Notes under the pieces: generated by a model
Databases searched by the model: none
What the model was told of the DNA's origin: nothing
The model's input: only the letters and a program-made list of their open reading frames with translations
Shown here: piece by piece, positions 1-64,000 of the stretch
Numbering within the stretch: position 1 is the first letter of the stretch
Layout: the number at the start of each line of letters is the position of its first letter
Made by a program: the position numbers and the translations under genes
DNA from: Nautilus pompilius
Lineage: Eukaryota > Mollusca > Cephalopoda > Nautilida > Nautilidae
Assembly (NCBI GenBank): GCA_018389105.1
Contig: JACATO010001065.1
Location: forward strand, 310,001 to 374,000
Direction: 5' to 3'
DNA: 64,000 nt

Positions 1-554
1 ATGAATGACCACTAGCAATGCGACTTGTCTATCTATGTACATCTAAGTTTTTCCAGCAAGATTTTTTATTATTGCAAAGTATTATTTTCTTTGGTATATA
101 TGCTGTGTGTGTGAACGTGTGTGTGCAGAACAGGAAAGGAAGACCTGACTGTCATAGCAGGAATAAAATACCTTTTTTTAATAAGTTGTTGTTTTATTAG
201 ATGCTATATAGTATGTATTTTGTTTGTTACAGCAATGATTTCTGACATTGCAAAAGTCATGACGTGAAAAACAAAAGTGTTCAAGAAAAAGAATCTTGTT
301 AACTTTATTAAGATGGATTGTATGCACTGAATATCTAGAGAGTGGCATCTGTATTTGGAAACCACTACTTTAAATTGATTTTGTTGCCGTTGCAGTTTAT
401 TGCATTTATTTTATTATATGACAACTCCCCTAACAAGTGTTTTTTTTTCAGTTATAGAACTCACTATCTTGTATTATCCTAGATAATGTTGTTATATTAA
501 AACAATTTTAATTTTCTGTTATTTTTGTCATTTAAATAAATCATAAAAGTAGTA
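1..554. other. AT-rich non-coding stretch
   Basis: No reading frame here resembles a known protein. The only longer frames are low-complexity and use few codons typical of the real exons. A short GT-rich run lies near 105-125. It is probably upstream flank of SLC6 gene A. Confidence 0.5.
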
Positions 555-556
555 TA

Positions 557-2333
557 CAGGGTTTGTTTTAAGTTCTGTCCAAAACATTTTTTTTTGTTTT
601 TACAGAAGCAAAAACCAGAACAGACAAATATATATATATTGATCAAAACCCGAAATTCTCTTTACAATGACATTAAAATTATCTGATTGATCTTCCTCTG
701 ACTTTGATGCGCACACCCAAAAGATGTATGGGAGTGGGATTTTGTCTCATTCCTTGGGCAATGGTATTTTGAGTGCTTTGATCTTTTTGTCGAGTTTTGA
801 GCAGGCATTTTTCTTAAAAAAAATTTCTGAAAGTAAGACATCTAACCGATTCAGTTTAGGCAGCAATGGTGGCCACTTGTCTCTGCCTATCAAGTCTGGA
901 AATTTTTAAGAAAACCATATCTGCATTTTTCAGGCCAAGTTTATCCAATATTTTGGCTTTGCATGAGTCCCCAATATATTCTGACATTCATTTTGATTTC
1001 TTGGGGAACAAAAACTAATGTGATTTTTCAGCATTGATGCCACCAGCTAAGACCATCAGAAGGTACCTTGTACAGTTGGATTTTCTGGGGGACAAAATGC
1101 ATTTATTTTGGATGCTAAATTAACAATTGGTTATCTAGAAAAAGGATGTACTGTTTCTTGAGTTGACGAGTAAAATCCTGCTGTTCTGATATTGCTTCAT
1201 CAATAAGTGTTTTTTCCAGAATTTCTAGTGATAGAGTTTCTTGGCCATTTTTCACATGGACTGCTGTTTATTTTGACAAATCCAACTAGGAAACTGGTTG
1301 TGACTTTAAAATGTCTTTTTCGAGGCATTATTTGGTTGGTCTGATCTTGAACTGTCTTTGATAGAGGCAGTTTAAATAAATTGGTTGATGGTATGAATGA
1401 TTAATTTCTGCCTGTAGTTTTTAATTTTGAGACAATTCTTTTTGTCTTTCAAAATTGAAACAGCATGATGATTCTTCTGTTTCATCTTGCACAATTTGAA
1501 TGCAAGAGTATTTGGAGTACATGTTTTTGTAGTAGACTTTTAGGGTTTTGATTGATACAAATTACAACAATTTCGGTTAATAAGCAGCTTCCAGATTAGC
1601 TGTCAAATTTTAGATCAAAACTTAAAGCGCAAACTGATTATAATGACAGAACGTCTTAATACATACTCACATTCTACTCAAACACTAAAAATTGCATGGC
1701 AAAGTGTTGTTGAACTGTCATATATATACTCATGCATTACTTATTTGATGATGATAACTTCAGAATTTAGACTACTTTTTGCAGTTATATGAAACATTTT
1801 TGTTTGGTTTATTTTAAAATGTTTTCATAGCAGCAGTAAATTGGAAATAAATGGGAATGGTCAGAGCTGTAGTTTTAAAATAGTAAAAAAACCAATTATA
1901 TTGGAGTCCATTACTTTTGGAAAATCGTAGCTACTTCCAGGAAAGGACTAGCGACAATTGTGTTGGTGACATTTATCAAAGTTAGTTCTAATACATCACG
2001 GACCAATCAACAGATGCCACATCCAAGAAAATCCCTTCATTTAGTGACCCTGAAAAGAGTTTGGTAATAAAGGGTGGAAAAAAATTGTATTTTTGATTTT
2101 GTCGAAATATGGTACAAGGTTTGTTTGCTTAACAAGATGCAGTCATGCTGGAGTAGTATTAATATGGATTTCTAAAAATGAATTTTATCTTAGTCTGATA
2201 CAGATACATATAAGTGTTGTTACTGCTGTATTTCAACAGTTTTAGGAATTATTTCTCTCCCTCCACCAGAATTGCGCAAATAAAACAGTTTCATTTTATC
2301 TACATACAGTATTATTTGTTAAAACAAACCCTC
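557..2333 (-). mobile_element. Mariner/Tc1-type DNA transposon, decayed, with both ends visible
   Basis: The ends form a 15-bp inverted repeat: CAGGGTTTGTTTTAA at 557 and its near-perfect complement ending at 2333 (only the outermost base differs). TA dinucleotides flank both ends (555-556 and 2334-2335), the target duplication used by this superfamily. Minus-strand translation between about 1600 and 660 resembles the C-terminal half of a mariner transposase. The clearest block, around 892-840, reads W-P-P, then P-x-L-N-x-L-D, which carries the third catalytic Asp, followed by a KEWDKIP-like segment with stops and frame changes. The element is inactive. The length of about 1.78 kb is longer than a compact mariner, so small insertions are likely. 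Confidence 0.6.
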
Positions 2334-2335
2334 TA

Positions 2336-5300
2336 ATGTTCTACCGATGATGGAAGTAACCTTGAAGTTAAAAATAGTAATTTGACATACTGATGATTTT
2401 CTTTGCAAATGATGTTGGTTGTACCTTTTAGCTAATCTTTCCTATGTCATGGTGACTGGTGTTTGTCAATTTATGCTAATATTATGCAGCAGCAGTGGTT
2501 GCATTAATTGGAAGTTTTCTGTTACACACACACAATACATTAATATGGAGACATCTTTATAATTGGCCTACAACTAAAAACTCAACTAACCTTTAGCACT
2601 AGTTTTATTTTCAATTCACCTATATAATAAGTTCAAACATTTTAAATTTACAGTAAATCATTTGCATAGTAATTGTTGTATGCCATAATTTTTTTTTTGT
2701 ATTTTTACTGTTCTCTTTTTTTAAGAACAATAAAATAATGTTATGCAGGACATACTGAACTTTTACCTTTACAATAAATAATACTGATAACCTCTTAGTC
2801 TACTACAAGCTGATTGTATTCTGTCACACACTGGCTGCTGGTATCTGCCTACACATAACTTTTTCCTATTGTCAGCGAGAGTCTATTTTTAGTACACACA
2901 TTGTTCATTTGAATTTTTGTGTTCTTTTTATTATATATGGAAATGTTAGCATTAAACCCCTAATCTGAGGAACGCTGTCTTGGCAAATAATCCTATGTCT
3001 ATAATCATGAAGAACCACATTAAAGAGGTAAGTTCAGTTTTCTCTCTTTACAGGCTTGAACCTGTCCTTGCACCATCTCCAGCCAAACGTTTCTACTTTG
3101 AAAAGTAGATGTTTTCTTAAGTTAGTGCTGTGATTTTCTGAATACTGTACTGGAATTCTTCAAAACTGCAGTTCATATTTATTTATCTTGTTTCTTGAAT
3201 TTTACTTTTTAGAATCTTTTTACGTTTGTAGAAATCAGTTCTTAAGTCTTCGGGTTTAATTTGGGGTTGATAGAATGTAGTCTATGGAATCTCACTCAAG
3301 AAGAACATTTTCATAACTTGTTACCCTAAACTTCTTTAGAGGAAAGGGCTTGTCTTCACTTTTCTAGAACATTGGTATAACACAGGCACCCTTTTCATTA
3401 GCATGTTTAATGTCACAGGGTGCAAGCAGCATGATGCTTATGTACACAAAATACACTAATAGCCAAGAACATTAAATTAACATGAGAACATTTTTTATTG
3501 TGTCCAATGTAATGATGTTTTTTGAGAGGAAGAGTTAAGTAGCAGTATATCTGGATGGTGATTTTAAGGAAAGCTTCATTTTAGATTGCTGAATTTTTCA
3601 CATTCTATTTGCTCACCATTGAGCGCTAGGTTTATATTGTAAAATCCCCCATTGTTATCAATACTTCTTTAAACAGGGTTGAATGCATGCCTGCTTTTAT
3701 TACCATAGTTTGTATCACAAGAGGTTTGGCTGTTAGATCTGAAAATTAAAAAAAAATAATACTTGAATGATGTTTAGCAAATAAGAATGAGATAAAGCAA
3801 ATACTAATAGATAGCTGCTTGTACTTAAAATATTAGGTTAATTTGGAAAGAAAACAATAAATTCCATCTGCTTGATTTTGTACTTACAATATGTTCACAA
3901 TCATGCTGCTAACGTTGTTCACAACTTGGCATTATACCTGATGACTATATTTCCAGTATTACAGTGATGTGTGGTTGATTCTGAGGGATTATAGTTAAAT
4001 TTTATATATTTAAACTGTACAAGATATAAAACAAATCTGGATTACTAATGGTAATTCCATGCCCAGTTTCTTCTGCTAGCAGTGGTTATCAATAACCTGA
4101 TTCATTAGAAAACTTGTAAATTTCTGAAACCTGCATCCTGCACCAGTACATGACTTAACCATTCTGAAAATATAGAGCTTGATCAAGATGTTTGTTGAGG
4201 TATATATACTGATAGTCAAACGCTGTTTTTCCACTATAACGGTGGACCAGATGTCGTGTTCACATGATTTCAACATCTAAACTTATCCCTTGACTGCTGT
4301 CTCCGTCAATCTGAATCTTTGCACTGATACTGTTACTAAAGTCGAACAAAAACCATGAGCTTGACATGCATTTAAGGGATGTAACAAAATTAAATGTTTT
4401 CATAAGTTAGTTTAGTGATATCCTACATACTGTACATCTACAGATTTGTTGCTTAATCTCAAAGTAAATTTTGTTATCGTAAATGTCAAGTATGTTTTTT
4501 TTTTTCTTTATTTGTAATTTCAGTTCAATATTTTCAGAGCATCTTAGTTTCTTACAAATGGGGATATGTGATATTTAGTACCTTGTTCTGTAAGTTGAAA
4601 ATTTTTAATGTTTATTTCTTGTCAAGAATTTTAGCTTATATGATGATTTATCAGATCATTTAAAATTGACATTAATAAGTTTTCCTGGAGCCTAAATCTG
4701 AGTTATTGTACAAGTAGCTGAGTGGTGCATTTATTTATAAACCTCAGTTTAAATTATCAACTATGAACCAAAAGAATTGTTGTGCATGATTTTACAACTT
4801 TCTTCTGAGGATAGTAAAAAGTGGAATGTTTCATATACTGTATGATAAATAGATAGGTAATAAACCAAAATTGATGAAAATGCTGTAATAATAATATATT
4901 TTGAAAAGTAACCTTAGCAAAATATGTAAAGCATCAACAAAAGTTGAAAGTGCACAGGTATTATCTCCAAGTACTGTTTGTCAACAGTATCAGTATCTCT
5001 GTATCATTCATTTACAGTTGAACTGATGGAACATAACTGTTCTTTAATTTTAAGATTATTTTATTTTGATCACAGATTCCCCCCCCCCTCAGTCTTATTT
5101 TCCAGATAATTTTGCTTGAATACTTAGTACATATTTTTTACATTTCTTTCTACTTTTGCCTAAAATGATAAAATGGTATGCATTTTTTTTTTTGTAGGAG
5201 GTAACAGCTTTAAAAATCTACAAGTATATTAATTTTAATGATCCTACTAAATAAATTTAAGAAAGGTAAATAAATTTTGGATGAAGATTCAAGTAGCTTA

Positions 5301-5495
5301 AAAAAAGATAGGAAATTCTTTTAGTTGGCAGTACTTAAATGTTTAATTTACTGTGAATAGTTGTCTATTTTTCTCTATAATTTCTTGTAACACTCCAAAT
5401 GGCTGTAAAGTATAATTGATATAAATTACTTCATGTGTTTTGAGAAATAAATCTATAGATCCCTTGTTTTAAAATTCCTCAACACAGACCATAAG
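2336..5495. other. Non-coding region upstream of the first solid exon of gene A
   Basis: AT-rich, with a C run near 5077-5088. Apart from the short candidate exon at 3007-3027 I see no coding signal, tRNA or clear repeat. It should hold the promoter, 5' UTR and first intron of gene A, but no promoter motif can be placed with confidence. Confidence 0.4.
3007..3027 (+). CDS. Candidate first coding micro-exon of SLC6 gene A
   Basis: An ATG opens a seven-codon frame (M-K-N-H-I-K-E) ending exactly at a strong donor, GTAAGT, in phase 0. Gene B has a matching candidate at 26109-26129: also seven codons, also phase 0, reading M-E-N-I-I-Q-L. A phase-0 acceptor for gene A exists at 5526-5527 (TTCACAG), which would start exon 1 at 5528. 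The parallel between the paralogues is the main support; chance is possible for so short a frame. Confidence 0.3.
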
Positions 5496-5512
5496 TAACA
5501 ACAACTGTACAA

Positions 5513-5636
5513 ATGACCACTTCACAGAGAGGTCATTGGGGAGGTCAGCTAGAGTTCATCCTCACCTGTGTTGGCTATGCTGTAGGTCTTGGCAATGTGT
5601 GGCGCTTTCCTTACTTGTGCTACAAGAATGGAGGTG
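5513..5636 (+). CDS. Gene A exon 1: N-terminus and TM1
   Basis: Codes for the short N-terminus and TM1 through K-N-G-G, donor GTAGGT, phase 1. An in-frame stop at 5492-5494 limits the frame upstream. Either ATG 5513 is the start, or exon 1 begins at 5528 after the acceptor TTCACAG, or at 5496 after ATAAG. Confidence 0.85.
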
Positions 5637-8600
5637 GTAGGTGCTGCTTTCTGTTTTCATTCCTTTAATTTTTCATTTAAATATCTTGCTTGTTCAACAA
5701 TGTTTTTGCAAGGCATAGATAAATGTTGGTAGGTAATAATGGGAGGACATCCCAGAATTTATAACAGCAAACATCATCATCTGGTGTTTCATTATTTTTT
5801 TGAGAAATCTGACATGCACTTATGTTTAAAGAGAACTTTTAAATTAGGAACACCTAAGAAAAGAAAGAGAGAAGTTTTTTGATGTTGCTGATTTGTGATT
5901 TTTGTTTCAGTATGCTGCATCTGTCAGCTGCACTTCACGGCCGGCTGAGTCTTGCCTTTCGATGCATGTTTGATAAGAAGGCAGAGCCCAACAGCTCTTT
6001 GGTAAACTTATGAATGTCTCTCTAGTTCAGAATGAATCTGGAGGCGAGGCTTGTTAATTGGGCATTTAAAATTACTGGACCACCATAAAACTATACTGAC
6101 ACAATATATCTCTACACCCAATGTGACTACAATGAAAGCTTTGGAAATTGTCATACATGATTAGAAAGTTGAGAAATAATCTGGATTAGATTCACATTTT
6201 ATTTGTACTTTAATTAATAATAATGAAAGTAGATGAGATGTGACAATGTCGTGCATGACAATAAATTATGTGATTTTAAAATCGTTAAAACTGATTCAGA
6301 CATTTAAGTGAATTAGTTTACAAAATAAATTACCAAAAACAGTTTTGTTTTTAATGTTAGAATTGATCAGGAAAGAAAAAATAATAAAAAAACCAATCAG
6401 TTTTAGAAAGAGAGAGAGAGTGGGAATGATTGAGCAATGAGTTACTTTTTATTTCTTAACAAGTTTCCAGACTCACTAACAAAACTAATGCAAACAAACA
6501 ATATACTACTATGCTTGATTAATACATTTGATCTTTATTTGAACAGGTGCATTTCTAATTCCATATGTAATAAGCCTGATACTTCTGGGGTTGCCTTTGT
6601 TTTTTATGGAAGTGATTATGGGTCAGTATTCAGGACTTGGACCAGTGAGAGTGTGGAATATGAATCCACTCTTTAAAGGTATTTAAACATGCAGAACCTG
6701 AAAGTGATACACTACATATGTCAACTTATAATATTCGGTGTTTGTTTTAATTTTCATATATTTTTATATAGTATATAAAGTAAAAATGGTTGACACAGTC
6801 GTGGCAAGCATGACCAATCTAACAAAGGACAGCATGACACCCTAAACACCTTACTGATGTTTAATAACCACTATACTCAATGCACGGCAGCAATCAAATG
6901 TAACCTTTCTGCGAAAAGCTAACATGTATTCATCATGTTCTAACAAAGCACCTTTGGGTATAGTGGAGTTGGTAGTCTAAATAATATAATTATCATCTTT
7001 CTTTGTGATCTCTTCTTGCAAATAAAGGCTACAACAGTAGGCATTGTTTCGATAGTTATATTTCTTAAGTAACACGTTTACACTATGATTTTATAACAGA
7101 TATGGCAAGTCATTTTTGAATTTTGGTCTATTTTGGAATTTTTTTCTGCCATGCACCACCTGGATTATAATTTCCACATATTGCGATGCTCAAATTTTCC
7201 CCCAAGGCTGTAATAATATAACTGTTTAATAAATACATCTGTGTTTTATTGAGAGATTGTAAATGAATAATATAGATACACGAAGGTGCTAAGGGATGAT
7301 AAATATAGGGAATTCACATAACTCTGATTCAGAGAAGAGACAGGAAGCCTAGCTGGCCTCTTGATACTGGTCAAGAATTTTGAAAATCCTTAATTATCGA
7401 AGACTAGGTAAGATCTTTAAATGTATTTTAACTTTTCAAATATAATTTTCATGATGCAAAGAAAAGCACTGGAGACCGTTGACTTTATAAATATGGGTAA
7501 TTTCTATTTTGCGATCCCTGGTCTGATAGCTGAGGTGTGACGGATTGGCAATGTTTATGTACCAGCCCGGATTAACTTTTACAAATTCAGCCCCTCTCCT
7601 CTTTCTTTCAGGTGTGGGAATTGCCACGATAGTCATATCGGGACTAATCTGCCTGTACTATAATGTCATTGTTGCCTACTGCCTGTTTTACTTTTTTGCC
7701 TCATTGAGGATTGATGTGCCATGGAAGGACTGCAACAATGACTGGAACACATGCCAGTGCTTTGAGCAAGAGCAGCATAACAACTACACAGCTGTTATAA
7801 ACAGCACTCAGCCTCCCACAGAAGAGCAACTGGAGAGTCTGTTTAATGCCACTAGGTTACACTGCAGACGTGAGTACTCACAAGTAGCTGAGATTTAACA
7901 CTTAAAATATCTACAATCTTTTCTATACTGGGTGTGCAATATCTGTATTTGCACTTGACCAGAATTATCCTCTGATTATAAAGGCTACATTGTCGTACAT
8001 CTTTGAACAATAAGCAGAAGTTATCCTACAGACTTCAATATGTGGATTCACAGCATTTAACAATGGCAATGAAATCAAATAAAAATTAAATTTTTAAAAT
8101 TTGTAAATTAGTTAGCTGGTAGGTATTTTTTCCTGAGTTTGAAAGCAGACTGTTCACATCATTTGTTTTGATCAGGTCATCAAAATGTCTATTGAAACAG
8201 TAAAAAAGATCAAAATACCGTACTTAATGCAGATCTTAATCTCCTGAAGTATTATTCTTTTTCCAATATAAAGTTTGAAAGAAAAGTAATTGAACTGAAA
8301 ATTATTCTATCAGTGAGTGATTGATGGATGTTTGTCAACCCAATTATCTTGTCAAAACAAAGTCATCAGTCTGAGGATTTCTTCTAAATCTTTGTTCCAA
8401 CAGAAATCTAGACCGGTTTATGGAAAAATATCTATCTATAGTCTTGTCTCGTTGAGTAATATTTTTAATGAGACGAGACTTGATTGTTACCATTTCTATA
8501 CTTTTGGCTTGTCTTTACTGCCCATATTGTTGCTTGGTAGCAAAGAAAAAGACATAAATTTGGTTATGAAATTTTAAGTGTTTAAACAGTTATTGATGTT

Positions 8601-11600
8601 ATCATTGTAAGATGCATATTGTTGTTTGTAGCTAATTTGACAGAACTATTGAACAGAACAGAAACTTCATGGAGTAGCAACTCTAAATGGGTGCAGGCAG
8701 AGATTGACCATTATTTTAACAGCAATTATCTGAATAGTCCTAGCGAGGAGTACTTCAAGTAAGTATCTTATCTGCCGGCATGAGAGAGAGAGACATTTGT
8801 AGAACTCTCATAAAAAAACCAATGTTGTGCTACTAAATGTAGAGATTAAGGAATTTCTGGTTGAAAAACAGAGAGTTCACATGGAAAGGTATAGTCCAAC
8901 TTCAGGTGGCGTGATGATAAATGATTTTCAAAAAATGTGCAATAAAAATAAAGTGTGAAGGAGATAATTTTAAAACATCTAGATAATGTAGTGATCATCA
9001 TCTGCTTATGTACATCCTCAACCCCAGAGGTCACTTGTTTTGATTCTGGCTAAGTGTTCAGATTGTCATAGACATTCCCAGTTGATTGTCACAGTTCTGT
9101 TTTCTTGTTGGGTTAATTATAAAAGTGAAGGTAGTCCATAAATTACTTTGTCGTTAAAATGGTGGAATTTGGGAATGGTAATTGGTGGTCAGGGTGCGAT
9201 CACATCATGCTGCTTTTTTCTTTCTGTTGACAACTTCATCTTGTGTGTGTGTGTGTGCAGGAATCACATAGAGGTGTACCACCTGAAAAAGCCTTTCAAA
9301 CAAACATATGTTTACACCCGCCTGGTCTGATTTTATTCAGATAGTAATTGACTATATCGACTTCTCATAATTCATAAGTTCATTGCTTATTTTGTATTTT
9401 ATGTTAAAGTAGAGTTAATCTAAAATGTTCTTGACATCATTCACATAAAAATAAACCAGCAGCTCAGACAGACAACTTTATTTTATGTACGTAGGTAAAG
9501 TATTGATGCATATATCCCTGTAATCATTGCCAAAAAATATACCCTGAAACATGTTAAAATGCCTGTATCGAAATCCTGGGCACTCATTAAGTCGAAGACA
9601 TCTTTTAGCATACAGGTGAGTCTACCAAAATTCATTTGTTTGCTGCAAAAGAGTTAATTGATTTTGCAAAAACTATTTTAAAATCAACATAGCTGCTGTA
9701 GTTTACAAAACAGTATTTGTTTGTGATGTTTTTTTAAAATAGATATCTACTGAAACTTATTTTTTGGTTGCAGCAATTATGTGCTTGACATCAGTAGTGG
9801 TATTGATGACATTCTGTCCATCAAATGGGATCTGTGCCTGTGCTTACTGCTGGCCTGGCTCATTGTGTTTGCAGTTCTCATTAAAGGAATCAAATCCCTT
9901 GGCAAGGTAATAGCTGCTTCAATAACTCCAGTGCAAGTTTAAGGCAATAATACACTATGCCCTGGACAGTAGGTCCTATTCATCAATCAGTTTACCAAGA
10001 GAATTAGCATGGGCATTAAGATCATACTGTTTATTGACTAGTTCACAAAGAGTTAGTAGCATGGACATAAATTCTAATCTAATTAGTAATCATTTGACTA
10101 TAGGATTTCTTCACTAAGGGTAGCGTGGACAGTAAGTATGTCCTACAGTTAAGATAATTTTAATATTGCCGATTGATGCTGCTAGTTTTAGCTTGGAATT
10201 TTGTATTAATTGTTTTTACTTCCATTGCACTATCTACTTGATTGTTCTATGGTTAATAATATTTTTTAAAATGCCAGATGTCAGCACATCAGTTTATGGT
10301 ATTGGTGATTCAAAATAATTCATGCTAATTTATGTTGTTAATTGCCACCATTTTCTTAAAAACATGCAAAGCCACGCTAAAATATATCCATTTAAGTATG
10401 CTACTTCACAAACAAAGTGTTTATATGAATTATTACTCTGCTGAAATTTTCAAATTTGTAGGAATTTTTTTTGTTGTTATGTTTCAAACACGACATAATC
10501 CCTTTCCTTTTTGCTATAGTTTATATTTTATTTTTGAAACTATTAATTTACTTTTGTTTGAAACAGATTTTGTTGTTTTGTTGCATAAAATGAATTAAAT
10601 GCCAACTTTACCTGCTTGATTTTCAGGTTGTATATTTTACAGCCATTTTTCCGTACATAATTCTGACAGCTTTGTTAATAAGAGGAGTGACCCTAGAGGG
10701 AGCTATTGATGGGATATTGTTCTATATATCTCCTAAATGGGAGAAGTTACTTGATATACAGGTATGATGAAGAACTAGCCTTTTTTATTTTAACAATTTA
10801 TTATAAAATACATTTGTGCTGAAGTGTTTATTGATCTGCAAGAAATTGTTGAAATACTTGTGGACAGGAGAAGTTAATAGATCCACCATATATAAAATTT
10901 GACTTAACTTGGAAAAAAAGGATTATTATTTTTTTTTGTTTTATCAATAACCTAGAATTATATTTTGCCAAGGTAAATGCCACAGTTATGGAATTGTCCT
11001 TTCAGCAGATGGTTCAAGTCATGGTCTGGATAGCTGGGTGGGTAAAGGGTGTGTGTATGTGTGTTGCACTTATATGCTTGGTGCACTCTGACTTTGACTG
11101 ACCTGATGAAAGTCCCCCTCTTGCTGAGAACTTTCTTTAACCGTTGAAAGAAATCTATGCTAATGTACTGGTGCATAAGAGCAAAAAAGAATGCATGCTG
11201 AAGGAGCTGAGTCCAATGGGGAAGAAACCATAGCACCTTAGCCATGGATGGAAGACCAGTACACTTGGCCATAGTCAGAGAGCAACAGCCTCAAGTCAAT
11301 GTAACATATCATCAAATTAAGGGACTACATCCTTGGAAATTGTTTAATTCTTTTTAATTTTTATCTGTAAGTGCCATCATTAGTATCCATTTTATAAAAA
11401 TTTTAACAAATTCCGATGAATGCATAGCATTTTATTTTGGCACACTGTAGAATTAAACAAAAGGTTTCTTAAAAATTTTAAACATATAAAGGAGTTCTCT
11501 CTACTACTAAAACTGCTATCACACTTAAGTCTGTTAAAATAGGACTATTCTCTTCATGAGTGTGAAAGGCAATAGACATTTTCTTTTTCATGTTTGGTTA

Positions 11601-14600
11601 CCATATGTAACATATAGTACACCTTATTTGTGTCTGTTCTAGCAGTCAAATTAGTTATCAGCATCGACACTGCCATTTTGTTGTGCTTTTTGAATCACAT
11701 AGTTTCTACATTACCTATAATGGTATTAAAACAATATGCAAATAGCTTGACCCTTTCTATAGTCATCTAATTCTCTTTCCTTGATCTAAAGAGAGCCAAG
11801 TTAGTATGTACTTTTAAGAAGAGATTGAATTTGCATCATTATTAAATTTAATTTTTCACAAGGAAAAGAAGCTAACAAAAATAGGGATACAGAATAGTAT
11901 TCATAATCAAAAATAAAAAGCTTCTTAATATAGACAAATATAAATTATATACATATACATACAAGGTGATTGAAGAGTTGTTCCTTTAAAAATGAATTAA
12001 ATCTCCCTATTAGAACAAAAGGTTTAATATATATATATATTTAGGAAGACTTATAATGTTACTACTATAAATATGCTAAGAAATAGTTTGATTAAATTTG
12101 GAATATAACAAAAATTGAAAAATGTAACAATTTGAAATGTGAGCAGACAATTAGAAGTATTAAAAAGAAGATATTTAGAAGTGAATATGGGTATGGTGTC
12201 TAACTATACGAGCATGCTTTGAAAATAGATTGTGTTAAATTTCTAGGACACAACATTTGGTGGTACAAAAAAGTTTCAATACAATTTAATTTTCAAACAG
12301 ATTCTGTGAAGTACTTATGACTAAGACTGATTCACATTCATGGTTAGCAGTAAAGTTGTGAAATCTTTTTAAAATTTTGTTTCCTTTTGAAGAAATTTTT
12401 TTCCCTTTTGTACTTGGGCAGAGGAATTATTTATTCAACTATTTACTGACCAACAGTAATTCTAATTGGTATCTAGAGGCATTGGTGAAAAATATATTTA
12501 GTATGTAGTATGTTGAAAGTAAATTGAAGGCCAACTTACAGTTAACTTTAAACACAACAAATGCATTCATAACAAAGTAGGTAAATGTTTGGTTTTATAT
12601 GCTAGCATTGTTAGAACCACATGAAGACATCATTTGCTGGGTCACAATGGCAGTAGTTATCTTGTGTGATCTTTTAGCCAGAGCAATTTTAAACATTTTG
12701 TCGGTTTCCACAATCAGGATTATACCTCAGAGCAAGAATTGGTAAAGGTGTACAGAATGTAGGCATTTCTTATTTTCAAGTGGCTTTTGTATAACTTCTG
12801 CTGACAATGGCTTTGATTATAAACCATCTGAAAATTTCTCTCAGCTGTTCTATCCACTTCAGAAGCTGTTTTCGGTTATGACTGATCTTGGTGCTGGCAG
12901 CAGAAAAGTGATTAAAACACAGACTTGGAATTGTTTAGGGAAAACCCTAACATAAATTTATATTTGAAAATCTGTGATTTCTAGAAATTAGTTGTATTTT
13001 GAGTTATTTTGTGTGTACTTGGAAATATTTTCCCCTACCTATTGTATGCAGTGCTTGTTGTGCCCCTCCCTTCTCCTATTTTGTGCCTTCCATCACCTGT
13101 AGTAAATTCAGGATTTAGCATCTTGGTGAATAATTGAAGTGTCACCAGCTTCAAATTGTCAGTTAAAAGCAACTGTCTGTTTTTTTTTTTTTTGACAGGT
13201 GTGGAGTGATGCTGCAGTACAAATATTTTACTCAGTTGGAGTTAGTCAGGGAGGGTTAATTGCTATGTCTAGCTACAACAAGTTTCATAACAACTGTCTG
13301 CGGTAAGTGAATGATATGGTTGGTCACCTGAATTGCATCTGTAAAATGCAGACATTACATTACACATGCTACTTTAGTTTACATTTGACAAGGAGAAAGG
13401 AAATCATGGTTTATACAAGACCTTGAAAGAAGAGTCTATCAGCACAATTTTTAAACTGATTTATGCTCAATGCTTCCAATTTATGCCATCCATTTTAGTC
13501 TATTATTGGAAAGCTTGCAGATGTTACATTACATATTGCACATTATGAAAATAGCCTTACTTTATTAACATTACAGAGTACATATTGCATGGTATGCTTT
13601 ACATACACAATGTACATAAAGACTGTGATTACCATCAGTAAAAGAGATGCTTTGTGGAACATAAGAGGGAACAAGACTGGTCTAGAAGGTGATATTTCAT
13701 TGTTTATTTCTCTGTACTTTTAACCTTCCTTTAACATTATTGACGACTTTGTTATTGTAGTCATATGCTATTTGTACTTAATAAATTTTCCATAAATGTT
13801 GACCATGAAAGCTAACTTAAGCTTTTCTAATTGATAGCCTGTTTATAAGATAATTCCCATGATTTTCCTGTTCTTACTCTTGTAGTTTATTATTATTTAT
13901 TCACCAAAAATTTCAGATTATAAGCTGCTACTTTTTTTCCAAATCTTTTTGGGCCACGGCTTATATGCTGGTGTGGTTTATAAATTAAATGTTTTTAAAA
14001 TATTCCCTGTATGTTGATTGATTTAAAAGTGTTTTGAGTTGATTTCATGATCCCTTTGAGTCAAATATATATAGTTAATGTTTAAAGTGTATGTAAAGTT
14101 CATTTATTGACATTTCAAGAAGTTGTTTGTTTTTTCACAGATGTTTTTGCAATGTTCTTGCTTTTTCTTAGTATAAAATTTTCCTCTCCTCTGTGACCCA
14201 GACACTCAATATAATTCCAATATTGACATATGAATTGTATGTTACCATTAAAATTTTTTTCACTTTGTGACTTTGACAGATGACAGCAAAACAACTTTGT
14301 TGAAATTACTCAAACTACCTTCCTGCAGTTGAGCATAACTGACACTTGACCCTTTTAAAAGGCCATCTCGCACAAACACTTGCTCTCCAAAAGGATAAAG
14401 GCTTTGGCTTTGCTTGCTCACTTCAGGCAGTAAAATTTGCTCCTTCCATTACTCCCCTTCTACCACGAACAATAGGCAAACTCATTGGCCAATGACACAA
14501 AGTAAGGTTTGTTCTGCTGCTGCATCCAGAACTGACAACTGTTTCAAGGTAACAAGACTTTTACAGATGTCATTTGCAGTTGTTATAGTTGTTTACTCAA

Positions 14601-17600
14601 TCTTGGTTAATATACTGCTGAAGATCACAATAAATAATCTAACCCTTTAGAGGGTTTGACATATGTGAAAGAACATTGTAACAGAGCTGCAGGTCAGCAG
14701 TATGGAGTAAACAAGAAGCAAATTAACAACTGGTGCAAAGGAGACAAACTGCAACAACAAAGAAGTCCAAGAAGGCAATCATGCAAGATGGCCAGAAGTT
14801 GTACATGACATAGAGAGTTGGGTGTTAGAACAGAGGGCACATGCTGAAGTGTCAGTACAGTACAAATTTGTGTAAAAGCAAGGAACTTTCCAAAAAGCTG
14901 AACATTGATGATACCAAGGTGGCCCATATTGGGGTTTTGGTTTATGCACAGAAAGCACCTATCCACCAGAGCATGGACGACAGTCACCCAACAGTTACTG
15001 AGTCACTACCAAAAGTATATTATTGACAACTTTAGACAGTATACAAAAGACACTCAACATGAATATAACATCCATGATTGACAGATAATCAACATGGATG
15101 AAGTACCACTAATTTGTTTCATGCCTATGTCTCAGACAGTCAACCATGTTGGACAAAAGACAATCAACATTTGAACCAAAATGTGCAAGAAGGCCAGCTT
15201 TACAAGTTCTGGTAGTTTCTGCAGCTGGTGATAAGCTTTCATCCATGGTGATTTTCAGGAGAAAAATATTTCTGAAAGACAAGTTCAAAAGTGGTATAGT
15301 TATTATAGTCAATCCAAAGGGATGGACAGATAAGCAGGTTATGAATGAGTGGTTGAACAACTGCTATAGAAAGAGACTCAGTGGCTTCTTCAAGACCAAG
15401 AAGGCCATCTTGGTTATGAATTCCATGTGTGCCCACCTTACAGATGATGTGAAAGAGAAAGTCAAGGCAGAGAACTCTATTCCCAATATCATTCCAGGAG
15501 GCCCTACCAAAATTCTTCAGCCCTTCGACATTTCAGTCAACAAGACAGTTAAGGTCAAACCGCACTTGGATCATCTAAGGAGACCATAGTCTCACCAAGT
15601 CAGGATGCATGAGACAGGCAAAGCTGACTGACATAACTGAACACCCAGCTTGGAAGAATGTTCCAACCTCTTTATTATCAACAGATTCAGAGAGGTGAAG
15701 ATCATTGAGCTATTTGTGAGATTAACATGGATAGTGATAGTGACAATAACATAGATTTTGAGACAGACTGAGCCATTCCACTTAGATCATCATTCTCTTC
15801 ACCTATTACACAGGATGTTTGATGGATTTTTGGAGGAACTTTTAAGAAGTGTGTATTGTGGACAATATTGTGACATTCAGGACAGTGAATATTTAAATTT
15901 TGTACCTTTTAAAATATAGGACCTTTTTAAATATATGTTGTGATGACTTATTTGACAGTCTCACAATAACAGGAGATTAAATGTAAATAGTAACAGTTTA
16001 TTTCAAAATAAAATATGATTTGTGTAATTGGATAATCTCTGATGATTTATTATGATGCAGTGAGTTGATATGAAATTATATTTACTTAAAATGTGTGTAA
16101 AACAATTATTGATGAGAAGATTTTGTTACTATTTATTTTGTTACATGTATTGCTTATGTACAGTTGCATAAGTAAATGTAAATTTTAAAGGATAAAAAAT
16201 GATTTGGATTATATTCCAGTGCAGCTTAAATGTGAATGAAGGTTTGACTTTGCACTGTCAGAATTTATGTCATGAATTCCTGAGAGATTAATCTCTGGGG
16301 AAAAAAAACAAGTTTGTATATTGTTGTACTATTTTTCAGTGATGCCATTATGATTCCAGTTATCAACTGTCTGACAAGCTTCTATTCTGGATTTGCAATT
16401 TTTTCCATGCTTGGTTTTATGGCTCACAAGAAAGGAGTTTCAGTTGCCAAAGTTGCAACTGATGGTAGGTAATCAGAAACATAGGAAAATAAGCTAACTA
16501 ATAATGACATACAAAAATGTAATGTTTCCAAGAATCAGTAAAAGAAATATGTGCACATTTACATACATATAGTTTATAAAGTATCAGAGGTGGCAGAAGC
16601 AAATATTATTTGCATGAAGGTGAATAAATTTCATGATCATGATGCAGATATTATAAATGTAAAGTTACTTGTCAATCAATCAATGTATTTCTGAAATGTA
16701 TGGTACATTGAAATAAACAGTGCCATAGCAATACAATTTTAGCTGAATGCTGGCAGTTCTGAGATGGGACTTATAGTGGTACCACTCCTTTTATTTTCTA
16801 GGGAAGACTGGTTTCATGTTTTTGGTGTCTATGTATGGTTCAAAATCAAGAGTTTATATGAACTAATAAAACATTACTGTAGTTTAAAACAAAAGAATAA
16901 TTTTCTATGTCTATAAAATAATAAAAGGAGAAATATGTAGTTTATATCCTGAAGGCCTCCTAAGGATAATATTCACTTATTCTCTGACTGTAATTAACAA
17001 GTATTTGATTACACTAGATAACAAAAATTTAGTTAACTTGATTTCTTTACATTTTCCATGGCATCTTTCTATGTTAAATTCAGTTCTACCATTGAATTTT
17101 GGTAAATGTCAAGTATATTAAAAATAATCATACTATTATAGTTGATAGAATGAGTGCATGATACACACCACCCTAAAAATCCCTAGAATTTTCTAGAACA
17201 GTCTAGAGCTTTCCAGAAATTCTAGCACTTTCTAGAAGTTTCTAGAACTTTCATCTGTAAACCAAGGTATATAAACCCTTACGCACACTCAGCCAAGTAT
17301 GAAATCGCATTTAATGGGTGATTTTTTAAAATTCTGTTATTAGATAAGAATGGCTGGATTTCAAAAATGCAAACTCTCTGCAGACTCATTTTGTTATGTT
17401 TGTGGATTCTATATTGACCCAAAGCAAGTAAGAAACATGATCACACAGAACAATAAATTTTCACTGGCCTATGAATCATACTTTTGAATGAAGATTGGTG
17501 ATCAAAATAAAGCATGGGCACCTCATGTGGCTTGTGGAACATGTAGATCAGAACAAGAAGGATGGCTAAGAGGAGATGTAAAGCAATGCCATTTGCAGTC

Positions 17601-20600
17601 CCTCGTATTTGACTTGGTGAGAGCTTAAGTGTCTCATAGATGGCTGTTACTTTTGTCTAATGAATGTGTCAAGATTCAGGAACACCAAAAATTGGCATGA
17701 TATTGTTTATGCAAATATTCTATCATCCATTCCACCAGTTCCACACACTGATGACTTTCCAGTGTCACAGCCACAATCCAAATCCAAAGAAACATTCCTC
17801 ATCAGAAAGTGAAAATTCACCTGTAGATGAAAACTATAATTCTGACTTAAATTCAAAGAAGCCTCATTTTCCAAATCAGCAAAAACTGGATGACTTAGTA
17901 CGAGATTTAGGTTTAATAAAATCTAATGCTGAACTTCCTATATCCAGGCTGAAAGAATGGAATCTCTTGATAGCAGTTGTAAATCTACATCTTCAAGAAA
18001 GAAGCATGACAAATTCTCCAGATACTTCTCGGTGAATGGCAAATTGTGTTTCTGCAGTGACATTGATAGCTTGTTTTACGAAATGAGTATTGTGCTCAAT
18101 CCTACTGAATGGCGTCTCTTCATTGACAGTTCAGCGAGAAGTCTCAGAGCAGTCCTTCACAATGGAAACAAATATCCATCGATACCCATTGGTTATTCTG
18201 TACATATGAAGGAGGATTATGAAAATACAAAGTTTGTGTTAGAGACAATTGACTACAAAAAATATAACTGGGATGTTTGTGGAGATTTTAAGATGATTGG
18301 TTTTTTGAAAGGACTACAAGGAGAATTCACAAAATATTCATGCTTTCTCTGTCTTGGGATAGTCATGCCATATCACAGCTTTACAGAAGAAAAGTGTGGC
18401 CAGCCAGAGGAGATCAGTTTATTCCTGGGACACAAAATGCTAAATACAAGCCCTTGGTGAAATGAGAAGAAATCCTCATGCCTCCACTGCACACAAAACT
18501 GCAGCTTCTGAAGCAGTTCATTAAAGATCATAACACATTCGTGAATTTTTTCCAAATCTTTCAGAGGCAAAAGTAAAAGATGGGATTTTTGTTGGGCCAC
18601 AAAAGTTGGTAAAATGCTCAAATCAGAATAATTAGAAGAAAAGATGTCAGAACAAGAAAAGAGCATAGAAAGCATTTCATTTATTTGCCGAAAATTTCCC
18701 TGGAAACAGAAGAAGTGAAAACTATATACAATTGATTAAGGATGTAACCAATGAGTATTAAAAGCTTGGATGCAGAATGTGTCTCAGGCTTCACATCCTT
18801 CATTCTTAACTAGATTTCTTCATAGACAACATCGGGGATTTCAGTGAAGATAAATGGTGAGAGATTTCACCAAGATGAAAAAGAGATATCAGAGAAGATA
18901 CAATGTCAGAATGATGGGTGACTATATCTGGGGTCTAATTCGTGATGATACTTCAGTGCATAGAAGGAAAATCCGAAAAGTTTTGCATTTTTTATTTCTG
19001 CAACTGCAATTTTACATTTTCACTGTACTTAAGAATTAAATAAATGTGATGAATAAACTTTTTTCCTGAGTTAAAATGATTGTTTCTTTTTGGTTTGGGA
19101 GAAATTAGTTGTGCCCATATTATCAGTAATGATGTGTTAAAATGTTAAAAGTGACATTCTGAGTGAAAAACTGACACCTTAGAAAAACCAGTGCTGTGTT
19201 AGTAATCAGCTCACCAAAACTGACCGTAACAATTGAAAAATCAGGATAACTTTTTGAAGATTTGTTTCACTGTGTTATCAGTTTATTTAAGTTCATACAA
19301 ATATTAAAAATATTTATTTAAAAATATATTGTGCATGAAAATACAACACTAGACTAATTTAAATTGAAATATTTGTAAAATTTTTGAAAAGATAAATGTA
19401 CATTTATTTATTTATTTTATTTTTACAGGACCAGGTCTGATTTTTGTTGCTTACCCAGAAAGCTTAGCCAAGCTGCCCATATCTCCATTGTGGGCTCTGC
19501 TCTTCTTTATGATGATGTCTATGGTTGGTCTCAGCACCATGGTAAAGTATTAGTCTTTTTTATGTCAATTAACAATGATAACCGTTTCTATGGAAATTGA
19601 TCTTCACAAGCAATGAGTTCTGTTTGGGAGTAGATATACCAAGGTGAGACAGCTACATCGTGTAGTTAGAGATGGGGAAAGTGTCAGAAAGACTTATGTA
19701 CTTTGAAAACAGCCAGGCATAACTGATATCCGCAGTGCTTCATTGAGGATTCAAAGTGAGAGCAAAACGGCTTTCTTCTTCTTGGCCGCTATAATTGATA
19801 AAGCTGGTTCGAGATTCAGAATTCTCTGTAGTGCATACGAAGTGTTTTTTCTGATTACATCAGTCACCCATAAACATCCAGGATTTTAAAGAGTCTATCG
19901 CTTTTAGGTATGGTGCTTCAAGGAACTGTAGAGGTCTGCTTTAGTATTGCTTACAGATCAAAAAGTTGTTACTTTAGATTGTCTTGTATGTTAGTGCAAG
20001 TTAAACATTCTCCTTAGGTGGAGCAGTCATGATAGGATTCAATAGATTTGCTGATTTTGCTTTCCCGCTATTTTCTTAGCAGCAAATAACACTTCTTTGG
20101 TGGACTATGGCAGGTAGCTCTTTTTCATGGTATTATTGAACAATATAACTATCATATGGTTCAATGTGTATAGTGGCAAAATGAGATCCCTGTGTCCTAT
20201 GCTTTGTTTGCGGTCATTGTTGCTAGTCTTTGTTCAAACAAAGGGATCAATTGCGATGCGAACAGACTGTATGTATGCATCTACTGAGAACAAATAAAGT
20301 AAAAGAAAAGTTCCCGCTTTCTACATTTGCAGGCACTGACTTTTATTCCACCAGTTACACATTTCATTGTAATCCGCAATCTATACACCACTGTATTAAA
20401 GAATGGTAAATGGATATTGATACATCAAATGTTAAAAGTTTATTAATTATTTAATACAGGAACTAAAATTAAGACAAGGAAACTATTTGTTTCCTGTGTA
20501 TAAGAAATTGCTTTATTTTGAATGATGTTTATCGTTTATCTTGTTCAAGTGCCACTTTAACAGCCACGTATTTAGATATATTTCATTATTCACTCTAATT

Positions 20601-23600
20601 TTTGTTGTTGTTCTTTTCAGTTTTCCATGACAGAAACTGTCTTAATTTCGATAATGGATGGTCATGCAAAACTACTGCGCGCTAAATGGCAATCAATCTT
20701 TTTCCGGTTTTCAGTGATCCTACTGTTTTTTTTACTAAGTTTACCAATGGTAACAAAGGTAAGCACCTATTTGCTGATTGTGTGTGTTTTTGGTAGATCC
20801 CACCTTTGCAAACCAAGCTCTACTTCTCTTTAAGTATTTTCTGTCTGTTGTGTGTAGTTTGATAGATTAAAAGTAGTCTAATTTGGTTCTTAAGAGGCTT
20901 TGCTTATTATATCTCCTTTGACTGACTACAAATCTTTGCTACGTTAATCTTTGTTCACCATTTTTACTATTATTTTCTTTTTTACCGATTACACGTGAAC
21001 CTAATTATTCTGTGATAGATTATCGTAAAACTTTTGTAATAAAAAAATAAATAATTATGTTGAACTTTTCTCAGTCATGTACTAAAAAGAAAAAATGGAT
21101 TCTTGATACCTAATTTGTTTGATGAAATGGATATTGACAAAGAGTTTTGATAGGATTCCTAATGGATGATGTAATTTTTCTCTTTTCTCATTAAATAAAA
21201 ATGTTTTTCCATGTTTTACACATTATTTGGCTTCATGAATAAAGATCAGTAAAAAAAATGATGCTGAGAAAAAGCAATCAGAATTGTATTGCTTAAAGGA
21301 ATCTTCTTTACATTAGTGGAGGAAATAATTTAAGTTGTTCTGTTCACAGTGCATTTTATAAATGACCACTTTATCTGTACTTTTACCTAAGGATATATCT
21401 TAGATACTCTTAAAAATATATAAGAAAATAATACTAGCTAGATACATTGATAATCTTTAATAAGTGGGGGTGAAAACCTCTCACACGCAGACAGACAGAG
21501 TTGCAAACAATGTTTGATCTCATTGGCTTTGTAACGGTAAGCCTAGTTTAACCTCTTGACCAATATTTGTCTGCAAATAAGTCGCTATATTGAGTGCATA
21601 TTTTGGATACTTTTACTTTCTTGACACCTAGAGATAGAAATATTCATGCAAACTCTTTATAAATCAAACATCATTCAACGTAAAACTATGCCAGTGCAAG
21701 CTAGTTGACAACTATTAAAACAATTTTAGAAAAGCCATATCTATATGGCATACTTAAATATTTAATTTAATTTAATATTTACCTTCTATTTGTACTTCAC
21801 TCATATATGTCAATCTATATTTACTCATATTTCTTTAAAAGATCAAATTCTTTGAAAAAAAACATTAAATCACATAGAAACAGAGGAAACCTTTTGCTTC
21901 GAAATGCCTAATATTGGTATGAATTTTTTTATTCTCTAGAAAGTGTTATCCTACACGAAAGGAATCTGGGATTTTAAACTTTGGCACGGAAATTTTCAGT
22001 TTTTAGATGTGGGAGGAAACCCACATGACCAGCTGGTGAAGAAGAAAACATGCCAGAGAGGTATACCAAACTGGAGCTGACTTCGACCAGAGATCAAACT
22101 TGGTGGCTGTCAATCTTGGCAGTTCAGTAGCTTAACTATTTTGCCTCCACAATTGATTGATTTGTTTACCATTTAACAAAATGCTTACCAGTTTTTAAAG
22201 AATAGTCCAGATGTATATAGAATATACTAGTTTGTATATTTGCCCTCTGATGTGACAAATCACTATTTTGACAATGATATTCCATGATTGTTGGATCATT
22301 GACACTATAACACTAAAATAAAAGTCAATATTATGTTTTACCTTAATCAATATAAGAAGCTACGGCAACTTAGAGGAAAAAAGAAGTGTAATACGAGAAT
22401 TTTTCTCTTATCTTATTTATAGGGAGGAATGTACATGCTGAATATATTAGACAATTACGTTGGGGGATTCCCAATGCTGATAGTTGGTTTCTTCCAGATT
22501 GTAGGAATTATTGGAATTTATGGTAAGTATAATGTACAGTAGAGACAGACAAACCCACTTCTCGTGTTGTTTACTATTTTTTCTGTCATTAATTAACTAA
22601 ACATTTTGTGAGAGATTTGTCTGCAACTCTTGAAACATTTTTTTAACCTGTCTTCTAACATGGTTATAATAAGATCTTTAAGTAAACACAGGAACTCACC
22701 AAACATTTGGGTTTCAGAAAAGTAATTGATGCTGCACAATGGACTAGAGACTACATCACTTAGTTATACTGAAAACAATGAGTAAGCTCAAGTAATTATT
22801 ATTATCCAACTGATGGAATGCTAGCAAAATAAAAAAGTGAGACAATAAATTCTATCTGAAGCAAATTACATCATTGATTGAAACTACTGCTAAAAGAAAT
22901 TCTGCTGCTGCTTTTGATTTTTTCTTCCATTTAATTCTTGATTTGTTGTTGATTTTTCTTTTGTGTCTGACCAGGTTATAAGAATTTTGCTTCAAACATT
23001 GAGATGATGCTAGGAAGGCGACCACTCTTCTACTTCACAGTTTGTTGGTGTTTCATCACCCCTGTCTTATTACTGGTAGGCAAGACTCTACTTGAGTATG
23101 GAACTTTTGCTTTGAAAATTAAAATATATGTTATAGATTCAGAGCTTTCAGTCAGTTTAACTTTGTATAATGTATTGAATAAACACGTAAATTCTTTTTT
23201 CCTTAACAGTATCTTGTCTGGCTAAGGCAGGGTATTTCAGATTGTAAAGAATGGCCATTATTTCTACAAGAACACTTTTAAATTCACTTTTGTTTTTCTT
23301 CTGGTTTCTACATTGTTTCAGAAACTTTAGACTTTTTAAAAATGTTTGTTTTTATATATAATAAATTTGTATTATTAGAGAAAATTTTAAGTTATCTGAA
23401 CATACACTTGATTGCATTTTTTACAAATCTTTGCAGAGCTGCAGTACATATATTAGTTTCTTCAAACTGGTACAAGGCCAGATAATATTGGCGACATTAT
23501 TTATATTTGTTTTTGGTACCATTAGTAAACAAAATTGCTCTTGCTTTGTGCATTAATAAGGGATCTTCTTGGATATGTACCATGGAGTTGAAGATGCTTT

Positions 23601-24288
23601 ATTTTGTTATTTTAGGCTTTAATAATTGCCAAGTCCATACAATACGTTCCATTGACTTATGGCAACTACATCTACCCAGATTGGAGTTTTTCTTTCGCTT
23701 GGCTATGTGTGGGTGTTTCTGTATCTTGGATTCCTGTTTGGTTCTTGTATTACCTCCTCAGAGAAGGTTTGTGGGAGGTAGGTTTAAAATATTTCAGAGC
23801 TCTTTCTGTTAACTGAATGCTTACAGGTATAAATATTAAAAATGTCAAGAAAAAGTGTTTAATGTCTCAGAAATATAACAAAATTTTTCTTAGAAAGACC
23901 AACTTAATTCAGATTTTGTCTGTGATATTGCATTGGACATGTACACACACACACACAAATTTGTAATGTACCCAGGCCAGAGAGTGTAACATGGATGGGC
24001 TCTTTCATCATTAGCTACAGTATTGGGATACTAGTGAAACAAACATTTCACACTTGATCCACTCAGCAAGAAATTTCTTTTTGGATTTACTATACACTAT
24101 TTTGTTTGTTTCTTTTTCAGCTCCTTAAAGTGCTTGCCTCACCTCTTGAATCATGGGGGCCATCAATGAAAACTAAGGAAAATATAGGTATGCCCAAGGA
24201 AGGAATCATCAAGATGACAACAGCAACAACAAAAGCAAGTGAAAAAAATCTGGGTTTCAGAGATGATGATTCTGATCAAAGAGAATAA
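5513..24288 (+). CDS. SLC6 gene A: Na+/Cl--dependent neurotransmitter/amino-acid transporter, glycine-transporter-like (spliced, 14 exons)
   Basis: Encodes a plasma-membrane symporter of the SLC6 (LeuT-fold) family that couples amino-acid uptake to Na+ and Cl-. Joined exons give about 640 aa, normal for the family, with 12 membrane segments and cytoplasmic ends. TM1 carries the [10 protein letters not shown] signature with Gly where monoamine transporters have Asp, so the substrate is an amino acid. TM3 has the YYN motif; EL2 has a Cys pair and several N-glycosylation sequons; TM6 reads [10 protein letters not shown]7 keeps the Asn and Ser of the chloride site. TM8 has Ser instead of the usual Na2-site Asp. 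Exons: 5513(or 5528)-5636, 6547-6678, 7612-7869, 8632-8758, 9774-9906, 10627-10761, 13199-13302, 16340-16464, 19429-19541, 20621-20758, 22423-22522, 22975-23075, 23616-23777, 24121-24288. All introns are GT/AG. No frame damage seen; the 5' end is uncertain. Introns 7 and 8 contain transposons; the other introns hold nothing recognisable beyond the repeats listed separately. Confidence 0.9.
6547..6678 (+). CDS. Gene A exon 2: TM2 and first intracellular loop
   Basis: Phase 1 to phase 1. Codes for G-A-F-L-I-P-Y at the start of TM2, the [11 protein letters not shown] end of TM2 and the loop ending N-P-L-F-K. The Tyr of GQYS aligns near the chloride-site region. Its length, 132 bp, equals that of gene B exon 2. 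Confidence 0.9.
7612..7869 (+). CDS. Gene A exon 3: TM3 and start of extracellular loop 2
   Basis: Codes for TM3 with the substrate-site tyrosine in LYYNVI. EL2 follows, with [14 protein letters not shown], which contains the conserved loop cysteines and the WNT motif typical of GlyT-like members, then sequons N-Y-T, N-S-T and N-A-T. Donor GTGAGT, phase 1. Confidence 0.92.
8632..8758 (+). CDS. Gene A exon 4: rest of extracellular loop 2
   Basis: Hydrophilic loop with sequons N-L-T and N-R-T and the conserved S-x-x-E-E-Y-F segment before TM4. Begins in phase 1 after GTTTGTAG and ends in phase 2 at GTAAGT. Same length (127 bp) as in gene B. Confidence 0.88.
9774..9906 (+). CDS. Gene A exon 5: end of loop 2 and TM4
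   Basis: Reads N-N-Y-V-L, then [20 protein letters not shown] (TM4) and K-G-I-K-S-L-G-K, the standard SLC6 stretch before TM5. Ends in phase 0 at GTAATA. Confidence 0.92.
9963..10135 (+). repeat. Imperfect tandem repeat in intron 5 of gene A
   Basis: Three diverged units of about 50-65 bp start near 9963, 10012 and 10064. Each ends in a variant of TTAGCATGG or TAGCGTGG followed by ACA or GCA, and contains a CTAGTTCACAAAG-like middle. Confidence 0.4.
10627..10761 (+). CDS. Gene A exon 6: TM5 and extracellular loop 3
   Basis: TM5 ([20 protein letters not shown]) is followed by L-E-G-A and the loop to DIQ. Phase 0 at both ends; 135 bp, as in gene B. Confidence 0.92.
10958..11272. other. Part of intron 6, no supported gene
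   Basis: An open frame of 104 codons on the minus strand has no recognisable domain. It lies wholly within intron 6 of gene A (10762-13198). The rest of that intron is AT-rich and shows no structure I can name. Confidence 0.3.
13199..13302 (+). CDS. Gene A exon 7: TM6 substrate-site helix
   Basis: Reads [20 protein letters not shown], then an [10 protein letters not shown] motif, the SLC6 signature that forms the unwound part of TM6. The GlyT1/GlyT2 selectivity position is Gly here, and the GlyT Trp before Gly-Gly is Gln. A T-rich tract precedes the acceptor TTTGACAG; the exon ends in phase 2 at GTAAGT. Confidence 0.93.
13910..16230 (+). mobile_element. Pogo/Tigger-like DNA transposon (broken) in intron 7 of gene A
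   Basis: Plus-strand translation from about 14650 gives a CENP-B-like helix-turn-helix ([16 protein letters not shown]). The DDE core then shows N-M-D-E (first Asp, near 15094-15102), M-V-I-F-R-R-K, P-K-G-W, an L-V-M-N-S segment where the second Asp is Asn (near 15418), and [10 protein letters not shown] with the third Asp. An acidic Ser-Asp tail follows near 15730. Stops and frameshifts, for example between 15140 and 15180, inactivate it. Approximate ends come from weakly matching inverted segments near 13917-13955 and 16182-16230 with GGCTTATA-type motifs. A 147-codon open stretch, 15146-15589, is the largest intact part. Confidence 0.65.
16340..16464 (+). CDS. Gene A exon 8: TM7
   Basis: Codes for [12 protein letters not shown]7 with the chloride-site Asn and Ser retained, and the [10 protein letters not shown] loop. 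Enters in phase 2, leaves in phase 1 at GTAGGT; 125 bp, as in gene B. Confidence 0.92.
17186..17275 (+). promoter_or_regulatory. Array of heat-shock-element half-sites plus TATA box
   Basis: Alternating GAA and TTC triplets recur every 5 bp. They start at 17186, 17191, 17196, 17201, 17206, 17211 and 17216, then after a 1-bp slip at 17220, 17225, 17230, 17235, 17240, 17245 and 17250. Eleven of 14 are perfect; those at 17201, 17206 and 17225 have one mismatch. The last five form a perfect uninterrupted element. TATATAAA follows at 17268-17275, and the family X ATG is at 17350. This is the arrangement of HSF-driven promoters such as those of hsp genes. Activity is inferred, not shown. Confidence 0.7.
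17350..19020 (+). pseudogene. Family X transposon protein, copy 1 (broken), intron 8 of gene A
   Basis: From ATG 17350 the frame reads M-A-G-F-Q-K-C, then S-F-C-Y-V-C-G (zinc-ligand-like Cys pair), then a TGA at 17485, then [16 protein letters not shown] with a second His/Cys group. After frameshifts near 17600 and 17970 it continues with a D-L-V-R-D-L-G segment, E-W-R-L-F-I-D-S-S near 18106, a C-G-D-F-K block near 18280, and TKYSCFLC near 18340. After a degraded stretch (about 18480-18830) it ends with [14 protein letters not shown] near 18860. It aligns along its whole length with copy 2 (44.57-46.25 kb). I know similar proteins only as uncharacterised multicopy animal ORFs. Function as a transposase is inferred from copy 2's inverted repeats. 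Confidence 0.65.
19429..19541 (+). CDS. Gene A exon 9: extracellular loop 4 and TM8
   Basis: Reads [12 protein letters not shown], the EL4 signature, then TM8 [15 protein letters not shown]. The residue before Thr is Ser where most eukaryotic members have the Na2-site Asp. Phase 1 in, phase 0 out. Confidence 0.92.
20621..20758 (+). CDS. Gene A exon 10: TM8 end and TM9
   Basis: Codes for F-S-M-T-E-T-V, an intracellular loop with R-A-K-W and TM9 ending L-P-M-V-T-K. Phase 0 at both ends; 138 bp, as in gene B. Confidence 0.92.
22005..22150 (-). repeat. Possible decayed SINE, minus strand
   Basis: The GTGGGAGGAAACCCACATG stretch, the ACATGC segment, and the closing part ending in TTTTGCCTCC resemble the reverse complement of widespread tRNA-derived SINEs. 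It is too diverged for boundaries. It lies in intron 10 of gene A. Confidence 0.25.
22423..22522 (+). CDS. Gene A exon 11: TM10
   Basis: Reads [20 protein letters not shown] and the remainder of TM10 to G-I-Y. Phase 0 in, phase 1 out at GTAAGT; 100 bp, as in gene B. Confidence 0.92.
22975..23075 (+). CDS. Gene A exon 12: intracellular loop 5 and TM11
   Basis: Codes for [13 protein letters not shown], the family's conserved loop before TM11, then [16 protein letters not shown]. Phase 1 in, phase 0 out. Confidence 0.92.
23616..23777 (+). CDS. Gene A exon 13: TM11 end and TM12
   Basis: Reads [14 protein letters not shown], a standard SLC6 loop motif, then TM12 ending W-F-L-Y-Y-L-L. Phase 0 at both ends; 162 bp, as in gene B. 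Confidence 0.92.
24121..24288 (+). CDS. Gene A exon 14: cytoplasmic C-terminal tail and stop
   Basis: Tail begins with L-K-V-L-A-S-P and contains S-W-G-P, matching the post-TM12 segment of glycine transporters. It ends in an acidic, charged stretch at TAA 24286-24288, which overlaps an AATAAA hexamer. It is 7 residues longer than gene B's tail. Confidence 0.9.
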   Translation, partial: LLKVLASPLESWGPSMKTKENIGMPKEGIIKMTTATTKASEKNLGFRDDDSDQRE

Positions 24289-26108
24289 AAAAAAAAGATG
24301 ATATTAACTTTGTGTTAGATTCATTGGTGTTGATTCACAGGAACTCCTGGATGTCATGCACATCTGTGAAGTTCATGAGAAAAATTAAATTTGTGTTCTT
24401 TAACCCAAAGAAACTTGCAGTTTATTATTTTATGAACATTAAATTACCAGTGAATTTGTTGTATACCATTCAACTATCAACACTTTATTTTTTGTCTTTA
24501 TTATTGTTTGTTTTCTCTTTTGATGAAGAACGATTGTAGAAAACTAAAATCATTTCCATAAACCACCTGTCCACAAAGAGCATTGGTCAGTGGTGATAAT
24601 TTTAATTACTAAAATACCTTAAAATGTAGCCATCAGGATTGATTAATTCGTAGAAGTTGAATTTCCTTTAACCCATTGTTACTTGACTTGAAGCATGCAT
24701 ATTTCATTTATCTTTAAAACATCTTAAGCATGTTGGCATATTAGGCATGTTATATGGTGACTAATTAAGCTTAGCTTATTTTAATTATCTGTGAAAAACG
24801 TTTTTGATTTTTGACTTTCAATTGCTAATTTTTGAGTTAACATATTCCTTTACCCATCAATTCATAATGTAAAATCAGAGGTGTAGATCTTACATGCATA
24901 TGCAATGCTTTTTCTTATATTTTGAACACAGTTGGTTTTTTAGATTAGATTTTTTTAGATAGAATTAAGCAGCCACCATATCTTTTATGTATCACATCTT
25001 CAAATTTGTTGCATCACACTTCTTGCTGGCCCTTTCCAGTCTATAATGTGCAACTGCTAATTTTGCTCTGTCTATACAGTCCAAGATATTTATGAATGTT
25101 TCTTTACACTTCACTTCATTTATCTTTTAAATGCTCTAGGTAAATGTATGAAACAAGGTGGATTGCACTCATTATATTCTTGAAAATCCAGAGCGCAAAT
25201 GAGATACTGAAGAGGCTGGACAACTGACATTTCTGATCTTACTCTGAATATCTAGGAATCCTTGGTAAAAGGCGAGTAGAAACTATAGTTTTGTTTGCCG
25301 GGATGGACAAGGGTCAAGTGCAGCTGAAGCAGTCGGGGCTGTTGTTGAAGTTGGACGTGATCAAACATTTATTTTTATATCCTATGGCTTAATATTCTTT
25401 AATGTCCGATTGTGAATTCATTGTGTGCTGCTACTTGTTTCAGTCATTTATTTTGCTAGCAATATAGAATGTCTCGGGTACTGGCTGGAATTCACAATAA
25501 TAATGTCTTACACATTACTGTTTCAATTAGAAAGAAATGTAATCCAAGATCAAGCACCTGTAGCTTTACATCTAGTTTGTTAAAACAAACTTTGAGCCAA
25601 TATATAATTAAAAAGTGTTATTTTTTATGGGCATTTTGTTTTTGTTTTTTTTTTTTTTTTAATGTTACCTAATAATGTTATTTAGGGTTTTGATTTGAAT
25701 CATATTGGTGTTTCTATAATTTTTTTAAGGTGGGTATTTTGTCTTATTAGTAACAATAATATGTAGCTTACCTGTGTGTGTCTACTTTATCTTGTTGATG
25801 ACTGCACCTGTCACTAGTGAATATCAATTGTGTTTATATTTGATTTATGTAAGTAGCACATAATCTTATCACCTGGGACTGTGGACTTTTGTGAATAGTT
25901 TGTCTGGACCAATCCAAGAGGTTATTGATAAGAAGAATAAAGTACAGCTATGTTGTGAAAAGTGTCATGAAACAAATAAATTGGAGTTAATGTGTTTTCT
26001 CTATCAAAAACAAGAATGCACTAGGCCCGGCTACATACTGCTGCTTAAATCATATGAATCAACAGTCCAAAGGATCTACATGTGTTACTGCTGTATCAGG
26101 GGGTAAAA
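24289..26108. other. 3' flank of gene A / intergenic
   Basis: AT-rich. It presumably holds the 3' UTR of gene A, but no single polyadenylation site stands out. A T-run at 25645-25661 and simple AT sequence are seen; no protein, RNA gene or transposon is recognised. Confidence 0.35.
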
Positions 26109-26129
26109 ATGGAGAACATTATACAACTG
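26109..26129 (+). CDS. Candidate first coding micro-exon of SLC6 gene B
   Basis: ATG opens seven codons (M-E-N-I-I-Q-L) ending at donor GTAAGC in phase 0, matching the phase-0 start of exon 1 of gene B at 28556. It mirrors the 3007-3027 candidate of gene A. Only transcript data can settle it. Confidence 0.3.
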
Positions 26130-27109
26130 GTAAGCTAAAAATTAAAAAGAAACAAACAACTTTTTTGTGTAGGTGGTAAAAGTGTTTGAAAATAGAGTTG
26201 TGTGTAGAGTAGGTAGGAGTAAATTTGTAGTTTGATATAAAATTTGGGTTCTGCTGTTTTTGTGTGCGAAAACCAGTAGATGGCAGTAATATTTGTTGAT
26301 ATCTTGAATTACTTAAAGATGAATTGTGGTGCAGATAATGTTTTAAACAATGAAACAAGAAAGGGTAAAACTGTGTTTAGTGTTCAATCATGAATTATTC
26401 TGTAGATGGTAAAGACAATAAAAGCCTTTTTTTCAAAATTATTTATGATTTATCAAGGAAATTCAAGATTTTTACATACAAGAGTTTTGTGATATAATCA
26501 CATTTGTTATCAGCTTTATTAAATCTTGCATATGAGAATCTATAATGAGACAGAATTGTTTGTCTTTTGTAGAGGCATTTGTGGTAGTTCCTCCACATAA
26601 ATTTAAGGGGACAGTAAAGTTTCACTGTTAAAATAAATACTGTACATTCCATAAAGATGCTCATCACTTTCAGTTTTCAACATTTACTTTGCATATGTGT
26701 GTGAAAAACAATTTAAATGTATATTCTGAAGTGTAAAAAAAATTCTTGAGTTGTAATTCATAGGTAGGCATTAAAATTCATAAGGGTATTAGAGCTTGGT
26801 GAAAGAAAGATGAATGGGATCCAGATAATCAAGTACATAAAGTATCTGTCAACTGAAAAGCTTGAAACCAAGAGGCTTCCTTAAAATGGTTAACTGCATA
26901 AAGTTGATACTATTGTGAACAACTGTCCAAGGAAAGCATGAAATAAACCAGAGTACTTGTGTCAGTTTTGTTACATTATTAGTTTCTGCTATTACCTGTA
27001 TACTAACTTATTTCATTATTTTCTAACACTTGCAATGTTATTAAATATACAATAAGCTTTCAATGTATCATCATTCTCCTACAGTCACTAGATAAATTAC
27101 TCTCCAAAC

Positions 27110-27740
27110 TTTTGTGAGGGCAAGTAGACTGTCACTTGCACCATTGTGCATGCGGCTGCTCTCTCTTTAATTTCCTTCATTCCTGGAACAACGCATTTGT
27201 CCCTATCTCCCAGTATGCACCTTGGTGTACACTGCCAGAAAAAATGTCTTGTCAGCATTGTAGATTTGTTCAGGGCTCAGATTCTGTTCTTGAATTAACT
27301 TTGTAAAACACTTCACAAAGTTCTCTGTGGCCTCTTTGCCTACTGACATATTTTCTCCACTGGCTTTAAGGCACTCAGTGCCTTAAACTTTTGAAGCCAG
27401 TCCATGGTGAAGTCACAGTACTATGGAATTTTCAGTTTCTCATGAAACTCCTTAGCTTTATCACAAAGCCTTGGTCCAGAAATGGCAATTCCTTTGTTTG
27501 TTTATTGATTAAACCATTTGTATAGCACACTTTATCCAGGCTAGTGCACTTAGGTTCATTGAGATTTCTTCTTTGAGCCATTGATTCCTGTGACTTGCTA
27601 TCAGCATAAAATTTAAATATTTTCTCTTGCTGATTTTCTAAGTCATACACTATCAATCACTGTCATGGTCTTGGTCCAGTTTTCGCAGAATTTCCACCTT
27701 TCCTTTTTACTGAGTACTTTACATTTTCTTTTAACACTGT
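27110..27740 (-). pseudogene. Tigger/jerky-type (pogo superfamily) transposase remnant
   Basis: Minus-strand translation from about 27740 downward shows decayed N-terminal and central parts of a jerky/Tigger transposase. Blocks seen are K-K-E-R-W-K-F, DLENQQEKIFKFYADSKSQE, the R-R-N-L-N-E-P-K segment, L-D-K-V-C-Y-T, and degraded downstream core. Stops and frame changes occur throughout. The longest open piece is 27432-27656. No terminal repeats found. Confidence 0.5.
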
Positions 27741-28555
27741 TACACTTGTTAATATAACTTGCATTTCTTTGAGGATATTGTGAAGGCAAAATAAAATCAA
27801 TACTAAACAAAGATTACAGAGCATGTCTGGCAAGAACCAAGACTCCTTGAAGACTGATGTTTGACCCAGCATCAATGATCACAGCATTTGTGCCCAGCAA
27901 ACAAAGCAGAGGTAATTTAGGATGATGCATTAACTCATCGCGGGTTGAGTGTGGGTGACTGTAGAACAGGAATTTAGATTACTCTAATTTTTCATAAATA
28001 GATTATTTTGTAGATTTTCAGTTGACAGATACTTTACTGTACCATTAGAGTGGAGCTAAAGTATTAACACCAATATTTCTCCTAGAGATTTTTCAAAGCT
28101 TGATTGTGAAATCCACTCATCAGTGTGTCCTGTGATTGAGACCATGGGCATCTGCAAGAGGAAGACAACCCCTCCTCTGGAAACTTGATGGTGATTTTAG
28201 AATTATAACATTATTTTTTGCCAGATTCACTATAACATCCTTCCATCATGCTTGTGGTCTTCTGGACCTTTCTATGCATTATACACTGATTCTCTTCCCA
28301 CAAAATTTTCCCAGCTCATCTCATTGTCCTAAGGTGGAGTGGAGTCACTTTTAAGATTTGTAAGCTTCTGTATATATATTAACAGTAAATCAGATAAAAG
28401 TTATAATTATTTATTAAATATTTTTTTAAATTTAGAATAGCAAAAAACTAAATAATCCATTATAAATTTTTTTCAGTAAAGCAAAGTATCTTTCTCATGT
28501 TTAAAAATTATTATAATGCAATTAATATTTGAACATCTGGAGACTTTAATTGCAG
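27741..28555. other. Non-coding region before gene B exon 1
   Basis: Open frames here (27663-27875 minus, 28136-28354 plus) show no recognisable domains. It is probably transposon debris and first intron of gene B. Confidence 0.3.
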
Positions 28556-28730
28556 AAATCTATTGCCTCCATCCCAGTATCACAAGAAGAGCTACAGCCT
28601 GAAACAGAAAGAAAATCTAAGCGAGATCAGTGGGGGAGACAACTGGAGTTCATTCTCACTTGTGTTGGATTTGCCGTAGGCCTTGGCAATGTGTGGAGAT
28701 TTCCCTATCTATGCTACAAGAATGGTGGTG
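28556..28730 (+). CDS. Gene B exon 1: N-terminal tail and TM1
   Basis: Starts after acceptor TAATTGCAG, phase 0. Codes for a hydrophilic tail, [10 protein letters not shown], then TM1 with [17 protein letters not shown]. Ends in phase 1 at GTAGGT. Confidence 0.88.
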
Positions 28731-31700
28731 GTAGGTATATTTGATTTTACTGCTCCATGATGACCTTAATGGGAAGACAATATTCTATAAAATATGAGTG
28801 GGGCTTCGTGTTTGGAAGGAGCTTTACTGTAACATTTTTTGTGCGGTGATAAAATATGAATAAATAAATACTACAATATGGGTAAATCCAGCTTGACAAA
28901 TGACAGAAAATTTTTGAATTTTTGAATTTTACCAGAGCAAGGAAATCTACTGAATTATATATATATTTGAGTGGTTACCTTGTTATTCTAGTTGCCATTA
29001 GTGTCTTTAATTGTCTGCAATATCACGTAGTGAGCTTTGCTCCCTAAACACATCCAGACACTGTTACCTGTGATATCTTAATGACTTTGGAAGCTTCTGG
29101 GCATGGTGTAGATTAGAAGGTATATTACAGTAGGAAATTTAACTGCTAATAGAAAAGGATTTACATGTTTTCTTTGCATTAAAAAAATTGTCAGGTAGTA
29201 AAGTTATGAGCATACAATACATGGCTGATTTTGTAATCTGAAAACCCAATTGGAATTGTTACAATATTTATATTTATTCAAAAATGTTTTACACATTATT
29301 GAGGCCACACCCCCTTTTTATTATTAATGACTATCACCAGTGATGTATTTGCTACTATCAAGCTTTGTACACAGTTTAGCTGATTTATAGCTATTACTTT
29401 TAGTATTGTTTGCTACTACATAAATAAAACAGTGTCTGTGCATGCTCAAAACCATTAATGATAAGTTTTTTTAATGCAGTAGTTTAGATTTCTGAGGGGG
29501 TACAATGTTTTGGGTTGGCTACTGTGGCTTCTCACAAGCCACTGACATGCAAATAGTTATGGTTTATTTCAAAATTAAAAAGCCACTACAGGTTGAGAAT
29601 CAAATATCTGAAATTCTGAAAACTATAAAGCTCCAAAATCCAAAATATTTTTGGAGTGTCTTCAGTGGAAAATTTCAGAAGGTTCCTTGGCCATATGCGG
29701 GTCCCAACACACTTGACGTATGCACATTACTCACTGTAATTTTTGTGCTTTTTCTGTGCTTTGTTGTTGGTGTGAATATACTTTGAAAATTTTGAAAAGG
29801 CCTGCAAATACCCCTATGGTACCAGTAGGCCTACCGCAGTGATAGCTTAGCTTTCTGATGGCTAAATGTGCATTTTTTTCTGATAGTTTCATATGCAAGA
29901 TGATATAAAAATATTGCATAAAACTACCTGTAGACTATATGTATCCACATGCAGTTATAATGTTGTAAATGAACTTGTGCCCAGTCCCCACTCCCCAGTG
30001 GGTTAGCTACCAAATTATGCCGGTATATCTATACTTTAAAATCCGAAAAATTCAAGGATTTTGGATAAGGGATTCTGAATCTGTAGTCTCAATTTTTAAC
30101 TTCAGCTACTGAAACATCTGTTTGATCATTTTTAATGCAAAGAAGGCACTAATAATTATGAAAAACTATTTAAGTTCTTTATTGGAGTTGTCAAAGGGGA
30201 GTGAGTATCTGTTTTATGTATTTGTTAAGGATGTTTGTTTGTTTTTGTTAATATCGGAGAAGAACTAGTAATGATGAAAAAACAGCCAAAAAACTTGTTA
30301 TTCTCTCTACCAGTTTAACATCTTTCAAAACCATAGCAGTGCAATCTGGTAATGTGACTTTAGGGTGAGAATCAACCTCGCTACCTTGAGTTGTAATATA
30401 CAAGACCTCTGTGTTACCATTCAACTAGCAAGGTTCTAGTCACATAATTAAAACCCTAATTTGGAGATGTTTTTCGGTTCTTTCCTATAAGCCTGCCTTT
30501 TGGGTAAAAACATCAAACCAAAAATTCTGCTTCTGTGCATGTTGGATGAGAGAAACCACATCTCATCAACCAGTAATAAATCATCAAAATTTTTTTACAC
30601 CAAGTTTTCAGTAGATCAACTTTCAGTTAAAATGTAAGGTACATACTAGTCTAGTATATAGAAATAAGCAATTTAGTAACTATATAGTTCTGCTGTTTAG
30701 TTATTATTTGTTTCTGTTTTAAAGTAAATAACTTATCCACTCAAAAAACAGACGGATACATAAACTTGTACTGGATTTAGCACTGTGTGTAAATGATACA
30801 ACTATCTTGCTTAAGTTAGTATTCACAGTAGTTATGAACATGAGGTTTATTAAATATATCTTATGCATTGTACACTAAGACTTAACAATTGACCATCTCC
30901 ATATTAGGTAATATATTCCATCATTGTGGTACTGTAGTATCCACATTGTTGTTGAAATTGTATCTTACTGACCCAACCATATCAGTACTATGTTTTTTGT
31001 GAGAAAAAGGAATAGTTTTCTTGATACATGCTTATAAAATCTGATTTAACAGAGAAAATAGACACCAATTTTTTCTTCAATCTCCAGGTGCCTTCCTAAT
31101 ACCATATGTGATAAGCATGGTATTCTTGGGAGTTCCTGTATTTTTTCTTGAGGTGGCCTTTGGTCAGTTTGCAGGGCGTGGGCCATTCTCTATTTGGAAT
31201 ATTAGTCCAATTTTTAAAGGTAAGCTTTTATAACAACACTGAAAACCTACTTCCTTTGAGTTTTGCTATTCTCAGATAAGAAATATTAATTCTTACGTGT
31301 TTTTGTCCAGATATTATTGTTGCTTTCTATGATTTAATAGGTATCATCATTGACTGCACACATGGAAGTAATTTTTTGTTTGTTTTTTTAACAAATGTTA
31401 AATTTCAATGGATTTTGTTTTTAAACGACAGCCAGCACAATGTTAAGCTGTAAACAAGAATATTGTCCTGAAGTGTTTTCATTTGAGACTGACAATGATA
31501 AAATCCAGTGCTTGATGATTATATTTCGAATATATTATTAAATACAAGTAATGTAGATGTTAGATATTATAATTTGGAAATTTTACAGCAATGATAAAAT
31601 TCTATTAAAACTTCAAAGCAACTTAGATTTACAGGCTGCAGTCTTGATCAGTTGTATACTGGATATTTTGAAACAGCATTTCACTGACAGTATTACTTAT

Positions 31701-34700
31701 ATTTTATCTAAAATATTTATGAAATCACTGTCATTGTCTCCAGAATTAATGAACAAATCAAAGTTTATAAAGAGACTTTAAGGTCATGGCAATGAATTTA
31801 AAAGTATAAAACTTTGAAGTAATACCAAGAAAGATATCATCAATCTAATTTCAATAGCATTGTCTTCTATATTTCAAACAAACTGGGCTTCTTTGTTAAA
31901 TCTTTTGAGGTCATAACTTGAATAATAAATCATGATAAATAGAAGCTACTTGATTTTATTAGAGCTTCTGATAAGATATCACATAAAAAATTATTTGCCA
32001 TAACATCAAATTTGGGTTTCTGAGTTTGATTTGTAGGAAATTATTTCAGTCTAGAAATATTTACATACAGCAGGGGGTAACACCATATAAATTTATTAAA
32101 TTTGGAAGCAGATGAAGTGTTCATAAACACGGGTTCACATTTTCCATATTCAAAAATGCACTATCCTATCTCTAAGTACTACCAGAGATTTCATAGCACA
32201 CCTTGGAAAACTCCTGTATCATTTAAAATTAAAATATCTGTTTTCATATTCATTTCAAAAACAAATATTGTTAATGCCCATATTTAGAATTTTTGAAGCA
32301 GATACACATCATTGCTGTCTTTCACAGGTTTGGGATATGCCATGGTGATCATAGGTGGACTTGTGTCTCTCTACTACAATGTGATAGTTGGCTATTGCAT
32401 ATACTACTTTTTTGCATCTATGAAGTCAGAAGTTCCTTGGAAAACATGTGACCATGACTGGAACACATGCCAGTGTAGTGGCAAGGACAACATTAACAAT
32501 TACACCTCTGTTCTCAACAGAACCCAGCCACCCACATTTAATGAACTAGACAGCTTGTTTAACTCTACCAAGCCTGAGTGCAGACGTAAGTTTGAGTTTA
32601 ACATTTTGTTTTGAAACTTATGCCAAAGATTTATGTAAATTCATGAATGTTATAACAGGTATACAGGAACCTAAAATTTGACATATTTTTTGTCATCAAT
32701 TTTGATAATGCTGTAACTATTTGTGAGACATTTTTCATGTCAGTGGATGGCATTTGTCAGTAAACCCAAGATTTTATCTACTGACTGAAGTTTTGACTAC
32801 AATGTTTTCTACCTAATAATTAATGAAACAGAAATGCATTTTAATATTGTTCATACCCACAGAACCAGCCACTTTATTTCAGTGGAATGTGTTTACACAG
32901 TCAGTATCATTTTTTTTCTTATATTAATAAAATGTGGCCTTTCTTTTGGTAACAAAAAAGTTAAAGAATTCAGTGTTTACAAAAGAAGAGCTGATTTTAG
33001 TATTTCACTGATAACTCTTGCATCTTTTAAATATTTATCAAGATTATTTGGAAGCATTTATTAAAGTTTCAACTCTTTAATTCTTTGTTTAACTCTTTTG
33101 CTGTTGCTTCTATAGCAACAGGCATTTCCATATAAAATATTACTTTATGATACCATCTCTTTCTCAGCCAATAGCACAGTGTGCAGCAGATACATTCATA
33201 ATGCAGCAGCTGCACTAACTTAATTTACCCCACAATGTAGAATGAACCTGTAACATGTTTGTAGGCATTAAAATGAAGCTCCTAAAAGATTATCTGATTT
33301 TACAAAAGATAAACTGGTATTGATTTCTTCTACAATAATTGTTAATGTAAACACCATTATTTTAAAAAAATCTGTTCATTCCTTTGGTAATGCATAGCAG
33401 AATATTGCATACAAATCTGCACCCTCTCTTGTTTCTGTGTAGCCAATTTAACTGAATTTTTCAACTGGACGCAGACCTCATGGGAAGACAATTCATTCTG
33501 GATTCAGGATAAGATTGATCACTATTTCAACACTTCATATATGAAGACACCTAGTGAAGAGTATTTTAAGTAAGTCAGAAGGAATGCTGATATAGCACAC
33601 TGTTTATCATTACAATTTTCTCTCTTTTTAAAATACAAATGAATTTTTAAAAATTTATCAAATTTAAATGCTTACTACAGCTTCTGGTAGTTAACATTTA
33701 ATGGAACAGTGAGTAGGCATTCACTGAAGTCCATAGCATAATGGGCAACTCAAACATGATATAGGTAAACACTCAGTGAAAACAGAATATTTATTTATGC
33801 TTAAAATTTTCAGAACAAAGAAATTGTTTTTTTTTTAATTCTTTATATTAAAAAAAAAATTCAGAAACTTTAGATGATTCACAAATGTTTATTGAATTTG
33901 GAAGTAAACATATTCAACTTTATTTCTGTTTAATTTATTTCATGAGTTAACATTTATTATATTATAACATCCAAATAGATGACAGTACATGTACACAGCC
34001 AAACCAAGCAGTCAAATACATCTTATATCATAAACCAGTGGTTCCCAACCTTTTTCTAATACTCAGAAGACCTGTGACCCCCCTGCTACACTTCCATAAT
34101 TGAAAAAAATCAAAGAATAAATTTAGAAAAGAAATCACATAAATAAGAGTTTTATTTGAATATATTGACAGTTTTGGTGCCCAAGTTTGCCTAAAATCGA
34201 ACTGGCTAGTGTGCGTCCGGCCGGCCGAAGTCACAGTCCGGTCCTTGTAGCATGCTCTGCCCCAGGTGTCGTGGTCCGAGTCCTTGTAGGGTGCTCTGTC
34301 CCATTGGCATTAGCCAATGGGAGCACAGCTCGGTTGTGTCAGTCCTACTGTGGTAACAGTTTGAGTACTGGCCTTTGTTGCTAACGTGTATTGTCCGTGT
34401 CTCTATTAGGGTGGCAGAGCGACAAGAAGCCACGGGTGGCCGGTGATGCAAGTGTGTTACCGCAGAGGCCTGTGATGCAACCGGGAGTGCCTGCCGTTGG
34501 AGACAAGCCTTACACCTTCGGCACTTGGCCTCCCGTCAGTGATACCGGCGTATTGGATGCAGGGTAATTTTTGTATACTTCTTTCTGGAAAGAAGTGCGT
34601 CTTATAAGCTGGCAAATACAGTACATATACACAAGACAAATACATGAACAATTTCTTGACTCAGTCATCCAACAAAAATTGAAACTTCCAGGGTTCCACG

Positions 34701-37700
34701 ACCCCCTGCTATAAACCATTACAAATGCTTGATGTGTGTGTGTGTTACTCTGAAAACAACTTATCAGTGTAGTAAAAATGTATAAATTATTTTTAATAGC
34801 TTCTTAATGATTTTTAATTTAAATAAACAAGTCTTTTATTTCATAAATTTTCTTAGTTGAGCAAAGCATCAATTTAACTTTCAAATTTCTAACCAAAACA
34901 ACTAATTGCTGGATACAGGTATATTTGTATGGAAGTTTGCTAAGTAACTAGACAAAAAAGAAAAACTCAAGTAGGTTGCCATTTTATTTCTAGTTCATGT
35001 ACTAACAGTAAGTCATAGCTTTCATTTTATTTGGCAGTAACAATGTGCTAAAACTAAGCAGTGGATTAGATGAACCAGTAAAACTTAAATGGGACTTGAC
35101 CCTTTGTCTTCTCCTAGCCTGGCTTATTGTGTTTGCTGTCCTAATCAAAGGAATTCAGTCCTTAGGAAAGGTGAGCTGGTTAACATCTTATTTTGTAACG
35201 CTCAGTTTGAAGTTGGGTTTTAATGTCATTAATATAATATACTTAGTCCTTAGACTACATCTAAACACAATTATTTTACATCCTCGTTCACTAGTGTGTC
35301 AATTAGAAAGGAATCTATTCAATATTTTCTTTGGATATAGTAAAAGATTTTCTTGTAGTGTCAAATCTAATATCTGCAGCATTATCATAGTCTGTATGTT
35401 TTAAAGAGCTAAAGTTAAAAAAAATCTTTTTTGTCAACATCAAAAACCCATGAAAGCTTAAAAGATGACAACATACAGCCCTTGTGCCCTTTTTTTTTTT
35501 TCCAGGTTATTTATTTTAGTGCCATTTTTCCCTACATTCTTCTGACTGTCCTGTTGGTCAGAGGGCTGACATTGGAAGGATCAGCAACTGGAATTTACTT
35601 TTATCTGAATCCAGACATCTCAAGATTACTTGACTCACAGGTACATTAATGATTTATATATTCTTTTAGATTCAAATCCATTTGCAATCAATTTCATAAC
35701 ACTGGCTGCTGTAGCCAGACACTAGGCTGGTTCTATGCAGTAATCCCTCATCCTATTCTGAAAATCCATACACATTCTGAGCAACTCCAGATTGCACAGA
35801 TTCCTAGAATTCATTTTTGATTTCTAGACCAGATAAGCAGGATTACAGTTAGTGAGTGTGAGTGAATGTGATGTGTTTGTACTTTTTGTGCTAATACACA
35901 ATTTTTACTACTGTTCTGATATCAACTACAAAGTCACATGGATTTAACACATTAAAATGTCTGATAAAATTCCTCATAGTTTTGTGTTTGTTTTGTTTTT
36001 TTTGTAGCATCTTTTTGTTATGACAGCAAAACTACTTTCAGTTTTTAAAGCTGTCTGAAAAAGAGAAACGGGTAATTTGTGTAATATTCTGTCTTCCTTT
36101 TGCAGTAGAATTATGAAATCATGATAAGAATGGAAACTTATTGGCATGTGCTGTTTAAAGGAAATAGGGTTAGTTTGGAGCATTTCTTATAAACATTAAC
36201 TGTTTGTTGTGATGTATTTTTAAAATTTTGCACCTAGTTTAATGAAGGTTATTTTAGTAATTAATATAAATTAATTTTGATTTTTGCTTGGATGATGTTG
36301 ATAATCAAGAAATATATTTGTAAACCATTATTAAAAATTTTATTGTGCTTATTCTTAAGAAGTTACTAATTTGAATAAACTATTAATTATAATTATGGAA
36401 AAAATGTCCTCTTAATTAAATAGTGAAATAATTTGCTAGAATATTTTTTTTACTGACTGTAATTTATTGTAGTCTGTCTATTTTTGTCATCTGTATGGAA
36501 TCCATGTTTTTTTAATACATTGCTTTTCATTATCCCAGTGAGTTTTTTAAAAATTTGTTTTCAGCCCTTTTTTTGCACCTGTGTGATAATTGTTTCTTGT
36601 TCTGGCATCAAACATGGTGTAGTAACTTAGCTCCCATTTTTTTTTCTTTATTTAAACCCTGCAGTAACAGTATTTGCAAAGAGTTTATCTAAGGCTACTG
36701 TATTTGTTTGAATTCTTTGTTTTTAGTTTGGATATCATACTTTCTGATTTCATCTTGGATTATATAACTACTTGGCAGAGAAAGATAATTATTTACATTT
36801 CACTTTTTATTTTATCCATAAACTGAAGTCAGTTAGTTAGTCAGACTTTTTACCACTTAGATTACTAACCTTGAAGTTCAGTTAAGAGTTACAAGCATAA
36901 CTATTTCTGTTAGTTTATTGCAGCTGACATTGGCATGAGAGCAGAAAACTTGTGCAGCAGATATTATTGTTGTGATATAAGTGTTTTGGAATCCACATAT
37001 TTTGGAATAGATTTTGAGAATTGTGCTTTGTATTTTGATTATTTTATTTCTTGATTGTTATTCCTTTTGCACAGTTTTTCTGGATTTGATTTTTTCTGTT
37101 GTAATTATTTTTTTCAATTTTTCTTTTGTTATTTTAATTAACCCTTTTGGTGCTTAACTAAATTTCAGGCTGGCAAGTTTAAATTATCCACTAAAAATGA
37201 AATTATGCATTTGATTGGAGAAGTTGTGGGGCTTTCAAAGACATGAGGGGATTCCTGCTTATTACAATAGGTTTTTTTGAAGTCGTCGGGAAAATCTGCA
37301 TCCGGCATCAAATGGCTATAATTGTCAAAGCAGACATATCCATTTTCAGCATCATACGCTTCTAAACCCTTTTAGGACATTACCTTCAGATGTATATACC
37401 TTTGATTTTTTTTACCACTGTGTATTACATGCTAATTTATGTATGTTTGTTAAAATAGATGTATATTTCTAAGCAACATTTTATATTAATGGATTTTATC
37501 ATCTTTAACTTATTTTGTTATTTGTGAGTTATATTTTAATTCATTTATTGCAGAGTTAGCCTGCTTTTTTTCTGATAACATAATAAATCTACAATTTGGT
37601 GAATACACTTTGTATCCATGGGTTTAGTCAGAGAAAGACTGTTTTGGAGGGTAATAATGTAAATTCTGCAGGTGTTTATATTTTTGGACTGTATAAATGT

Positions 37701-40700
37701 CCTGAGCTGGTTTTGAACTGGGACTTGTTGGTTGCAAAGTTTCTTTATGTAGTTTTGACCAACACTTTAGTCCAGTACACAAATGTTCTAGTGTTCTCGT
37801 CACTAAACCCTGACGATAGTAGCAGGAAAAGATTCTTGAAGCACATGTTTATTAGTTAGTTTAGTTGCTACTAATAAGGCAATGAGAAAAGCCTAAATTA
37901 ACTCTCAACTTTCTATCAGTAAATCTTGTTACTTCTGCTTTGCTTATCTGTAATGCAGTAAAATTCCAAAATCTCTATTTCTCATTCTGTTAATTAAATG
38001 TCTTCAGATATGTTTTAAATGCAGAAACTTTGCATAGTTGTTTTGAAAATTTTAAAGTCATTTTTATAAATAAACTGGAAAGCAAATTTAAATTATTTCC
38101 AATTGTCAATATTGCTTTTGAATTTATTTTTAAACCCGGAGTTCTAATAGATATATTTGGTAACATTGTTTCTACATGTCTGATCTAATAGGTTTCTTGT
38201 TAGAAGGGATTTCTGTAAATACTGTGCACTTATCTTAACACTAAATGTATTAGATATTTATGTTTATCATGCTAAATTTAAAAATGCATAAATGTTTTTT
38301 AACTTAATTTGTCAAAAGTAATACTTTTAATTAAAATAAAAATCATTTGTTTTAAATTCAAGAGATATAGCTGTGTTGTTGCTTTAAAAATCTCATTCTG
38401 TCTTTGTTTAAGGCTAGCATTATAAATTAAGTCTGAGTTCTAGTAAGTTCACAACCTATAGATATAGTTGTGAAAATTGTCATCCAGCTTGCTTAATTTA
38501 GACATTTAAACATCTAGTTTCAGCAATTTTGCTGTGTAAAGGAATCTCTGAATTTATGGAGTGTTGGCTAAAAATTCACTTTTTAATATTTAATTGACTC
38601 TGATGTGTGTAAAAATTTAAGTGATAATTTCATGTAGCTTATATGCTATCAAGTAAAGTTAAACATTGGAAATACTGATCTGTTCTTTCCCTAACTTGAT
38701 AAACTTCTTTCTTCTGATAAGTCAATTTAAAAACAGATTAAAAATAAACTTGGTAGAGTTAAATGTTTTATCTTGGTTCTCATAATTGTAATTATTTACA
38801 GCTTTCAAAATTATTTACTTTCTTAGGATGATTGGCTTAATATCTATGGAATTGCTACTGTTTCCTTTCCTAAATATTGAGTGATGGTTGTGTTTTGTTC
38901 TTTTCTATGTTTAAAGATTGGTCAAAACTTTTACAAAATTTTCTTTTTATTTCTCTTAAAGGTGTGGAGTGATGCAGCTGTACAGATCTTCTACTCTCTT
39001 AGCACATGCCAAGGTGGACTGATAGCTCTTTCCAGCTACAACAAGTTCAACAACAACTGCCTCAGGTCAGCGTCTGTTTAACATGTAACTGTGTATCATG
39101 TGCCTCTGGTTTAACATCTAACTGCACACACATTAAGGTGATGGCACCAACAGTCAAAAACAGAAACGAACCAGTTTTTATGATAACCCAATTATAAAAT
39201 ACAGACAAATACCAAGATCATTTAGAGATAAAATAATTTAATTATTGCAAAGTATTAGTAAAAAATATACAACTGATTTAGACTAACATATGCATAGTGC
39301 TAATAAAGTAAGTACCATGGACAAGAGTTAATTAAAATAATGAATAGGTCTAACTAAGAAAAGTTGTTGCAGTCATAATATCCAGCTAAAGCTTTCTTAA
39401 ATAATATTTCACAGAACAGGATTTAAAATGATCAAGAAGAAATAAACCAAATGCAAAGAATGATTTGTTTAAGTTGCTCCAACGATTATGGAATCCAAAT
39501 AGTTTTTATTACAGTGGTAAATCTCCACTGCTCAAAGTTCTGCTTTAATATTGTTGTAATCTGACAATGAAATCTATGGTCATTAACCCCTAACTGATGG
39601 TATAGGGTTGAAAATTTCATTCCCAAGTGCACAAAAAAAAATTAAAAATTGTTTGCCTTTATGAAATGATAGATTTGCATGAAAAATGAAGATAGATTTG
39701 CAAAAACAGCACAAAAATACCCTAAAACAATATATAACTACCTTCATTTTGACCTGGTGGAGTGCACAGTAAGACGTAGTAGAGGATGGCATTGACAAGG
39801 CTGGAGATCTTGTGATAAGAGAGATGGCCATAGAGGTCTGGTTTGTTTGTTTACCTCTATCAAAAAAGATAAATTGGTATGAAACCATCATCACATGACC
39901 ATACAAAGGCTGAATGTGTGGCTGGTGGATGGAGGATTGGTGCATCCCACCCTGGCCACCATCCTCTGTGTGGTCACTCGTTGAGTCAGTCAAATCACCT
40001 CTCACTTGATATTCTTCTTCACTTTCCTTACCAGATGTATTTGATAGTAAATACTCCTTCTCTTCAAAGATCATCCAACATTCTCAAAAGGTTTTTGCAG
40101 GGTCTGTATGCTTCACATCATATGAGGTACTGAGGACAGAAATTTTCCCATGCCTGGCAGGCAATGGTTGTAACCTTCATATTCCTCTGTTGTTGCCATA
40201 AGTTAGTTTGGAATTTAAATCAGAGGTGGGAGAAGTTAAATTGTCGTGTGACGATGTTTGATGTTCTCATCAGATATTTAGATGATGATGGCTGCCATTT
40301 AAGGGTTAATCGATCATTAAAATTGGTAATCAAAAAATTTAGTTTATCCAATGAATTGGCTTTAGTTTAAAAATGAAAATGAAGTAAGTGCAAATAAAAG
40401 AAATTTTTGCAATGAATTTTCATAATCCAAGCTTAGGTCAGGGGGTTTTAACCAAAAGCCAAATGAGTCACTGAGGCAAATAAAAACAACAGAAACTTAG
40501 TAGGAACAGGGATATGCGGACTGTTACTAGAATGCTGCTCCCATGGTTTTTTTTTATACAAAAGAAATGCACACATGATTTAAATGGATTCCTCACAAAT
40601 GCCAAAAGCAGATGACAGTAGAGTATGATTGGTAAAAGAAATACTTTAGGTAACCATTTTGTTAGTTAATCAAGAATTAATCATTACCACAAATATAATC

Positions 40701-43700
40701 AATTATATCTCTAAAGTACTAACTTTCCAAAAAAATAAAACTCTGAAATAACAATAACAATAGTACTAGCACATTACTGTTCATGAATACACTGTAATGA
40801 TCAGAGTTAATACATTTATATCAATTACTAAAATAATCTTAGATTACATTGCAACAGACAAAGTTACCATGACATTATTCATAGATCTTTTACTTGTCTA
40901 ATGAAAATCTAACTTAGTATTCTGTTGAAATTTTATCATCAACAAGTGAATTTAACAATGCAAATTAAGAAAAAAATATCTGAGTCTTTTTATCCATTGA
41001 TTTCATTTTTTAAAGCTTTTTCTCCCCATTATTCAGGGATAAATGAATGTTTAACTCTTGTTTGTTGTTTTTTTTTGTTGCTCTGTTATGTATAACAGCC
41101 AGCCACTGAAACTTATGATGAACACTTTTCATACTTTCAGAGATGCAATCCTGGTTCCGACCATTAACTGCCTGACAAGCTTTTATGCCGGATTTGCCAT
41201 ATTTTCCGTTCTTGGCTTCATGGCTCACAAGAAAGGTGTGTCTGTCGACAAAGTAGCCGAAGATGGTATGTGGGATCTCAGTCCTTTCCAATGGCACTGA
41301 TTTCAAACTTGAAAATAAAAATAAGCTTTCATTCTACAACTTATTTCTGCCCAATTTACTATTTCAAAATTTTAAGAATAAAAACTGTTTACCGGGCAAA
41401 TATTTTGGTAAGAGTCAGGTACACAGTTTACTGTTTATTCTATCATTCATGAACTGTTCAGTTTAGTCTCCTTTCATTTTCTTTTTTCTTTTTAGTATAT
41501 AGAGAACTATGAATACAGTAACAAAATTTGCATGTTACTTTACATTATATAATGAAAAAAAAAAATCTTCATTATCTCCTGCAGGTCCAGGGCTTGCTTT
41601 TGTTGTATACCCAGAAAGCATTGCTAAAATGCCTGTTGCACCTTTATGGGCCATCCTCTTCTTCATGATGATGTTCATTTTAGGATTTAGTTCAATGGTA
41701 AGTCAATGAATTGTCAAGGTGAGATCAGATAACAAATTTTCAATGCATTTACATGTTTTAATTATAAGTATGGAAGTAGCTTGTCAGATGTTACTTCATG
41801 GAACTAAGAAAACAACAACAAACACCTTTGGGAGTTTCAGTACTATCTACAACCACATTGATCACATCACCCTGCAGCTAATTATTGTCATTTTAGGGAA
41901 AGTTACGATGTCATCTACTACCACATTGATCTAATCACCTTACAGCTAATTATTATTTTCTTATGTAAAGTTTGTGTCATTTACCACAGTGATCCTATCA
42001 ACGTGGAGATAATTGTTATTGACTACTGGAAGTTACAGTACTAGATGAAATCTTAAACATTTTCTCTGCAGCAACAATTACACTACTGCTGTAAGTATGT
42101 GGTTCAGTTTTTATGTGACATCCTCAGTTGCAATCTTTCAAACTTTTGTTGAAAATTTTATGATTTGTTCAGAAAGGAAGCAATAGTAATTTTTTTAAAA
42201 ACATCCAAACAAACATTTGATTTGGAAGGTAAAATACAATAAAATTCAGTAGTTTTTTTTTGTTGCACAGGTTTGTTCTCTGCTAACAGCTAGAAGCGCT
42301 GCTTTACTTTCAGTTTTCTTTAGTGGAAACTGTTTTCACCTCCCTGGCAGATGAGTATCCACAACTGTTCAAAGAAAGATGGAAATCAATATCTTTTCGC
42401 TTGGTGGCCAGTGTTTTATTTTTCCTGCTAGGTTTACCAATGGTAACACATGTAAGTACATGTTAAGGTAGTCTTTTAAGGTTTTTAGATCACTTGTCAC
42501 TTACACTACTTAACAGCATGGACGTTCAGAGATAAAGAATATACATTTTCATAGTTTTCTTAACAACAGATTTTTTACATAATGAACCAAAGTGCTCATA
42601 TTTTCACGTTGTTACTGTATGTTCCTACTAATTAACAATTGTATAAGAAAGAAAACTGGGTGACAAAATTGTACATTTTTGAAGGGATTTTCCTAATAAT
42701 TACCCACAAGTGAAAAAAACAGAAAATTTCAAAGCCCATAGCAGAGTTTTTTTTATATCAAAGACTGTAGCCATATTTAGAAGGAGAACTTAGTTTGCTC
42801 TTAGAGAAGTCAGGAACACTAATAATTAATTGATTCAAGTGTTCAGTTAGTTCATCAGCCTTGTTGTTGTTTTTATTTACTACATTTTTCTAGTTTGCCA
42901 CATCATTTTTAGGGAAGTCAAATGAGTTCTCTAAAATAAAAGATTATCAGGTTATAAATTTAAAGAAAAGGCATAAAAAATGTTCTATTTTGTTTTATGT
43001 TAAATTATTAATCATGCAGAATATTAGGAAGTTAGTTTAAAAAACAATTTAATTTTTAAGGATAATCTGATATACCATTTAATGCAATTAGTATCTTGCT
43101 ATTTATTATATAGTTTATTTTAACCTAAATAATTATATGTAGGTTGTTTGTTTTTTCCTACAATGTTAAAAATTGGTGATATCAAATAGACAAGTATTTT
43201 TAAGAGTATTTTCATTTGATTTTGCTACTTTTATAAGTCTCTTTTTTCACAGTATATGCATTAGTCTTTACATGGCATAGTAACTTAGTTTTATACAGAG
43301 GTCTGCACTAACCACACCAGTGTTCAACCTAATTTGTTCATCTATTTATTAAACTAAAAACTCTTTCAACAAAGGCACTACTTGTGGATTTTGGTAAAGC
43401 AGTTTCCACTAATTTTAAAAGATATGTACACACACTCAAAAGCAGAAGAAAATTTTATCCATCATTTGTCAGCAGAAAGCTTATTGCTTGTATCAAGGTT
43501 TGGTAGATTTTGACAAAGAATGCAAACTTATCATAAAAAAATAGTTGTCACCATCAACTTTCACAACTGATTTTAAGACATCTTCAGAATGCATGTTTTT
43601 TGTTTGTAAATTTAACACTTCAATAGATTGTAGAAAGTTTTCATTGAGGTCAAATCATTTTCAAGGTAAGTAATGCTGGACTGGAGCACCATATTTGTCA

Positions 43701-46700
43701 CTTTTAAAGAACTATTTGTTTTATCGTATGGGAGTTTTCCTAAGCATGTATTATTTACCTTGAAGCCATAGAAAGTCTGAAATTTGGTTTTGTAATTTCT
43801 TTTCCTTATGTTTGATACAACACCAAATCCCATTGTAGATTTAATTAACTCATTTTCTAGTTTCTTGATGGGGTTTTGGACAAAATACATGAAACATTCA
43901 CTTAGAGAAAGTTTATCTGAAAGTAATTCATTCTGTTGATCTTTTACAAAATCCAAAATGAGTTCTGTGCAGTTGTCTTCACTTTTCTGTTTTAACAGTT
44001 GGCTAACAAAAATGCAAGTAATCATTTGCATTCAAAAGAGAAGACCACTTTTTGGGAACATGACAAAGTAAATTTTTGTATTCCATTTCAGCAAAATCAA
44101 AGCATCTTTTCAATATTTTAACCTTTTGGCTGACTGTGCAACACAAAATTTTCCGCATAAACAAAAATAGGTGATTTTGGTCAAATCATAGGTGCTGAGT
44201 TCAAAAATGCACCTTAAAACATTGTATCACGTCTAGATTTTTTGTTATTGTGATATGTATATAGGCGTCCAAGTTCAAACAGCTGTAGAAATTGAAGGAG
44301 TGAATGGATGGAGCTGAAATCTGGTGAACAGATGGCAGGATGAATTCTCAGTCGAGTTCTATATCTGTTTCAGGATGAACTGGCCCAGTTCTGGACTAGT
44401 CAACCTGGGACATCAGATGTAAGGGACCAGTTTTCCAGGTCCAATCAAGGCAAAATATGTTGATATCAACTCGGATGTAAGGGGCTTGTCAAATGAATGT
44501 GTATTTACAACATAATTGAGGACAATAAACTAGTCAGTACCTACCATATGACAGATTCTTTGCCCCTTACCATGGCATCCAGATGAGGTTGTGCAAATAA
44601 TCCAAATAGTTTTTGTTATGTTTGCAGCAAATTTACCAAAAAATCACAGCAGAGAAGAATTACAGATCTGGTCAAAGTTGCATACCATTCTTACTTCAGT
44701 CAAGCTTGAAGACCAGGACAAAAGTTGGGTGCCTCATAAATTGCAATACTTGCTATTCTGGTCTCACAAAATGGATGAAAGGCACTGGAAAAATGCCCTT
44801 TGCAATTCCAATGGTTTGGAAAGAACCTAAGGATACTCAACAGACTGTTACTTTTGTATGACAAAGATGTCTGGGTATTCAACAAAGAACAAACACAAAA
44901 TAGAATACCCTGACATCCACTCTGCTATAAAGCCTGTTCCTCACAGTGATGAACTATCCATTCCAGTACCACCACCTAACTATGAAGATCTTGAAGTTGG
45001 CAGTAATTCAGAACCGGAAAACAGGAAGTGGTCATCTGACAGTGATTAAAACCCTGATAAGGAGACTAACCCACATTTGATAACACAATCTGAACTCAAT
45101 GACTTGATTCGTGATCTAAAACTAACCAAGGATAATTCAGAATTGCTTGGTTCAAGGCTGCGGCAATGGAACTTGTTGGCACCTGGAAGACTGATCTCAG
45201 TTTACAGGAATCGTGGTGAAAAACTGGCCAGCTTTTTTGAAATCAAGGACAATCATTGCTACTGTACAGATATCAATGGGTTGATGAATGAACTGGGTTA
45301 TTATCATAATCCGGATGAGTGGCGGCTGTTTATTGATTCTTCAAAGCTCAGTCTCAAGGCAGTTTTGCTGCACAATGGCAATATTAATCCATCTGTCCCA
45401 GTGGCCCATGCAACTGGAATGAAAGAGTCATACAAATCCATGGAAACTATACTCAATGCCATCAAATACAGTGAACACAATTGGAGCATATGTGGGGATT
45501 TAAAAGTGATTGGCTTACTGGAATGCAAAGTGGTTTTACAAAGTATTGCTGCTTCCTTTGTCTGTGGGATAGCAGAGCCACTCAGCAGCATTACCAAAAG
45601 AAAGAATGGCCAAGAAGAGAAAGATATGTACCTGGTGAAAGCAGTGTAATGCACCAACCATTGCTAGCTCCTGAAAAAATTCTTCTACCACCACTGCACA
45701 TCAAATTAGGTCTAATGAAGAATTTTGTGAAGGCTATGAACAAGGAAGGTGATCAGTTTAAGTACCTCAGAACAAAATTTCCAAAACTGAGTGATGCCAA
45801 ACTGAAATAAGGGATTTTCATTGGGCCTCAAATCAGAAAAAAACTATTAATGATCCAGAGTTTGAGAAGCAGTTGACTGATTTGGAACTTAATCCTTGGC
45901 AATCCTTCAAAGCAGTTGTCACTGGTTTCTTAGGCAATAAGAAGGGAGAAAACTATATAGAGCTGGTCACCAAACTAATTGAAGATTACCATGCGATGGG
46001 TTGCCGCATGTCACTTAAATGCTTTTATATATTCACACTTGGACTTCTTTCCCCAGAATATGGGAGGCATTAGTGATGAACATGGAGAACATTTTCATCA
46101 AGAAATTTCCTACATGTAGCAGCGATATCAGGGCAGATATAATTCAGCTATGATGGGAGATCTTTGTTGTTTTCTTCAGAGAGAATCGAGTGCAAGCTAC
46201 AAGAGACTCACGTAGTACAACACATTTCAAACAGAAGAAAGCTTCTGAATAAGCTGATGCCGTATGTGATCGAACCATTCAAGTTTCTCACTGAAAAATA
46301 GTATAAAATCTTGACTTTTACTGAGTGGGACATATTATGAAAATCTTTGAGGTACTTATCCTTTGAACTATTTAACTTGCAATAACAAAAGATCTAAATG
46401 TGCTAGAGAAAAAACGGATGGTACCATTGAAATCAGCGTGTAAAAATTAACCAGAAACACCTAATTATACATATGCGGAAAACAAAAGGTTGAAATTTGT
46501 TGCATAGTGTAATTATTGATTCAACGTGGCAATTGCAATTGGCAGGGTTGATTTGTTTTAAACATTTTTTTAATTTACTTTTGAAAACAGAATTGTGATT
46601 TCCATAACGTACAGGAGGTTTATCGGCCTCGATGTACCTGGTTTGTAACACTGTTGGATGTTTCGTCAGAATCAATACTGCATTTTTTACCATATAAGAT

Positions 46701-49700
46701 TTTTCAAAATGTCAATTCATAGCAGGGAAATTCTTTTTATTGCCTTTTCCTGATACATCAGCAGAAACAGAAAAGAGAACTTTTTTATGGGTTTGTTTAT
46801 TGACAGTTTAATAGAATGTGTGGATACAAACAAGTGATTCTGGATTTTTTTAGCTATCTTTGAATCTTCAAAAATAGATGCCAATAACTTGCTGCAATCC
46901 ATAGATATAAAAGAGTGTGATGATGCATCACTCCATGATAAACCATGGCAACTTATGCTGCTGCTGTGACATTATTTTCGTGTATTGTTTATGAAAAAAT
47001 TTGTCAAAACTCTATACATTTATATGCTTTTCAGATTTATCATGTGTAACAGCTGCTTTTATTCCATTATGCTTGATGGCCTTTCTTTAACCATCGACAG
47101 AAATTGCTGTCTTTTAGCTCTTCATTAAAAGAACATAATTAGCTGCTACTGTTTCAGATCCCATTGTCATCAAAACTAAAATAAATGCTAAATGCATGAC
47201 AAGTTATTTAAATGTAATCATTATGAACAATAATAATAAACCTACCTTTTTTCATAATTTTACTTGTAAGGTTTTTCTATTCACTTAATTTTAACATAGC
47301 ATGCTTATAATTAACTCTTTCATTCATTAATCTTATGTATTAGACTATTATGCAGTAATTACAATCGTATTAGAATCCCCCCATAATTCTAACAGTCTGT
47401 AATGTCATGTTTTGTTCACAGGGTGGCTTCTATCTACTGAACATTGTTGACAACTTTGTTGGTGGCTTTCCTTTGTTAATCACTGGTTTCCTTGAAATCC
47501 TGGTTCTGAACTATGTATATGGTAGGTAATAGTACAGCCCTGAGCTTGACCCCAAATCAAACTGATAGTATCCTAAACTGTAACTGCCTCTATACAGACA
47601 AAACGTCTTGTGAAAAGAAATTAATAAAAAAACACATGCAGCAGCATTTGTACATTTTCCATTAAAATATGAGAAGCTCTGAAATATTTTTAAAAAGATG
47701 AGATGTTGTACAATTTAATTTTGGATAAGACTAAGTCATTGAGTCTGTTGATTTTAACTTGTCATCAGTAGTGCAAAATAGTTAGTAATAATAATTAGCA
47801 CTACGATGAAGTCAAATCTAAATAGAAATATAAAGTAATCTGCTCATAGCATTATTACTATAAGTGTGGTTCACAATTTTATCTGCACATTAAAATGAAA
47901 GGCAAAGTTTTTTAATCCTCAACCTAATTAGTGAATATGAAGAATTGGAACACAAACAGATGTTTACAGCTATTTAAAGCGCACACGTCTTTCATTAAAA
48001 TGAATGCCTAACTCGGATTTGTTGCTAAATTTGGTTTTTCAGTCATAATAACAAATTTTCTTTTTTGATGGACACAAAGATTTTAAAAGTATTTTCATTT
48101 TTAAATTTAGGTTATTAAAAATTTACATACTTATTCATTGGTGATGTTTTAGCTGTGACCTGTGTCATGTTGTTCTTAAATTTGTTGCAACATATCGTTT
48201 TTAGCTTAATTTATATTCAGAAAGTAATTAATTTTGAAGAAATTAGTAGTAAAAAAAAATATTTTGAAGACTTTTCTATTGGGCCATCCCCGAGTTAGAG
48301 CAGGTTGTATTATAATAAAAACCACATGAGAAACTCCAATCTGAGATATGTTTATGTGATATTTTAAGCAATAAACCAGTGTAATTCTGTATTACTGAGA
48401 GATATAATTGACCTGGTGTTATGGATTTACTGTTCTGCTAGAGGAGAGTAAAATGTTTAGATGGTTGGTTTAGGAATTTTTCCATCACTCTCAGGGTCTA
48501 ATGCTGCATAGCAACTATAATTTTCAGTAGGCGTTTCTTTTTTTTTTCGGATAGTATATATGGCTGAAGATATTTATATTTCCTTAAGTTAGTAGGGTAC
48601 CCAGATCCTACCAACTTCAAAATTGGGTTCCAGAACCACGAAGAGACATGCTGATTGCATGACCATCCACTAATACTGACTTTTGTGATCTTCTACTCTG
48701 ATTTTGGTGACTTAGCTTTCTTTTTCACCAATTTATTTTTTACTACAATCATAGGTGATGGAGTAAATTGTGACCTCAGTGAATAATAAGTCTTGCTTTG
48801 GGGCTAACATGTTAGTTGATTTCTTAGTCACAATACTTTTACGAATGATTCTGATATTGAATTCTTTGCAAAGACCAAGTATTTTGGAAATATTCTAATG
48901 CATGGAATCAAAGCCTTAACACTTTTCTACCTTTGCTCAACAGTGCCAAATATTGAATTAAAAATTAAACACCAGCAAATATCTTTTTATTCTACTAGGG
49001 TATAGTAAATTTGCAGATGACATAAAGATGATGTTGGGCAATAAACCAAATTTTTTCTTCATGCTGTGTTGGTGTTTTATCACTCCAGCCTTGTTACTGG
49101 TAAGTGGTCAGTCATATGTTTCTAACACTTCGAGTCTGTCTGCTCCTAGTATACAAGTATATAAACAGCTGAGGATCATCTAGATTTCTTGGAATTATGC
49201 ATGATACCAAATAAACAGAGCTCTACTACAGGTTGAAAATCCCTTATCCGAAATATTTTTGGAGTGCCTTCAGTGAAAAAATTCCTGAAGGTTCCTGGGC
49301 AATGCAAGGGCCCCAACACGCTTGAGGTATGCACATTACTCACCGTAATTTTTGTGCTTTGTTGTTGTTGTGAATATACTTTTAAAATGTCGAAAAGGCC
49401 TGCAAATACCCATACGGTTCCGGTAGGCCTTCCGTAGTGATAGCTTACCTTTCTGATGGCTAAATGTACATCCTTTTCTTATGGTTTCATACAGAAAATG
49501 ATTTAAAAATATTGCATAAAACTACCTGTAGGTTATATGTATCCACATGCAGTTATAATGTTGTAAATGAACTTATGCCCAGTCCCCAGTGGGTTAGCCA
49601 CCAAATCTATATTCCAAAACAAATTCAGCTGCAAGGATTTCGGATAAAGTATTCTCAACCTGTATTAACAATCAGTTTTATGAAACATTCTGAGCTCGCT

Positions 49701-50885
49701 CTTTAAAGGGAAAGAAATTTTGACATTAATTACCTCCCTTAGAGTAAAGTTGATATGATCGAAAAGTAACATGAAACTGCATTACGTTCTTTTAAAACTC
49801 TAGATTGTAGACGCTTTTAATAGCTTTAAATTGAGCATCAACTTAAATATTTTATATAAATATTTAGAAGTCAAAGGAATGATGTGAAGCAGTTTTGTTA
49901 TATTAATAGTTTACAAAAATGTACATATATTGTTAAATTTTTATTGATATCTTTATTTAAAGCTCGTGCATGTGGCTATAAAATTGAGTTTCACTATTTT
50001 AACTTTTCAATATCTGTAGGTGTAAAATTTATATAGATAGTTGTTGAGATTATCTCCCTTGGATATAAAATTAAAAGGTTCCAGTTACTCTGCAAACGTG
50101 AAAAGAAGGGAAGATAATTACCATAATCTTTATTTTTTCAGGCAGTGATTATATTCAAGGCGGTACAATTCACAGCCCCGAAACTCGGTTCCTATGTTTA
50201 TCCCAACTGGGGTTATGCGATTGGATGGCTCATAACATTGTTCCCCATCATTTTCATCCCTGGATACATTTTGTACTATTTACTCACTCACGGTGGCTGG
50301 GCAGTATGTATAATAATATTAGAATTTTCTATTTTAAAAGCTTATTTAGAATTTTGTTTCATTTTAAATATCTACTTACATTTTGTTTTCTAGAAAAATC
50401 TGCAATATAAAATGTACTTTCACTGTTGCTATTTTTAATATTACATATAGGAGAAATGACTTGAACATTATGAATGAAAATCTCTGAAATTAGCACCTAT
50501 GCTATTAATTCTTCAATCATTATTCCTCTACTTTTTGAAAATATTTCTAATATTCAGAGTCACTCATTAGTTAGGAACCCCCAAAAGTGATTATCTTCAT
50601 TCATGATCTTTGTTATAACTTACTCAAAATGACCCAGAATTCTGCACAGAGGGGAAAAAAAAAAAAAAAGTCTGGATATTTTCATTTATTACTAAAATGT
50701 CTAGTAGTACATTTTAAATTACTTTTGTTATTTTTCAGTTGATGAAGAAAGCAGCTGCACCTTTGCCAACTTGGGGTCCATCCTCTAACGCTTCTCATCC
50801 CGAGCTTACAAAACACTCAGCTAATGTTCCAGAAACTAAAGTCACAGGAAATGACAGTCCAGTTTTTACAATTGAGCATCCATAA
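28556..50885 (+). CDS. SLC6 gene B: Na+/Cl--dependent glycine-transporter-like paralogue (spliced, 14 exons)
   Basis: Tandem paralogue of gene A in the same orientation. Joined exons give about 649 aa (656 with the candidate first exon) and 12 membrane segments. Exons: 28556-28730, 31088-31219, 32328-32585, 33443-33569, 35038-35170, 35506-35640, 38962-39065, 41141-41265, 41585-41697, 42314-42451, 47422-47521, 48999-49099, 50142-50303, 50739-50885. Exons 2-13 match gene A exactly in length and phase. TM1 is amino-acid type (Gly, not Asp). TM6 reads SLSTCQGG, with Ser where gene A has Gly. TM8 has F-S-S where most members have Asp-Ser or Asp-Thr. The N-terminus ([16 protein letters not shown]) is acidic and longer than in gene A. 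No frame damage. Introns 1, 4, 7, 10 and 12 hold mobile elements; the 3.3-kb intron 6 shows none that I recognise. Confidence 0.9.
29589..30083. mobile_element. MITE with Tigger/pogo-like inverted repeats, copy 1
   Basis: Begins CAGGTTGAGAATC and ends with the complementary GATTCTGAATCTG, flanked by TA at 29587-29588 and 30084-30085. The interior matches the MITE at 49229-49662 over most of its length. No transposase is encoded. It lies in intron 1 of gene B. Confidence 0.75.
31088..31219 (+). CDS. Gene B exon 2: TM2 and first intracellular loop
   Basis: Codes for G-A-F-L-I-P-Y, TM2 ending [11 protein letters not shown], and the loop [10 protein letters not shown]. Gene A's GQYS Tyr is Phe here (GQFA). 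Phase 1 at both ends. Confidence 0.92.
32328..32585 (+). CDS. Gene B exon 3: TM3 and start of extracellular loop 2
   Basis: TM3 with [10 protein letters not shown], then [14 protein letters not shown] with the conserved loop cysteines and sequons N-Y-T, N-R-T and N-S-T. 258 bp, as in gene A. Confidence 0.92.
33443..33569 (+). CDS. Gene B exon 4: rest of extracellular loop 2
   Basis: Codes for N-L-T-E-F, sequon N-W-T, and the P-S-E-E-Y-F segment before TM4; phase 1 in, phase 2 out at GTAAGT. Confidence 0.9.
34037..34715. mobile_element. hAT-MITE-like sequence with an embedded GC-rich segment, intron 4 of gene B
   Basis: Starts with CAGTGGTTCCCAACCTTTTT, a typical hAT terminal sequence. A related CCCCCTGCTA motif occurs near both edges (about 34080 and 34702). 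Between about 34195 and 34565 the composition switches to GC-rich. That part has two copies of GTCCTTGTAG 39 bp apart (34241, 34280) and a 9-bp perfect hairpin, CCCATTGGC/GCCAATGGG (34301-34321). I cannot name the insert; a solo LTR-like or SINE-like piece is possible. Confidence 0.4.
35038..35170 (+). CDS. Gene B exon 5: end of loop 2 and TM4
   Basis: Reads N-N-V-L, then [20 protein letters not shown] (TM4) and K-G-I-Q-S-L-G-K. Phase 2 in, phase 0 out at GTGAGC. Confidence 0.92.
35506..35640 (+). CDS. Gene B exon 6: TM5 and extracellular loop 3
   Basis: TM5 [20 protein letters not shown], then L-E-G-S and the loop to LLDSQ. Preceded by a T-rich tract and CCAG; phase 0 at both ends. Confidence 0.92.
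38962..39065 (+). CDS. Gene B exon 7: TM6 substrate-site helix
   Basis: Reads [20 protein letters not shown] and [10 protein letters not shown]. The selectivity position is Ser (Gly in gene A), and the GlyT Trp is Gln, as in gene A. Phase 0 in, phase 2 out at GTCAGC. Confidence 0.93.
39583..40309 (-). mobile_element. PiggyBac-like short element, intron 7 of gene B
   Basis: Flanked by TTAA at 39583-39586 and 40306-40309, the piggyBac target site. The ends are inverted: CCCCTAACTGATGG at 39587 and, read inward from the right, CCCTTAAATGGCAG. A 163-codon minus-strand frame (39583-40074) begins with an acidic Glu/Ser/Asp-rich stretch, as piggyBac N-termini often do. No catalytic core is present, so this looks like an internal-deletion derivative. 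Confidence 0.5.
41141..41265 (+). CDS. Gene B exon 8: TM7
   Basis: Codes for [12 protein letters not shown]7, [12 protein letters not shown]. The chloride-site Asn and Ser are retained. Phase 2 in, phase 1 out. Confidence 0.92.
41585..41697 (+). CDS. Gene B exon 9: extracellular loop 4 and TM8
   Basis: Reads [12 protein letters not shown], then TM8 ending LGFSSM, with Ser at the usual Na2-site Asp. Phase 1 in, phase 0 out. Confidence 0.92.
41841..42038 (+). repeat. Imperfect tandem repeat in intron 9 of gene B
   Basis: Three units of about 62-70 bp begin near 41841, 41911 and 41977. Each contains a CTACNACCACATTGATC-like core, a CAGCTAATTATT-like middle and a GTTACGATG or GTTACAG end; the third is most diverged. 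Confidence 0.55.
42314..42451 (+). CDS. Gene B exon 10: TM8 end and TM9
   Basis: Reads [15 protein letters not shown] and TM9 ending L-P-M-V-T-H. The D-E-Y/F-P motif after TM8 is conserved here but is D-G-H in gene A. Confidence 0.92.
43400..44143 (-). pseudogene. hAT transposase, C-terminal part of an element split by family X copy 2
   Basis: Minus-strand translation gives [10 protein letters not shown] near 44100, then a 139-codon open stretch (43612-44031). That stretch contains an [11 protein letters not shown] block, K-L-E-N-E-L-I-K and I-T-Y-L-E-N, resembling the region after the RW motif in a multicopy animal hAT family. The N-terminal half lies at 46483-47130. Confidence 0.5.
44149..46482 (+). 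mobile_element. Family X DNA transposon, copy 2, nearly complete
   Basis: Starts TTTTCCGCAT (44149) and ends with its perfect complement (46473-46482). Similarity between the two ends continues imperfectly for about 60 bp. CAAAA flanks both ends (44144-44148, 46483-46487) as a likely 5-bp target duplication. It carries the broken coding region at 44572-46250. It interrupts a minus-strand hAT element in intron 10 of gene B. Confidence 0.75.
44572..46250 (+). pseudogene. Family X putative transposase, copy 2 (broken)
   Basis: From ATG 44572: M-A-S-R, a TGA, then [29 protein letters not shown] with a second Cys/His group, and [13 protein letters not shown] 190-codon open stretch (45077-45649) holds a [11 protein letters not shown] segment, [22 protein letters not shown] and I-C-G-D-L-K-V-I. 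After a frameshift near 45520 come [34 protein letters not shown], a K-F-P-K-L-S block, [10 protein letters not shown], and [11 protein letters not shown] near 46075. The layout (N-terminal zinc-binding motif; FIDSS and GDLK acidic blocks; CxxC then His) would suit a DDE-type RNase H fold, which is inference. No named family was recognised. Confidence 0.65.
46483..47130 (-). pseudogene. hAT transposase, N-terminal part of the element split by family X copy 2
   Basis: Minus-strand translation from about 47130 gives F-C-R-W-L-K-K-G, an M-H-H-H block, [19 protein letters not shown], and later [14 protein letters not shown]. The order and strand continue into 44143-43400. Stops and shifts throughout. 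Confidence 0.5.
47422..47521 (+). CDS. Gene B exon 11: TM10
   Basis: Reads [20 protein letters not shown] and the rest of TM10 to Y-V-Y. Phase 0 in, phase 1 out at GTAGGT. It follows a 4970-bp intron, the longest in the window, enlarged by nested transposons. Confidence 0.92.
48999..49099 (+). CDS. Gene B exon 12: intracellular loop 5 and TM11
   Basis: Codes for [16 protein letters not shown] and [16 protein letters not shown]. Phase 1 in, phase 0 out at GTAAGT. Confidence 0.92.
49229..49662. mobile_element. MITE with Tigger/pogo-like inverted repeats, copy 2
   Basis: Begins CAGGTTGAAAATCCCTTATC and ends with the complementary ATACTTTATCC/TCAACCTG-type end, flanked by TA at 49227-49228 and 49663-49664. 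Homologous to 29589-30083 with small deletions. It lies in intron 12 of gene B. Confidence 0.75.
50142..50303 (+). CDS. Gene B exon 13: TM11 end and TM12
   Basis: Reads [20 protein letters not shown], then TM12 [10 protein letters not shown]. Phase 0 at both ends, donor GTATGT. Confidence 0.92.
50739..50885 (+). CDS. Gene B exon 14: cytoplasmic C-terminal tail and stop
   Basis: Codes for [14 protein letters not shown] and a polar tail ending T-I-E-H-P at TAA 50883-50885. The W-G-P motif is shared with gene A; beyond it the tails are unrelated. Confidence 0.9.
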   Translation: MMKKAAAPLPTWGPSSNASHPELTKHSANVPETKVTGNDSPVFTIEHP

Positions 50886-52257
50886 ATTCTACTAAGCACC
50901 AATTGTTATTATATGATTATTAAAAATTAATTATACTTTGTCAGAAATCCAGAACTACATGGAGTACAAAATGTTTGCTCACATAGATTGTCTTCCCTTA
51001 CATAGAGAAGATTACATATGGGCTTTTTACCTAATAAAGGGCCCCCAAAATTATAAATTATCCTGTAGTAGATGTCATAAATCTTTTTGACACAGAAGCA
51101 TGAGTTTTCGCTTTTCTTCCCAAACCAAAGAGAATCTGCAATGAATAAGCTTTCTAAAAATAACTATACTTTCACACATTCTGCATCTCTACATTTATTT
51201 ACACAAAGACAGGAATTTGAATAATGAAGTTTATTTGAAAAGATTGGTACATAGGTACTTAAATGTTTTCTTTTGCCAGAGTAATACAAGACCGATAATA
51301 AAGTTGTTACAACTGAAAATAAACTCTGTCCTTAAAAAAGCGGTGAAGAAAATTTTGCCATTGTCTCGCAATCCTGTCCTTCAAAGTAACCTGCTTCCAA
51401 AATCGTGGGTTCCTGCTGTAATGTCAATCACATGATGTTTCAAATGTCTTGCAAACAAATTCAACCTTAAAATTAAATATATTAAAAAGAAGAAACAGAT
51501 AACTGATAAACATTTTTTGACCAAATAATACCAAAAATACAACCTGAGCTATTTGTTTAGGCTGCCCTGTGGAACTATTTACATATTATTTGTTGTGGTC
51601 AGAAATGCAAATCTTTCAGCCTTAATTAATCAACAAAGATTGTGCATCTTTACTTTTAAAGCACCTATAATAATGATAACTTTGTAATTAAGCTTTTTCA
51701 AAAAATGATTACAAAAAATTTGTTCTTACATATTTTATAATGCAATCCAGCTTATGACATTGTATTCCAGATCCAGACATGGTGAGGAAACAATTTTTGA
51801 GATGATGATTGTTGTATTATCATGTCAATTCAGTTACATACGCAACTAAATGTCCCTTTTACTCCTCTTTATACTTCCGATCTTATTACTGCTCCCATTA
51901 TTATGGTTAACGGCCATGCTTAGTAAATAAAGCACGCATTGCCTGGACAACTTCTTTGTTATTAATCCAAGCCATCGCCCACATGGGATATTACAACAAT
52001 GATATGTTTGGTATGTTGCAGAAAGGGGTTTATTTGACCTTGATAGGAAAGGATTATTTTAGCTTTATCTTTTTTTCCAACCATCGACTATTAATATTCA
52101 GACAGCTCATAGATTACACAGTAACTTGATGTAAATAAAAAGAAAATCCCCTGATCTGTATGATTATCTGCAATGTTGTGATACATTAACTTCATATAAG
52201 CTGTGTGACATGTAACTATTCATCAACAATTATGAGGGAAAATGACACTTAGTGACT
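50886..52257. other. 3' flanks of gene B and of the minus-strand gene, convergent
   Basis: The 3' ends of the two genes face each other across about 1.4 kb. An AATAAA at 51033-51038 is a plausible polyadenylation signal for gene B. Apart from AT-rich sequence I see nothing else. Confidence 0.45.
51033..51038 (+). terminator. Probable polyadenylation hexamer of gene B
   Basis: AATAAA lies 148 bp past the stop codon of gene B, followed within about 15 bp by a pyrimidine-poor GGGCCCCC stretch. Placement is by position only. Confidence 0.35.
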
Positions 52258-52625
52258 TCACTTGAATAAATTACTGTAACATTTATTTTTCACTGCCTGT
52301 ATATCCTTTAAGAGATGCTTGTTCTGCGAAACTAAGATAAGGTGAAAATTAGAACATGCACCATACATACATGTATTGTCATCAGCATCAAAATTTATCT
52401 TGTCAGGATTAAGTGATCCTGAAAATGCCTCTTCACTGCCATCTGCATACAACTTGAACTGAAAACAGCCGATCAACAGGTCTAGCCGTGACACAAAAAA
52501 CCGTGACTTCAGTCTGACGCAACCCTGCGTTTTTTTGTAGGAATGGATGACATTGTAAAAGTCCAGACAGCCTGTGATCTTAGGAAATTTCCATAGTGGA
52601 AAACACAGCTGCTTGGGTGACTTGA
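52258..52625 (-). CDS. DUF4773-like gene, last exon
   Basis: Starts after acceptor TTTCTAG in phase 1, reads V-K-S-P-K-Q-L-C-F, the four-Cys second half of the module, then an 80-residue polar tail to TGA at 52258-52260. Confidence 0.6.
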
Positions 52626-55600
52626 CTAGAAAATAAAAGTGTTAAATTGATTGTGTATGCAATTTGAATCTGGTTTCTATTCGCTGATAAACTAGGAAAT
52701 TGTTACACATTGCAACGCTATAGAAACACAGTAGAATGTTTTCCAATTTAAAAGTAGATCCAAGACTAATTCTTTTGCTGTCACTGGATTTTTTTCCTAA
52801 ATTCTTCAGGTAAGTTTTGTATTTTCTTGTGCTTTTGAGTGTTTTACTTCATCTGCCATTCTAATTTGATAGCTGTGTTTGCAAACATTGTCATGAGTTT
52901 TCATAGCTTTGCATTGTGGAAAGGTTTTCTAAGTTAATGGCAGACAGAAATAAAATTTAGATAAATACAATTTCCAAAAAATTGTTTTTTCAGATAGTAG
53001 TAAAAAAAAAATTATCTAAACAAAACTATAGCAGTTAGAAGCAAGCAGGCTTATATGAGACCCAGAGAAGAAAGACCACCATTAGTAGGATTCTTAAATT
53101 GATGGAAAAAAAAACACACACACACACACACTAATCACACTTGCTGGTAATTTATTCCACTTATTAACAATTATATTACTGAAAAAAATATTCTGGAGTC
53201 ATAGCTAATCTGTAATTAAGACTCCTAGTATTAGTAAATGTGGATAGTTGACAGAATTTGTCCCTGGTGACATGCTGAAAACCTCTATTTGGTGTCCTCT
53301 TAAACATCCAAAATTCAAAATTGGTAGATCTAATATCTTCATTTATTCAGCACATTCCAGTAAATCTATGCTGAATTCTCTAATAAGTCCATATCCTTTT
53401 TCAAATAAGGACTCCCTGTCTGCACAGCATATTCAAAATGAACCAAGGATTTATGCAACAAAACTGCCTACTCTGGTTATATTCACTTAATATTGTATTT
53501 GCTTTGTTTGTAGCTGATATGCATTATTCTTCGCATTTGAGATTTTGGTTTAAAATTCTCTCTAGATCCTTTCCAAAAACCACTTTCAGTTTAGTGTCAC
53601 CCTATAATGATACTGCATTTTTTGGTTTTAAGTCAATACTTTTGCAAAGGCCTGACCATAGACTTTAATATGGATGAAATCATGATACCGGGAACACAGC
53701 AGCCTTTGGAAAGTTTATGTATGATTGTATGTGCATGCTGACTCAGATTCAGTTACCTCCTTTTTATTTAGTGCTTAGGGGGCACAGATATCACTGTTAG
53801 GAGAACTTCAATTTGCCAAAGTTGAAAAAAAATATCAACCCTTACTTGAAGGAAAGCATATACTGCAGCTTTTAAACTGGCAGTGGTAAATTTTGCCGAA
53901 AACAATGGTGTAAATGCAGCAGCAGAACACAGTATGGTGTTAGTGAGAAATGTGTTCACGATTGGCAAAAAGCAAAGGATTCATTACAATAGACTGAAAA
54001 AAGTAAAGAAAATCGTGGTTGCAAAGTGAGATGGACAAATGTCTTTGACACAAGTGGAACAAATACAATCCAATTATGAATGAAAGCCCCAAAAATCACC
54101 AAATTTTAAAGGGGATTCATCACGGTGTTTTCATTTTATGAAAAGAAAAGGACTTGGCATTCGATGATGCACAAATCATATCAAACTGTTCAAAACAGAT
54201 TGAAGCTGCTTTATTTCACCTAAAACTCTTTCCTTCCAAGGTGAATGCTCACACTAGTGGAACTTTAAGTTGGGGTTGGAAGAATTTGTCACTAATTGGG
54301 TCACACTGAAAGAGAGATTGGGAATTGTTGTAATATTGATTAAGTAGATATGGCAGTATGTAACACTGAGGGAAGTGTATATATGTAATAATGTAACTGG
54401 AAGAATATTAAGGGAACAACTGATTAACAGGTAGAATATAATTTAAACAAAGGGATATCATGTAATCAGAAGACAGCATCTTGCTGCATTAAATATGGAA
54501 GGAAATGGTATGAGTTTTCTTTCTATAGTGCTTACCAGAGACAGTCCCGTTGAACGTTTGCTTATTTATGGTGACATCTACTTTAATTTCCTTTGCCAAG
54601 GAAAGATACGTCATATGCAGATCCACTATAAAAAATAAAATATAGTTCTTGGATCACACAAAAAACAAACAATCTTAATCTAGTTTCTGCAATAACAACA
54701 AGAGGAGTTTTTAGCTAAAGAAAGACCAATAATTAATCTTTTCTCTAACACCCACCCCAAAAATGAGTGAGTGCACAGCTTTTGGAAGCTCTTAAAACAC
54801 CATTCTTTAAAATTATACAGATACTGCTAATAAGACAGACAAGACAGCATGATGATAGTTTTATTTTTAAAATGAGAGTTCACTAGTAACATACTTGTTT
54901 TCATTAAATTGATTTTTTCATCTGTCCTGAAAAAAAAAAATTAATCTATCTTTGGCTGTAGATTAAGTACTCTCTTTTGGTTTGGATTATCTATAACTTT
55001 TACACGTGACAATTAGTCCAAGTCTACTGCATTTATCAGAGATGCAGTATTTCCATACGTACACAAAATTTCTCTATTAGGCTCTGTTCATAGTGCTGAG
55101 TATTTGCTCACAGACATTGATGCAGCTTTTTTAAACTCACCCTCAATCCTCCTAAGTAAGAATCGTTTTGATGCAAAGCACTTGCACTGATAACGATGGC
55201 AATTGCAATGCCCAAGGATAAAAGACTGGTGCATCTCCATCCTAGGGATACTTGCCAGTCCTGGTTGCTGAATCTCAGACAAGGTTTTCTTCAAAATCAG
55301 ATCTTGCAGGTCAGGTGCACCCATTGAATCTTCTAAAATGAAACAAATATAAAAAGAAACCTTGCTTTCACAGCTGTGAAAATGGTGCTATCTGTTTGAG
55401 AACCAGTATACGTAAATATTTTGTTTAGACAGTTTCATATTTAAAATCAGAAACCATTTAGTTTACTTTTGTAGCCTTTGAAGCACTAGGAAGCTTGTTT
55501 CAATTTTTTTCAAAAGTTTATCATCTCCCCGAAGTGTTAATAATCAAGGAGACAGTTAAAGGTAAATGTGGTACAAACACATCCCGGTAGGTGATGAAAA

Positions 55601-56024
55601 ACTATGTAGGTTGCCAAATTCATATTTTTTAATGTACACGTAGCAGATTATTTGTACACGGATTTGTCAGAAACCCTAATGTTTTTTTTTTGTTGCGGTT
55701 TTGGGGGATGAAAAGGCTGTAATATATATATATAAAGATAAAGTACACATGCATACCTACCAAGAAAACCAATCAGCTTGCTGTCATAGTTGTTTTTGGC
55801 TGTGGTTAGTGGAGGTTTGAATTTCGGTAGTGACGACGCAGAGATTCTTGCCCTTTGATTCTTTAGCCAGAAACAGCTGAGGGGCACAGTGACTGTCCTA
55901 GAGTTATAGTCAGCTGTCAGCTTTGTACAGCCTTTACTTGAGTTTTGGTTCAACCTGTAAAATTGCAGACAGCCCCTGATCTTCATTCTGTATGCAAACC
56001 AAAAGCAATGATTTGGTGAATGTA
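52258..56024 (-). CDS. DUF4773-like cysteine-rich protein, 3' part of gene (4 exons seen)
   Basis: Four minus-strand exons with GT/AG borders, all in phase 1, join into one frame: 56024-55761, 55332-55141, 54625-54536, 52625-52258. The protein shows two related modules. The second begins with GHCNCHRYQCKCFASKRF, then a beta-type stretch ending N-G-T-V-S-G, then C-F-P, G-C-L-D-F-Y, G-C-V-R-L, G-C-F-Q-F-K. The first exon holds the matching second half of an earlier module (C-F-W, G-C-L-Q-F-Y, G-C-T-K-L, S-C-F-W-L-K). This Cys spacing resembles DUF4773, a family of secreted invertebrate proteins of unknown role. The 5' exons, including any signal peptide, lie upstream of 56024 and were not found; the transposon cluster at 56.1-64 kb follows. 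Confidence 0.6.
54536..54625 (-). CDS. DUF4773-like gene, exon with the module's beta stretch
   Basis: A 90-bp phase-1 exon reading V-D-L-H-M-T-Y-L, K-V-D-V-T-I-N-K-Q and F-N-G-T-V-S-G; acceptor TATAG, donor GTAAGC. Confidence 0.6.
55141..55332 (-). CDS. DUF4773-like gene, exon with the CxC...CxC motif
   Basis: Reads E-D-S-M-G-A-P-D-L, a predicted amphipathic stretch, then C-N-C-H-R-Y-Q-C-K-C-F; donor GTGAGT. This opens the second module. Confidence 0.6.
55726..55735. repeat. Short TA microsatellite
   Basis: A short alternating TATATATATA run inside an intron of the DUF4773-like gene, just outside the 55761 donor region. Other short runs are (GA)n near 6411, (GT)n near 9243 and (AC)n near 23941 and 53113. 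Confidence 0.6.
55761..56024 (-). CDS. DUF4773-like gene, first exon seen (second half of module 1)
   Basis: Starts after acceptor CTCTTTTCAG in phase 1, reads H-S-P-N-H-C-F-W and the four-Cys block, then a linker to G-F-L; donor GTAGGT. Its sequence parallels the last exon. Confidence 0.6.
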
Positions 56025-56151
56025 CTGAAAAGAGAATGAATTAGATTTCAGGCCAACTGCTGTAATGACTTTATTACTTGTTGTAACATTTCTCTCTTGA
56101 AGAAAAATTCCTTGTAATGTATGTTATATATTATGTAATCACTTCTATTAG

Positions 56152-56340
56152 CACCAGGCAGTGTGGCTCAGTGGTAAGTGTGTTGGCTTCAGAATCTAAG
56201 GGTCCTGGGTTCAATTCCAGCTACTGGCACACTGTTGTGACCGTTGAGCAAGGTACTTTACTGGCATTGCTCCAGTTGCTGTGGGGAGTGGTAGGCACTC
56301 AGATAGAGGAACCGAGGGTGGAGGATGCTCTATAGCCATA
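56152..56340 (+). repeat. tRNA-derived SINE
   Basis: The A-box-like TGGCTCAGTGG (56164-56174) and B-box-like GGTTCAATTCC (56208-56218) are correctly spaced for an internal RNA polymerase III promoter. A non-tRNA body follows, including GAGCAAGGTACTTTA and TTGCTCCAGTTGCT, similar to the central domain of molluscan SINEs. It is not a tRNA gene: the cloverleaf and 3' end are lost. Confidence 0.65.
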
Positions 56341-56739
56341 ACAGAGGCAAGTCTCCTATGACAAGGAAAAGTCAGAAGAATAAATCACTGCTGAAGATGG
56401 ATGCACTGGGTAGTGTGCGTGCGCATAATGGTGCAATGCATCCCATTCTTATGAAATCTTCCATTAGCCTTGATTTAGTTCCAGTTGAATATTTATGGAG
56501 TAATCCATACTTCATGGTTTGTGTGTAAAAGTGGGTTATAGAGGCATCATGCTTTTCAGTGCCAGCCTCTATAACTATGTAATTACACAGGCCTGCAAAA
56601 TCTGGGTCATTGAAAATTGTCTGCAATGTTAACTGATTTTTATGTTGTTTGTTGTTCTGATTTCAAATATGACCACTATTTTTCTCTATCATGTAAGGGT
56701 TTTTCACAAAGTGAATCTGAAAATATGGGGAGAGAGAGA

Positions 56740-57150
56740 TTATTTTCTAGTTTTTCTGGAGGTAAAGGTTCTGGTATACCTGGACAGGGCGTATTGCCGA
56801 CAAGAGGTCTGGATAGAAAATTTATTTTTTATTTTTAGATTGAACCCCTGTATGTTACACGAACAAAAGTAACAGTCATCACTGTGATTTTGGGGTTCCC
56901 TCCAAATCATAGGGATCCCAAAATGGAGAGACCTTTTCTCACCTTGAGACCACTGTCGGAGTTCTTCCAAACAAAACGAACACACCTCATGTGGAGTTCA
57001 GGACTTATCCTGGTCACCAAGTTTCACACCAAAATACCCACAATACATTTTCTTAAAGTCTGTGACGTTTCTTTGCTGTTTCTTCACTACAAAGTTCCCA
57101 CAAATGTAGCAGAAGTTACCAGGTGCATTAAGACAACCCCTCGCAGCCAT
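56740..57150 (-). pseudogene. Family X, copy 3, N-terminal fragment
   Basis: From ATG 57150 on the minus strand: M-A-A-R-G-C, F-C-Y-I-C-G-N-F, Y-F-G-V-K-L-G-D-Q-D-K-S, then a TGA in place of the usual Trp, H-E-V-C-S-F-C-L-E-E-L, and G-I-P-M-I-W-R-E-P-Q-N-H-S-D-D-C-Y-F-C. The downstream two-thirds is missing or unrecognisable. A TTTTCCCACA end-like sequence, read on the minus strand from about 57427, may be its 5' terminus. Confidence 0.65.
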
Positions 57151-57639
57151 TTAGTACAGTTATAAACAGAATAAAACCACCAAGGAAAAGGAGGAAAAAA
57201 AAGTAAACTTCTGCAGAAAACGACACATCTGGGAAAGTACACTGGTTATGACAGAACCTTCTCTCACAAAGATCTGATTGCGACTGAGTCCAAGTAGGGG
57301 GCGTGGAGAGAGGGGAAACAAGAGAGAAAAAAAATCAAAATTAATTATAATTAATTCTTTGTTCAGAAGTTTAATACAATGATTCTGGAGATATTGAAAT
57401 CGAAAATTTGAGTTTGTGGGAAAATGGTACGTGGTGGAATTTTTAAACTATTTTTACTGAAAACAGCACCCAAAAATCTATAAGAATCAGCTGTTAGTTT
57501 TCGGACAATTTTTCCATTGCAGGCCTGTGTTATTTCTCTCAGACTGACCATTTCTGCATAAGATCATAAGGAGAATTTAAGTAAATTTGAAATCTACAGA
57601 TGTTGCAAAGGTTGCATAAGTGAATATTAAGCTACCAGG

Positions 57640-58140
57640 AGAAATGAAATTTACTAAAACAGATGGAAAAAATGTTGGACATCTGGAAAGTATAGAAAGA
57701 AGAAATGATGCAATGTGTGAATGTTGCAATCAACCAGAAAAAAAAAAGGAAAAGCCAAGACATTTTGGTACATAACTGGGCAGCAGAGAAGAGAAGTTGA
57801 CAAAACTCTGGAATTTACAAGTGAACTAAAAACCAAAACTAACAGAATCGTTCACTAAATTTGAGGAATACTGCAATCTGAGAAAATATCTTACTGTGGA
57901 ACAAAATAAACTTTTTCTCAAGCTAAAGGATACCAAGAGTTAGTCAATCAGTACATTAGGGAAATTTGTTCACTAGCCACAACCATTTGATTTGGTGATC
58001 CTAAAGATAGTCTAACCAAAAGTAGAATTGTCTGCAGCATCATCGAGCAAGTCATAAAGGAGAGACTTTTTCATGAAACAGATCTGGATTTAACTAAACT
58101 GTTGCAAGTCTGCCAAGCTTTAGAGCTGTTGGGAGAAGTG
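57640..58140 (+). pseudogene. Ty3/gypsy-like gag remnant, left of the nested insertion
   Basis: Plus-strand frames show a degraded gag: T-K-F-E-E-Y-C-N-L-R-K-Y-L-T-V-E-Q, a V-N-Q-Y-I-R-E-I-like piece near 57940, F-G-D-P-K-D-S, and D-L-D-L-T-K-L-L-Q-V-C-Q-A-L-E-L near 58085-58130. Many frame changes. A decayed LTR retrotransposon that resumes at 61911. Confidence 0.5.
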
Positions 58141-61100
58141 GTGGTAATGTCACCCAAAACCCATCATCCTTCCCACCCACACGCAAGTCCTGCTTCGCTT
58201 GCTGCCGCACCATCGCCCCGTTACGATGCAGTCAATGTGGCAATCTTTTACACAGCTCTTGCTCTGGCCTCTCACAGGCCGCAGCCCAGCAGAACCACCA
58301 TTGGTTATGCTCTCAATGCCACCTCACTTCTACCCAACCACCACCACCAAACTCAACCCCCCCCCATCACTGAAATTTCCGAGCCACCTCTGCATCAGGC
58401 CCGAAAATCCCTCCGCATTCTCCAAAGGAATGTTGATGGAGTGTCAACTAAACTAGGCAAACTTGAATCCCGCCTAATCACCGATCGCATTGATGTCTGC
58501 CTTATCCAAGAGGCAAAATTCAGAGCGTGTGATACTACTCCACACCTCCATGGTTGCAATGCAATTCGCCTAGACCGTCCCAACAGACACCGCGGGGGAG
58601 GTCTCCTGACTCTCATCAAAGGCGATTTGATCTTCCAACAACTACCCACCAGGCATCTCGGGCACTGCCGTGGAATGTACCTCCATCCGCGTTCGCCTGT
58701 CCCGCCGAAAATGGGCTTTTATTCACAACTTATACATACCCCCATTTCGACAACCTGATCAACCAGACCACCTCTCCCTAAGCCTTCATACCCTCCAACC
58801 GAACACTTTCATTGGCGGTGACTTTAATGCTCACTCATTACTGTGGGACCCCTTTCAACCCGCAGATAGCCGTGGCTCCGAGATCGAAGATCTTCTCCTC
58901 TCCCAAACCTTAACCCTTCTAAATGATGGATCAGCCACTACAATCAACCATGGAACCGGCGGTTCTAGTTCCCCAGACCTCTCTTTGGCCCTCTTCCTGG
59001 GCTAACAGCTCTGAGTGGACTGTTGGCGAAGACCTGGGCTCGGACCATCTCCCAATTACCACAACACTGTGCTGCCGACTTGAGCACGTGGCTAAGGTCC
59101 ATCGAGCCCGGTGGAACAGGCGCAATGTCGACTGGTCCCTTTTCACCCAATCAATCGAAGAAGCCATGCCTAGCCTGCTCCCCACCCCATCCCTTGATGC
59201 TAGTGTCCGGCAATTTACTAACCTTCTGCTGTCGACTGGCCACAAAACAGTTGGCAAATCCAAATCCGGCGCACGAACTCGCTGCTGGATGACACCCAAA
59301 GTGAAGGCAGCCATCAAACGCCGCAATCACCTACGGCGCCACATCGCGGATCGCCGTGCAGAATGGATCGAGGCCTGCGCAACAGTCAACGCTCTCTCCC
59401 GCAAAGCTAAGATGTCCAAATGGACTGACTTTCTTTCCGAACTAGAGCACAGCCCTGGCGCATGATCCGCTCACTCAGCGGTGGCCCAGACTCGAGTAGC
59501 TTTGTTGAACCTTTGCAGCACAATGGTCGCATAATCACAACGAACGAAGGCAAAGCTAACGCCTTCATGCACCATTACGCCGCAGTCAATCGCCTATCAC
59601 TCGACAAAGACGATCGAACAAAGAGACGGCTTGTCAAGGAACTGCTCCAGTCTCCCACCGCTGACGACAAGAGCTGCTCTGACTTCTCCCTTCGGGAGTT
59701 AGACGACGCAATCCAGCAACTTTGCCATGGTGGTGCTCCAGGCCAGGACAACATTCCCCCTTCTTTCCTCATCGCCCTTGGCCCACTGGCACGCCAAGAA
59801 CTCCTTGAAATCTACAACTGGAGTTTCAACTCAGGTCGATGTCCCCAAACTTGGAGAGATGCGGCCATCCTCCCGCTGAAGGAGGCAGGCAAACCCGCAA
59901 CCGATTTTTCCTCCTTTTATCCTGTCAGTCTCACATCCTGCATCATGAAAACCCTGGAAAGGCTGGTTCGCAAACAGCGATGCTGCGAAGACCAAGTCTT
60001 GCGTATAATGCAGAAAATCAGTGACAGCTTTCAGGCGGAAAAGCCCAATCGGAGTGTCCTCGCCCTTCTGGACTCCTCCAAAGCCTATGACAAAGTCTGG
60101 CGAGAGCTCATTTTCACTTCATTGTCTACGGGCTTACTGAGAAAGATGGGCCGCTGGATTTTCAACTTCTTGTCCAACCGGCGGGCCCAGATCCAGATAA
60201 ATGGGCAATTAGGACAGTTCCTTGACCTCCGACAGGGACTGTCCCCAAGGCTCCATCCTCACCCCCCCTACTGTTCCTTCTTTACATCAATCACCTCCAC
60301 AAGGTGCTACCTTCCGGGGTTGATATTGCCATGTACGCTTATGACGTGGCCATCCTCAGCAGTCACCCTATCAAGGAGCAAGCTGAGAGGCGGTCAAAGA
60401 GGCCGTCACAGCGGTCTCAGAATGGAGCCGTAGGAAAAAGTTGGTCCTGAACGCCGAGAAATCGGAAGTCTGCTTCTTTTCCACCCAAATTTCTAGGCAT
60501 CATCCTAGATCGGAGCCTCTCCTTCGGTCCCCACACAAAGGCAGTTACCAGCAAAGTAGCGGCCCATTGCCGCATCCTGGCCTCCCTAACATCTCAAACT
60601 TGGGGCTGGCGAAAAAACAGTCGCCGCAAAGTTTACTGCTCCCTCCAACTTTCACTTCTCAACTATGCAGCCCCAGCATGGCAACCCTGGCTTTCCGCTT
60701 CCCGACTCAACCAACTGGACTGCGCTCAGAACAAGGCCCTTCGAATAATAACTGGGCAATTGCGGTCTACCCCCTTAGATGCCCTTCGCCTAGAGGCTGG
60801 CACCCGCAGCTACCACACCACCTCTAAAATCCTAATTGCAACCTCTGCCGAAAAAGCTGTACGTCTACCTCCTGAGCACCCTCGATATCAAACCCTTGCA
60901 TCCAACTGTCCTCACATACTTCACCAGCCAAGCTGGCGCTCCACATCCCAAGCGATTGCCTTGTCCTTCCCTGAAAACTTCTCCATCCAAGCCCCACTAC
61001 ACAACCCCATACACTGCCCATGGGACTATGGACCTTCTCATTGGCGTATCTCCCCATCTCTCACGAATCCACTTTCCTCTCCTACCCCCGCCTCCCTTTA

Positions 61101-61910
61101 CGAGGAAACTCTCGTGGCCATCCGCCAATCATCATCCAACCTTACCATCTACACGGCCTTCAATGGCCGACTCAACGGGGGTGCCACAATGGTCGTCACA
61201 AGCGGAGACCCAGCCCATCCCTCCCTCATTCTCTCCAGATCTGAAAAAGGAGCTCCCTTCACGTCTTCCTTTTGTGAAGAGAAAGCAGCCCTCCAACTCG
61301 CTCTGCTATGGCTTCTCTCTGACTGTCCCGCCCACCGACAGCCGCTCTCTAACCCTCTCCCTCCTACACCATTCCACCGACACCCAAGACCTCCAGTCCC
61401 TCCTCTCCCAACACTGCTTCCCCACCCACATCATGTGGATCCCCGGCAATGAATGGGCCGATGCCGCTGCCAAGTCTGCTACCTCCAAACCAGACCCTCC
61501 CAGACCTACCGACTACCAGTCTGCCAAGGCTGCCCTCCAACACCTCATCCCAGACCCACCACCCGTAAACTGCTTATCCGCTGAAGTCTACTCTGACTAC
61601 AATTGGATGACTGACAGCAACGCGACGACAAACTGGCGGGATGCAGTGCTACTGAGCCGGCTCCAGTCTGGTCACTGCCCTCGTCTTCAGGCATATCAAC
61701 ATAGAGTCAACCAATCAGCCAACCCCACCTGCCCCATCTGCGGAGAGGAGCCTCAAATGGTGTCCCACTGGCTACAGCGGTGCCCTGGTCTTGTCTCCCT
61801 CCGCCACTCAAGGCACTTGTCTCGCAGCCAGCGGAGGTGATAGCGCTAGCCAAGAAGTCCTTTTAAGGATACTCTCGGGCGCTATGTCTCTACAACAACA
61901 ACAACAACAA
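58140..61910 (+). mobile_element. Non-LTR retrotransposon (I/RNase H-bearing type), nearly full length but dead, nested in a gypsy element
   Basis: GC-rich against an AT-rich background. Domains in order: a PHD-like finger (58182-58320; C-x2-C, C-x2-C, H-x3-C, W-x2-C-x2-C); an endonuclease (58405-59060; Q-R-N-V-D-G, G-D-F-N-A-H at 58817-58834, S-D-H-L-P-I near 59040); a reverse transcriptase (59462-60433; L-L-D-S-S-K-A-Y-D-K-V-W in motif A); an RNase H-like domain (about 61150-61480; W-I-P-G-N-E-W-A-D-A-A-A); and a CPICGEEP zinc motif near 61730. The RT motif at 60334-60345 reads Y-A-Y-D, not Y/F-A-D-D. Several frameshifts. The 3' end is a CAA repeat (61891-61910). Confidence 0.75.
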
Positions 61911-64000
61911 TACTGTAGACAAGAAACCACCTAAGAATAAACCAGTAAGGGATGGCTCTTTCAAAAATTAAAACCACAGAATTACAACCACCCAAATATA
62001 AAAGTCATTCTCACTGACATTCAAAGTGTATTAAGTGTGAACAAAACCAGTAATGGTAAATGCCTAGAGCATCACAATCTGTTACATAGGCATAAAAATA
62101 GATAAATAATTTTGCAAGTTTTTTCAGATCTATCAAACACAGAAGATTACATTTCTCAAGGTGAAACATATTATTTAGATTCAGTTTATGTATTAGTTGA
62201 CCATGTTGACAAGGAGACTGGCAAAAAGAGGTACACTTAAGTAATCTTGAACAGGAAACAAGAAAAAATAGACTGGTGCAGAAATGTTATATCACCTCAA
62301 TTGTATAAGTTACAATTCATCCATATCTACATGGGGGGAATTTTACACAAGATGTAGAGAAATTAAGAGAGAAACAATGGAAGAATTTTTTGTAACAAAT
62401 GTGAATAATGGCAAATCATTTTTAGGGGGGAATTATTTGTAACTTAAAAGTAAAGACCACCAAGTGATAACACTGTTAAGGATAAGAACTCCTGAAATTC
62501 CAAAAAAAAACTTAGTTTCATCACAAAAGTATACCAAATTAAAATTTGTGGTTCTGTAAAGTTTGTGCAACATTCTGCCAGAGAAGTTCTTGCTTTATTT
62601 TTTAAAATAAAAGATGAGCTATAATGAATGATAACAGAGAAATTACTAAAATAGATTTTCCCACCAATTGGGTGAATAACATAGCACCAATAAACGAAAA
62701 TAACTCAGATATACTGATAAAACAAAGCAATTGTGAGAGCACTATCATTTATTTATCATAGATGGAAATAGTTGGTAGACTCTCAGGTGCTAAATATTTC
62801 AGTAAAACAGAAACCAATTGTTAGTATTGGCAAGTACCACTGGACAAAAATCTCTCTTACTTAATGACTTTTAATATGCTTATTGGCTATTTTTGCTTTC
62901 TAAAAATCTTTTAAACAAAAATGAACACAAAATGTTTTAAAACCTAATAGGGATTGAGAGAGATATTCATGTGTTAAGTTGGTGGGGGGGATACAATTCC
63001 AGAATATGACATAGATCTAAAAGCTTGTTTAGATAAAGAGGAAACATAACTCTAAGAAATGTCAGTTTTGCATTACTAGTACTGAACACATTTGACCATA
63101 TTTTTACACAAGATGGTGGGAAGCCTAATTCCAAAAAGTTGAATAATAAGAATATTCCTATTAAAGATAAGCAAGGAATTCATTGCATGATAGGAATGGT
63201 GAAGTATGTTCCCAAATTTTCTCCTCATATCTCTATAGCAATTGAATCTCTATATGGGAGGATGCTGTATATCAGTGGTCTGATCATCACAGAAAATGTC
63301 TGAGCAACATCAGAAAACTTTTGAAATAAAACAACATATTGCTCAAATATTATGATGTCAGCAAACCAGTAACTATTCAAGTTGATGCCTCCAAAGGTAC
63401 CTATAGTGCAACGATTAATCAAGAGCATGGTCACTTACCAGGCAAACAAAAAAAGATATGCACAAATTCAAAGAGTCCCTGACTATAGTTTTTGGAGTCA
63501 GGTTTCATCATTTGTTTAAGGCAAAAAGCTTGCCATCAAAAGCAATCACCAGCCACAAGGCAGTATCCAAGAAACCATTTAACTACTATCCCTGAAAACT
63601 TCAAATCATGCTTTTACAGCTCTAAGCATATGGTATCAACCTAGCTCAAAACTGGGACTCCAGAATACACACAAGAACAATTTAAAAGTGACTTCAATCT
63701 AGAATACCATTTCCATTCAGTTGTAAAAAATTTGGAAAACTAACAGCTAGAAGAGAAGAAAACGAGAATCATGACTCAATGGTCATTCTACAAGAAATAA
63801 TCAGTCAGTCAGTGAAACCGTAACCAACTTATATACTCTGATGTGTGGATTGAGTAAACAAAACAAAATAAGGGAGGACATACTTTTTTGGCAAGGCAAG
63901 CCAACTTGAAGGCATGATAGCTAAATGCCCAATTTGTCTAGAAAGGAGCAGATGGTCAAACCAAAAGGAACCACTCCACACTCATGAGTTACCAACAGGA
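61911..64000 (+). pseudogene. Ty3/gypsy-like retrotransposon, right part (protease to integrase region), runs off the window
   Basis: After the nested insertion, decayed gag zinc-knuckle and protease-like pieces are followed near 63195 by a K-Y-V-P-K-F-S-P-H segment. Then come K-P-V-T-I-Q-V-D-A-S-K near 63363, a K-R-Y-A-Q-I-Q-R block and S-N-H-Q-P near 63540, all typical of the gypsy RT/RNase H region. The last 200 bases resemble the integrase zinc-finger region. Stops throughout; no LTR seen. Confidence 0.5.

Follow-up and report, generated by a model that had tools for sequence, protein, structure and literature searches.

An array of heat-shock elements as the probable promoter of an old DNA-transposon subfamily in Nautilus pompilius

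A long array of heat-shock elements (HSEs) in the genome of Nautilus pompilius very probably did not arise by local accident but forms the heat-shock factor (HSF)-responsive part of a transposase promoter, namely that of one subfamily within a transposon family here called family X. Judged from sequence comparison, it most likely represents an HSF-driven promoter that was ancestral to an old subfamily of DNA transposons. The array lies in a stretch of 64,000 nucleotides (contig JACATO010001065.1, positions 310,001 to 374,000; G000:C1020:310001-374000), which we refer to as the window, and its relatives were searched for in the 728-Mb (727.6-Mb) genome.

The window contains two SLC6-like transporter genes in tandem (Pfam SNF; paralogous exon pairs). 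The first copy of family X sits in an intron, the flanking exons of which end at approximately 16470 and start at approximately 19426; this intron is supported by the resemblance of the exons to those of the tandem SLC6-like paralogue in the window. The features are as follows, in window coordinates.

17006..19278, + strand: copy 1 of the family X element, HSE subfamily, in the intron of an SLC6-like gene and in sense orientation; ends approximate
17008..17030, + strand: left terminal inverted repeat, ATTACACTAGATAACAAAAATTT, from a comparison of the ends of ten copies
17186..17252, + strand: HSE array of alternating GAA/TTC units in 5-bp steps, at the equivalent position in other copies
17253..17267, + strand: conserved 15-bp spacer between array and TATA box
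17268..17275, + strand: TATA box, TATATAAA, unchanged in 37 of the 60 distinct copies
17289..17294, + strand: candidate initiator-like TCAGCC, common to many copies; a putative start site, rather near the TATA box
17350..19036, + strand: family X coding region, presumed transposase, with in-frame stops and frame changes
19039..19057, + strand: two AATAAA polyadenylation signals (19039, 19052)
19253..19275, - strand: right terminal inverted repeat, approximate, from a comparison of copy ends
44149..46482, + strand: copy 2 of family X, with inverted repeats near its ends (44149-44250, 46380-46482) and no HSE array
56866..57521, - strand: 5' part of family X copy 3, preceded by a terminal repeat of the copy-2 type (57422-57521); no HSE array

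An HSE is recognized by at least three inverted nGAAn units at 5-bp steps. The sequence-only reading that first drew attention to the array had described 14 such units, 11 of them perfect, with a single 1-bp slip, and all of this was verified. It had also judged a chance origin very unlikely, which is borne out by a dynamic-programming (DP) HSE score of 28.5 for the array, whereas none of 60 dinucleotide-shuffled versions of the window exceeded 12. The second-highest site of the window scored 9. TATAAA begins at 17270 and thus fixes the position of TATATAAA; the ATG is found at 17350. The further statement that copies 2 and 3 lack the array is correct, with scores of 3 and 6 in 1.2 kb of upstream sequence, but the comparison says little because both copies belong to subfamilies different from that of copy 1 (identity to copy 1 of 42% in the longest shared piece of copy 2 and of 36% in a short piece of copy 3).

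Similarity among most copies begins at window-equivalent positions 17005-17014 and stops at approximately 19266-19280. Thus, the array falls within the element, some 180 bp in from the left end. The ends of copy 1 were obtained only via comparison with other copies; local alignments between its own two flanks for terminal repeats did not beat shuffles. The composite left and right strings of the HSE subfamily align as inverted ends with a score of 86, which was reached by 8 of 1000 shuffles, and they give moderate support to the view that the subfamily is a DNA transposon with terminal inverted repeats. The inverted arms of copy 2 comprise 56 and 26 nt at matching distances. A gapped alignment of its termini scored 163 in one test, versus a shuffle maximum of 154, and 291 in another, the latter being above the 95% level only (shuffle maximum 330).

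The family X protein showed no Pfam family above the cut-off and no relative among PDB sequences (best E 1.9). A low-confidence structural model (pLDDT 40.5) contains a beta-beta-beta-alpha-beta-alpha stretch and the invariant residues D317 and D371, by which a DDE-type enzyme is only suggested; a Foldseek search with this poor model gave no match at an E value of 0.001 or better. No relative of the protein was found in the viral contigs.

Genome-wide, the perfect six-unit HSE occurs at 16 separate places (18 overlapping matches per strand), the reversed pattern at none. We inspected 8 kb around each of these places. Eleven of them lie directly 5' of copy-1-type family X coding sequence (L020-L025, L027, and L030-L033), and no family X match was found within the 8 kb inspected at the other five. 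A local oddity, absent from all related copies, as the sequence-only reading had considered, is incompatible with this distribution. In a promoter alignment of 12 copies, the flanks were common and the array variable. All 11 loci have the 5' flank, the array, the conserved spacer, and the TATA box in common with the window copy; except in L033, the same applies to the coding start and to the leader, in which TCAGCC or a variant of it occurs. In L033, unrelated sequence follows directly 3' of the TATA box, by insertion, substitution, or rearrangement, and the family X coding sequence resumes further downstream.

A sample blind to the promoter was drawn by using part of the copy-1 protein as a query against the genome. 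From 3256 candidates, 150 were scored, and the best 40 protein matches were taken, with the window itself excluded and a few near-identical pairs counted. Of the 40, 29 were examined over the 551-bp stretch in which the promoter was expected; the other 11 were loci already in the analysis. An array with a score of at least 11 was present in 35 of these best 40 matches (24/29 plus 11/11), which answers in the affirmative the earlier question of whether it belongs to the element consensus. As a control, the window was sampled in 114 chunks of the same length, of which none reached 11 and one scored 9. Three matches (L070, L071, and L078) have kept the TATA flank, with the array reduced to a short remnant, and two (L079 and L081) showed no promoter within the 551 bp examined. 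The L079 contig does contain an exact flank, on the same strand as the protein match but some 2 kb upstream, and this promoter may have been displaced.

Copies of other family X subfamilies carried the array in 0 of 11 cases, with a highest score of 6. These copies have 48-59% protein identity, and their open frame at the match is 292 aa long in one and 478-618 aa in ten. With 35 of 40 on one side and 0 of 11 on the other, the array is a property of one subfamily. The arrayless subfamilies nevertheless have mostly longer open frames, and hence the array is not required for the success of the family. Open frames of 516-617 aa were found in five copies of another subfamily, three of which were aligned and have 95-96% protein identity. 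The subfamily represented by L106-L110, L095, L096, and L098, with frames of 516-617 aa, had no HSE array in the copies examined, and L095, L096, and L098 have the apparent left ends TTACACTGGTCAACAAGTATTTTT. The 24-base flank that includes the TATA box was found at 141 places with up to three mismatches (reversed control, 0), and where two TTCTAGAA cores stand in tandem, at least 19 of the 22 genome places belong to the element.

Six-unit HSEs were also observed in other surroundings. The locus L029:4032-4084 (G000:C960 near 361931-361983) is not a transposon; its 11 perfect HSE units have spacers unlike those of the element, a possible first exon comes next, and the locus is perhaps a host HSF target gene. 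Long arrays therefore occur outside the element as well. L026 and L034, near position 4000, are paralogous places with a common six-unit HSE (GAATTTTCCAGAAAATTCTCGAAATTTC) and no family X. The six-unit pattern is furthermore contained in 15 viral contigs.

We propose that HSF trimers, activated by heat or another proteotoxic stress, would occupy the array cooperatively and fire transcription from the TATA box, so that transposase would be made. Stress-driven transposase could have led to a past burst of the subfamily, after which the copies would have decayed, leaving strong HSF sites across the genome. In mouse MEF cells, heat induced an artificial TATA promoter 6-fold when it had a single HSE and almost 400-fold when it had five (PMC4326385); arrays of the size found in the element should therefore be ample. 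The Nautilus genome gave three matches to the HSF DNA-binding domain, the best with 87.5 bits across all 100 model positions. HSFs also function in gametogenesis and development, and germline expression benefits a transposon. On these general grounds, HSF might drive the element mainly in the unstressed germline or early development and not on heat shock. We regard this as rather doubtful, since very long arrays would be expected of strong inducible promoters; the sequences themselves fit both readings.

The design of the array was analyzed in 71 loci scanned for the promoter flank, of which 60 distinct copies remained after removal of seven duplicates and four loci without a flank within five errors (L079, L081, L083, and L087; arrays are nonetheless present in L083 and L087). 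A score of at least 9 was reached by 57 of the 60 copies, with DP paths of 4-26 units, 4-15 of them perfect. The distance from flank to flank equals 5 modulo 10 (±1) in 47/60, a count in which distances of 5, 15, and 151, probably due to misplaced flank matches, were retained among the 60. The copies thus differ mostly by whole 10-bp repeats, that is, by half-site pairs. In the aligned set, the shortest flank distance is 35-36 bp (L021, L023, and L032, with six perfect units) and the longest 105-106 bp (L030 and L033). Such length changes look like repeat slippage, and repeat dynamics appear to explain part of the regularity. Tandem Repeats Finder likewise detected the array of copy 1 as a tandem repeat with a period of 10 bp. 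Period and length steps are what one would expect if the array were a mere 10-bp minisatellite that resembles HSEs and has no regulatory role.

This explanation is unlikely in view of the position, phase, and spacers of the array. An array is found within the 5' 450 bp of 12/12 elements and within the 3' 450 bp of 0/12, and is thereby confined to the promoter position. Counted from the TATA flank, the last half-site on the 3' side ends at one identical base in 45 of the 57 arrays; in a further 10 it ends at +4 or +9, the array being shorter there by one or two 5-bp units. The 5-bp phase to the TATA flank is kept in 55 of 57 (offset -1, 4, or 9). According to a study on HSE sequence (PMC8379338), the gap between TTC and GAA is a pyrimidine-purine step, whereas the dinucleotide between GAA and TTC is free. 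In the 57 arrays, tail-to-tail spacers (TTC to GAA) are pyrimidine-purine in 256 of 265 cases, TA accounting for 207, compared with 86 of 294 head-to-head spacers (GAA to TTC). Spacers had played no part in finding the arrays; the spacer and spacing counts are not independent, as the copies are related and near-identical pairs are included. The two spacer classes of the arrays differ in the way that HSF binding predicts and follow the HSF grammar of PMC8379338. In the window array taken by itself, the variability of spacers did not significantly exceed that of core bases (Fisher p = 0.11).

HSEs, a short spacer, and a TATA box also make up the layout of an hsp promoter, and the sequence-only reading had raised the possibility that the promoter was captured by the element from an hsp gene of the host. 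From 50 HSP70 matches, three intron-poor hsp70 loci were chosen, and their upstream stretch was examined. Two of the promoters (L112 and L114) resemble that of the element in having an HSE upstream of the TATA box, with three and four perfect units, but the HSE comprises four units only and has other spacers; the third promoter has no HSE beyond a pair. No similarity beyond chance words was detected between the element promoter and any of the three. Capture of an hsp70 promoter is therefore unlikely, and from this comparison with three hsp70 loci we consider capture from a host heat-shock gene improbable. Growth in place is favored by a sister subfamily (L101, L102, L103, and L105), which has GAA-TA-TTC-TA-GAG (CA in L101) about 14 bp before TATAAAAG. 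This is a three-unit HSE with one mismatch, present in all four copies examined, which hardly differ from one another and so amount to a single observation. The site is possibly a proto-HSE. In a wider, tentative scenario, a proto-HSE in the element's own promoter would have been enlarged to an array of variable number (about 20 half-site positions in the longest copies, 15 of them perfect) that fired under stress. Most of the strongest HSF sites of the 728-Mb genome would stem from the resulting burst of the element, and stress transcription of nearby host genes, here the SLC6-type transporter, may be wired through it.

Many DNA transposons carry subterminal transposase-binding repeats, usually located about as far inside the end as the array is from the left end of the element, but the idea that the array consists of such sites, serving mobilization and not transcription, is highly improbable given that the right end is free of it in 12/12 elements, that it is absent from 11/11 copies of other subfamilies, and that it stands at a fixed distance to the adjoining TATA box and matches the HSF grammar.

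The subfamily appears to be old. Relative to their majority sequence, the promoters show a median divergence of 6.1% downstream of the array in 60 copies and of 8.4% upstream of it in 59; the corresponding values of the window copy are 8.0% and 10.5%. The core of the window array has changed at 3 of 42 positions. It has decayed about as much as its flanks and thus gives no sign of present-day selection on the window copy. A tblastn search with a sister protein matched the coding region of this copy in four pieces with changing frames, three of which contain stops. The sequence-only reading had suggested that the copy is, or once was, driven by HSF. An HSF-type promoter layout that is borne by the element and would serve it agrees with this claim. 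The further suggestion of that reading, a potential stress-inducible internal promoter on the sense strand of the host gene's intron, concerns a copy with a broken coding region and no sign of present-day selection. From its sequence, the window copy appears to be a broken relic that may still bind HSF in the intron of a host gene.

An internally deleted form of the element has one common junction (window-equivalent 18334/18760) and still possesses the HSE promoter. It was found in 5/11 elements and in 6/29 promoter loci, of which 21 were callable, with two loci overlapping between the sets. The loci with the deleted form are L021, L024, L025, L027, L031, L043, L051, L052, and L062. It looks as if the deletion derivative itself had multiplied.

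Mobile elements that exploit stress are already known from plants, slime moulds, and Caenorhabditis. In Caenorhabditis, the mRNA of a Helitron transposase is reported to increase upon heating, dependent on HSF-1, and Helitrons supply many genomic HSEs; in that study, HSE enrichment in Helitrons was limited to Caenorhabditis among the genomes tested, and high-density clusters were found only there (PMC6927752). Like these Helitrons as described there, family X is an animal DNA transposon with clustered HSEs. It differs from the rolling-circle Helitrons, to which it is unrelated, by its inverted ends and by an array fixed before the TATA box.

For the heat-responsive COPIA elements of Brassicaceae, two reports (PMC5059998, PMC3907296) are on record, and the HSF site of ONSEN is reported to have originated through duplication of a proto-HRE. 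ONSEN/COPIA78 and family X both have HSF sites in the promoter of the element, and growth from a proto-site is hinted at by the three-unit site of the sister subfamily. However, in these accounts ONSEN/COPIA78 are plant LTR retrotransposons with about four to six nGAAn units, whereas family X is an animal DNA transposon with the much wider range of units given above. In DIRS-1 of Dictyostelium, as described in PMC2685390, the inverted terminal repeats contain a heat-shock promoter. It is likewise a mobile element with a heat-shock-type promoter but a slime-mould retrotransposon. As is characteristic of heat-inducible transposable elements, the HSF sites of the family X subfamily are part of the element and common to its copies. 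It resembles the Helitron HSEs, ONSEN, and DIRS-1 in its mode of action as proposed here, but judging from the evidence it is identical to none of them. It would add to these cases an animal DNA transposon that is apparently unrelated and whose array is unusually long and variable. A literature search on heat-shock elements and transposons, which covered titles and the starts of abstracts and had most subscription journals outside its scope, gave no description of the element, and a search of the same kind by its terminal motif returned unrelated papers only. The copies differ in the number of HSF sites and let the stepwise repeat growth of stress promoters be examined in one genome. They also open a second question, namely whether the burst of such an element rewires the host heat-shock response.

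The window contains further repeats. A DDE_1 transposase fragment at 15113-15589, pogo/Tigger-like by eye, is located in the same host gene as copy 1. A tandem repeat with a 68-bp unit in about two copies occupies 41845-41972, and an element bearing a reverse transcriptase (RVT_1 under the curated cut-off), which by eye is jockey-like, extends from 57991 to 61840.
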